A DNA stretch of 64,000 bases from Heterostelium album PN500 (lineage: Eukaryota; Evosea; Eumycetozoa; Acytosteliales; Acytosteliaceae): positions 744,001 through 808,000 of the forward strand of contig NW_008805086.1 of assembly GCF_000004825.1 (NCBI RefSeq). Reading direction: 5' to 3'. The translations under genes were made by a program, and so were the position numbers. A model generated the notes under the pieces. That model searched no databases. It was not told the origin of the DNA and worked only from the letters and a program-made list of their open reading frames with translations. Positions 1 to 64,000 of the stretch are shown piece after piece; the first letter of the stretch is position 1; each line of letters begins with the position of its first letter.

Positions 1-1125
1 TCTTTCTTCTCTTTGTCGGTTGCTGATTTCGAAGTTATCTTTATCAATTCGATGGGTATTGCTGTGTCAGAAGGTATGACAATCGAATCTAATGGGTTGT
101 TATCGATGGCGAAACCATAGAAGTGCAACAGTGTAGCATTCGAATGATTACCATACGATATATAAACTTGTTCGTTCTTCTTAAACTCTGTTCCTGTAAA
201 CACTTGAAAGCATCTCTCTTCATCGTTGAACACAGCTCTAGTCACAACATCATAACGATGATTAAATAAATCTGCCATCGGTACTAAACATGAATTATCA
301 TGTGATTTCCTATTATTACTACTACTATTATTATTATTATTATTACTATTACTATATTTCCTTTTATTATTATTATTATTATTATTAACATAGTTATTAT
401 TATTAAAATAATATGTTCTTGTTTGTATTACTGCCCATGCCCATTTAAAATTATCTAAATTAGTTAAGTTTTGTTTTATCTCTTTAAGTAAAGTAAAACT
501 ATCTATACTATTATTATTATTATTATTATTGTTATTACTAATATTGCTATTGTTATTATTGTCTATATTAAAATGATTATCTATGATATCTATAAAACTA
601 TTATAGGATTGTAGCAATTCATGTTTAAGTTTGTATGCCTCTTCTTTGTAGTATGGGTAGGTAAGATCTTCGATTTCCTCGTCGGTGTACATAGATGATG
701 TGTCATACTGCTGAGGTATATCATTGAGATAGCGATACCACTTTGATTTCTCACCGATAGCTTTCTCTACATTGATATGAAATATCAATCTCTGAACATT
801 ATCCAATAGATCCAATACTTTATCAATACAACTCTAAAAAGTATATAAAATATCAATTAATCAGTCAGTCAGTCAGTCAATCAATCAATCAATCAATAAA
901 TAAATAAATAAATCAATTTATATATATATATTAACATACTAATGATAAGAGTTGCTCGGATACTGGTTTATTGATATGAATTAGCAATGACTCTGGTACA
1001 GAGACCAACAATGAACCTGCAGCAATATCATTGATAGCTCTTACCGATTGACCACTAGTATTATCTTGATAGATTTCGAGGTGATCGTTCCACACTATGC
1101 CATTTTCTTTGCTCCACTCTAACAT
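1..1125 (-). CDS. SET-domain lysine methyltransferase, SETD3/LSMT-like (3' end outside window)
   Basis: Predicted protein methyltransferase of the class that includes Rubisco LSMT, SETD3 and SETD6. Exons at 940-1125 and 1-834, joined in phase 0 across a 105-nt intron; the gene runs off the window at base 1. The ATG at 1125 opens MLEWSKENGIVW, the usual start region of this family. Exon 2 carries the split SET core: LVPMADLFNHR, then YISYGNHSNATLLHFYGF, where the N-H motif and the final Tyr/Gly/Phe form the S-adenosylmethionine and substrate pocket in known members. Between them lie several poly-Asn stretches typical of dictyostelid loops. The C-terminal substrate-binding domain is not in view, so the substrate (actin, ribosomal protein or other) cannot be judged. 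It is divergent to the next gene, with a 559-nt AT-rich spacer that probably holds both promoters. Confidence 0.88.
861..915. repeat. Compound tetranucleotide repeat in an intron
   Basis: Inside the intron of the SET-domain gene, runs of TCAG, then TCAA, then TAAA follow each other directly, each step changing one base of the unit. It looks like a microsatellite that spread and mutated stepwise. No function is implied. Confidence 0.8.
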
Positions 1126-1684
1126 CTTTTTAAGAACTAAAAAATTTTTTTTTTTTTTTTATAACAGACACGAAGAAGAAACAAGCTCGTTTTTTCACGA
1201 ATATTTCTATATTGGTTATGATTATTTTTAATAAAATCTTCTCTTTAAAGAGAAGAACAATTTTAAAATATTTTAAGAATCAGGTTTTTAATTAATTGAA
1301 AGGGTTTCCTTTTTTTTTCTATATGTTAAAATCTTGTATTTAAATACAACCAGAGTGGATATAAAAGCGATTTCCCAACATTTCTTCACAAATATTTCAA
1401 TATGTGGAGCTGTTGAATTTTGTTACTTTTTCACCTGGGAGAAAAAAGTTAAATTTATCTTCTTGGTTTAAAAAAATTAATTTAAATAGGGTTATTTTTA
1501 TTATTTTAATTACATATAAAACTTTGGGTTAGATATGTGTTTTTTTTCGTTTAGTTTGTTTTTTTTTGTGCGTTGAAAAATTTTTAACAAATGTATTACA
1601 AACAATTTAATCATACATTTACTTTTATTTAAAAAAATAATAATTTGTTGAAAATAGAAAGTTAGGATTTTTTGTTAGTTAAAA
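1126..1684. other. Divergent intergenic spacer
   Basis: AT-rich spacer between the SET gene (-) and the acyl-CoA-synthetase-like gene (+). It contains homopolymeric A and T tracts, as is usual for dictyostelid promoters. I see no further gene or distinctive site. Confidence 0.6.
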
Positions 1685-4211
1685 ATGTTCTCATCAGAAT
1701 CAGGTAAGTAAGATTAGTATTAATTTTCAAATCTCATTTTTAATTATTTAATCCATTTGGTAGGCTCAAATATTTGTTCATTATGCTCTAATGCATTGGA
1801 ATGTGGAGAAAAAAGGTACAGGTGTTCAGAATGTAGTGATATAAAATTTTGTGAGGAATGTTATCACTCTCCAAAATCAATTGAATTTCATACTGATAAA
1901 GCTATCTTACCTCATCATTGTACAATTGAGACAAGTATATTTAAATACTAAATTAAATGAGTTAATTACTCTTTTCTTAAATAATCACAATTTTTTTAAT
2001 TTGAGCATAGAAACTGATAGTGAATATTTACAATCCAATGAATCTGACAGATTTTATCAATGTTTTGAGAATGCATTCAATAGTTTTTCTCACAGGAATT
2101 GTATTGGTGTAAGACCTGTTGCAAATGAGCCAACTGTAAATTGGTTGACATTTAAAGATGTTTATCAAAATTCTGAAATGTTTGGATCTGCTTTAAAACT
2201 AAATGTTAAAGTAAATATTAAAAATATCTTATGTCTTTATTTTAATTATTAAAATTTTATTTTAATTTTTTACAGTATGAATCAAGAGTTGGAATAATGC
2301 TCAATAATGTTCCTGAATGGTATTTTGTAGAATTTGGATGTCTATTTTATGGATACACTCTTATTCCTATCAATCATTATATCAGTATGTTCAATAAAAA
2401 ATATTGTTTTATTTAATTTGATTACTAATTATTAATAAAATTACAGATAATGATCAATTATTGAATATCCTTAAGATTGGAGAACCAACAATTCTTGTGG
2501 TTTCAAAGATAACATTTCCAAAATTACTAAATGTGATAAACAACTATTCAAACTTAACATTGATCATACATGTTGGTGATGATTATGATCAAAATTTGAA
2601 AAATCAACTTCCACAACAAATCAAATTCAAATTATATTCTGAATTCTTATCTACTGTTTCTGAAATTGCTCCACATTCACCATTGATCAATGGTATTTTA
2701 TCAGTTGGTAAGTATAAATCTTTTTCAATATTTTATTTTTAAATTACTATTTAAAATAATATATTATCATTTATTAAAAAAGTATTTTCAACTGGTAGTA
2801 CTGGTATTCCAAAAGGAGAGATATGCAAAGATAGAGATACTACCAATTGGTTAAAAACTTATGCTTCATATAAAAAATGTCCTATTTCTATCAGTTATCT
2901 TTCTCTTTGTAAGTTAGAATCTGTTTTATTTATTGATTAAATTGAGAAATATAACTGATCTTTTAAAATAGCTCATACACAAAGGTTAATGGATTTAACT
3001 AGCATATTTCTTGGAGGTAGATTCTTAATTTACTCTTTGGGTACAGAGATAGAACCATTTATTAAAGAGTGTTCAATGGTTAGACCAACATATTTCTGGA
3101 ATTTCCCAACGTAATTACAATTATTTTTTTTATTATATCTATTTTTATTAATTAATATTTCATAATAGATTTTATAATCAAATATATTCAATGTATCAAA
3201 GAAGATTAGAAATATTAAAGAAAGAACAACCAAATCTTTCAAATGATGAAGTTGATTCAAAAGCAATTAGAGAAACAACAAATGTTTTTGGAGATAGAAT
3301 TCAACATATATCAACAAGAGGTGCTAAAACAGCTCCACATATAGAAATATTTTTGAAGAAATGTTGGGGAAATCGCTTTTATAACAACTATGGTTGTACA
3401 GAATCATATGCCATTGCATCTAATGGTAGAATTAGAAGTGATGTGGAATATAAAATCAATGCAATACCTGGTTTCAGAGATGATAGTCTATATCCAGTTG
3501 GGGAATTAATTGTCAAATCACCAAGAACTATTGAAGGTTATATCAACAAAGATGGTTCAAATGAAAAGAATTTCAGAAATGGATGGTATGTCACTGGTGA
3601 TATCGTTGAAGAATATGAACCTGGAGTCATTAGAATCCTTGAGAGAGTTAGTTACTCTTTCAAATCATCATTTGGAAGATTTATATCGTAAGTTTTACTT
3701 TTTTATTACAATTTTAAATGAAAATTAATTATTAATTTTAAAACCTTGATACAGACCCGAAATCATTGAATCAAATTTTTATTCATCATCTTTGATTAGA
3801 AATATATTCATTTATGGAACATCATTACATCCATTTTTGGTTGGAATAGTTGTACCTTCTCAATTGGCTTTGGAGAGATTCAATCTAACATATGATCAAT
3901 CAAATATTGATCAACATCAAGATCTGAAAGAATCTATCATCAATGAAATAAATATCATATCAAAACAAAAGAATGTATGTAAAATTAAAAAAACAACCAG
4001 GATTTAACTTTTTTCTAATATATAAATTTAATAGATTATATTTTGGGAAATTCCAAAGGCAATAAAATTGGATAATACCATTTGGACTGTTTATAATCAT
4101 CTTTTAAATGGATCTTTCAAATTCGATCGAAAAGAAATCACAAAATACTATCAAAAATCTTTGGATCAATTATTATCAGGTATAAATGAAAATGGTAGTT
4201 CATTCTTCTAA
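1685..4211 (+). CDS. Acyl-CoA synthetase-like (ANL superfamily) enzyme with N-terminal ZZ zinc finger
   Basis: Ten exons by hand: 1685-1703, 1764-1934, 2011-2210, 2276-2384, 2447-2707, 2783-2908, 2972-3110, 3169-3687, 3755-3974, 4035-4211, giving about 646 residues. Residues ~8-60 have CSLC, RCSEC, FCEEC and a trailing His pair, the spacing of a ZZ zinc finger. The rest is an adenylate-forming enzyme: P-loop STGSTGIPKGE, A5 motif NNYGCTE, A7 motif WYVTGDI, then FISPEIIES, as in long-chain fatty acyl-CoA synthetases, and a C-terminal FKFDRKEI supplying a candidate catalytic Lys. Known family members activate a carboxylate with ATP and load it on CoA. The ZZ finger is not a usual partner of this enzyme fold, so it may target the enzyme to a protein. 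Start chosen at the first ATG, whose seven-codon exon joins the finger in phase. Confidence 0.85.
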
Positions 4212-4426
4212 ATAAATTAACTTTTTTATAAAATCTATCTTTAATAAAACTTTATTATTGAACCCTTAATCGAGGTTTTTTTATATGAAGAAATAAATAC
4301 ACATTAATTTGTTCTATTATGTATTTTTTTTTTTTGTCTTATTAAAATATTGATTGTTTTACATATTAAAACAAATAACTGTGGTGTGTTTTATTTTTTA
4401 AGGAATAATTATTTTTTTATCTTACA

Positions 4427-4482
4427 GAGTGATGTTACAATTTGAATGTCTATTTTATACACTCTTATTCCTATCAAATGAA
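4427..4482 (+). pseudogene. Relic of acyl-CoA-synthetase-like exon 4
   Basis: The stretch around 4443-4480 matches 2333-2375 of exon 4 of the upstream gene: GAATGTCTATTTTAT, then ACACTCTTATTCCTATCAA, with a small internal deletion. Even the intron-end TTACAG before it is kept, but most of the preceding exon sequence is lost. It is therefore a decayed partial duplicate, left after the upstream gene or a second copy of it was duplicated and deleted. Confidence 0.7.
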
Positions 4483-4508
4483 ACAGTTACATTCTACAAC
4501 TTGTCACC

Positions 4509-4553
4509 TGTCATTGATTCACCTTAGTACTTCCAACAAGTGAATCAATGACA
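4509..4553. repeat. Perfect 14-bp inverted repeat with 17-nt loop
   Basis: TGTCATTGATTCAC at 4509-4522 is exactly complementary to GTGAATCAATGACA at 4540-4553. As RNA it would form a stable hairpin. It lies just past the exon relic in a convergent intergenic region. It could be a transcript-end structure, a small RNA precursor or a trace of a small mobile element; nothing in the sequence decides. Confidence 0.8.
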
Positions 4554-5553
4554 AAAGAAAATTATTCCATTTCATATTTAATGTTCGTAAACATACTGGG
4601 AGAAAACAATCGGTTATCGATCATTCTTCCTTCTTGTTTATCTTTAAGATTTGTATACGTTTTAGGGTGATAGTGCATTGATTGATATGACAGATAAATA
4701 TATAAGATTAATGATTTGATTTTAGTTTAAATAATTGTATTTAGACTCACTGAAATCTATATACCGAGTAATTGGACTGACTCTTCTGAAAAACAAACAA
4801 ACCATTCGACTTCGCAAATGGTGATCAATATCAAGAAGACAACTGCTTAAAATTTGTAGAATCAAGAGGTTAAATTGATGGTAGACCAAAATAAAAATAA
4901 TTATTACAAAAGATTAAAATAAAAAAACAATAAATAATAAAATAAAAATAAAATAAGAACTTTGCCCAATACTACAAACTTTTTTCTAAAAAAATATCTT
5001 TTTGTTTTTTTTTTGATTTATACTCTGAAAAACATCCAGTAACATTGAACAACATCGAATTTTTTAACCACACCCAACCCAAAGTCTTAAAGTATGGATT
5101 TGTTTATTGTTAAATAACTTATTTCTTTTCTGTTGCTACACTCTGCCAAAAAGAAAATTTTTTTTGTTTATTATTTTATTTTAGTGTCACCAAAATTGGA
5201 GTAGACATTTCCAAACAAAACTATCCATTTTAAAGAAAATTTATTTTTTTAAACATAATAAAGAATATATAAAACAATTCTTATGAATATTAAATTATTA
5301 TCTTTCTTCTAAATCAATTATTATTTTATTTTTATAGAATAGGAAATAATTTTAACTCATACAATTACAAAAGTACCCTACTGTTTTTTTTTTTTTTTGG
5401 ATTCATATTTTTAATATTATTATTATTACAGATTTGTTATTTATTAAATTTAAATTATTAATTATTATATAAAGGTAAGTTACAAGAGATCGTTTGGCAT
5501 TAATAAATATTATATGGGGGTCGGACTTATATTATTATTATTAGATTTCAATT

Positions 5554-7355
5554 TTACTGGAATTTTGGTGATTTGGCAAAGAATGAAGAGATGATGGCAA
5601 TGAAACCGGCGGCAGAGAAACCAACACCGGCAATCCAGAAGAAACCTTGATGGATGTCACCTTGGGCGGCAAAGTTGTCCATGACACGACCAAGACCGAA
5701 TGAGAGGAGCGAAATGATGACGGCGTAAGTTGTGAAGAGGAAACCAAGGACTGATGCCAATGGTGATCCAGTTGGTGGATCGTCTTCGTCGGCAACGTCG
5801 TCGTCCTTCTTTACCATCTTACCGCTACCCTTCTTATCACCCATTTCTTCGTCGATTTCCTTGTCAATGTCGTCGGCCTCTGAGAGATCCTCCTTGTCGA
5901 GAGCGATCTCCTCCAAACGATCTTGACGAGCGGCAGCCTCAAAGTTGTCGTTGGCATTGACATTCAATGGGAACGACGATTGGAGGAACGAAAGAATCGA
6001 TACGTCACCGGCTGCCCACGAACTAGAGACAAAGATCCAGCATGGAATGAGAGTGGCGGCGACATGGATTGGAACACCTGATGGTGGGTAAACCAACACC
6101 CAAACAATAGAGCAGCAAAGACCGTCGACACGTACCCACCACATTGGATTCTTGACGTATTTACCGAATTTGACGACGGCAAGCGCACCGCACAACTCAC
6201 CAAAGTTGGAACCTCCAGTCAAGATACCCGAGAGTGAACCGTCGTGGAGAATCTTCTTGGCAAACACAGAGAAGAGGACATTCTCCAAGATTCTGTGGAG
6301 AACTTGTGGAATGACGTAGGTTGGGATAACCCACCAGTAGTCTTTGGTGAGGATGTAACGTGCTCCACGACCAACGGTCTTGCAGTAATTGAGTGATTCC
6401 TCCTTGATGCTAATGAGGATACCAACCAAAGCGTTGTGTTTTGGTTTTGGTTCGTTGGAGATTTCCTTGACCGCTGGGAATGGCTCCGTGATGGTGAAGG
6501 CAATGATACTGGCAACCAAGAAGAAGGGTGGCATCAAAAACATTGAGTAGATGGGACCGAAGAACTTGATGAGTGGGGTCGAGAGGAAGGCACCGGAAGT
6601 ACCTGATACTTCGTAGAAAACGTGGACGAGACCGTTCATTTTGGAGAGTGCATCGTTGTCGTTTCCGAGGATCTGACGTGGAATCAACTTACGACTGACT
6701 TCGATCATACCCAAACTCAAACCCATGACAATATAGACAACTGTGATCAACCATTTATCCCATCCACCGAGTTCAGTACGAGTACCTTTGTAACCGGCTT
6801 CCAAAAGGATAATGAAAGAGATGACGGCAAACATGAACAAAAATACAATTGAAGTGACTCTGGATGCTCTGAATTTTCTAATGAATGGTCCAACCATAAT
6901 AGATCCAACAGACTAAAAAAAAGGTGTTAGAAAATATTATATTTATAATGAGATTGATTATCAACACTTACTTGCATCAAAAAGTATACAATATTCATAA
7001 CTGCTAAAAGAGTGACACCATAGCTGTCGAATTTAGTTAGCACGTATAGACCGAGTGCTGGTGAAAGAGTTTCGAAAGCGAATTTGAAGAACATACTCAT
7101 CAGGATGAGACGAGTTTCATTGATGTGATCTTCGGTGTAGAACTTTGGGTTGAAACGAGAGTGCTTTGGAACTTCATCTTTAAGCTTTGGTTTGTAGTCG
7201 TCCTTTTTTACAATCTGGACGTCGCTGCTATTTTTTTGATCGTTGTCGAAGCTGTTGTCAATACTAGAAGTGGATGGCTCGGTATATGGAACTGAACTAC
7301 CGAGGTTTTGGATTTCAATTTCGTCGTTACTATTATTTTGATTTTGGTGATCCAT
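5554..7355 (-). CDS. Major facilitator superfamily transporter
   Basis: Two exons, 6972-7355 and 5554-6912, giving about 580 residues. After an acidic, Ser/Asn-rich cytosolic N-terminus (~80 residues) come about a dozen hydrophobic segments in two groups, the MFS layout. Charged loops follow the early helices, including FIRKFRASRV, the place of the MFS signature loop. Before the last two membrane segments there is a long, highly charged cytosolic insert (roughly residues 450-510, rich in Asp, Glu and Lys). Substrate cannot be told from the sequence. The start at 7355 is the first ATG and the intron joins FLMQ to SVGSIMVGP. The coding part is visibly less AT-rich than the flanks, suggesting good expression. 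It is convergent with the acyl-CoA-synthetase-like gene. Confidence 0.85.
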
Positions 7356-10154
7356 TGCTTGTTATTATTATTATAATAATTATTTATATTTTACTATAAA
7401 AACCAAAAAGTAATAATATTTTTTGAATGGGCTGATTTGTTGTTGTTTGTTTGTTTCTGACAATAACAATAATAATAATTGACTAATTAATAATTATTAA
7501 ACTATTGGAGCTGGATTGTTAAGAATTAAATAATTATTTTAAAATATTCTTTTAAGATAATCAAATAAAAATTTATGACTACACTGGTGATTACTACTTT
7601 TTTTATAAATAGAATAGGAAGGTGTAATATGGAATGGATTTAAAAATAAAAACCAGAGGTGTTGCTGCAGATGTATCGTGTGAGCGAGTGGGGAATGAGT
7701 TTAATAATGAATTATATAACTTGGTGAAAATTATTAAGTTTTAAAATGAAAAAACGTGTGGTGGTGGTGATGATGGTGTTTGTGTTAATTGATTGATTAG
7801 TTATTAAATGCAGTGAGATGAATGTAATAATTATAGAGGGTGTGAGCTAAACAATTGACTTATAACAGTTAATTTAAAACAGTTATAAAAAAAAATGAAA
7901 TTTAATAATAATTTGTTATTATTGGTGTGGAAGGAGGAACAGTGTAAACGATTATAATAATTAAATGAGAAATAGGGAACAAACAACAATTTAATAAATA
8001 TATAATATGTTTAAAAATAAGAATAGAAAAAAAAAAAAAAGATATATAAAAATAATAGGAACAAATATATAAAAAATTAAATTAAAAATAATTTAGAAAA
8101 TTAATTTAGGTTAATAATTCCAAATCAATAGTTGGCACTGAATTTGGAAAGAGTTGATAACCAAATGGTTTTGCTTTAAGCAGGCTGTGTGTTGTTGTTG
8201 GTTGTGGCAGCAGCAACAGTTGCTTTAAAAGACAATCGTTCGATTATGTGTACTCTTCAGGCGAAGCTAAGCTACTGCAGGGCAAGGCGTAACAAAGTTA
8301 TTATTAATCTAATTATTATTTGTTGGTTGGCAAAAAATTGTGGGTTGGAGAGGTGTTGTTTGGAACAGGTCTGAAACAAACAATGCTGGACAATCGTGAA
8401 GATTTATATGATTGACTGATTCACTCAGAGCAATCCAGCGCACAGAGAAAAATATTAAAAATAATATAATATTAAATAATAATTTAAAAATAATTGATTT
8501 TTATTCAAAAAAATATAATATTAATATGACATAGGAGGTGGTTGCGTTTAGCCAAAGCCAAAGCCTTCTATCACCTACACCACAAACACAAAACAACAAC
8601 AACGAAAAACTACGGAATAATAATGGTGTTGTTGTTATTTAGTGTGAGTGATTTGTTTGTTGATGATTCCTTTCCTTCCTTTCTTCTCACAAAATAAAGT
8701 AGCGATGCAAAGTACCAAAAAAAAAAAAAAAGTAGTAGTGGTGTGGTTAGTTACACTTATGATGGTTTTGTGATTGATTGTCTTGTCGCAGCTGGCTTTC
8801 TGGGGTACAAATTATTTATTTGCAACATTCCATTCTCGATGTATAGTTCGTGGTGTTTCGTGTAGTTGTCGATTAAAAATATTGTTATTTTTAATAATAT
8901 AATATCCTGTTTTTTTTTTTTCATTTCTTTGCAATTTCTTGGGAACCATTTTAGATCTCTTATTGTTGAGCTAAAAACAAAAAAAAAAAACAAAATTAAA
9001 ATCATAATGGGCCAGCAATTGTGTGTTGTGTGATAGGTTTTTTTTTTTGCAACCGAAAACCCCCCAATACATTGAATCTGAACTGTGAGTTATTTTCATC
9101 GTATTCGTGAAAAAAAACAAAAAAATAAAAATAAAACTTTTTGCGGCATTATAATTAAAAAAAAAACTTAGCCAAAAAAAGACGTGACATGTCAAACAAT
9201 AGTTGTTAGAAACACAACACAATTGTATGGCATGGCATGTCTGTGAGTGGAATGGAATGGAATGGTGATGGCTAGTTTTTAGATTTGATTTTGTTTTTTA
9301 GTTTCATTAGTTTTTTCCGAAGAGAGCAAAGTATGAAATATTTTACCAAAAACGAATTATAATTCATAGGGGCTTGAGTGGTTGTATTTAGGAGGTTTGA
9401 ATTGATATGTTGTTGGGTCGGTGCAGTATGTAGATTGGTCATAGGTATGGAATGTTTAAACATTTTCTATCTAAATTTAACAAAAACCTTGATTTATATT
9501 TAATTATTGGGGATTAGGTTATTATGATGCACTGGTAATCACCTAACTATCTATTTGTTTAGTTATGTTCAATGTTACAAATGTGAGATTAGAATGGTTT
9601 TTCGAAAGATTAGAGGATCTTTAGTTAGTATTTTCAATTAATTTAATTTTGTAAAGATAGATGCTTGTTTCTTTATTATAAACTATTATTATTTAATTTA
9701 TTTTTTATTTTAAAAATTAAGTTTGCTAATTATTAATTTTGTTTATAAAATGTTATATAACGTGCATTCTGATTTTTTAAACATTAATTAAAAAATATAA
9801 AAACTAAAAGAGGTATATGATTAAATATTTAATAATTTTTAATATGGTTATAAAAAAATGATTTGTTATGTGCGAATCACTGAAGATTCTTTGGACTTTG
9901 CTTGATTTTTCATTTTGTTAGTTTGATTTTTTTTTTTCAGTTTCCAAAACAACAAAAAAAACAAAAAGCTTGGCTGATTGGGAATGAACAGATGATATCA
10001 CAGCGAAACACCAAATTTAATTAAGATAGTTTGTTATTTATTATTTTGTATTATTGTACTATAGTTTATAGTTATTATTCATATTTTATTATATTGTTTT
10101 GATATTATTTTAATTTCTTTTTATTCTTTTTTTTTAAAAAATTAAATAATAAAA
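7356..10154. other. Long intergenic region upstream of the acidic repeat protein
   Basis: About 2.8 kb without a convincing protein gene; short open frames here lack splice support or family resemblance. It lies between two divergent genes and so holds both promoters. Poly-A, poly-T and TG-rich stretches are common. Around 8150-8450 and 8525-8600 the base composition is less AT-rich; the latter can fold (GGAGGTGGT against ATCACCTAC) around a loop with AAAGCC repeats. This may be an untranslated leader, an enhancer-like region or a noncoding RNA, but no known RNA family was recognised. Confidence 0.4.
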
Positions 10155-13100
10155 ATGTCAAAACCACACTCAAAAATAGTTCAGGGTGAAGATGATGAGG
10201 AAGATGACTATGATGAAGAAGAAGAAGAAGATGAAGAAGTAGAAGAAGTAATAGATAGTAAACAACAACAACAACAATCATCATCTCGTATTGTAGCTGG
10301 TGAAGAAGATGAAGAAGAAGATGATGGTGAAGTAGAGTATGAAAAGGTGGAAGAAGGAGAGCAACAACAACAATATCAAGAAGGTGAAGAAGATGATGGT
10401 GAAGTAGAGTATGAAGAGGTGGAAGAAGAGGAGCAACAACAACAATATCAAGAAGGTGAAGAATATGAAGAATATGAAGAACAAGAAGAATATAATGAAG
10501 AAGAGCAAATGGCTGGTAGTGATCTATTGAGTTTTATTCAGGATTTGGAAGTCACCAAAGGTGATGCTACTTCTGATGCTGTTGCTGACTTCAATCCAAT
10601 GTCACCAGATACTGCCGACAACAATAGTGATAGTATCATTGTAAATCATAGTAGTGTAGAGAGTGAACAATCGTTATTGGCTGAACAGTTAGAGATTAAA
10701 AGACAAGCTGAGGAAGCAGAGCAAAAGCGTTTGGCTGAAGAGGAAAAGAGACTTGCTGAAGCCGAACAACTAAGATTAGCAGAAGAGAAACGTTTAGCCG
10801 AGGAAGCCGAGCAAAAGAGATTGGCTGAAGGAGCCGAACAACTAAGATTAGCAGAAGAGAAGAGACTTGCCGAAGAAGCTGAACAACTAAGATTAGCAGA
10901 AGAGAAGAGACTCGCAGAAGAGAAGCGCTTGGCTGAGGAAGCTGAACAACTGAGATTGGCAGAAGAAAAGAGACTTGCAGAAGAAAAGAGACTTGCAGAA
11001 GAGAAGCGCTTGGCTGAAGAAGCTGAACAACTAAGATTAGCAGAAGAGAAGAGACTTGCAGAAGAGAAGAGACTTGCCGAAGAAGCTGAACAAAAACGAT
11101 TGGCCGAAGAAGCAGAGCAACTCAGATTGGCTGAAGAGCAACGTTTGGCAGAAGAAAAGAGACTAGCAGAAGAAGCTGAACAACTAAGATTAGCAGAGGA
11201 GAAGAGACTGGCTGAGGAAGCCGAACAACTTAGATTGGCTGAAGAGAAACGTTTAGCTGAGGAAGCAGAGCAAAAGAGATTGGAAGAAGAGAAACGTCAA
11301 GAAGAGGAAAAGAGACTTGCTGAAGAAGCCGAACAAAAGAGATTAGCAGAGGAGAAGAGATTGGCTGAAGAAGCAGAGCAAAAGAGATTAGCAGAAGAGA
11401 AGCGTTTAGCGGAAGAAGCAGAACAACTCAGACTGGCAGAGGAGAAAAGACTTGCTGATGAAGCTGAACAAAAGAGACTGGCAGAAGAGAAACGTCTAGC
11501 TGATGAAGCTGAACAGCTCAGATTAGCAGAAGAGAAACGTCTAGCAGAAGAAGCCGAGCAACTCAGACTGGCAGAGGAGAAACGTTTGGCTGAAGAAGCA
11601 GAACAAAAGAGATTGGCTGAAGAGAAACGTTTGGCTGAAGAAGCCGAACAACTCAGACTGGCAGAGGAGAAACGTCTAGCAGAAGAAGCCGAACAACTGA
11701 GATTGGCAGAAGAGAAGAGACTAGCAGAAGAGAAGCGCTTGGCTGAAGAAGCTGAACAACTCAGATTAGCTGAAGAGAAACGTTTGGCAGAAGAAAAGAG
11801 ACTAGCAGAAGAAGCTGAACAAAAGAGATTGGCTGAAGAGAAACGTTTGGCTGAGGAAGCTGAGCAAGAGAGATTGGAAGAAGAAAGACGTTTGGCAGAT
11901 GAGAAGAGACTTGCTGAAGAAGCCGAACAACTCAGACTGGCAGAGGAGAGACGTTTAGCTGAAGAAGCCGAACAACTGAGATTGGCAGAAGAGAAACGTT
12001 TAGCTGAAGAAGCTGAACAACTCAGACTGGCAGAGGAGAAACGTTTGGCTGAAGAAGCAGAACAAAAGAGATTGGATGAAGAGAAACGTTTGGCTGAAGA
12101 AGCTGAACAACTCAGATTAGCAGAAGAGAAACGTCTAGCAGAGGAAGCCGAGAAGAGATTAGCCGAAGAGAAGCGATTGGCAGAAGAAGCAGAGCAACTC
12201 AGATTAGCAGAGGAGAAGCGCTTGGCAGAAGAAGCAGAACAACTCAAATTAGCTGAAGAGAAGAGACTTGCTGAACAAAAAAGATTAGCTGAGGAGAAAC
12301 GTTTAGCAGAAGAAGCCGAGCAGCTCAGATTGGCAGAAGAGAAGAGACTCGTTGAAGAGGCTGAACAACACAGATTAGCAGAGGAGAAACGTTTGGCCGA
12401 AGAAGCTGAACAACTCAGATTGGCAGAGGAGAAAAGACTTGCTGATGAAGCTGAACAAAAGAGACTGGCAGAAGAGAAACGTCTAGCTGATGAAGCTGAA
12501 CAGCTTAGATTAGCAGAGGAGAAAAGACTTGCTGAAGAGGCCGAACAAAAGAGATTGGCAGAGGAGAAACGTCTGGCTGAAGAAGTCGAGCAACTCAGAT
12601 TAGCAGAAGAGAAACGTCTAGCTGAAGAAGCCGAGCAAAAGAGATTAGCTGAGGAGAAACGTTTAGCCGAGGTAGCCACGCAAAAGAGATTGGCTGAAGA
12701 GAAGCGATTAGCAGAGGAAAAGAGACTTGCTGAAGAAGCTGAGCAAAAGAGATTAGCTGAGGAGAAACGTTTAGCCGAGGTAGCCATGCAAAAGAGATTG
12801 GCAGAAGAGAAGAGACTTGCTGAAGAAGCTGAACAACTCAGATTGGCAGAGGAGAAAAGAATAGCTGAAGAAGCTGAACAAAAGAGACTGGCAGAAGAGA
12901 AGAGACTTGCCGAAGAAGCTGAAGAAAAGAGATTGGCTGAAGTGGCACGTTTAGCCGAAGAAAAGAGACTTGCCGAAGAAGCTGAACATAAGAGGTTGGC
13001 GGAGGAAGCTGAGCAAAAGAGATTGGCAGAAGAAGAAGAACTAAAGAAGAAGGATGTAGAACAAACACCAGCATTAATACCACCAAAGAAAGCACATGAA

Positions 13101-13983
13101 CCAATATCAAAGATTGTCTCTGGTGAAGATGACGATGAAGATGAAGACGATGATGATGACACCGAGTCTGAAAACACCATCTCTCTTAAATCCGATCATA
13201 GTGAAAATACCAATAGCACCAAATCAGATAGCAATACTAGCAATACAAGTAATAGTAACAACAATAATAATAACACTAGTTCATCACCATCCAATCCACT
13301 GCAAGCACTCGTTAATTTGGTGACATCAAAGAAACCACCCATTCAATCTACACAACAACAATCATCATCATCATCATCAACATCACCAACATCCAATTCA
13401 AACAACTCTGTTGTTGTTCCACCTATTAAATTACCAACAACTTCTACCAATAACACAACAACAAGTAGAAAGAAATCATTTTCAAAATCAGATATTCCAT
13501 TGCCAATATTACAATTCCTGATGAGTGACGAAGAAAGACTGACACTCAGCAGCAGAGGAACATCTCCCAACACCACCTCTTCATCTATATCACAACCAAC
13601 GACACCACGTGAAGAAAAAGAGTTTTTAGATCCAAAACAAGTTGCACAGTATTCAGATTTAATGGATCCATGGTATGTGTTCATCATCGCTCGCTAAACT
13701 CATAAACGATATATCTAACACATTTTTAAATTCTCAATACCTACCTAATTATAATAATAGTGTAAGAGAAAAGAATCTAGCAGCCAAGAATTCAGATACA
13801 CATATTCAAATACAAAGAAGATGGTGTGAAATATTTAAGAGCCTGACCAAAGAGTTGGGTACATTGGAATCATCTTTACAAAGCACAAGAACCGTCTTGC
13901 ACGAAACATCGAGACAAACCAAGAATAACATTCGTGACATCGAAACCTCTCTAAACAATATATGTATATCACCATTCTTTTAA
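10155..13983 (+). CDS. Acidic protein with very long charged single-helix/coiled-coil repeat
   Basis: Exons 10155-13672 and 13761-13983, about 1246 residues. The N-terminus is very acidic and holds an internal duplication (GEVEYE-EVEE-QQQQYQEG). Residues ~180-965 are tandem repeats of about 13-14 residues built on EEKRLAEEAEQLRLA. Alternating Glu and Lys/Arg three to four residues apart is the pattern of stable single alpha helices or long coiled coils, here possibly over 100 nm if continuous. A short motif of the form S-K/R-I-V-x-G-E-D/E-D/E occurs three times: near residue 6, near residue 44 and just after the helix near residue 985. A Ser/Thr/Asn-rich linker follows, then a short C-terminal domain in exon 2 with RRWCEIFKSLTKELG. 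I do not recognise the family; a cytoskeletal or scaffold role is only a guess. Confidence 0.85.
10708..13047 (+). repeat. Coding tandem repeat of ~39-42 nt units (EEKRLAEEAEQ)
   Basis: Several dozen copies of a 13-14-codon unit, in two alternating flavours ending QLRLA or QKRLA, with occasional shortened units (EEKRLAEEKRLAEE). Synonymous codons vary between units, so the array is not a very fresh expansion, yet blocks of several units recur, suggesting unequal crossing over or conversion. The opposite strand is also open through the array, which is a codon-composition effect. Confidence 0.9.
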
Positions 13984-14121
13984 TGAAAAAAAAAGAATAT
14001 AACAAACAACCTATAAAATATTAACCAACAACATAACATAGTCAACAAACTAATAAAAGATAAACTAAACTAAAATTGTAATTTATTTGTAAAGGAAAAC
14101 ACACACACAAAAAGTACTAGT

Positions 14122-15321
14122 TTATTTGTTTGATGATGATGAAAATATATTTAAGATCTTATCAACCATACTCTTTTCTTTGGTGATTTCACCGGTGTTG
14201 GCACCACCCAAACCTTTGTTGGCCATACGCTCAACGACCTTCATTGTGACTTGGTCGGCAGTCAAGTTGGATCCGTAGAACTCGATGAATTTACCGTCCG
14301 GTCCGATGAGGTACTCGATGATGGTGTGATCGACCAGGTAGGAATCACCTTTGCCCGCCTTGCTAATGAATACACGATAGCTTTTGGCGAGCTTGGTGAT
14401 TTGCTCGGGTGTTCCGGTGAGTCCACGGAACTTTGGATGGAACTCCTTGATGTAGGTGTTGATCTGCTCGACGGTGTCTCGCCACGGATCGATAGTGATG
14501 AACACCGGTACGATAGAATCGAGCAGCTTGTACTTCTCGAGGTTATTCAGCACCACGGTCATCTTGTCCAGCTCGGCAGGACATGCATCGGGGCAATAGG
14601 TGAATCCAAAGTACAACAAAATATACTTTCCACGGAAATCCAAGTCAGAGATTGGCTTACCATTTTCATCGACCAAAGAGAAAGGTCCACCAATTGAACT
14701 CGATCCATATGTTTCAATTTGTTTAACTAAATATAAACACTAATTAGTTTGTGCTCTGTAATATCAACTTTAAAAACATACTCTTCTCTCTCTTTTGTAC
14801 CATTAAGTGATCATAATATAACCAACCAGCACCTCCAAAAAATAGAGCAACCATTAGACTGGCAAATGTAATTTGTCTCTTTTGCTAAAAGAGTTGAGTT
14901 TGAATCAAAATTGAATATTAAACATTAATATCTTATCATCATCATCATCATCACGATGATTGTTATTAACAAAGAAATAGTATTAATTAATACCTACAGA
15001 ATGATGTTCATTCTTTTTAGTTTCTTTATCTACATTATTGTTGTTATTATTTTCATTGCTATTGTTTTTGTTTGATTCATTTGATTGTTTGTTTGATTCA
15101 TTTTGTTGTTGTGGTTCAGTTACCGATGAACTATATGATCTTTTAAATAATGAATGACTCGATAGTGTATATGATGAAGATGGTGTTGCTATAGATCTAT
15201 AATATAAAGATGATGATCTATTTAATAAACTATGTTGAGTGTGAGTACGACCTGTATTTGTAATGATTGAATTAATCGAATGAAGTGTTGGTCTATTGAC
15301 CAATTTAGCTAATTTATTCAT
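14122..15321 (-). CDS. SCO1/SenC-type cytochrome c oxidase assembly protein
   Basis: Three exons, 14998-15321, 14782-14884 and 14122-14726, about 343 residues. The N-terminus is rich in Arg, Ser and Thr with few acids, as in mitochondrial presequences. Exon 2 gives one membrane helix (ITFASLMVALFFGGAGWLYY). The rest is a thioredoxin-like SCO domain: FGFTYCPDACP contains the copper-binding CxxxC pair, and the third ligand is the His in LVDHTIIEYL. In the known family this protein delivers copper to the CuA site of cytochrome oxidase subunit II from the inner membrane, facing the intermembrane space. Length and order fit the family. Convergent with the acidic repeat gene, with only 138 nt between stops. 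Confidence 0.93.
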
Positions 15322-15847
15322 ATCTATTATCTGTTATATAACTAAGTTTAAGTTTTAAGTCAATTTATATTAAAAAAAAATGATTTCCAATCAATAAGGC
15401 AAACAACAAAACTTCTATGTTCTTTTATGAAAAGATCGCCACTTAATGATTATCGATGCTAATGATCATTGTTTTACGCCAAAAATCATTTTTTATCAAC
15501 TTATTTTCCTTTTAAAGTTTAATTCCACGGTTTTTTCATAAAGCATGTTATTTCAAGAGTTTAAAAAAACAATTATAACAAGATTTAGTATAATATCCTA
15601 TATAGATCTCTATACACTCCTAGAATGATATCAGATCGATATATATTATATGGTTGTATATCTGATTGCTATCAGGTTAAACAAATCACCTTCAAAAATA
15701 AAAACTATCTTTTTTTTTTGTTTATTAACTATTGTCATGATGTATTGAATTAAATAAAGATATTATTATTTAAAAAATATTTGTGGTACTAGTCTTGCTA
15801 GACTTGACAAATTATTTTTTTTGAAAATAACATTGTTAGTTTTAAAA
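15322..15847. other. Divergent intergenic spacer
   Basis: AT-rich spacer between the SCO gene (-) and the small unknown gene (+). No gene or distinctive motif was recognised. Confidence 0.5.
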
Positions 15848-16803
15848 ATGTTAAAGCAACATACAATATCTATATCACAAGATAAAGCATTGTGTCAAAA
15901 CAGTAATAGATTGAAAACGTTGTTTAAAGTGGTTTTGAAACCATTCAATGAGATGCATTGTCATTATAGTTTTGATTCATTCAAAACCAATTTCATTGGT
16001 AACTAAACAAACTAAACTAAACAAACTAATTTATTTGTTTTTATTTTAATTGATTTAATTATACTTTTAACTAGTTATAAGTATAAATGAAATTGAAGAA
16101 AATCTGAAAGTAGTAAATGATAACATTCTACAATATATTGAAACTTATAAATATGGGTATGTACTATAGTCAATACTTTTAAAAGTTAATCATCAATCAT
16201 CAGAGCACTCTATTATTCATTTTAAAAATAAAAGCTATATAATAGTTGATTTCAATAAACAAATGGATACGAGATCATTGTTATTGTTTGAACGATTTCA
16301 AAAGAGAATGAATCTAAAGAGTGACATTCGAATATTGATTGCAAATCAAACATTCGAGTGTGTTGATATCATGCTCGATATCTTAAAGTACAATACCTCT
16401 GAATTTGATATTGAAATGAAAAAGAGAATAGCTCATGAAGTAAGTATATATATATATACAATTCTTTATTTATTTATTTATTTATTTTATTGATTGTTGA
16501 CTAAACAACATTATAAGTATGATCAATTGATTTCGAATAAAACAAAAATAAAAGTTTGTTTATCAATACCGGGTTTATCTTTAAATGATACTAAACAATT
16601 ATTAGAAAGTAAGTAAAAATGAATGAATGAATGTGCTTTTATTAAAAATGTTGCAAGTCTTCTTAATTAATAGTATTAATATTATCAACATTATTATCAT
16701 TATGATAGAATCAGGTTATAATTTACAAAAGTTTCTGTTCAATGAAGAACGCAATCAATCATCTGATTTGATAAAACAATTTGTTGCAAATGATAGATTA
16801 TAA
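15848..16803 (+). CDS. Small hypothetical protein, five exons
   Basis: I assembled five exons: 15848-15998, 16075-16160, 16206-16439, 16518-16608, 16709-16803, giving about 218 residues in a continuous frame ending at TAA. The joins at exons 1/2, 3/4 and 4/5 have usual donor or acceptor signals; the exon 2/3 join needs a weaker GTACTA donor and is the least sure. The sequence contains YHSIIHFKNKSYIIVDFNK and then a mostly helical part. I recognise no domain, signal peptide or membrane segment. Coding character (balanced residue use, exon phases that fit) supports a real gene, but the start could lie elsewhere. Confidence 0.55.
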
Positions 16804-17102
16804 ATATATAAAAAAAGTATACAAGAGTTGAAATTCCCATCCCTTTTGGGAATCAACCTTTGATCCCATTTATCATGAGTCATCATCATATTCATTCGTC
16901 TAAAGTTTTTTGTAAATTTTAAACAAGATTGAATAAAAAACAAGATATTTTTTAAATTTTAAACATTTTTAATTAATTTTTTTGTTTTTTTAATAATAAT
17001 GATGATCAACAAACCCTTTTTTGGATTTAATAATTTATTTTTTTTTGTTCATTTTATTTATCTACTTATTTTTTTAATAAATAAATTACTTAAAAATTAA
17101 TT
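16804..17102. other. Short AT-rich spacer before prpD
   Basis: About 300 nt, with T tracts close to the prpD start. No gene is seen. Confidence 0.5.
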
Positions 17103-18557
17103 ATGACTCATACAATTGTAAAGACTAATCAGGAATGGGATCAAGTCATTCAGGATATCGCTGATTACGTGTTGAACTTCACTCCAACCTCTGACGAATC
17201 ATTCACCACTGCACAATACACACTGTTCGATGCGATCGGTTGTGGATTCCTCGCATTGGCTTTCCCAGAGTGCACAAAATTGATGGGACCCGTTGTAGAG
17301 GGTACCGTTGTGCCAGAGGGTTGCCACGTGCCAGGCACCGACTATGTGCTCGATCCGATCACCGCTGCCTTCAATATTGGTTGTATGAATCGTTGGCTCG
17401 ACTTCAATGACACCTGGCTTGGAAAGGAGTGGGGACACCCATCCGATAACTTGGGTGCCATCCTCGCTGCCGCCGAGTATCGTTCCACTCTCAACGTCAA
17501 AGCTGGCAAGCCAGCACTCACCATGCGTGACGTCTTGATCGCCTTGATCAAATCCTACGAGATTCAGGGTGTCATCGCACTGGAGAACAGTTTCAATCGT
17601 GTCGGACTCGATCACGTCGTTCTCGTAAAGGTTGCATCGACCGCTGTCGTCACTCAGCTCCTCGGTGGAACACGTGAACAAATCATGGCTGCCGTCAGTA
17701 ACGCCTGGCTCGACGGTCAATCGCTGCGTACCTACAGACACTTCCCAAATACCGGAAGTCGTAAATCATGGGCTGCCGGTGATGCTGCTTCGCGTGCCGT
17801 CCGTCTCGCTCTCTTCTCGCTCAAGGGTGAGATGGGTTACCCCTCGGTACTGACCACTCCAGGCTGGGGATTCTACGACGTCTGCTTCAAGGGACAACCA
17901 TTCAAATTCCAACGTCCATACGGTTCCTACGTGATGGAGCACGTTCTTTTCAAGGTAAGTTACCCAGCGGAATATCATGCACAGACCGCCGTTGAGTGTG
18001 GTATCAAGCTGCACCCAACCATCTCAAAGAAGTTGGATCAAGTCGAGTCGATCACCATTACCACTCACGAGTCTGCCATTCGTATCATCGACAAGAAGGG
18101 AGCACTCAAGAACCCGGCCGATCGTGACCATTGCATCCAATATATGACAGCGATCGGTATGATCTACGGTGATTTGGAGGCATCGCACTACGAAGATGAG
18201 GTCGCTTTGAAGGACGAGCGTATCGATCAATTGCGTGCCAAGATGACCTGTGTCGAGAACAAGCAATACTCTGACGACTATTTGGATCCAGAGAAGCGTA
18301 GCATTGCCAATGCCATCCAAGTCAAATACACCGACGGAACCTCATCGGAAGTCGTCGAAGTTCAATACCCAATTGGACATCGTAGACGTCGTCAAGAGGC
18401 CATCCCATTGTTATCTCAAAAGTTCTTTGATTCCATCAAGAATCACAAGTTATCAGCAACCAATTTCAAACAAATCGAGAATATCTATAACAACGAAGCT
18501 GCATTCGCTGCCACCTCTGTTAATGATTTTATTAATTTATTCGTAGTTTCTAAATAA
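17103..18557 (+). CDS. prpD: 2-methylcitrate dehydratase (MmgE/PrpD family)
   Basis: A single uninterrupted frame of 484 residues, the same length as bacterial PrpD to within a residue or so. PrpD dehydrates 2-methylcitrate to 2-methylaconitate in the methylcitrate cycle, which oxidises propionyl-CoA. Strongly conserved family stretches are visible: [68 protein letters not shown] and [12 protein letters not shown]. From memory of enterobacterial PrpD the agreement is high over the whole length. It lacks introns and is richer in G and C than its neighbours, which fits either high expression or an origin by transfer from bacteria; the sequence alone does not decide. No clear N-terminal targeting peptide is seen. 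It converges on PKS copy 1 with only 49 nt between the stops. Confidence 0.95.
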
Positions 18558-18606
18558 ATATAAATAAGAAGAAACTATTATAATAGTTTTAAACAATTTT
18601 ATTTTT

Positions 18607-21600
18607 TTAAACTTTAATCGATTGGATTAATGCGTTAATAGAACTGTTGGTAATTTGTTTGGTTGTAATGTTGGTAATGTTGAATTCTTTTTGTATCCAA
18701 TTCTTTAGTTGAACAGTCAAGAGTGAATCGATTCCATAGTCTTTGAGATGTGTCTCTGGATTTATTTTGGCTTGACTCATTGCGAGAAGATCTGCAACTT
18801 TGGTTGTCACCATATCGAATAGCGAGTTTCCAGTAGATTGGTTGGCTGTTGATGAGGTTTGAGCTTCTTCAAAGTCAATGTCTTCAACTTGAGAGATATG
18901 TTCTAATTTGGATCGAAGCAAACGGTATTGCTCAAATAACGATTTATAAGTCATCTCCACAAGTATTAGATGAGGAGAATCAATAGATTCGTTCAAGAAC
19001 AATTTCATTCCACCAAGAATATGTGATACCGATACCAATTCGAATCCAATCATCTTGAGGAATGTGGATACTGATTTGTTGTTGGCGACTTCTCCACCTC
19101 CTCCCAATGCACCCCACGATACAGATAGACCGCTCAATCCTTGGCTTCTACGATATTGTGCCAAACCATCGAGTACTGAGTTGGCAGAGGTGTAAGCAGA
19201 TTGGTTGGATGATCCAAGAATGGAGAATACAGAACTGAAAAGTACAAAGGAGTTCAACTTCCAACCTTTGGCCTCAAAGAGTGAGTGAAGATTGAATGCA
19301 CCAACTGCTTTGGCGTTGTGAGTACCTGACAAGGTATCAGGTGAAATCGATTGTGGTTCAGTATAATCATAGACTGTGGCAAAGTGAATTACTGATGAAA
19401 CTGGTGCGATACTAGAGTCAGAGTCGTAGATTGATTGGACAGCTTGATCCAACAATTGATATTGACTGACATCAGCTGAACGATAGTGAATTCGAATGGA
19501 ACTACCTCCATACTTTAATTGATTCATGAGGAATTCTAATTCCCATTTCAATTGAGATCTGGAGAGAACAATGACATCCTTCAAACCAACTGGTCGATTT
19601 TCAATGATCCAACGAAGAATGACAATGGCAATACCAGTTTGTCCAGTAATAAGGAGAGTCTGACCGATTTGATTCATCTTGGAACAACTATTGACAACTT
19701 GTTCAAGTTTACCATTTGATTTAAGCTCTGGAATTATTGATCTGTCAAACATACTGAAATCAATAACAATCTTGTTAGAAGCTGATTTCTCCATTGATTC
19801 GAAAGCATCTTTAATTTGGTTACATGGGAATACAGTTGTTCTTTGGTTGGTACTTAGTTGGTTGTTTTCAAATTGTCTGAACAGTTGATTCAAATAACGA
19901 CCAATCAATTTGGATTGGCTCAATAATTGATCAATGTAAAAGGTTTGGTATCCACGGTGATAGGTGAAGTTCTTGATGTTCAAACTGTCATTCTCCATCA
20001 AATTTTGAGTTGAGAGGTCAATGATTCTACCGGATGGTGCCAAACTATCAAAGTTTGATTTCATGAACGATCCACTTGGAAGAGTATTGATGATGAGGTC
20101 GACACCACCAATCGATTTCAATTGATCTGAGAATCCATTATCGATGCTATTCAAGTCAACTTGAGAATAGTAACCAGTGATAATTCGAGGAGAATTCTTG
20201 GAGGACTGATTTATCACAATCAACAGTAACGTAGATATTACCTTGATGTTTCTTGGACTTCAAGAGACTGAGCAATGCTGTCCCTACACCATGATTGGCC
20301 ATATGAATCAAAATTGATTCAGATTCATCGAGGTATCCCATCACAAATGCTGAGACATTGGCAGAGATAAAATCTACTGGGATTGAAGCAGCTTCGGTAT
20401 GGCTGAGATTCGATGGTTTATGGACAATCCAATCATCTCTAACAATAACATGAGATGCAATGGCAGAGTATCCCAAACCAACAACTTGATCACCAATTTT
20501 GAACTTGTTACTGTTACCAGTTCTTGTTACAATACCAGAGAATTCCAATCCAAATGGAGGATTATAGATATCACCACTGATGAACATGTTTTGTGAAAGT
20601 TTTTTCTGGTAGTAGAGTAAGTCTTTTGGTGTTACACCAGCTGCCATCACCTTAACTTCGACTTGGTTTTCCACCAACGATTCAACCATTTCTTTAATTT
20701 CAAATTGTAAATTAGAGTCAAGTCTACAATAGAGATTGTTGTTGATTGAGAATGATGATTCGTTATTATTGAGTGGTGTGATTGGTTTCTTGAAAATACG
20801 TTGGACATTGGTTGAGAGCAGAATTGGTGAACCTTCAAGACGAATGACATATTCCTTGTCATATGGACTGGTAGAAAGTTTAATGAGGTAGGAAAGTGGT
20901 ACTTCAGAGAGTGTCTCCATTGTCAAATCAATAGAGATCGTCGACAATTGATGGAATTCCATAAAGTAACGATGGATACCAATGAGTGACATATTGAAAA
21001 AGTTGTTTGAGTCAACTTGGGCATTCATTGTGGTCAAGACGGTAGTGCAGCTGGTAAGGTTGTTCTTCAAGAGGATTTGGTTCAATTTAACAAATTCGAA
21101 TGTCTTTTGTTGATAGTTATCAACCTTTAGTTGATCCAAACCAGCCAAGTATACAATGAAACACTTTGTTCCATCTCCAATGAATTGTAGGAATTTCTCA
21201 TGATTGGAAACCAATGATTGTGATTCGAAAATTTCAATTCTGTTGGCATTGAGAAGTCCTTGATCAACAAAAGTTGTCTCGATTTCATTTGGAGTTGGTC
21301 CAGCAGTGATAAATGCAATCTTGTTGATTCCTTTGATTTCTGGTTGTGTGAGGATCGAATGGTTTTGGATGATAGAGAATCCATTGCTCATAGTATGGAC
21401 ATTGAGATTGGTACTGAGTGAATTTACCATTGTATTGGTCAGTAGGAGTTGACCACTTGGAGCAAGTAATGATTCCAATTGGCTGAAACTGGCAATCTCC
21501 GAGGTAATGACAATATCATAGCTTGACTTTAATAAACGTTTGTCAATATTGTCATTGTTCACCATGTCTCTACATTTGAAAAGTAGTCTTTCATTGGTGA

Positions 21601-24600
21601 TGTTTAGTGATTGCTTGGCACCAGTGTTGATAAGAGTGTATTCAACATTGATATTTGGATTGGATTGCAAAACTTGTGATTCTATCAAATCGATTAGAAT
21701 CTGTGAGTTTTGAATGTTGTTATCCAATATTTTAACAACCAATTGACTGTTCTTGGTTGTCAAAGAGTTGAGTAGTTGACAAACATATTGGTGAAGTGTG
21801 AAGTTTGAAGGTTTAATGGTGGATGGAAGTAACTCTTTTCTTTGCCAATGTTGAACGAATAGAGTGTTGTTTGGATTGGTAGGTGTGTCTTGTTCAATCT
21901 TTTTGAGGAAGTGGCAAATCATCTTTTCACCAGTCATCAAAAGAGATCCATCTTCGAGGAATACTTTAACTTGACCAATACATGTGTCGGCGGAGTTCGA
22001 GAGAATGTGAACGTAAACATAGATGTGGTCAGGTCTCACTGCTGGAAGATTACCAGAGTAGATCTTCATGTTGTTCAAACCTTCGAATACAAGTTCAGTT
22101 GGATTAACCAATGCAATCAAACCTTGTGCACAACTATCGAGTAACGGTGTATTGAAGAATGTTTCATTGTCAAAAGAAGAAACTGGTGGATTCATATTGA
22201 TGGTTGACAAACAACAATCACGTCCCATCATTGTGGATTTGATACGACTGAACGATGGGCCGAATTCAATTCCAGAGTTCTTGATCTTTTGGTAGACTTG
22301 TTCGTGTGACAACTCTGCATAGTTGCATTGTTCTCTGATGGCTGCAATATCTACTTTTCCAATGTTGGAGGCTGACATTGATGGATAGACAGAGACACGA
22401 CCAATTGCAGATCTGGTCCATTCGTCAGTGTTATGATTCTCTTTGAACATATATTCAACTTTATATTCATTCTTGGCAATCTCGATAAAGTTGGTTTGTA
22501 GGTGATGTTGTACTCCTTCTTTCAAGAAGAATGGATACTTAAAGTCGAGATTGTGGATATAGACATCGCTACCTTTGAAAGCACGAAGAATATTGTCAAC
22601 ATAACCAGTTCCTGGGAACAATGATTGTCCTTTGATTTTGTGACCTTTAAGGAATGCAAATGGTGCCTTTCCAACATCGATGATTGAGAGGTAAGAGAAT
22701 CCTCCTGTGCTGTTGTAATGTTTGTGTCCAAGATGATTGTTGGTTGGACCTTCCAAACGAATCTTCTTGAATGGTAATGGTTCAGCCCACAATGACATTG
22801 AGTTGAATTGGTATCTTGGTAATGTTCCAGCATTGTCCTTCCACATCTGATTTCCAGATCTCTTTAAAATGGGATATTGATTTGAAAAGTTTAGTTTGAC
22901 ACCATAGAGATAAACTTGTGCCAATGTTGTTTGGATCAAGTCTATTTCACTACCTTTTCTGTTGAGTGAAGAGGCAACCAATGGTTGTGTTGATGATGAT
23001 TTCGGAATCATCTTTTTAAGGTAGAAATTTAAAGTTGGATGTGGTGAAATTTCAATAAAGATTGCTGGTTTGTTACCACTTTGTTCACCATTGATTAGTT
23101 TGAAAATATTCTCCATTGCTTTATCGAAAACAACCGGCATACGAAGATTATCATAGATATAGTTAATATCATAATCTTGTTTTCTTGAGAATGTTCCACC
23201 GGTGACTGTTGAGAAGAGGGTGACATTACTTTCTTCATCGTCTTCGAGATACTCAACACTGGCTATCGGTGATTGTAATAGTTTCTCTTTGATAACCTCT
23301 TGTCTGGATGAATGGAAAGAACATGGTGTTGTCAGCATGATCGCTATAACATTCTTATCTTTCAAATGGTTCATCAGAGATTGTAGAGTTAATTCGTCAC
23401 CAGTGACAACAATTGAATCTGGAGAATTGTAACAAGCGATTTCCAATGGATATTTCTCAGAGTAGTTGCTGAGATATTCATTGGCACTGATTCCAATCGA
23501 CAGCATTCTTCCACTTCCAATGGTTTCGTTTTGGAGAGTGGCACGATAGTAGACAATCTTGGCAGCTGTGTATAATGAGATATATTTGGCACAGTAGGCA
23601 GCTGTAACTTCACCAAAGCTGTGACCGACAACGATCGATGGATCGATACCCCAGTGTTTATACAATGCCACCAAACCGATTTGGATGAGGAATATCGAAG
23701 GTTGTGCATTCACTGGCTTATGGATGTCGGATTCATTAGCTCCTTTGAATGTTCTAAGTCTTGAAAGTACTGAATAATTGAAGAATCCTTCGAGTATCTT
23801 ATCACATTCGTCAACAGCATCTCTGAATATCGGCTCCTTTTCATAAAGTTCCAGACCCATTGTGGAGAATTGTGGTCCTTGTCCACAAAAAACAAAAACA
23901 ATTGGAATGTCGCTGGTCTTGCTGAATGAACCCAAACTTGTATCTTGATCTGGTGCAACAAAGGTTCTCTCTTGTTTTTCAAACTGCTCCCAACTGTTGG
24001 CAGCAACAATCTTTCGATTTGAAATGAAGTGCGATTTCGATTCGACTTGATATCGAACAAAATGTTCAAATGGAATTACTTTTGACAATCTGGATATGTT
24101 ATTCTTAATCATGTCAATGTATTTATCGACAGATGCTTTCGAATTTCCAGAGAAAGGAATTAAATAATTTTCTCCTAATGTAGTCGATACATTATTTATC
24201 TAAATAAAATAAATATTAGTTTATTTTTAATATTATTTAAGAATTGTTACTTACCATTTGTGCTGATTTAACAGATTTATATTCTTCTAATATCAAATGA
24301 CAATTGGATCCACCCAATCCAAAGCAATTGATACCTATTCGTATGGTTCTATCTGTTGGGAATGATTCCAACTCGGTTTGAATTTTGATATTCCATTCAT
24401 CACATTTGATTCCTGGATTTGGTGAGTTGAAATGGATGCTTGGAACCAGTTGACGGTTCTTCAGCATCAGACAAACTTTGATGAGTGAAGCGACACCAGC
24501 AGCAGCTTCCATATGTCCCATATTCGACTTGATCGATCCTATTCTTAGAGGCTCCTCAGCGGTGTGGTTACCTTTGAAAACAGAGGCAAGAGCACCAACT

Positions 24601-25755
24601 TCGGTTGGATCACCTACAGGTGTACCGGTTCCATGTGCTTCAACATAAAAGATATCTGATGCACTCAAACGAGCGTCTTTCAATGCGAATTCTACATTCT
24701 CTGCTTGAGCAGTGCCAGATGGTGCTGTCAGAGTTGTCTTGTTGTTACTTCCATCGACATTGCTACTTCCACCTTTGATAACACCATAGATTCGGTTTCC
24801 ATCACGAATGGCAGCATCCAGTCTCTTTAAAATACAGATACCAGCTCCTTCGGCACGTACATAACCATCTGCATCAACATCAAATGAATGACATTTACCA
24901 GTTTTACTTAGTGCAGCTATTTAAAATAAATAAAATAAAATTTATTAATATAAAAATAAATATTATTTTAAATTAAGATAAATCATGTTTTTTAGTTGGC
25001 GCCAAAACTTTGGAAAAAAACGACCAGATTGTTCATTAAAAAAAATAATTTTTTTTTAACAAAACCAATTAATAATTACCTAAATTACTTAAAGAAATAG
25101 TTGCAGATGGTTCAAGTAAATCATTGCATCCTCCGATGACAGCCATTTCACAAGCACCAGATCGAATAGAATTGATTCCGAGGAATGCAGCGTTGAGCGA
25201 GGAGGAACATGCAGTATCGAGTGTCATTGAAGGACCACGCAAATCAAAGGCATAAGACAATCTGTTCGACACAAATGTCAAAATGTTACCGGCCAACGAG
25301 TAAGGTGACATGTCGGTGAGAATACTATTGGTTACCATTTTATAACCTTGGGTCATTGTTCCAATGTAGACTGCAGTGTTACTACCTCTGACAGTATCGT
25401 ATTGTAGCTGAGCGTCTTCAATTGCCTCCCAGAGGATCATCATCAACAAACGGATTTGTGGGTCGATTTGTTCAGCCTCTTTCTTGGTCATACCGAAAAA
25501 CATTGGATCGAACTGTTTCCATTCATCAAGATTTACAAAACCACCAACATTGCTGGTGACATACTCTTGGTCAACATAACTCTGGGCATAACGGTTCGGA
25601 TCCAATTTCGAAAGGAGATCGCTTCCATTGGTCAGAGCACTCCATAGATCATCTGGTGTTTTTGTACATTGGTTGTTGGATCCTGGGAATCTCATACCCA
25701 TACCAATAACTGCAACATCATGCTCTTGATGAGTTGGAATATTGCTTGATACCAT
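18607..25755 (-). CDS. Highly reducing type I polyketide synthase, copy 1 (one-base frameshift)
   Basis: Exons 25080-25755, 24255-24916 and 18607-24199, about 2310 codons in all. Domain order: ketosynthase (LDTACSSSL with the active Cys, [12 protein letters not shown] and [10 protein letters not shown] with the two His), acyltransferase (VVGHSFGEV), dehydratase ([14 protein letters not shown]), a region shaped like a methyltransferase without clear SAM motifs, enoylreductase, ketoreductase ([19 protein letters not shown], with catalytic Ser and Tyr) and acyl carrier ([11 protein letters not shown], carrier Ser). No thioesterase or type III domain follows. Relative to copy 2 there is one extra T at about 20184-20185, which shifts the frame inside the enoylreductase and would give a protein of about 1790 residues without KR and ACP. 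It may be a true mutation or an assembly error. Both parts remain otherwise open, so any break is recent. Confidence 0.9.
24917..25079 (-). other. Intron 1 of PKS copy 1
   Basis: 163 nt. It splits the ketosynthase domain after the SNLG codons and shares only its ends and a short GCGCCAAAAC block with the matching intron of copy 2 (36161-36333, 173 nt), in sharp contrast to the flanking exons. Confidence 0.8.
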
Positions 25756-25782
25756 TTTTTTAAAAATTGAAATAAAGTTTAT

Positions 25783-25829
25783 ACAAAAGATTAAAATTCA
25801 AATATGTTAAATGAAAGTATATGTGAAAT
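25783..25829 (-). promoter_or_regulatory. Upstream block shared by both PKS genes
   Basis: The block around GATTAAAATTCAAATATGTT, followed by AATGAAAGTAT-TGTGAAA, recurs at 37054-37101 upstream of PKS copy 2, at a similar distance from the ATG. It stays recognisable where the surrounding spacer does not. It may be core promoter or leader sequence, or simply a less decayed part of the duplication. Confidence 0.5.
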
Positions 25830-27461
25830 TATATATAAAATAAAAGAAATGTATATCAATTAATTAAATAAAAGAGTTTAAATAATATTTAATAATTTTA
25901 TAATGTTGAAGAATTCTAAAAAAAGAAAACAAATAGGCTTGGAATAAATAATAATAGTTTTTATAAATAGAAAAAGGAATAAATAATATATGTTTAGATT
26001 GGATATTAGGACTGAATTTGAATATAAATTCTTTTTAATAATAAGATTAAATAAATTGAAAATATAATTTAAATAAAAACAAATTTTTATAAAAATATAT
26101 ATATATATATATAATTTTTTATACGATATATATATTGTACTTTTAAAAGTTTACTTTTTTATTTAAATGTCCTATCTAACTATTTATAAATGATCATGTT
26201 TAATTTATACCTTATTATTTGTTTTTTTAAAAATCAAACATAGATGTGATTTTTTTAGGTGAAAAATTAAACAGGTTAATATTTAAAAATAACAAATCAT
26301 TAATTGTTGAAGCTGCCTCAACACAAACACAAGTTCTCAAAAAGTTTCCGGTCACTTCCATGACTTGGAGTAGTATTTTCAGAGATATCACTATTCTAAA
26401 GATTTATTTGCAGTTTCTTAGCTTGTACATTTAAAGAATTCTGTAAAGACGAAATCAAAGAATTGTCAGTGTTCCTATTTAGTGACTGATGAGATCGCTT
26501 TGCCTGTCAGTTGGTTACTTCGATATTGCCAGAGGGTTTGAATAATGGGCATAGATGTGAATTTGTTCTGAACACTAGTGGGGGTATTATGAACCTGATG
26601 CTGTATACCACACTTCAGCTTATTACCATTTTGGTCATACTATATCGATTGGTTTTTTTTTTGTTAATATTTAAAAATTAAAATAAAAAAGAAGAAAAAA
26701 ATTAAACACACAACCAATAATTATTATTGTTCATCTCTTAAAGAAAAAAACAAAAAATCAGGACATTCTCATTATCATTGATACTAGATTTGAAAACAAA
26801 AAAAAAAAAAAATGAAACACCTTTAACTAAATTATAAAAAAAGGTTAAGAAAAGATAAAAGAAAATTAGTGTTGTTTTGTATGAAGAGTTAGGTGCAACC
26901 ATTCCTATTTTGTTGATTGATTTTTAAAAATAATTTTTGCTAACCCACACTTTTTTTTTTTGTAAGTCAAATGGGGTGCAAAACTAGCCAATAGAAACTG
27001 GATTTTCAATCAACATGTGTTGACTGAACAAAATTGTTTTTAATCGATTTCAATTTGAATCAAAATATTCTAAAAATATTTTTTTAGGGGGCGATATGTC
27101 AAAAGTCGAATGATCGACAAATTTTTTATTGGGTCAATCATTAATAAGCGATAATTGATAGAATGCACCATCTTTTTGTTTTGTTTATTTTTTTAATCTA
27201 TTTTGATAGCTTTCATACATTTAAATGATTACATTCAGATTTGTTGCTAAGGTTTAACGAGCTGAGCTTCTTTTAAAAAAAAATAAAATAAATGTTAAAA
27301 TAACTTTCTTTTAAGTGATTCATTCTAGCTCGGATACAACATTGACATCAATACTTTCATTATCTATGGGTCAGATACAATAATTTATCAAAGATAATAA
27401 TCTTTTAAGTAGAGGACCTTTTTTCTTTTATTTTGTTTAAAAAACTAATTTTATGATTTAT
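25830..27461. other. Spacer between PKS copy 1 and O-methyltransferase
   Basis: About 1.6 kb. Most is AT-rich with a TA microsatellite near 26095-26112. A less AT-rich island at about 26240-26650 may be a decayed gene and is listed separately. No intact gene is seen. Confidence 0.45.
26240..26650. pseudogene. Possible decayed coding island
   Basis: Base composition here is closer to exons than to spacers. On the + strand there is a 61-codon open stretch (26246-26434; EAASTQTQVLKKFPVTSM), and a second coding-like stretch after it is broken by stop codons. I do not recognise a family. It could be the remains of a gene or of a mobile element inserted between the PKS and OMT genes. Low certainty. 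Confidence 0.3.
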
Positions 27462-28689
27462 TTACTTTTTTGAAAGAATAATAAAGTTTTGAGTTAATCC
27501 TTGATCTGATTCAACAAATTGATCAATCTTGAAATCAGTTCTTGAAATCAATTGATTCCACTCTGATTTGTTACGAACTTTTCCATTAAGCAAGTTCATC
27601 ATATCTATATTGATATTAAAAATTAATAATTTAATTATATTGTAAAAATATATAAATATACATACGTAAATCAGTCCATGCAACATATCTTTTCTTTAAT
27701 GAGAAATCACCAGCAGAATCTTCACCCATATGTTCTGCAAGATAAACTTTACCGTTTGTTCTAATTGCTTCGGAGACATTTGCTAAGATTTCTACACATT
27801 GGTCATCATTCCAGTTATGCAGCACCCACTTGAAAACATAACAATCAGCTTCTGGAACTGATTCGAAGAAGTTTCCTCCAACATCTGAGAATCTTGGGTC
27901 GAGTTGTCTTTCTCCTAACTTTTTGAGGTTTTCAAATACAATTGGTTGATCAAAGTTCAATCCTTGTTTAATTGTTGGATAGTTCTTCAAGATTTCATTT
28001 AACAATCTTAATAAAATTAAATAATATATTAATAAAAAATATAAACAATTTAAAATTAAATATTATACTTACAAACCATGAGAACCACCAACATCACATA
28101 CAATTTCGAATTTACTAAAGTCACCCATTTTAACCAAATGTTGAACAGATGGAGATGACATTGAAGCCATTCCTTTGGTAAACTCGATATCTGCTTCTGG
28201 ATTCTTCTTGAGGAAGTCCCATAGTGATGTTGAATCTAAACTCTTGAATCCAGAGGTCTTTCCAGTCATTACTGTCTCATAAAGTGACTCCCATGATAAA
28301 TAGAAGGCTGTACCACAATGAAGGAGAGCTTCATCACGGGTGACTTGGTTCAATAATTGGATAGAAAGATTGGTGTGTTGGAAGATACCTTTCTCCATTC
28401 CTTGGCCAATACACTCTGAAAAGAAACCTTCGGTTGACATGGCACGCATCATACGGTAGAGTGACTCTCCATGGGCACCAACCTCAGTGGCAATATCATA
28501 ACATGACTTCTTTGATTGAACAGTGTTTCCAAGCTTTTCACAGATTCTTAACTTGGCACAGATATAAATACACTTTGTCATTTGTTGACCATTGTAGAAC
28601 TTCATTATTGGCATGTGTTGAACGGCACTACCCAATAAATTTAACATGGCATCTCTATCCATGGACTGAAATATTAAAGCTGGATCCAT
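27462..28689 (-). CDS. S-adenosylmethionine-dependent O-methyltransferase
   Basis: Three exons, 28073-28689, 27666-28006 and 27462-27604, about 366 residues. It has an N-terminal winged-helix dimerisation part, then the SAM-binding motif CDVGGSHG, then FKWVLHNWNDDQC with the His that acts as base in this class, EH near AEHMGED, and the late DLHMMNLLNGK motif. This is the plant-COMT/ASMT-like class that in D. discoideum includes DmtA, which methylates a polyketide to make DIF-1. It lies between two polyketide synthase genes on the same strand, so methylation of a PKS product is a reasonable inference. The intron joins were fixed by phase and by restoring these motifs. A second, broken copy of its 3' end lies at 37910-37988. 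Confidence 0.92.
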
Positions 28690-29439
28690 ATTTTTGATAT
28701 TAAATAATTATAATTTTATGAGGATTATGAAAAGTAGATAGATAATTGAACAACAAGAAGTAGATTTATAATGAATCGATAATGAATTTCCATTTTTTTT
28801 ATACTAATTGATTTTTTATAAACAAAAAATAATAAAAAAATTAAATAAATATTTTTGTTATCAAAGTTGGGGATCATCACCTGGATAAATTTGTGGTGGT
28901 TAGATAATAATTTATTTTTAAGAAAAAGAGTGAAGTTTTCATCTCTCGGCAACTATTCAGAGTATGCACTCAGAAGAAGTGTCAGCCAATAAAGTGTTGA
29001 TCTTTGCAGAAATTATCAACATTTTTTTTATTGACACTTTGGTGAACTATTTTACAAATGGGGTAATATGTACATTTTGAACGAGACCTCTTTTCAGCTA
29101 TTTGAAAATCTCCAAGTTAACTTTTAGATTCTGGGTTTGCAACAAATGAATTTTTTGTTTTGTGGTGTTAGTGCTCAATCTAACATCAGTGTCGATTCAT
29201 TTTGAAAAAAAAAAACTTTTGCAAAAGTTTTTGACAAAAAAAAAAAACGGTTTTGTTTTAGCAGTTCATTCGATCAGTGAATTTTAAAAAAAAATGACAC
29301 ACGATCTTTTTATGTCTTTTTTGGGTGCATATGTTTTTTTTTTGCCCATTTAAATATTTTTTTATTTTTATTTATTTTTTAGTAGTTTTGTCATGACCGG
29401 CATTCCACTAATGTTTTTATTATCTTCTTAACTTATAAA

Positions 29440-29700
29440 CAAAAAATATTAAAGAAGAAGTTAATTTAACTGAAACAATCGATTATGTTAGTTTATTGGA
29501 TAATCTTGAATCCTATTTAGAGATGAGATAGATCTATTGGTTGGAACTGATCAAGTTGTAAATTTTGGTTGGTAGAACATCTTAAATTTTTTATTTATAT
29601 ATTTTAAAAATCTATTAAATAGTGAGTGGTAAATCATCGGTATTAGCTAGTGCTTGTCATATGATTAATACATGTTCAACTACTGGATAAAAACAATAAT
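29440..29700 (+). pseudogene. Possible decayed gene fragment with P-loop-like sequence
   Basis: On the + strand a short open stretch reads TETIDYVSLLDNLESYLE and, after a break and an intron-like TAG, SGKSSVLASACHMINTC, which resembles a nucleotide-binding P-loop region. Stops interrupt it and no start is visible. It looks like a remnant of an NTPase-type gene, but the evidence is thin. Confidence 0.28.
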
Positions 29701-29773
29701 TATGATTATAACGATGTTTTAGATATTAATCTCTATTTGTTATTTATTTATTATTTTAAAAAATATGTTTAAT

Positions 29774-29822
29774 TTCATTCTGTCACTACTAATCATGTAT
29801 TTGTAGTACCTAAATAAATATA
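29774..29822 (+). pseudogene. Trace of prpD 3' end
   Basis: TATTTGTAGTACCTAAATAA followed by ATATA matches the last codons and stop region of prpD (TATTCGTAGTTTCTAAATAA and ATATA at 18538-18562). A weaker match continues upstream (CATTCTGTCACTACTAATCA). It sits directly 3' of PKS copy 2, just as the real prpD end sits 3' of copy 1, so it marks one edge of the duplicated unit. Confidence 0.65.
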
Positions 29823-29841
29823 ATAAAATAATTTTATTTTT

Positions 29842-32800
29842 TTAAACTTTGATCGATTGGATTAATGCGTTAATAGAACTGTTGGTAATTTGTTTGGTTG
29901 TAATGTTGGTAATGTTAAATTCTTTTTGTATCCAATTCTTTAGTTGAACAGTCAAGAGTGAATCGATTCCATAGTCTTTGAGATGTGTCTCTGGATTCAT
30001 TTTGGCTTGACTCATTGCGAGAAGATCTGCAACTTTGGTTGTCACCATATCAAATAGCGAGTTTCCAGTAGATTGGTTGGCTGTTGATGAGGTTTGAGCT
30101 TCTTCAAAGTCAATGTCTTCAACTTGAGAGATATGTTCTAATTTGGATCGAAGCAAACGGTATTGCTCAAATAACGATTTATAAGTCATCTCCACAAGTA
30201 TTAGATGAGGAGAATCAATAGATTCGTTCAAGAACAATTTCATTCCACCAAGAATGTGTGATACCGATACCAATTTGAATCCAATCATCTTGAGGAATGT
30301 GGATACTGATTTGTTGTTGGCGACTTCTCCACCTCCTCCCAATGCACCCCACGACACTGATAGACCGCTCAATCCTTGGCTTCTACGATATTGTGCCAAA
30401 CCATCGAGTACTGAGTTGGCAGAGGTGTAAGCAGATTGGTTGGATGAACCTATAATCGAGAATACAGAACTGAATAGAATAAAGGAGTTCAACTTCCAAC
30501 CTTTGGCCTCAAAGAGTGAGTGAAGATTGAATGCACCAACTGCTTTGGCGTTGTGAGTACCTGACAAAGTATCGGGTGAAATCGATTGTGGTTCAGTATA
30601 ATCATAGACTGTGGCAAAGTGAATTACTGATGAAACTGGTGCGATACTAGAGTCAGAGTCGTAGATTGATTGGGCAGCTTGATCCAACAATTGATATTGA
30701 CTGACATCAGCTGAACGATAGTGAATTCGAATGGAACTACCTCCATACTTCAATTGATTCATAAGGAATTCTAATTCCCATTTCAATTGAGATCTGGAGA
30801 GAACAATGACATCCTTTAAACCAACTGGTCGATTTTCAATGATCCAACAAAGAAAGACCATGGCAATACCAGTTTGTCCAGTAATAAGGAGAGTCTGACC
30901 GATTTGATTCATCTTGGAACAACTATTGACAACTTGTTCAAGTTTACCATTTGATTTAAGCTCTGGAATTATTGATTTGTCAAACATACTGAAATCAATA
31001 ACAATCTTGGTGGACTGAGATTTCTCCATTGATTCGAAAGCATCTTTAATTTGGTTACATGGGAATACAGTGGTTCTTTGGTTGGTACTTAGTTGGTTGT
31101 TTTCAAATTGTCTGAACAGTTGATTCAAATATCGACCAATCAATTTGGATTGGCTCAATAATTGATCAATGTAAAAGGTTTGGTATCCACGATGATAGGT
31201 GAAGTTCTTGATGTTCAAACTGTCATTCTCCATCAAATTTTGAGTTGAGAGGTCAATGATTCTACCGGATGGTGCCAAACTATCAAAGTTTGATTTCATG
31301 AACGATCCACTTGGAAGAGTATTGATGATGAGGTCGACACCACCAATCGATTTCAATTGATCTGAGAATCCATTGTCGATGCTATTCAAGTCAACTTGAG
31401 AATAGTAACCAGTGATAATCGAGGAGAATTCTTGGAGGACTGATTTATCACAATCAACAGTAACGTAGATATTACCTTGATGTTTCTTGGACTTCAAGAG
31501 ACTGAGCAATGCTATCCCTACACCATGATTGGCCATATGAATCAAAATTGATTCAGATTCATCGAGGTATCCCATCACAAATGCTGAGACATTGGCAGAG
31601 ATAAAATCTACTGGAATTGAAGCAGCTTCGGTATGACTGAGATTCGATGGTTTATGGACAATCCAATCATCTCTAACAATAACATGAGATGCAATGGCAG
31701 AGTATCCCAAACCAACAACTTGATCACCAACTTTGAACTTGTTACTGTTACCAGTTCTTGTTACAATACCAGAGAATTCCAATCCAAATGGAGGATTATA
31801 GATATCACCACTGATGAACATGTTTTGTGAAAGTTTTTTCTGGTAGTAGAGCAAGTCTTTTGGTGTTACACCAGCTGCCATCACCTTAACTTCGACTTGG
31901 TTGTCCACCAACGATTCAACCATTTCTTTAATTTCAAATTGTAAATTAGAGTCAAGTCTACAATAGAGATTGTTGTTGATTGAGAATGATGATTCGTTAT
32001 TATTGAGTGGTGTGATTGGTTTCTTGAAAATACGTTGGACATTGGTTGAGAGCAGAATTGGTGAACCTTCAAGACGAATGACATATTCCTTGTCATATGG
32101 ACTGGTAGAAAGTTTAATGAGGTAGGAAAGTGGTACTTCAGAGAGTGTCTCCATTGTCAAATCAATAGAGATCGTCGACAATTGATGGAATTCCATAAAG
32201 TAACGATGGATACCAATGAGTGACATATTGAAAAAGTTGTTTGAGTCAACTTGGGCATTCATTGTGGTCAAGACGGTAGTGCAACTGGTAAGGTTGTTCT
32301 TCAAGAGGATCTGGTTCAATTTAACAAATTCGAATGTCTTTTGTTGATAGTTATCAACCTTTAGTTGATCCAAGCCAGCCAAGTATACAATGAAACACTT
32401 TGTTCCATCTCCAATGAATTGTAGGAATTTCTCATGATTGGAAACCAATGATTGTGATTCGAAAATTTCAATTCTGTTGGCATTGAGAAGTCCTTGATCA
32501 ACAAAAGTTGTCTCGATTTCATTTGGAGTTGGTCCAGCAGTGATAAATGCAATCTTGTTGATTCCTTTGATTTCTGGTTGTGTGATGATCGAATGGTTTT
32601 GGATGATAGAGAATCCATTGCTCATAGTATGGACATTGAGATTGGTACTGAGTGAATTTACCATTGTATTGGTCAGTAGGAGTTGACCACTTGGAGCAAG
32701 TAATGATTCCAATTGGCTGAAACTGGCAATCTCCGAGGTAATGACAATATCATAGCTTGACTTTAATAAACGTTTGTCAATATTGTCATTGTTCACCATG

Positions 32801-35800
32801 TCTCTACATTTGAAAAGTAGTCTTTCATTGGTGATGTTTAGTGATTGCTTGGCACCAGTGTTGATAAGAGTGTATTCAACATTGATATTTGGATTGGATT
32901 GCAAAACTTGTGATTCTATCAAATCGATTAGAGTCTGTGAGTTTTGAATGTTGTTATCCAATATTTTAACAACCAATTGACTGTTCTTGGTTGTCAAAGA
33001 GTTGAGTAGTTGACAAACATATTGGTGAAGTGTGACATTTGAAAGTCTAATGGTGGATGGAAGTAGCTCTTTTCTTTGCCAATGTTGAACGAATAGAGTG
33101 TTGTTTGGATTGGTAGGTGTGTCTTGTTCAATTCTTTTAATAAAGTGGCAAACCATCTTTTCACCAGTCACCAAAAGAGATCCATCTTCGAGGAATACTT
33201 TAACTTTAGCAATACATGTGTCGGCGGAGTTCGAGAGAATGTGAACGTAAACATAGATATGGTCAGGTCTCACAGCTGGAATATTACCAGAATAGATCTT
33301 CATGTTGCTCAAACCTTCGAATACAAGTTCAGTTGCATTTATTATTACAATCAAACCTTGTGCACAGCTATCGAGTAACGGTGTATTGAAGAATGTTTCA
33401 TTGTCAAAAGAGGAAACTGGTGGATTCATATTGACGGTTGACAAACAACAATCACGTCCCATCATTGTGGATTTGATACGACTGAACGATGGGCCGAATT
33501 CAATTCCAGAGTTCTTGATCTTTTGGTAGACTTGTTCGTGTGACAACTCTGCATAGTTGCATTGTTCTCTGATGGCTGCAATATCTACTTTTCCAATGTT
33601 GGAAGCTGACATTGATGGATAGACAGAGACACGACCAATTGCAGATCTGGTCCATTCGTCAGTGTTATGATTCTCTTTGAACATATATTCAACTTTATAT
33701 TCATTCTTGGAAATCTCGATAAAGTTGGTTTGTAGGTGATGTTGTACTCCTTCTTTCAAGAAGAATGGATACTTAAAGTCGAGATTGTGGATATAGACAT
33801 CGCTACCTTTGAAAGCACGAAGAATATTGTCAACATAACCAGTTCCTGGGAACAATGATTGTCCTTTGATTTTGTGACCTTTAAGGAACGCAAATGGTGC
33901 CTTTCCGACATCGATGATTGAGAGGTAAGAGAATCCTCCTGTGCTGTTGTAGTGTTTGTGTCCAAGATGATTGTTGGTTGGACCTTCCAAACGAATCTTC
34001 TTGAATGGTAATGGTTCAGCCCACAATGGCATTGAGTTGAATTGGTATCTTGGTAATGTTCCAGCATTGTCCTTCCACATCTGATTTCCAGATCTCTTTA
34101 AAATGGGATATTGATTTGAAAAGTTTAGTTTGACACCATAGAGATAAACTTGTGCCAATGTTGTTTGGATCAAGTCTATTTCACTACCTTTTCTGTTGAG
34201 TGAAGAAGCAACTAATGGTTGTGTTGATGATGATTTCGGAATCATCTTTTTAAGGTAGAAATTTAAAGTTGGATGTGGTGAAATTTCAATAAAGATTGCT
34301 GGTTTGTTACCACTTTGTTCACCATTGATTAGTTTGAATATGTTCTCCATTGCTTTATCGAAAACAACTGGCATACGAAGATTATCATAGATATAGTTAA
34401 TATCATAATCTTGTTTTCTTGAGAATGTTCCACCGGTGACTGTTGAGAAGAGTGTGACATTGCTATCGTCTTCGAGATACTCAACACTGGCTATCGGTGA
34501 TTGTAATAGTTTCTCCTTGATAACCTCTTGTCTGGATGAATGGAAAGAACATGGTGTTGTCAGCATGATCGCTATAACATTCTTATCTTTCAAATGGTTC
34601 ATCAGCGATTGTAGAGTTGATTCGTCACCAGTGACAACAATTGAATCTGGAGAATTGTAACAAGCGATTTCCAATGGATATTTCTCAGAGTAGTTGTTGA
34701 GATATTCATTGGCACTGATTCCAATCGACAGCATTCTTCCACTTCCAATGGTTTCGTTTTGGAGAGTGGCACGATAGTAGACAATCTTGGCGGCTGTGTA
34801 TAATGAGATATATTTGGCACAGTAGGCAGCTGTAACTTCACCAAAGCTGTGACCGACAACGATCGATGGATCGATACCCCAGTGTTTATACAATGCCACC
34901 AAACCGATTTGGATGAGGAATATCGAAGGTTGTGCATTCACTGGCTTATGGATGTCGGATTCATTAGTTCCTTTGAATGTTCTAAGTCTTGAAAGTACTG
35001 AATAATTGAAGAATCCTTCGAGTATCTTATCGCATTCGTCAACAGCATCTCTGAATATCGGTTCCTTTTCATAAAGTTCCAGACCCATTGTGGAGAATTG
35101 TGGTCCTTGTCCACAGAAAACAAAAACAATTGGAATGTCGCTGGTCTTGCTGAACGAACCCAAACTTGTATCTTGATCTGGTGCAACAAAGGTTCTCTCT
35201 TGTTTTTCAAACTGCTCCCAACTGTTGGCAACAACAATCTTTCGATTTGAAATGAAGTGCGATTTCGATTCGACTTGATATCGAACAAAATGTTCAAATG
35301 GAATTACTTTTGACAATTTAGATATGTTATTCTTAATCATGTCAATGTATTTATCGACAGATGCTTTCGAATTTCCAGAGAAAGGAATTAAATAATTTTC
35401 AAGACCTAATGAAATAATATTGCTTTTCTAAATAAAATAATTATTAGTTTTAAAATAAAAATATAAATTGTATTTTATATTTAAGATTTTTTGCTTACCA
35501 TTTGAATTGATTTAACAGATTTATATTCTTCTAATATCAAATGACAATTGGATCCACCCAATCCAAAGCAATTGATACCTATTCGTATGGTTCTATCGGA
35601 TGGGAATGATTCCAACTCAGTTTGAATTTTGATGTTCCATTCATCACATTTGATTCCTGGATTTGGTGAGTTGAAATGGATGCTTGGAACCAGTTGACGG
35701 TTCTTCAACATCAGACAAACTTTGATGAGTGAAGCGACACCAGCAGCAGCTTCCATATGTCCCATATTCGACTTGATCGATCCTATTCTTAGAGGCTCCT

Positions 35801-37012
35801 CAGCGGTGTGGTTACCTTTGAAAACAGAGGCAAGAGCACCAACTTCGGTTGGATCACCTACAGGTGTACCGGTTCCATGTGCTTCAACATAAAAGATATC
35901 GGATGCACTCAAACGAGCGTCTTTCAATGCGAATTCTATATTCTCTGCTTGAGCAGTGCCAGATGGTGATGTCAGTGTTGTCTTGTTGTTACTTCCATCG
36001 ACATTGCTACTTCCACCTTTGATAACACCATAGATTCGGTTTCCATCACGAATGGCAGCATCTAGTCTCTTTAAAATACAGATACCAGCACCTTCAGCTC
36101 GTACATAACCATCTGCATCAACATCAAATGAATGACATTTACCAGTTTTACTTAGTGCAGCTATTTAAAATAAATAAAATAAATTTAAATTAATATTATT
36201 TGACAATTCGTAAATCTAGAATATGCGCCAAAACAACTAATATTTCAACCCCCCTTTTAGATTTTCAACTCATATTTAATATTTTTTTTTTTGGTCCAAT
36301 AAATTTCTTTTAAAAAATCATATAAATAATTACCTAAATTACTTAAAGAAATAGTTGCGGAAGGTTCAAGTAAATCATTGCATCCTCCGATGACAGCCAT
36401 TTCACAAGCACCAGATCGAATAGAATTGATTCCGAGGAATGCAGCGTTGAGCGAGGAGGAACATGCAGTATCGAGTGTCATTGAAGGACCACGCAAATCA
36501 AAGGCATAAGACAATCTGTTCGATACAAATGTCAAAATGTTACCGGCCAACAAGTAAGGTGACATATCGGTGAGAACATTACTCATAATCATTTTATAAC
36601 CTTGGGTCATTGTTCCAATGTAGACTGCAGTGTTACTACCTCTGACAGTATCATATTGTAGCTGAGCGTCTTCAATTGCCTCCCAGAGGATCATCATCAA
36701 CAAACGGATTTGTGGGTCGATTTGTTCAGCCTCTTTCTTGGTCATACCGAAAAACATTGGATCGAACTGTTTCCATTCATCAAGACTCACAAAACCACCA
36801 ACATTGCTGGTGACATACTCTTGGTCAACATAACTTTGGGCATAACGGTTCGGATCCAATTTCGAAAGGAGATCGCTTCCATTGGTCAGAGCACTCCATA
36901 GATCATCTGGTGTTTTTGTACATTGGTTGTTGGATCCTGGGAATCTCATACCCATACCAATAACTGCAACATCATGCTCCTGATAAGTTGGAATATTATT
37001 ATGGGATTTCAT
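29842..37012 (-). CDS. Highly reducing type I polyketide synthase, copy 2 (intact)
   Basis: Exons 36334-37012, 35499-36160 and 29842-35427, giving 2308 residues in one frame. Ketosynthase: Cys 184 in DTACSSSL, then [12 protein letters not shown] and [10 protein letters not shown]. Acyltransferase: GHSFGE near residue 640. Dehydratase: [12 protein letters not shown] near 985. A middle region (~1230-1500) has the position of a C-methyltransferase but no clear SAM-binding glycine motif. Enoylreductase is at ~1700-1900 with an HGVG nucleotide loop. Ketoreductase is at ~1950-2140 with SAYTSAN, although its first loop reads TGQTGIA and lacks the usual third Gly. The acyl carrier Ser is near 2270 in YGIDSLL. 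This is the fungal-like iterative layout common in dictyostelids; release must be by another enzyme or by transfer, as no thioesterase is present. Start at 37012 matches the copy 1 start and precedes the conserved [10 protein letters not shown]. Confidence 0.95.
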
Positions 37013-37053
37013 TTTACAAAATCTTAGACCTAAATTTAAATTTAAGAAAGTAT

Positions 37054-37101
37054 TACAAAGATTAAAATTCAAATATGTTAAAATGAAAGTATTTGTGAAA
37101 A
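37054..37101 (-). promoter_or_regulatory. Upstream block shared by both PKS genes
   Basis: Counterpart of 25783-25829: GATTAAAATTCAAATATGTT, then AAATGAAAGTAT-TGTGAAA, about 40-90 nt before the ATG of copy 2. Confidence 0.5.
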
Positions 37102-38449
37102 TTTATTTTAATATGATGGAACTTAATGTTTTTTTTGAATAAAATAATATAATATATATATAATTTATAATTAACAAATTAATTAATTCAATTATTTATT
37201 TTATAGTTAATGGTTTATGTTGTCCAACGTGTTTCCATCAAATTAAAATTCATTGCAAAAACATAATGAAATTAATTTATTCTAGATAATCTAGAGATTA
37301 GGATGAAATGTATATAGGTCATAGGTTGAAATTAATAGATAAGATTAAAATGAATTCCAATTTATCTTTGTTTAATATAGGTTACTACTATTAAAATTAG
37401 AAAGAAAATTTCTAATTTAAAAAAAAAAAACGAAGATAAAGAAAATTAATTTAGATATATGTTCTATAACCTTTGTCATTTCTTATTGTTATATGACAGT
37501 TATTTCATCTAAATGTTTTTATGCTTAACGTTGTCAGTAAATACAAACTAAACATTTTTTTTTATGATTCTCAAAAATAATATTTAACAAAGAGATATTT
37601 TTAATTTTGTCATAAATTTTTCTATAACGATGTAGATTCATTTTTAAAAAAAACCAAATTTAATTGCAAATGACCGACTTCCTAACTGAAGTTCTGTATT
37701 AGTTTATCAAAACTGTAAAAATGAAATCGATTCAATAAAAAAAACATTATTAATCCACTCCAAATCACAACAAATAACTTGAATTAAATAGCTATTAATT
37801 ATATCTTAACATATCTTAGGTAGTAACAAAATCCATTATAATATAATAATAAATAACTCTATCTTTTTAGTTCCAATAATATATTTGTTTATTGAAAGAA
37901 AAAAGAGTAGGATTTATTTACTTTTTTTGAAAGAAGAATAAAGTTTTGAGTTAATCCTTCATCTGATTCAACAAATTGATCAATCTTTCTTCCAATCGAC
38001 TATAGTAGTTGACTCATGAACACTGAAAATCATTAATCTTTTTTCATACTTAAATATATAAATATTGTTAGTGTTAAAAAAAACAGATACATTCATCTAT
38101 GTTTTAAATGTAAATAATTAAAAAAATAAATAATTATTTTAGTTTTCCAAATCTGTAGGCATTTTTACCTCAATGATATTTATTTCTTTAAATATTTTAT
38201 TTTATTGTTTTAAGATTGAGATGAGATATTCTACATGATCCAATTTTGATAGTTTTTAAGTGGATAATTTTAATTTAGAGATCGAGATTAAACTAATTGG
38301 TTGGTTGTCATTCATTGTTGTTATTTAATTATTTATTTTGGTTAGTTGGTTGGTTTAATCCAAAAATGAATAATTATTTCAAATAAAATTATGAGATATT
38401 TATAATTTGCATTTGATATTGTTTTTTGTTTTAAATAAAGTTGATTTTT
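37102..38449. other. Spacer between PKS copy 2 and FAM135-like gene
   Basis: About 1.35 kb, very AT-rich. The only recognisable item is the O-methyltransferase relic at 37910-37988. No intact gene is seen. Confidence 0.5.
37910..37988 (-). pseudogene. Relic of the O-methyltransferase 3' end
   Basis: About 75 nt match the last exon and stop region of the O-methyltransferase at 27453-27530 (for example GAATAAAGTTTTGAGTTAAT and CTGATTCAACAAATTGATCA) with a few substitutions and a small insertion; similarity ends abruptly on both sides. It lies upstream of PKS copy 2 in the same orientation and relative order as the intact gene lies upstream of copy 1, so the second OMT was present once and was mostly deleted. 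Confidence 0.85.
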
Positions 38450-41810
<3,361 letters not shown>

Positions 41811-42884
41811 TATTATTATTATTAACACAACACAAATAAATATATATCTAAAAATATTAATAATAATATAAAACCTATAATCTATAAATATGAATTATCT
41901 ATCTATTTATCTAAAAATAACTATTATTATTATTATTTTGATTGAAGTGAGTTGTTTTTTAATTTTATGATATTTTTTTTTTTTTTAATTCAATCAATTT
42001 GACTGAAGATAAAAACAAAAAAAAGAAAAAGATAAGATGAAAAATAATTATTCAAAAAAAGTTGATTGATTTGTTTTAAACAACAACAGGTTGATTTTTA
42101 TGCGAATTGGAACTTTTTATTTTTTTTCTATTTTTTTTTATAAAATTATTATTTTTTTATATTTTTATGTTAGCAAACATTGTTTGATTTTTTTTTTTGT
42201 ATGTTTAAATTGGGGTTTGTTTTGAATATTTTTTTTTGATCATCAAAATTTTTCATAATTGTTTTTAGTGTGTTGGGGTTTAATATTTATTATTTTTGAA
42301 AAAAGGACACAAAAACCAATTATCTGGACAGCTGGATCTATGAAATAGAGATAGAAATTGACGGCCACGATATTATCTTGTAAATGAATCCAGAATTTAA
42401 AAAGTCGGTACACTGATTCGTATCAGATTAGGAATTTAATGTATAAGATCAAGAGTTTACGATGGTCGCCAGTGACAATCGACTATTCCCCGTCCTAGCG
42501 TAACTATTGAATAATTAGGTTTTACTATCCATCAAGCACATACGTATTAGATGGTTCAATGACAAGTTATTATCAATGGTTTAATTACAATTAATAGAAC
42601 AACATTATAATATCATCAAAAATAAATATATTATTAATAAATAATTTAGATATTAAAATTTATGAAAAATTCACCACCATAATCACTAAATTTAAATTGA
42701 CTTTATTATGTCTATCCTCTCCATTTGAAGCATCACATTCTACAATTAATTTAATCAACCGTCGAAATTAAAAGTCAATGATAAAAAACTTATTGCAATT
42801 GCTATTTTCAAAAAAAATTTGATTAACACACCTGTAATTTTTCTTGTGTTCTTCAAATTGAAAGTTTAATATATATGTAATGAA
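41811..42884. other. Divergent spacer with a less AT-rich island
   Basis: About 1.07 kb between the FAM135-like gene (-) and the DEX1-like gene (+). Most is AT-rich, with A/T tracts. A stretch at about 42310-42560 is clearly less AT-rich (CGCCAGTGACAATCGACTAT, CCCCGTCCTAGCG) without an open frame. It may be a decayed element or a regulatory region. Confidence 0.45.
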
Positions 42885-44059
42885 ATGAAATCTATAAATA
42901 AATATTATCATACTTCTATACAACTTTTATTATTATTAATCATATCAATATATATAGATAATGTACATACTTTAAAAGGTGATGAAAATGCAATTGCAGT
43001 GTTAGATAATAAATATAGAAACAATCATCCAATTGTATTGGAAGAGGTTTTATTGTATGTGTATATTTTAATTTCGTTATTTTATTTGAAATACTACTAC
43101 TGCTACTATTTCTATGTATTAATATAAGTGTAATGTAATGTTCGAATTGCATAATGTAACTAAATTACTGCAGTAATACAGATCTTACTCAGGGTGGAAA
43201 CAGTAGGTTGGAATGTAAAGACGAACAAACCGATATGATTTGGAGTACTCAGACACATACCACTCTCATTAATACACCGTTGATCACCGATTTGTTTGGT
43301 GAGGGATCGAAGGATATCGTGTTGGTCGGAACACAAAACTATGTCGATGTACTCAAAGGCAGCACCGGACAACGTGCGCTGGGATGGCCGTTCATCGCCG
43401 ATCGATCGTCGTTCTCAGCCAGTCCACTGGTTCACGACATTGACGGCGACGGCACCAACGAAGTGATAGTGGCGACGCGCGACGCCGAGATCATCTTCCT
43501 CAACAGCTTGGGAATGCCGCTGCATTTCACAACACTGCGCGTTCCCCCACTAAAAGTAGCAAAGAACTGGTTCGACATCACCGACAAACACGTCGATGCA
43601 TCGTTCTCACTTCACGATCGTGATAACACACGTAATGCCAAAGGAACAAAGTTATATAAATCGAATAATGATAATGATAACGATGAGCGGAAGAAGAAAG
43701 ATGATAGCTATAAGCTATCACCGATACTCAAACAAAAGTATGATGAATTCGACTTTCTTTATTCGGTTCAGTATCAGAGGTATTTGGATGATAATATTCA
43801 ATATTCAAACTATTCGAATAAGTATATTTGGGTTGATGCACATATCTTGGCGACACCGGTCATTGCAGATATCGATCAAGATGGATCGATGGAGTTGATT
43901 GTCTCTGCCAGCTACTACTACGACTCTGAATACTACTCGGTACCCATTCACAACGCAACACTAGAGCGTGATATTAGCATTGAGAATTATGCTGCCGGTG
44001 GTATTATTTGTTTCAACTTGAAAGATATGTCAATTAAATGGCAGACACGTAAGTACATC

Positions 44060-44096
<37 letters not shown>

Positions 44097-45554
44097 GTAA
44101 TAAACTAACAATAAACAACATTGTAGATCTCGATTTAACAACAGATAATAAAGTATTTAATGGATATGTATTGGGTTCACCAACTGTTGTCGATATTAAT
44201 AACGATGGTTACTTGGAGACTGTCATCGGTACGAATCTAGGATTCCTGTATGTTCTGGACTATCAAGGTAATCCTTTGTTTGAACCACTCTTTATGGATT
44301 CGATCTATGCCTCTGTCGTTGCACAAGACGTCAACGGTGACGGTAAAGTAGAGCTAATCGTATCGGACGTCAATGGAAATCTAGTTTGTTTAAATAATAT
44401 CGGTGAAGAACTATGGGAATCAAGAATCATTGGTATGACTGAACATGTAAGTAATAATTTAAACTTATGAGTAATCATCTAAAGAATCAAATAAACTTAT
44501 TTATTAACTTTGCTTTACTTTACTTAAATATAGCCCGTTTCAATTGGTGATATTAATGGTGATGGTATTCTAGATGTTGTTGTAGGATCGTTTAGCGGTG
44601 CTATCTATGCATTTAGAGGAGATACAGGTGAAGAACTCGTTGGATTCCCAATCAAATTGAAAGCATCTATCATGTCACCGCTACTGCTCGTCAATCTATC
44701 GCCGAACCAACAAGAACAAAAAGGATTGTCAATCGTTGTACACACATCAGATGGTGTACTACTATCTATAAACACAAGAGAGAGTTGCACAAATAGATTA
44801 GATATTGGTGATAATTCGTAAGTATTTATTCTTACCAATTGGTTGTAAATACTATATTATTATTTACATATAATATACATATATATAAAATATAGTGTAT
44901 CAATGGTTCTAGCTTCAGATTTAACAGGTGATGGTTACTTGGATTTACTTGTCAATACGATGTATGGTGTTGTTTATACTCTTACAACAAACTCACCTTT
45001 TACACCTATGAAAGAGAGAGTTGCTTTCAATCAAGGCAAGAATGTCTATACTTTCCAACATGAGGGTATTTATATCTCACAGGAGAATAGAGACACCACC
45101 GATATTCTCGGTAGTGAATTCACATTGGCATTCGATATCATCGATAATGGATTCAATCGTTCATCACCAAACAACTACAACGTTAGAGCAACCTACGGTG
45201 GCAAACAGATATTCACTATGAATTTTGAATATCCGGGAAGAAAAACAATTACCATTCCAGTGCCAGAGCGATCACACATGCGAGTGTTAACTCTAGAGAT
45301 GAAAGATAAACAAGGTTTACAATTCAGTGATCAAATCTCACTATCTTTTAATATTCATTTCTCAAGACTATTAAAGGTATGTACATAATATAAACAATTT
45401 GACAAGCTAACAATTATTAACTGTTTTTTTTTTTTTTTATAATATTTTTATTTTAATTATGTATGTAAAGTGGATCATTGTACTTCCGTTTTTCATAGCT
45501 TCCACAATTATAATAATACATCAACAAAATACAAAGAGTTCACTTCCATTATAG
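42885..45554 (+). CDS. DEX1-like FG-GAP repeat membrane protein
   Basis: Five exons: 42885-43054, 43174-44446, 44534-44817, 44896-45376, 45471-45554, about 763 residues. Residues 1-29 form a signal peptide ending in a hydrophobic stretch. Several FG-GAP/VCBS blades follow with Asp-rich calcium-type loops: HDIDGDGTNEVIVAT, ADIDQDGSMELIVS, VDINNDGYLETVIG, QDVNGDGKVELIVSD, GDINGDGILDVVVG and SDLTGDGYLDLLV. The final exon encodes one membrane helix (WIIVLPFFIASTIIII) and a short tail, so it is a type I membrane protein. Overall order, including IWSTQTHTTLINTPLITDL and the KNW segment after the second blade, resembles plant DEX1, needed for pollen wall formation. An Asn run (~44060-44095) is a local insert. 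Convergent with the PARP gene, 68 nt apart. Confidence 0.85.
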
Positions 45555-45622
45555 TTATTTATAATCAATAAACTAATGTTTTTTTGATAATAGACAAAGT
45601 TTATGATCGGTGTTGTGTCTTA

Positions 45623-48600
45623 TTAATTGGTAACATTTACTTTAAGGATATATCTAATCTTGACTTGATTGATGTCGTAGACAATGAACTCGTTGTGTGA
45701 ACAAGATGTAGACAATCCAGTATTCTTAATCTTACCAACTGGAATAGTAATATCATTATCACTATATTATTTTATATTGTAAAAGAGAGAATTAGAATTA
45801 GAATTATAACTAGTATAGATAGTTATGTTTCATCAAACACTTACATCTTCTTGTTTTCTTTGGCATCTGGAGCAGCCATACCAAGTGCTTTTGTACTGTG
45901 TTTACCGGATGGTGCTTTCTCCATGTATTGATCGTTTTTGAGTTCGTTCATGTTACCCAATGCCACTTCACAGAGGATCATCAAGGCAGTGGGATTCTCA
46001 CGAGTGGTGAAACAGTATGAGGCAGACTTACTGACACAATCGGCAAAGTAAATACCCTTACCGAAACGATAACCGGTCTTTGGTGCCTCGGGTGGTGCAA
46101 TTCTGAGACCTTGTGAAATAATACCTACCCAATTGGTTAAACGTGATCCATGCCATCTAGATATAATGATCATTAAAAGTAATAAGTTTAACTTGTTATC
46201 TTTTTAATGTTGATTACTACTAACAAAAACTTACAATAATAATCTATTTTCATTTGCTTCCCATGGTTTGAATCTTGAAGTTTCACCTTCTCTGTCGACA
46301 CTCCAGATATCTTGTACATCGAGTTTGAATCTAAAGTAGTTACTGTCATGACTGTTTTGAGTGTAGTTGACCAACAATTGATAGAGTTCCGATTGTTTAT
46401 CGAGTGGATTGAAATTGGTTTTGAGTGTCTTGTATTGATTCTCAATGATATTACCTTCAACATTCTCTGTTTGTCTATTGTATTTGATTAGTATACTGTG
46501 TGTTACAATTGTTTAGATATATTTAATACTTACTTTTTAAGTTGATTGGCAATTTCAATGTCAAGCAATGCTTCAATAAGATCCATCTTCTTCTTCAATG
46601 CAGCTGGAGTATCGATAATAGGTGGACTGTCAGCATTGAAAACATGTGGAACTAGTTGTGAAATTGAAATTGAATTAATATTTAAAATATACAAGTAGTA
46701 TATATTTGAATAATTGTTAAACTTACTGAGTGTAAAGAACTTGTTTGAACAATCTTGTAAATGAATTTGTGATGGCTTTGGTTGTGATAAGAGATTTTGA
46801 ATTTCAGAGAGAATCTCGTATCCGCTCATGATCTGACTCTTCTTGATCTTACCGAGTGGCATCTTCTTGACGTCGACACTCATCGATTCCAGTTGTTTCT
46901 TCATCATCTCTGGATCGAACATAAGCTTTACGAGCTCTTGTGTTCTCTGTGGCAATCCAGTGCTGGATACTGACAAGCTGAGATCTTGACTACCGTCTTC
47001 AGTCTTGTTCTTCTTGAAGGTGGCAGACTCCCATTTCTCGGTCTCTTCGTCTTCCCAGCCGTCGTCCAACTGTGTCATGAAATACTTGCCTGGACGCTTC
47101 TTGAAACGCAGACGATCCTCCCATTTCACGTCGGTGAAGTAGGTGAAACGCTCTTTGAAAAAGTCGATCGCTGGCGACAACGAACGGTATGTCTCAAACT
47201 TGTTACCCATCTCATGACCGACACGTCCCCACGACAAGAAAACACCGTACTGCTTGCCCTTGGTGCACAGCTGGATCTTGTAGAACTTGTTGGAACCGTG
47301 ACTGACATCGACGAGATTGAGCATGACGCTGTGAGCGGTGTAACCGTACTCTGGATCGTGGTCGACGTAGATCTCATAGCCCGAACCTGCCTTTGGATCG
47401 ACCTTCAAAATATCAGAGCCTGGCTTTGGTTTCTTCTTTGGATCGACTGGAGCGAGTTCTTCAGTCTTTCTCTTCTTGGTTGCGGCTGTTGAGGTAGTAG
47501 TTGTTGTGGTGGTGGTTGCCTTTGCTTTGGGTAGACATGGTAAGTGATATTTAACTGTGCACATCTCGTGGTCGTCGTTTAGCGATGATGGTTTTATCGC
47601 CCATGTCTTTGAGATCGAGCGCTTACGAAGGTTGATACCTTGGCCAGTACGATTGCAGAGGTCGAGCAGCCATGTCACTGGGAAGATTGGAATTGTCTTG
47701 ATTGCATCCTGTACCTTTTTCGACGATGCTTTTGTCACCTCCTCGACAGAGGTAATCATGAGGGTTGCCTTAGCAGTTTGCTCTACCAGTTGACCACCAT
47801 GTTTCTCAACCAACGCTTTGATAGCGTTGGGTGCTGGATCCAGTGTCTTTGCACTTCCGGCAACGACAACAATCATACCATACAACTCTTTTCCAACGGG
47901 TATTTCATCTTCCTCTGCACCATCCGATGTTGAAGTGGTTGTTGTCGAAGTAGCGGCGGAATCATCATCATCCTCTGCTTCAACATCTGCCTCCTCCTCA
48001 TCTTCTTCTTCTTCCTCCTCAGCTTCATCGTCGGAACTGGGTTTGGTGTAGACTGTCTTTGGATAGTCTTTGGAGTACTTGAACGACTGGAAGAATTTAG
48101 CGATGTTTGCTTTCAAGCCGTCGGGGACGACCATCTTGTAACGCGCGATGCTGTCACCCTCCCAATCGCAACGGGTGTACTCTGACATGTATCCATAGCA
48201 TTTGTATTGAATGGAGTTGTAGTAGACGGCGAGCGACTTGCATGTTGGACACGGTCCGGTACGTCCAAGCAGCATCCAATCGGCGATGTTTCGATGGTGC
48301 AGATCGATTGACGATCCCGGTTTGTCGCCATTCGCCTCGGCAATCAGTTTGGCAGCCGGCAAATTGATCAATCCCTCGAGTTCATCGCGAATCTCGTAGA
48401 TGCCCTCCAAGTACTTTTGTCGTTTGGTCTGTGTGGCAGCATCCAGCTTGCACGAACCAGGGAAATACTTATCGATGATATCCTTTTGGTCCTCCCAACG
48501 CAGCACCTCCCAGCCTTTGAGTGCTTCCAGATCCTTCACTCTGTTCACCTTGCACTTTACATGATTCCAAGCTACATCCATACCGTCGTGATGATTACTC

Positions 48601-48713
48601 TTTGTTTTGTGTCCGATTCTAACATCACCCTTGCCAATTCCTCGCTGACAACTCTTACAAGTTGCCCTATCACTCTTTGAATATTCAACTAAAAATGATT
48701 CTGCATATGACAT
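45623..48713 (-). CDS. PARP1-like poly(ADP-ribose) polymerase
   Basis: Five exons: 46727-48713, 46534-46651, 46235-46495, 45845-46156, 45623-45761, about 938 residues. Domains in order: one PARP-type zinc finger (CKSC near residue 20, then NHVKC), PADR1 with its zinc cysteines (GPCPTC, YKCYG, RCDW), an acidic stretch, BRCT (~275-370), WGR ([12 protein letters not shown]), the alpha-helical regulatory domain, and the ADP-ribosyltransferase domain. The catalytic H-Y-E residues are in [14 protein letters not shown] and NEFIVYD. Human PARP1 has two N-terminal fingers; only one is visible here. It should act in the nucleus at DNA breaks. The first intron (46652-46726) is 75 nt, a multiple of three, and has no stop. 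Confidence 0.95.
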
Positions 48714-49031
48714 TGTTTAGTTGTTTTTCTGAACAAAAAAATCAACAACTACAACAACAATATATAACAATAAAATATATATATAACAATTATCTATATC
48801 TACAAAGCTTTAAAGTTGTCTTTGAATTTAATTAAAATTTTTGTGTGTTTGTTTCAAAAAAAAAAAATGAAAACCAAAAATCAATTCTAAAAATCTCAAA
48901 AAAAAAAAAAAAAAATTACTAAGTAAAACCATTTTTAGTTTAATTTCAGAAAACAGATAATTTTTGGATTGATCGATCGAATATGTACAATGAATAATAA
49001 TACCAACTACAGTATTATTATTTTTTATTTA
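48714..49031. other. Spacer upstream of PARP gene
   Basis: About 320 nt, AT-rich with long A runs near 48860 and 48900. It would hold the PARP promoter. No gene is seen. Confidence 0.5.
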
Positions 49032-49877
49032 TTAAAATAAATTATAGTGTTGTTTCATTAAATTAATTGAATCATTTACAAAGTTTATCATTGTTTCAAT
49101 ATTGATCATTATCTGGTCAATGGAAACATCTTGTTCCAGTAAAACTTGTAAATTAGTTAATTGTATCGATACATTACCATCGATAAAATTTATATTATTA
49201 TCATGTTGATTAAATATTTTAACTAATGTTGATATTAAACTCTTATTATTATTATTATTATTATTATTATTGTTGTTATTGTTATTGTTATTGTTGAAAA
49301 TATTTGAAGTTGATGATGTTGAAAAACTTGATAATATCTGATCCAGTATTGCTATTATTTTAATTTGAATGCTAATTACCGGGAGCAGCAATTTGATTGA
49401 GTGGATAAGATGATTCTGGCCAATTAAGTTATGTGTAGAGTCAAACTTTTTGAGTATGACAATTATCTTTGGGTGCAGTAGAGATTGATCTTTGTTGATC
49501 TCCTCGAGAATCCTAATGAAATAGTTGATCTTATCGATTACCGGTTGTTTATTTACAATGTTTGAGAGTTTGGCAATCACCTCAAAGTAGGACTTGATAG
49601 ACTGCAGTGAGATGGCTACTCTGGTGACAACAGATCGATATTGTGTTGCTGTGAGAAGGTCGTTGGTATCGTGAATGACATCAATGAGATCATCCAGTGA
49701 TTTGGTGAGTGGTCTTATATCTAGATTATTTCTATCCTTTGCTCTTCTCTCTGAATCCAAAGTGGCATGGTTGTTTGAACAATTATAATTATTATTGTTG
49801 TTGGTACCAACAAAAATATTGTTACATGAAGTCGATAACAATCTTTCAAAACTTGATCCAATAGTTAATTCTGACAT
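49032..49877 (-). CDS. Hypothetical protein with helical core and poly-Asn
   Basis: A single exon of 281 residues with an ATG and TAA in a good open frame. The N-terminal 45 residues are Ser/Asn-rich; residues ~50-185 look helical with regular hydrophobic spacing (LDDLIDVIHDTNDLLTA, LLPVISIQIKIIAILDQIL). A run of Asn (~49240-49290) precedes a helical C-terminus. There is no signal peptide, and no motif I can name. Balanced residue use outside the Asn run supports it as a real gene; function unknown. Confidence 0.7.
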   Translation of the reverse strand: MSELTIGSSFERLLSTSCNNIFVGTNNNNNYNCSNNHATLDSERRAKDRNNLDIRPLTKSLDDLIDVIHDTNDLLTATQYRSVVTRVAISLQSIKSYFEVIAKLSNIVNKQPVIDKINYFIRILEEINKDQSLLHPKIIVILKKFDSTHNLIGQNHLIHSIKLLLPVISIQIKIIAILDQILSSFSTSSTSNIFNNNNNNNNNNNNNNNNNKSLISTLVKIFNQHDNNINFIDGNVSIQLTNLQVLLEQDVSIDQIMINIETMINFVNDSINLMKQHYNLF

Positions 49878-51506
49878 ATTTAATACAATTATAAATTATC
49901 TCTTATAATAAGAAAGAGATAGAAATATAATTACATGTAAAATTTAGGTATAAATATAAATATTAAAAGAAATAAAAATAATAATATAAATTTAGAATAT
50001 ATAATTTAACTAAAATTGGTAAATTTTAATTAATGACCTGGTATAAATGTTGAAATCCCAAACTGAATAATCAAGTGACAAAATAATTAAATTAAACGGT
50101 TTACCCATTTCCAATCAATTGTGTATCTACTTTAATTCTCACAATTTTTAAACATCTTTAAAAAAAACAAGAGGAAATTGAAACAACAGCTAGGTTCAAC
50201 ATTCAACGAAAAAATTAGCCCTTCGATAAAATAATGATTGGGTAAAAAAAAAAATTAAAAAAAAAACAAATTAATAATCAATTTATAAATCTATTTTTCA
50301 AAATTGATTTAAATTATATTCATCAATTTGTAAAATTAAAATTTTAAATGATAAGTTTGTCAAACTTTGCGCTATCGCAATTTTTTATCCACATCGCCCA
50401 AATCTAGATATTATTTTAAAAAAAACCAAACAGAGTTTGATCGTTTTTAAAAAAAAAAAAAAAAAAAATTTTGAATTGCTTGCAGCAAAAACAAACTTGT
50501 TGCACTTCAAAGATTTGCAATCAAAAATATCACTATTGGAAAAAGAATATTTATAGTAATAATAACTATCCATTTTACACATTTAAAAAGAATATATATT
50601 ATATTAGATAGATATTATAATAGATAGACAGTGATAAATAATTAAAATTTCAAGATATTTTTGTGGGTTTTTATTCATACAAATATAATATAATTTTTAT
50701 GTGTGATTAGATACATCAATATCCCAGTGTGTGGAATGTTTGCTGTTTAAAAAAATAAAAACAAAAAAAAAAAAAACAAAACAACGCGTGTGTATGTGTG
50801 AAATTTTATTAATAATATTGATCAAACTTTTCAATCGCATTTATTTTTATTTTTATTTTTATTGGACATAAAACCTGCCGATTATTAAGAACACACCACC
50901 ACCATCAAACAGAACGGTGCATACATCAATAATAAACTAGCAACTAGCAACAACAAAGCAATACGCGCGCGAGCACTAAACCAAATAAAAAATATAAAAA
51001 CAAAATCATTTCTTATTTAATTATATATATCTATCTATTCGTTCGAATTACTAAAATCATTCACACGTTTACACATTCATTCATTTTCATTCATATTCAT
51101 TCATTCATTCATTCATATCTACACAATTTCAAATACAAAAAAATTACTAAAAATCGATAACACTCATAACACTCAAATAAAACAATCAAATTACCAATTT
51201 AAGTAATAATAATATTTACAATACAACATAACACAACACAATCAAGCTCAAATATATCAAATATCGAATCAATTTAATATCAACAAATCAAATATCAATT
51301 TAATATCAGTATATATATTTTAAAATAGTTATTTTCGAAAAGGAAAAAAGAATAATAATAATAAGATAGTTAATAAATTCCTAATATTTTATTTTAATTT
51401 GGGAATTCTATAGAAATTTATTAAAGTTATATATATATATATTAGGAAGGAATAAAAAGATAAAATCAGCAGCGCAGCAGCATCAATATTAATAATACTA
51501 GTATAA
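49878..51506. other. Divergent intergenic region before the kelch gene
   Basis: About 1.6 kb, AT-rich. It contains CATT microsatellites (51073-51116) and a long pyrimidine-poor, CA/TA-rich stretch at 50880-51500 that could be the untranslated leader of the kelch gene. No gene or RNA was recognised. Confidence 0.5.
51073..51116. repeat. CATT microsatellite
   Basis: Imperfect tandem CATT units (CATTCATTCATTTTCATT and onward) in the leader or promoter region of the kelch gene. Confidence 0.8.
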
Positions 51507-52989
51507 ATGTGGTACCAAGTGAATGTTGAAGGTTGTCAACCACAGGTGAGAGTTTCACATGGTTCGACTATTCTTCATCAGTCGTCAGAGAACAGCGGCG
51601 AAATTGGTCGTGTCGTTCTCTATGGCGGTAAGAACAACACCACTTGCAAACCGGAACTCTCATTCATCAGCATTGGCATCGGTTGTACCGAAGACATTGC
51701 GAAACCACAGAGTAAACAATCGCTTGGAAAACTATCGAAACTTCTCGGTGGTTCAGCAGCGTCCATCGCTCAATCGACAAACTCACACATCACCAACTCA
51801 TCATCAACAACAACGACAACAAACTCACAAACTTATGTAAACAATCATAATGCTCAATATAATCACTTTTCAAATATCAACAACAATAATAATAATTCTT
51901 CTTCTTCAAATCATCATCAACAACAACAACAACCGCAACAATCATTTTCAATACAACAACAATCAAAACCTAGAAAAACCTATTCGAAACTACCGATTTA
52001 CTCGGGATCCGTTATATTTCATAGTGAGAACGCGTCGACCAATGGCAGCGGACCGGGACTGCGTTTGAATCACTCGATGGTCGCGATCAACTCGGGAATG
52101 CACAAGGGTAAGATCATCTTGTTTGGCGGCACCGACGAAGATGGCAATATCAACTGCTCCGACGATCTCTTTATATTGGATAGCGAGCAACTCTGGTGGG
52201 AGCGAGTAAGGCCCACCGGCACACACCTGCCAGCGTCGCGTCACTCACATTTCAGTTTTCAAATTTCAAACGATTCCGTAATCATTTTCAGTGGAATCGA
52301 TATTAACAATCAAGTTTTAAATGATATACATATATTAACATTAACCTCTCAAAGTAAGTAGCAATTCAATTACATAATAATACATCAAATTTTATTCATT
52401 CATTTTTATCTAATTATTATTTCTTTATCTTTTCAAATCAAGATTTATTAAAGTGGAGCCAACCAAATATTAGTGGATTAACACCAGACTTGAAGAATAA
52501 GAACTTTAAAGTTGGATATAGCAATAATTCGATATGGGTGATACAAACCGATGGAATTTTATATAGATTTGATATTGGTAAGTAAATTTACTATTTGTGA
52601 TGAAAATTAATTATTATTATTATTATTTAAACAATTAGTATTAATACTAATCCATCCCTTTTTTTATTTATATAATAGTTAACTTTAAATGGAATATAGT
52701 ACAATATAAAGGAAAATCACCGATAGTAGATGATAGAATCATTAGTTGTACTAGTTATGCCAATTATTTAGTGTTTTTAGTGGATAATGAAATCTACTTT
52801 TTCGATACCATTCAGTTGGAGTGGCTGGGATCATCGATTGACGGTGACTTGCCGTTCAAGCGAAGAGGTCACTCCATCACCATGGTAGGATCGATGTTGG
52901 TGGTCGTCGGTGGTCAATGTGAATATCCTCTATCGACCGTATTGACAAAAGATATAGAAATAATCGATTTAAAACCATTCCTTTTTTAA
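51507..52989 (+). CDS. Kelch-repeat protein
   Basis: Three exons, 51507-52353, 52443-52577 and 52679-52989, about 430 residues. Kelch-type blades are recognisable: RVSHGSTILHQ with VVLYGGKN, LNHSMVAIN with GKIILFGGTDEDG, DDLFILDSEQLWWERVRPTG, SRHSHFSFQ with SVIIFSGID, and at the end RRGHSITMVGSMLVVVGGQ. Such repeats fold into a beta-propeller used for protein binding. A Gln/Asn/Ser/Thr-rich insert (~residues 80-150) separates the first blade from the rest. No catalytic or BTB domain is visible. The partner and role are unknown. Confidence 0.85.
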
Positions 52990-53166
52990 TACAGCCAACA
53001 TTAATAATAAATTAATTAACTTAATTATAATTATATATAATTAATTATTATTACTAAAAAACAAATAACAAAATTACAAACAAATTAGAATCTTTTTCTT
53101 AATTAAAATTAAACTTTTTGTTTTGTAAATAATATTATTTTTATTATTTTATATATTATTATTTAT
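52990..53166. other. Convergent spacer, kelch and p24 genes
   Basis: 177 nt of AT-rich sequence between stop codons. It should hold both transcript ends. Confidence 0.5.
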
Positions 53167-54060
53167 TTATACAGCACGCTTGACCTCAAAGAATCTACGG
53201 AGATAATAGATTTGCCATGCGCTCATTGCAACCAAAATCAAAGCTTCGAAAATTGACCACCAAACTACTCTGCTGTTTGTTGATTCAGCAGCTATATATT
53301 TAACAAAAATGTTGTTGTAGTTGATGATGATTTGATTCAGATTCAGATTCGATTTGATATTGATTAAAAGATGTAAATTATTAGTAAGATGGAATGGATA
53401 AAGAAAGTGTGTTTGTTTTAACATACTATTTCTGTGAGTAGCTTCTCTCATTCTAAAGTAATATTGTTCAGACTTTACAGCTTGCACACCATCAGCTAAA
53501 GCCATAATTTGTGACTCCAATTGTGGCATTTGACCTATATTTATATAATATTATTATAATAAAGTTAAAGTAACATTGTTAATCTCTCTGTCTTTCTTTC
53601 TGTCTGTTTGTTTTGTCTTTTTCACTTTTCGTGATGTTGATGTCGACATCAACATAGTTTTGTAAAGTTTACCTTTGGTTGCCAAATCTTGAGTGATAGT
53701 CGATTGTTCACCTACTAAAATCATGAAACTGACGGTCTTCTCGGTGAGTGAAGACATTTGATTTGAGAAACAGAAGCTGTAGACACCGGCAAAGTTTGAT
53801 TTCATGACTTTGGTGCCTTCGGTCTCACGTTGTCCCTTGTAGAGGACACGCTTATCGGGCGAGATAATCATAAAGTCGATATCGTTGAATCCACCCTGAG
53901 TCACTTGAAACATCACTGTGAAGGAGACGTCGATTCCGATCTCCTGGAAGATGCACTCCTCCACCTTGGCTGGCACCTTGAACGAGAACGACTCGCTCAA
54001 CGGTACGATCGTAGCCAAACACACCACTACAACCATCAACAATGTAATTGTTCTATTCAT
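53167..54060 (-). CDS. p24-family cargo receptor (TMED2/Emp24-like)
   Basis: Three exons, 53673-54060, 53428-53534 and 53167-53292, 206 residues, the family length. A signal peptide ([16 protein letters not shown]...) is followed by a GOLD domain with its Cys pair (EECIF and SFCFSN). Exon 2 gives the coiled coil ([19 protein letters not shown]). Exon 3 gives a membrane helix and the cytosolic tail [13 protein letters not shown]. The FF motif and basic residues are the known COPI/COPII contact, and the tail is nearly that of human TMED2, so this is the p24-beta type. It should cycle between ER and Golgi in hetero-oligomers and sort cargo. The GOLD domain and tail leave little doubt. Confidence 0.95.
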
Positions 54061-55724
54061 TGTTTCTTTTCTTTACTCTATAAAAAATAACAATATATAT
54101 TTATAAATTATATGAAAAAAATAAAAACCTGACTAAATTGAATGATCATCACTTCAAAAAAAGAAACCAAAAAATTAAAAAAAAATTAGTTAAAAAAAAA
54201 AATTAAAAGAGTTTGATAGTGTGAGTCACTCAACACAATCTCAACTCACACACTAATTTTCCAATTTTTTTGAACTTCAAAAATCAATAAGAAATTGTTT
54301 ATTTTTTTATTTTTATTTCAATTTTGTTTTTATTTGTTTTTATTTGCTTTTTTTTTTTTTTTTTTTTGATTTGAGGGGTGGGTTAATGTGTGGTAATGGA
54401 AAAAAGAAAAAAAAAAACAAAATATTGTGAAAAACAAAAAAAAAAATGAAAAATTAAAAAAAAAAACAAACAAAAAAAAAAAAGTGAAAAAAAACCAAGC
54501 ATAAAAAAAAAAAATCAAATTACAAAAAAAAAAAAAAAAAAAAAAAAAGTAATTTTATTCTTATTCAATCAAATACCAACATTTTTATTTTAATATCAAA
54601 ATTTGTTTACTAAATATACTTTGTAACTTTAATATTTTTTTTGTTGCCAACTAATAATAGTTTTTTTTTTTTGCAATCGTTTTATTCTTTTTTTTTAATT
54701 GCATCAAAATCAAAGTCGTAAATAACAATAAAAATAAAAACCAAGCATAAAAAAAAACAGGCAATAACAATTTTTCACATTTTTTCACAATTTAGTTTCA
54801 GTTTTTTTTTTTCATTTTTTCACTAATGCCAAAATAATATTACTAAAAAAGTAATTTTAATTTATTTAATAATATCTTATCTTTATCTATCTATTTATCT
54901 ATTTATTTATTTATTTATAAAACAAAACAAAATCAAGTAAGCTATCTATACATCTAATATAATATATATCAGTAGTGGAGTTCATAGAACACTAACTTTA
55001 GTTTTGTCAACAACAACAAACATTTTTTAACTCTTTTGCAAAACAAAACTTTTTTTCCCTAAATTTTTATTTTCGTTTTGTCCATACAGTTTTGCAAAAA
55101 AAAAAATACCACACACTGTTTTTTGACAAAAAAAAAAAAAAAAAAAAAAAAAATTATATTCAGTTGCGAGCAAAGTAAGTATCAAAATAACAACAAAGTA
55201 GAGTGGTAGGCAGTCAGTCGATACCGCTTGACAAAGATATTCAAACCAACCGACGACGGATCATATCATATCACAATATATCTAAATTCTATTTATTTAT
55301 TTATATCATACCATACCAAACCATATAAATAATACAATAATATTATATCAATCATACCCACCATATCATACTATACTACACTATAAACAATACTCTTTTT
55401 TCATTATTGTCTTATCTTGTCTACACCTGTAAGAAAAAAAAACAAAAAAAAAAAAACACTTTTTGTTTAATCTTATCATTTTTTTTTATTTTTGCCATTT
55501 TTAATTTAAAACAATAACAATCAGCAATTAACAATTATTGAATTGATTATTATCAATAAATACCAATCTATAATAAAATATTAATATTATTTATTTATTT
55601 AAAGATAGTTTACTTTAAAAATAGAAAGGAGGAAATAGAGGAAGAAACAGAAGAAGAGAGAAAGGGATAGAATCGGAATATCTTTTTTTTTTTTTTTTTT
55701 TTTTTAAAATGATTTTTTTTTATA
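54061..55724. other. Long AT-rich divergent intergenic region
   Basis: About 1.66 kb with extreme A and T homopolymers (for example near 54340-54545, 55125-55155 and 55685-55706). It holds the promoters of p24 (-) and the Gln/Asn-rich regulator (+) and, at its end, a short upstream open frame. No gene was recognised. Confidence 0.5.
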
Positions 55725-55738
55725 ATGAATCAGAATAG
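55709..55738 (+). other. Upstream ORF overlapping the start of the Gln/Asn-rich gene
   Basis: An ATG at 55709, 16 nt before the main ATG, opens a nine-codon frame that ends with TAG at 55736-55738, inside the main coding region but in another frame. If transcripts include it, scanning ribosomes would meet it first. It may lower translation of the main protein, or transcription may start downstream of it. Confidence 0.4.
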
Positions 55739-57595
55739 TCCACCATTAAATCCGGTTGTCGATAAGGTTAAGAATTCATTGATCAGTGTATTGAATAACT
55801 CTACCGATGAGCTAAAGTCACCAGCAAGCTTACTGTCTGGACTGCACACGAATTTCGTCACCAAAGACAGTCCACTGAATCTAAACAGCAACAGCGTCAA
55901 TCATCATGGAAATTCATCGCCAATCAACAACATAAACAATAATCACAGCAGTCCACCAATGTACTCACAACAACCACCACCATCGGGACAACTACAACAA
56001 CCTACACAACTACAACTGCAGAATGGTGGTGGTGGTGGTAATGAGCACCAAGATATGGAAATACCTCCAATATCCAATGTATTTTCTATAATCAACCATA
56101 ACAACAATAATAATCACCATAATAATCATCATCATATGCCCGACAACAGCAACAGCAACAGCAGCAATAATAGCAACAGCAACAGTATGGATAACGATCT
56201 ACATCATCATAGTATTCTTCAATCGGCACCATCGTCTTTCAAGAATATCAACAACAGCAATACGCTCACCAGTATGGCAGCTGCCAGTGGCATCGTTGGA
56301 AATAACTCGCCACCGGGATCGCCTTCGATTTCGTCGGCACCGTCCACTCCAATGTCGGACACATCGAATACCAACAAGGGACAGCAGTCGCCACAGACCG
56401 GCCTGCAAACATGTTCACACTCCTCGCACGAAGCATGGTGGGGAACCAGTCCCGAGTTGCCAGCGTCCGAGTTTTACAACCGTTCCTACAAGTGCAAGAA
56501 GTGCTACATCCGACAGCAAACCGAGAGCAAAAAGATGCGACTGACCAACCAGCAACATCAACAGCAGGCAGCACAGCAACACGCCGCAGCCCAACAGCAA
56601 GCCGCCGCAGCACAGCAGGCAGCAGCGCAACAAGCGGCAGCACAGGCAGCAGCGCAACAGCAACAACATCAGTTAATGAACGGCAACGGCTATTCATCTT
56701 CATCGTCATCAACAGCAGCTGGAGGTAATCTGTCGAATAACAACAACAGCAGTAAAACACCAAAGAAATATGTAAAGAAGAAGCAGAGAGAGGAAGAAGA
56801 GAAACGTAAATTACACCAGGCATTACAGCAGGAGCAACAGCAACTGCAATACCAGCAGCAACAGCAGCTGTTGGTGCACCAACAACAACACAAACACCTA
56901 CATCAACCAACAATTTCACATCCATTATCACTCCCCCTACCCCTATGATAATCTAAACAACAATAGCACCGACCTCTTTTTGAAACGATCGCCATCCTTT
57001 GACACATCAGACATGACCGATGACAAGAAAATCGAGTTTTTCCATAGATTCTGTCAACAACTTCAATCCGTCATAAGTGGAGGTTCAAATGGTATGCAAC
57101 TTTTTATAAACATTGATTATTATTGCTGTTTGCGAATATATATTAACCAACAACTTGTTTGATTTTCTAGAAAATTTGATTGGAGTTTTATCAGGGAAAG
57201 CAGGTCAATTCATTGGACAGTGTAAGGTGCAGGGCAAGTTGGATTCTGGATTTGCAGCGGAATTTCACATTGATGGAAAAATTTATAAAGGAATGGTATT
57301 TGAAGAAATGAAGAGCTCAAACAATCAAAACCTTCTACAACAACAACAACAACAGCAACAACAACAACAACAACATAGTATTCTACACATGGATAGTAAT
57401 AGCTTATTATCACAATATCACAACCAAACCCACGACAATCCAAACAACAGCCTACACACGCCAGACTACAATTTACTCCTGCAGCAACAACAGCAACAAC
57501 AACAACAATGGTTTATGAGTCAGTCGAATCTTGATAGTTTATCACAACTAAACAATATGCATCCATTAAAGAAACAAAAGTCAAACAATATCTAA
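55725..57595 (+). CDS. Gln/Asn-rich putative transcriptional regulator (frameshift at a C run)
   Basis: Exons 55725-57091 and 57171-57595. The N-terminal half is rich in Asn, Ser and His. A conserved-looking block near residues 225-270 has TCSHSSHEAWWG, then YKCKKCYIRQQ, a possible zinc site, followed by Ala/Gln runs and a basic helix (KKYVKKKQREEEEKRKLHQ). A first frame ends at 56948, but a second frame carries on with coding character (DLFLKRSPSF, DKKIEFFHRFCQQLQSVIS), then exon 2 with GKLDSGFAAEFHIDGKIYKG. The simplest cause is one extra C in the C run at about 56931-56935; no intron signals fit there. The last part looks like a small beta domain that I cannot name. A nuclear role is inferred from composition only. 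Confidence 0.65.
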
Positions 57596-57989
57596 TAACT
57601 AATCATTAAACATCAGTAAAAATAAAAAACAAAAAACAACATAGCAACAACAAACAAACAAACAAAACTAAACCAAATAGGTCAACCAAACAACATAAAC
57701 AACATCAAACAAACAAAACAAAACAAAACAAAACAAAACAAAACAAAACAAAACAAAACAAAACAAAACAAAACAAAACAAATTTGAATCAAATCATCCA
57801 TCCATCCGACGATTATTATTATTATTATTATTATTATTCATTCAAAAGAAAAAGAAAATAAAAAATAAAGAAAATGATAAAAAGTTGATTATTTGTATTT
57901 ATTATTTAGAATTCTTATTATATTACATTTATTTAAATAAATTATTACATTATTTGTTTTGTTTCGTTGATTGTTTTATGATGATCGAT
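57596..57989. other. Convergent spacer
   Basis: About 390 nt between the Gln/Asn-rich gene and the NMN adenylyltransferase gene. It holds an AAAAC pentanucleotide array and an ATT array. No gene is seen. Confidence 0.55.
57711..57781. repeat. AAAAC pentanucleotide microsatellite
   Basis: About 14 near-perfect tandem copies of AAAAC lie about 115 nt downstream of the stop codon of the Gln/Asn-rich gene, so probably in its 3' untranslated region or just beyond. A short ATT array follows at about 57811-57838. Confidence 0.9.
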
Positions 57990-58896
57990 CTATTTATATA
58001 GATTATTTGATGATATATATTCAATTACAGGATCCAATGTAAGATATTTAAGTGATTTGTTATTCTTTACTAATTCTCTCATTTTTGTTGATGATACATC
58101 GTTTGTTATAGATACTTTGATTGTTTTGACATTCAGCTTGTTCTTTGTCAGTATAATATTCTTTGAAATGATATCTTCAATATCGGAACCTGTTCTTTCA
58201 AGACATAGAAATCCATATTCATCAGAAGTGATCTTATCCATCTATATAATATAATATTAATAAAGATTAGTAAATATAAGTAATCAATCAGTCAAACAAA
58301 CAATCATTATATATATTAATATCAATAATATAGTATATTACTACTACTTACATCTTGATCAGCCCATAGTTTTGGTACGTTGAAAGTTCCAAGAAGATCT
58401 GCACCGGCTACCAATTTGAGTTGCACCGTTACATTGTCACCGAGTTGTAGGTGCTCGTTTACAGCGCGATGAATGTAATCCATAACCTGACGGGTCGGTG
58501 TGAATTCAGGTCTTCTTGCTTCCCAGGTATCGATATTCAACCACTCGGACGACTCCAATGCGAGTGACAACATCTCACATCTATATTTCATTGGTATCAG
58601 TGTTGCTTTCTTGTATGCATCGCCCACCGGTGATAGATATCCACCCAACACCTCCATTCCATTATCATTACACCAATCTTTGCAAATCTCTATTATAATA
58701 TAAATAATATATAATTCAAACAAATGTTAATATTTATATATATATATATAGTTATCAAAAACAACAACATACCAAACATTCTAAGATGCATAAATGTTAC
58801 TGGGTTGAACGATCCACATGATATTAGTACAACTGGTTGTCTTGATGGATCAGTTGGTTTCTTTAGTTTATTTGTTAGAAATTGATATTCTATCAT
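57990..58896 (-). CDS. Nicotinamide mononucleotide adenylyltransferase (NMNAT)
   Basis: Three exons, 58773-58896, 58352-58689 and 57990-58241, 237 residues, close to the usual eukaryotic length. It joins NMN and ATP to make NAD. The nucleotidyltransferase motif CGSFNPVTFMHLRMF lies in exon 1. Exon 2 has the family pattern GGYLSPVGDAYKKATLIPM, then RCEMLSLAL and WEARRPEFTPTRQVM, then LVAGADLLGTFNVPKLW. Exon 3 has YGFLCLERTGSD and the second ATP-binding motif VSSTKMRELV. All expected motifs are present and the introns do not interrupt them. No targeting signal is obvious. NAD made here is also the substrate of the PARP gene in this window, but the two are not adjacent. Confidence 0.95.
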
Positions 58897-59941
58897 TATA
58901 AATAATAATAAATAAATATGATAAATAAAACAACTAATTAGTTGTTTTAATACTACAAAATAGGAGATATTCTAAATAAATTAATTAAAAATTAAAATAA
59001 AATTAAAATAAATTTAATCAAATTAAATTAACTTTTTTTTTTTTTTAATCAATCATTTCCACTAATTCAAAATTAACAAGGAACACATAAATATTTATTA
59101 TAATTAGAAAGTTGAGATAGATATCAATCATATGATATAGTTGAAGTATTCAATAAGAAACTTCTCATACACTATCGGTACCAAGAACCAAGAGATTTCT
59201 ATGGGTCCAATTTCTGCCACTGATCAATCAAATATAATCCAAGCGTTTCAGTCAGCAATGATGGTCATTCCATAATGAGAGTGGCAATTCCTGCCAGTGA
59301 CCCGGAGTTGGTTTTTTTGCGCCATAAAGCACCACAACTACTGCAAGGTGTTAATTCGGTAAGACTAGAGATAAGCTTACCTCTATTATACGTACGTAAG
59401 ATCAGCCAAGATCCACCATGACAGAGTACAGAAAGAGTCCAAGTCATTTGAAGAGACCAAATATTATTTCTACGCTCGCAAAGTAAAGGAGCTACTTAGT
59501 TTACATACAGTTCTACTCTACCATCGGATACCTATTGCCTTCAGCCATATGATACGATTGATATTTCATACCTTTCCACAATTCAATTATTATTATTATT
59601 TTAATAATAATAATAATAGAATAGTAAAATAATAAAATAAATTTATATTCGTAAATAATTCAAATTCAAATTATACATCTACATTGATTATTCTTTTCCA
59701 TTTCATTTATATAAATAGATAAAGTATATTATTAATTGGTATGAAGTTCATTTATTGATGTGGTCATCATAATTTCTTTTAAAAATAAATTGAGTGTTTG
59801 TTTTTAAAATTGCATTCATTCATTCATTTTGATTTGATTTTGATTTGATATGATAGTGTAGTGTTAGATTAAGAATATAATATTAATATATAAATAGAAA
59901 TCAATATATATATATATATTAATATTGAATATAATATAAAT
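58897..59941. other. Divergent spacer with a less AT-rich island
   Basis: About 1.05 kb. The flanks are AT-rich; 59130-59560 has near-coding composition and is listed separately. A TA microsatellite precedes the next gene. No intact gene is seen. Confidence 0.5.
59130..59560 (-). pseudogene. Possible decayed gene or element fragment
   Basis: An island of clearly lower AT content inside very AT-rich DNA. On the - strand, open stretches occur in more than one frame (a 60-codon one at 59265-59447, and another with EIGPIEISWFLVPIVYEKF at about 59135-59210), separated by stops. No start, splice pattern or known domain is seen. It may be a broken host gene or a mobile-element fragment. Confidence 0.3.
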
Positions 59942-62900
59942 ATGATGGATTCTATAAATAGTAATATTGGTACAGGAGGAATAGATAGATCTTATAAACA
60001 GAAATCAACAACAACAACAACATCATCATCATTCACAAAAGATGATTTAGCAAGTGGTAGTAGTTCAAAAACATCATTTGATTCAATGTTTAAATTCAAT
60101 TATAATACCAGGATATCGATTACACTGATACCTGCCATCTTACTAGTATTATTCCTCAGAGGAAGAAGTTCAATCTTTACAAGTGCGCTCGTTATATTTT
60201 TTACCTATTTAGTTGATCTATTGAATTTACCTTATTTGTAAGTTGATTCATTAATTAATTAGCATATATATATAATATCTACTAGTAGATAACATTACTA
60301 ATCATTGTTTTCTTTATAGAACATTAACTGCATTATGGACAGGATTGTTAATTGTAGATGTATCGTTGATTACAGGTGGATTGGTATTGGTACAACATTC
60401 ACTGGTTAATATATTCCTGTTGTTTAATATTGCGATGTTGTTGGCACTTATTGGAGTGTGGGTATCGTTGCAGTTCAAGTGGATCACAGCACAGTATCCA
60501 AACTTATCATCGGCATGCGAGAGAATCCTGTTCGGTGTCATCGCCTACCCTACATCCGTTGTATTTACCTGGTTTTCAATCATATTGAACGGTATCGATC
60601 ACAGTCCATTCTATCTGCTGTGCTTCCTTGCACTCTCATACTATATCTACGCATTACCGCTACGTTCATTCCGACTGCGTTCATCCAAACAAATAACTTC
60701 TGTCAACGGTAAGTAAATTAACTATCATCTATATGTATTGTTGATTTGTTATGTTCTAATAAACAACATGTTGTTTATTCTAATTAGACTTTGTTTTGGG
60801 AAGATTGGAAACTGCATTGATGACAATCACTTTGATTGTATTCCCTGCGACTTTATACATTTCGATTTACCATTCTTTGATATTTGAGAGTGGCAGTGAC
60901 TTTTGGCTGCATATCTCCAATATCGTGTTGCTTGTGACACTTCCGGCGACTTTTTGTTTCTTGTTGTCCGGCCACGGCAGTCTGTGGTGGATTCTGCCGT
61001 CGTTCTGGAATGCCCGACTCCAAAAGCGTGGAGCACCCGCTTCTGGCGCTAGTTTGAGCGTTGTCTTCAAGCTTGGAACACTCTTGAAGATCGTTTGTCT
61101 CGTTGTGATGGTGGCTGCCATCGAGTATCGCATTCTAAACAACTCGGCAACCTTTTACCGGTCACTGCGGCTGCAGTCGCCGCTCGCCGTCTTTGCCGTC
61201 ACCATAGGAATGTATGCATCGGCAGCCATCTTCTACTTGGTGGCATTCTCATCGCCCGATTCCACAGTGATCGGACAGATTCCAGTGGGATTCCAGATCG
61301 CGCTCTACTCGCTGGTCGTCGGTGTCAGTTTTGCCCTGACCTACTTGTTGTCGGCGCCATTCTACATCTACCCACTCACCATTGCATCGGCACTCTCATT
61401 CACATTCCACCTCTTCCACCATAGTCACTCGTTGCCCTTTATCATTTTCATGGGCTGTTCGGTCGTTGTCCTCAAATGGTTTATCGACTCACGACTCTTT
61501 TTCCTAGAGTACAGTTTCGACTATCCGGATATCTCGATTCAAATGTTCACCTACCTCATTATCGTATTCTATGCTGAATCGATGCTTATCCTCTACTACT
61601 CTTACAATGCAGCGACAAACCCAAAGTCGAAAGTTGCAATGGCTCAAGCAATGATTGTCAACTCACTGCTACTTGCATTCATCGAGGTCACTCTTAACAC
61701 TTCGGATCCAACTATGTATCCAATATATATCGTCTATGCGACATCGATTGTAACGATCTACCTAACGAACCGATTGCTAGAGACACGTTGCATTTCATTC
61801 TTTGTCAAGTTGGTGTGTGATTCCGCTGCCATTGCTAAAGCACTGTCATCGAATCTCCTTTTGCCGAGTCCCGACTCTGTTGTACCATGTTTCTTGTTCA
61901 CGTTGGTCATCTACGGATTGATCATATACCCAAGTACCACACCACTTGACCGTAAACACGCACTCTACCATTGCATTGCAAGTTTCATAATCTGTTTGTT
62001 CTACTCTAGTAGTGTTTGTTTGCGTCTACTCGCAATGTTTGTCAACATTGACAATGTCACTTCGATTGCTATGCAGCTTTCTGCCTTCCTTTTGTCGTTT
62101 GCTATCTGTATCTTTAATCTCTCCTTCAAGTTCTATCCACAAAACAGACAGCTCAGAAACTTAATTGTATTACTATTTACCAGTGGTGTATTGCTGATGA
62201 TTCTCAATCCAAGTAGTTCATTTGCCAACGCCGGCGGTCAACAACAGAAATTCGCACTTGGCAATTGGCTTTTGATAAGCGGTTTGCTTACAGCACTCTT
62301 TGGTATGATCTACCGTGTTAGAATTTCAAAGTCAACGATCCTCAAGGTCGGTTTCTCTTTTATATTTGGAACACTCATTGGATTGTACTTTAGCTTCAAC
62401 TATTTCACACTCAACAACAGCATCAAGAGAATCACAAAGACCTCATCGAATGAGTGGGTAATTCATATTCTTGTCTCGCTGATTTTCAATATTTTCTCGT
62501 TGTTCATGATGTATGCACACTACCCATCATTGAGATCACCTCGATTCATGAATGCAATATACACATTCTTTATCACACTCTTCCCAATTACCTATATTTT
62601 GCTGGGCTCTGTCTATACTCCCTACCAATCAATCAAAGTCCTCGCACATCTAGAGAATACACGATTGTCAACTGTGTCGCTGGCAGTCGGATTGAATTTG
62701 CTCATCGTAATGTATTTGAAATATCATGTGTCGACCGCCAAGCATCACCACTCCAAGGCAAATACAGCGTACATGAACAGTCCACTCAAGAAACAAACAG
62801 TTGGCTCAACCTCGATGAAATCGTCAAGCGACTGGGTATTCTCAATCTCTTCGTTTGCTTGTGTGCTTTCCTATCTTACAGCGGTAGCTATCAACATGGT

Positions 62901-63393
62901 ATACCTAGGTGGGAGTGAACTTTGTGTCTTTGTACTCTCACCACTCCTCTTACTGTTGAACACTGAGCGTGGATTGCTAAAGAAATTGTCGGAATCACAC
63001 AGATACGCACCGATGTTGTTTTCAATCTCAACTTTACTCACTATCTTCTCATTGATAGACACTCTGGCGGTTGCATCCAACACTGAGAGCTCCTATGAAT
63101 GGTACAGATTCTTTGGTTTGTCATCGGGCTTCTGGAGAGTATGGTGGAACTTTAAAAACTGGGCATTACTAATGACCACATTGCCATCGGTCTACTATAT
63201 CAACAGATATCTCTGGAAATTCGAGAGACAGTCCCAATTTAAATGGTTAATTTTTGCTCCACCAGCAATCTTGGCCATGTTATTCAGCGATATTATGTCA
63301 ATCAATTTACTTGGTCTAATTGGATTTGTTGGTGCGATTCTACAACGATTTATTTCAAGTCAACTTCAGAGGCAAAGTAATCAGGTTATCTAA
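59942..63393 (+). CDS. Large polytopic membrane protein
   Basis: Three exons, 59942-60237, 60320-60708 and 60788-63393, about 1096 residues. After a Ser/Thr/Lys-rich cytosolic N-terminus (~55 residues) there are well over fifteen hydrophobic segments spread over the whole chain, with short loops and no soluble domain. Segments of note are SLWWILPSFWNARLQKRGAP after the early helices, and a long loop with HHHSKANTAYMNSPLKKQ near residue 885. No transporter signature is visible. Length and layout bring to mind plant NEF1, a large membrane protein needed for exine formation, but this is only a guess from memory. The first of two adjacent ATGs is used as start. The last exon is less AT-rich than the flanks. 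Confidence 0.85.
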
Positions 63394-63500
63394 TCAAAAA
63401 ATAAATAAAAATTATATAATATAAACAAAAGCAAACTGAATAACAGAGTATAAATATTCTCAAAATTTCTTTTTTTGAAATATTATTATTATTTTATTAA
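63394..63500. other. Convergent spacer
   Basis: Only 107 nt, AT-rich, between the polytopic membrane protein stop and the importin-like gene stop. Confidence 0.5.
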
Positions 63501-64000
63501 TTATTTGCACAACAATTCTAGAGCTTTCTTATCATCGCCACTCAATTGAGCGTATACAGAGTCGACGTATGGTTTCATCGAAATTATAATATTCTTGGCA
63601 TCTTGAACTTTATCTGCATTAATATAAGACTTTTGTTGGGCAATGATAAATACTTTCAAAATATTGGGGTATTCATTTGGTGTGATAGCAGATGGGTTAC
63701 TAAATTAAGAATAATAGTTAGTTAGTTGATTATCGAGAATTTGTTTCAAATACAGCTGCCACATACGTTTTGATAACAGTTATAAGATTTTCAACAACGA
63801 TTGGAGATTCAGAATCATCTTCGATTGGTAAACAAGCAATCCAGGTTGGTACGACGGTTGCCATGTGTGGGGCTAGTGGCTGTGAGCAATAGGCAAGGAT
63901 TCTACCGATACCAGAAATGGCGTTATCAGAGGCAGAACGTTGTTCATCGGTAGCTTTTTGCTGTGGTGAGTACACGCAGGTATGCATTGCTTTGAGGGAA
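63501..64000 (-). CDS. Importin-5-like karyopherin beta, C-terminal part (5' end outside window)
   Basis: Two exons in view, 63767-64000 (cut by the window edge) and 63501-63699, joined in phase. The chain reads as HEAT-type helical pairs: SASDNAISGIGRIL, VVPTWIACLPIEDDSESPIVVENLI, then a last helix pair ending ALELLCK. The NAISGIGRIL and WIACLPIEDD region matches the C-terminal end of importin-5/RanBP5-type receptors, which carry ribosomal proteins and histones into the nucleus with Ran. Only about 145 residues are visible, so a close paralogue (importin-4 type) is possible. Confidence 0.75.

Follow-up and report, generated by a model that had tools for sequence, protein, structure and literature searches.

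A tandem duplication comprising the tail of a prpD-like gene, a polyketide synthase (PKS) gene and at least the tail of an O-methyltransferase (OMT) gene is supported by the sequence of Heterostelium album PN500, and its two PKS copies may be older than they seem, since it is probable that their coding parts overwrote each other afterwards. The near-identity of the two genes, PKS1 and PKS2, does not appear to date the duplication safely, as their apparent youth conflicts with intron interiors and spacers that can no longer be aligned. The DNA analysed, hereafter the window, is a stretch of 64,000 nucleotides (C25:744001-808000, on one of the 39 contigs of the 32.9 Mb genome), and coordinates given without a contig refer to it. 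A first-pass annotation had proposed a unit of prpD end, PKS and OMT that is seen twice; the duplication of these elements stands, but the history attached to it needs three changes, concerning the decay of prpD, the dating and the PKS dose. The features concerned are as follows.

17103-18557, plus strand: prpD-like gene (MmgE/PrpD), intact; Pfam PF03972 (5.9e-86) and PF19305 (2.4e-52); Acytostelium match 85%
18532-18606: left edge of the unit, copy 1 (prpD tail and short intergenic region); 18532-18965 aligns with 29769-30200 at 93%
18607-25755, minus strand: PKS1 (PPL_04464); exons 25080-25755, 24255-24916 and 18607-24199; KS-AT-DH-ER-KR-ACP
24917-25079, minus strand: intron B of PKS1; interior unalignable with intron B of PKS2
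25829-27451: spacer 1 (PKS1 to OMT); homology to spacer 2 not found
27452-27530, minus strand: OMT 3' end, source segment of the relic, by alignment
27462-28689, minus strand: OMT (PPL_04465), intact; exons 28073-28689, 27666-28006 and 27462-27604; Pfam PF00891 (1.8e-44) and PF08100 (4.4e-06)
28690-29768: region upstream of the OMT gene, reaching to where copy 2 starts on the left; the duplicated unit likely ends here on the right
29769-29841: copy 2, left edge, with a trace of the prpD tail (clear at 29795-29817) and the 3' flank of PKS2, by alignment and nulls
29842-37012, minus strand: PKS2; exons 36334-37012, 35499-36160 and 29842-35427; 2308 aa, open frame
36161-36333, minus strand: intron B of PKS2; interior unalignable with intron B of PKS1
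37101-37907: spacer 2; contains dispersed-repeat pieces at 37126-37233 and 37670-37857
37908-37987, minus strand: OMT 3'-end relic, 79 nt, by alignment to OMT and nulls
38112-38215: tentative remnant, in copy 2, of sequence upstream of OMT, an echo of 28827-28923

The prpD-like gene and PKS1 are convergent, with 49 bases from stop to stop, and each of the two PKS genes is made up of three exons and two introns on the minus strand. The PPL_04464 protein is 94% identical to PKS2, its initial residues being those of PKS1. The OMT protein matches PPL_04465 at 100%; its three exons were modelled here as 366 aa, against 370 aa in the public model. Elsewhere in the window, positions 10698-13051 hold long imperfect repeats within an open frame of 1180 codons that has no Pfam match.

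The arrangement described in the first-pass annotation, two near-identical PKS genes in the same direction with an OMT between them, is borne out. Segments 18591-24951 and 29826-36196 share 97.5% identity over 6.4 kb, and 25044-25828 and 36298-37100 share 93.4%, on the same strand in both cases; two close copies in direct orientation are what characterises a tandem segmental duplication. The domain order KS, AT, DH, ER, KR, ACP of a highly reducing type I PKS was recovered from Pfam matches in the public PKS1 model (P0001) and in PKS2 exon 3, and the KS of PKS2 was recognised as a PF00109 match at C25:780057-780973, in exons 1 and 2. A methyltransferase domain is absent from the precomputed Pfam list of P0001. 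These domains mark the predicted products of both genes as fully reducing type I PKS enzymes.

The PKS2 frame is open across 2308 codons. In this assembly, PKS1 carries a 1-nt insertion at 20184 and loses its frame at about codon 1784, with the latter part of the ER, along with KR and ACP, downstream of the frameshift (placed via the Pfam matches in PKS2 exon 3). The public model P0001 skips a stretch at the frame break, apparently spanning it with an intron of the model, and another within the KS. A doubled PKS dose, as proposed earlier, is doubtful given the frameshift of the assembled PKS1, which puts KR and ACP out of frame.

The OMT 3'-end relic upstream of PKS2 is certain on the alignment evidence. 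Segments 27452-27530 and 37908-37987 match at 95% over 80 columns (3 mismatches and 1 gap; E 1e-28), or at 96% over 77 columns (2 mismatches and 1 gap) in a second alignment, and the score was reached by none of 200 shuffles and by none of 500 comparisons in each of two nulls made of real AT-rich stretches. From all real-sequence nulls, 9 loci derived from the window were left out, as were 9 others that have 25-mers in common with it. Previously given as 75 nt at 37910-37988, the relic is thereby confirmed as 79 nt at 37908-37987, with edges that are sharp by eye. Its derivation from another OMT is rejected, since it is 84% identical to the closest OMT paralogue found (C2:620 kb) and 96% identical to the OMT of the window. 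This paralogue, at C2:620456-621721, has 81% DNA identity, and the listed ketoacyl-synthase matches on C2 are more than 100 kb distant from it. As to known RNAs, no Rfam match at gathering score was obtained for the relic or the spacers in 16000-42000, and no tRNA was found in the window.

To the right of the relic, an OMT coding remnant did not rise above the nulls (126 and 103 of 500 as good; 4 of 200 shuffles). The OMT upstream region does give an echo, at 67% between 28800-28940 and 38088-38231, whose support depends on the null used: 0 of 200 shuffles, 0 and 1 of 500 for stretches of about 400 bases, and 24 and 2 of 500 for the whole stretch. Its core at 38112-38215 is tentatively read as what copy 2 retains of the sequence upstream of OMT, and would then fit a deletion of the missing part of OMT copy 2 that begins sharply, on its left, at 37987/37988. 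Such a deletion likely removed most of OMT copy 2, the alternative being a duplication breakpoint within the OMT. The earlier view that one OMT was retained and the other reduced to a trace is upheld as to the relic and probable as to the loss, with a breakpoint inside the OMT as the competing account.

At the left edge, the prpD coding end is traceable over 23 nt (18535-18557 against 29795-29817; 19 of 23 positions match), continuous into the PKS 3' flank. When 68-101 bases per side are compared, the match is borderline (12 of 200 shuffles as good; 80 of 5000), at the exact place it is strong (0 of 5000; 1 of 5000 with the intergenic part), and deeper into prpD no homology was found (93 of 200 shuffles as good). 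The prpD trace, which had been placed at 29774-29822, is accordingly weak: the 23-nt match holds at its exact place and is borderline over longer stretches. An alignment of the copies at both relics, which had been named as the check on the duplication, exceeds chance clearly at the OMT relic and only at the exact place for prpD. Truncated tails of neighbouring genes, as expected at duplication edges, are thus present, firmly for OMT and weakly for prpD. The proposed reduction of prpD by decay is not needed, because a tandem duplication with its left breakpoint in the last codons of prpD would have copied only that tail. Under a plain tandem duplication, the unit would extend from 18532 to about 29768.

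Within the PKS genes, coding and non-coding parts give conflicting measures of age. Across 2304 codons, dS is 0.059 and dN 0.013 (ratio 0.22), from which introns about 94% alike would be expected. Codons up to 30 away from an intron, together with the first 30 of the gene, have a silent difference of 0.132; for those 31-100 away it is 0.066 and for more distant ones 0.049, and divergence extends into the exon edges (codons 447-456 and the first codons). Outside these islands, synonymous differences are not clustered (63 codons; 2508, 2677 and 1424 of 3000 shuffles as dispersed for three window sizes), and clustered silent differences that would mark gene-conversion tract borders are not seen within the exons. 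Taken together, all differences are clustered (0 of 2000 shuffles), driven by replacement sites (0, 1 and 0 of 3000), whose clustering may reflect constraint; silent and replacement differences rise together weakly across windows (r 0.27; 109 of 5000 permutations as high).

The 62 amino-acid differences were polarised with the public model in place of PKS1. With the nearest outgroup, 12 are derived in PKS1, 17 in PKS2 and 33 undecided; by the majority of seven outgroups, each copy has 21 and 20 are ties. As derived residues split 12/17 and 21/21, neither copy looks long dead. Seven PKS2-derived changes, at codons 1141, 1142, 1145, 1187 and 1210 in the DH region and 1972 and 1974 in the KR, lie where 5 to 7 of the seven outgroups side with PKS1 (33139-33348 and 30847-30861 in the window, PKS2 codons 1141-1210 and 1970-1974). 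Since they fall at outgroup-conserved DH and KR sites, PKS2 may be functionally different too.

The introns depart strongly from the expected similarity. Intron B measures 163 bases in PKS1 and 173 in PKS2, with 55% identity over all columns and 39% in the interior, which resembles shuffles (58 of 200 as good in local and 22 of 200 in global alignment); by eye, its two outer ends still match, one for about 10 nt and the other for about 25 nt. For intron A (55 and 71 bases), identity is 63% with gap columns counted and 82% with them left out. Because the ends of intron B match, and intron B as a whole and intron A each exceed shuffles (0 of 200 each), the introns are best described as diverged homologues. 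A search of the genome that skipped very common words found no further copies of either intron B, and introns swapped in from another PKS are rejected on that ground.

Outside the coding regions, the start-codon surroundings of the two genes do not align, and homology between spacer 1 (25829-27451) and spacer 2 (37101-37907) is not above nulls (65 of 200 shuffles; 154 and 233 of 500). In a genome search, spacer 1 matched only itself, one internal inverted stretch and one 51-base segment. The non-coding pieces that can still be aligned (relic, 5' block and intron ends) show, on inspection by eye, differences of a few percent, similar to synonymous sites. The repeat pieces in spacer 2 (37126-37233 and 37670-37857) are about 79-88% like stretches on C4, C5, C12 and C17 and have no Rfam gathering-score match.

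A comparison for this exon-intron contrast is provided by six further PKS genes, on C25, C15 and C11, which have a common gene plan and form a second family. In its 15 pairs (the C15 and C25c genes compared in part), intron identity does not track exon divergence. For B1-B2, exon 3 is 98% and intron 2 65% identical; for B2-C11b, 87% and 95%; for C11a-C11b, exon 3 is 93%, intron 1 90% at dS 0.229 and intron 2 66%; and for B1-C15, exon 3 is 96%, intron 1 95% and intron 2 66%. The introns have 53-64 bases, so each comparison is short, and dS of all B2 pairs rests on the 227 codons left by a frame break in B2. Different introns of one gene appear to have different nearest relatives, which is what exchange among paralogues leaves behind. 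These pairs also indicate that intron similarity can be retained in this genome where exons have diverged more than in the window pair: introns need not outpace exons, since the introns of B2-C11b and C11a-C11b are 90-95% alike at larger exon divergence. Such discordance in both directions is expected from ectopic gene conversion among paralogues, and conflicting divergence within one gene pair, its hallmark, is found between exons and introns of the window pair as well as in this family.

B1 and B2 form a second tandem PKS pair on the contig of the window (C25:89527-110904; 97% over 8.1 kb), with the frame break of B2 in exon 3 and a direct upstream flank that matches at 81-89%. On C11, 1535141-1542687 and 1616934-1624480 are an inverted pair with 93% identity across the gene and about 0.5 directly outside the coding region.

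We favour, at somewhat better than even probability, an older duplication followed by homogenising conversion of the alignable parts and then by loss of most of OMT copy 2. A block of about 11 kb (prpD tail, PKS, OMT and OMT upstream region) would have been tandemly duplicated with its left breakpoint in the last prpD codons, and introns and spacers would then have diverged past alignability. Ectopic gene conversion, in a single long event or in a few separated by little time, would later have homogenised whatever was still able to pair, namely the PKS exons, short stretches of UTR and the OMT copy, while the diverged intron interiors, the start-codon region and the spacers escaped. About 5% synonymous change would have built up after conversion, most of OMT copy 2 would have been deleted, leaving 79 nt, and PKS1 would have gained its frameshift, unless this is an assembly error. 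The two copies, the relic, the contrast between exons and introns and the frameshift in this assembly are directly observed, whereas we infer the conversion, the order of events and the OMT deletion.

Several observations weigh against this history. The unclustered silent differences and the lack of tract borders in exons fit a whole-gene event or a plain recent duplication equally well, and patchwork conversion in many tracts is not supported. The 96% identity of the relic requires that OMT copy 2 was homogenised as well, or that conversion was very short. The second PKS family was possibly converted itself and then gives no independent intron clock. Conversion of exons by a reverse transcript, suggested by exons that match where introns do not, was set aside by argument: an intron would be lost wherever a cDNA tract spanned its junction, and both introns are kept; moreover, divergence enters exon edges (codons 447-456) and matching enters intron ends.

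A single recent tandem duplication, at about 5% synonymous divergence, with loss of OMT copy 2 and remodelling of introns, start region and spacers by indels and fast turnover, is possible but on balance unlikely. It would account for the unclustered synonymous divergence and for the equal apparent age, by eye, of relic and UTR pieces. The dispersed repeats in spacer 2 show that non-coding turnover is real. The upstream windows of B1-B2 (100 columns each) are mostly at 0.79-0.98, with one at 0.50 and many gaps, despite exons of about 98%. However, point mutation cannot take the interior of intron B from about 95% to chance level in that time, and introns of more diverged second-family pairs are still 90-95% alike. 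Conversion is placed above recent duplication because the latter offers no mechanism for the intron interiors.

An insertional duplication, in which a 9-kb copy of the segment from prpD tail to OMT tail was inserted on the right side of OMT, would make the relic a breakpoint and the OMT never fully duplicated. This would explain why copy 2 ends sharply within the OMT and why no OMT coding match lies past the relic, but it takes two breakpoints and an insertion against one tandem junction, and the tentative OMT upstream echo lies beyond the relic; we regard it as improbable. An assembly effect, in which two copies that are in truth more diverged had their near-identical exons merged or swapped and a base-call error produced the frameshift, is very improbable: frame breaks do occur in near-identical genes of both pairs (PKS1 and B2), but evenly spread silent differences and distinct introns and spacers imply that the copies were assembled apart.

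Dictyostelids possess large, lineage-specific PKS families. More broadly than the conversion history favoured for the window, we raise tentatively, as somewhat less likely than its opposite, that an exchange network links this species' PKS genes, in which paralogues on at least three contigs swap coding tracts and overwrite those of one another, with diverged introns as barriers. If so, PKS near-identity would record recombination rather than duplication age. Should paralogues keep overwriting each other, identity-based counts and dates of PKS duplications would mislead, and new variants could arise by mixing. With its edge, relic and diverged introns, the locus is a compact test case; the event is of an ordinary kind and its preservation unusually good.

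The best PKS match in another species is Acytostelium subglobosum SAMD00019534_099010 (52% over 99%), a single gene at that identity among the matches listed; a second Acytostelium protein (46% over 100%) and dictyostelid putative fatty acid synthases, over about half the length, follow. The Acytostelium PKS and prpD matches lie on different contigs. Acytostelium is not named among the 10 OMT protein matches listed, of which 3 carry an organism name. A methylated polyketide pathway joining OMT and PKS, as read from adjacency, is a guess. A PKS-methyltransferase pathway known in these organisms, according to the accessible part of one source (PMC7259674), is the synthesis of DIF-1 by StlB, DmtA and ChlA.

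Searches of open-licence literature returned no report of gene conversion in Heterostelium album or in Dictyostelium polyketide synthases (the sole match concerned Naegleria by its listing), and nothing on diverged introns under one term set. Dictyostelid PKS expansion is described as lineage-specific, with Dd1 and Dd2 called very similar, in the accessible text of PMC3188802, in whose main text the terms "gene conversion", "concerted" and "homogeni" are absent; the window pair resembles it in that near-identical PKS pairs arise in one lineage. That duplicated genes evolve in concert through ectopic gene conversion is set out in the accessible part of a review (PMC3924837), and the window pair resembles the systems described there, in which exchange keeps duplicates alike and leaves a mosaic of alike and unlike parts inside one gene pair. 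It differs from the opsin example given there, where introns are homogenised and exon 5 differs, whereas here exons are alike and intron interiors differ. A likeness in pattern is offered by the Argiope MaSp2 silk genes (PMC9779670, accessible part), for which evidence of intergenic gene conversion is presented and coding units are alike despite highly divergent introns, although silk repeat units were compared between species in that case and a tandem pair of metabolic genes is compared here.
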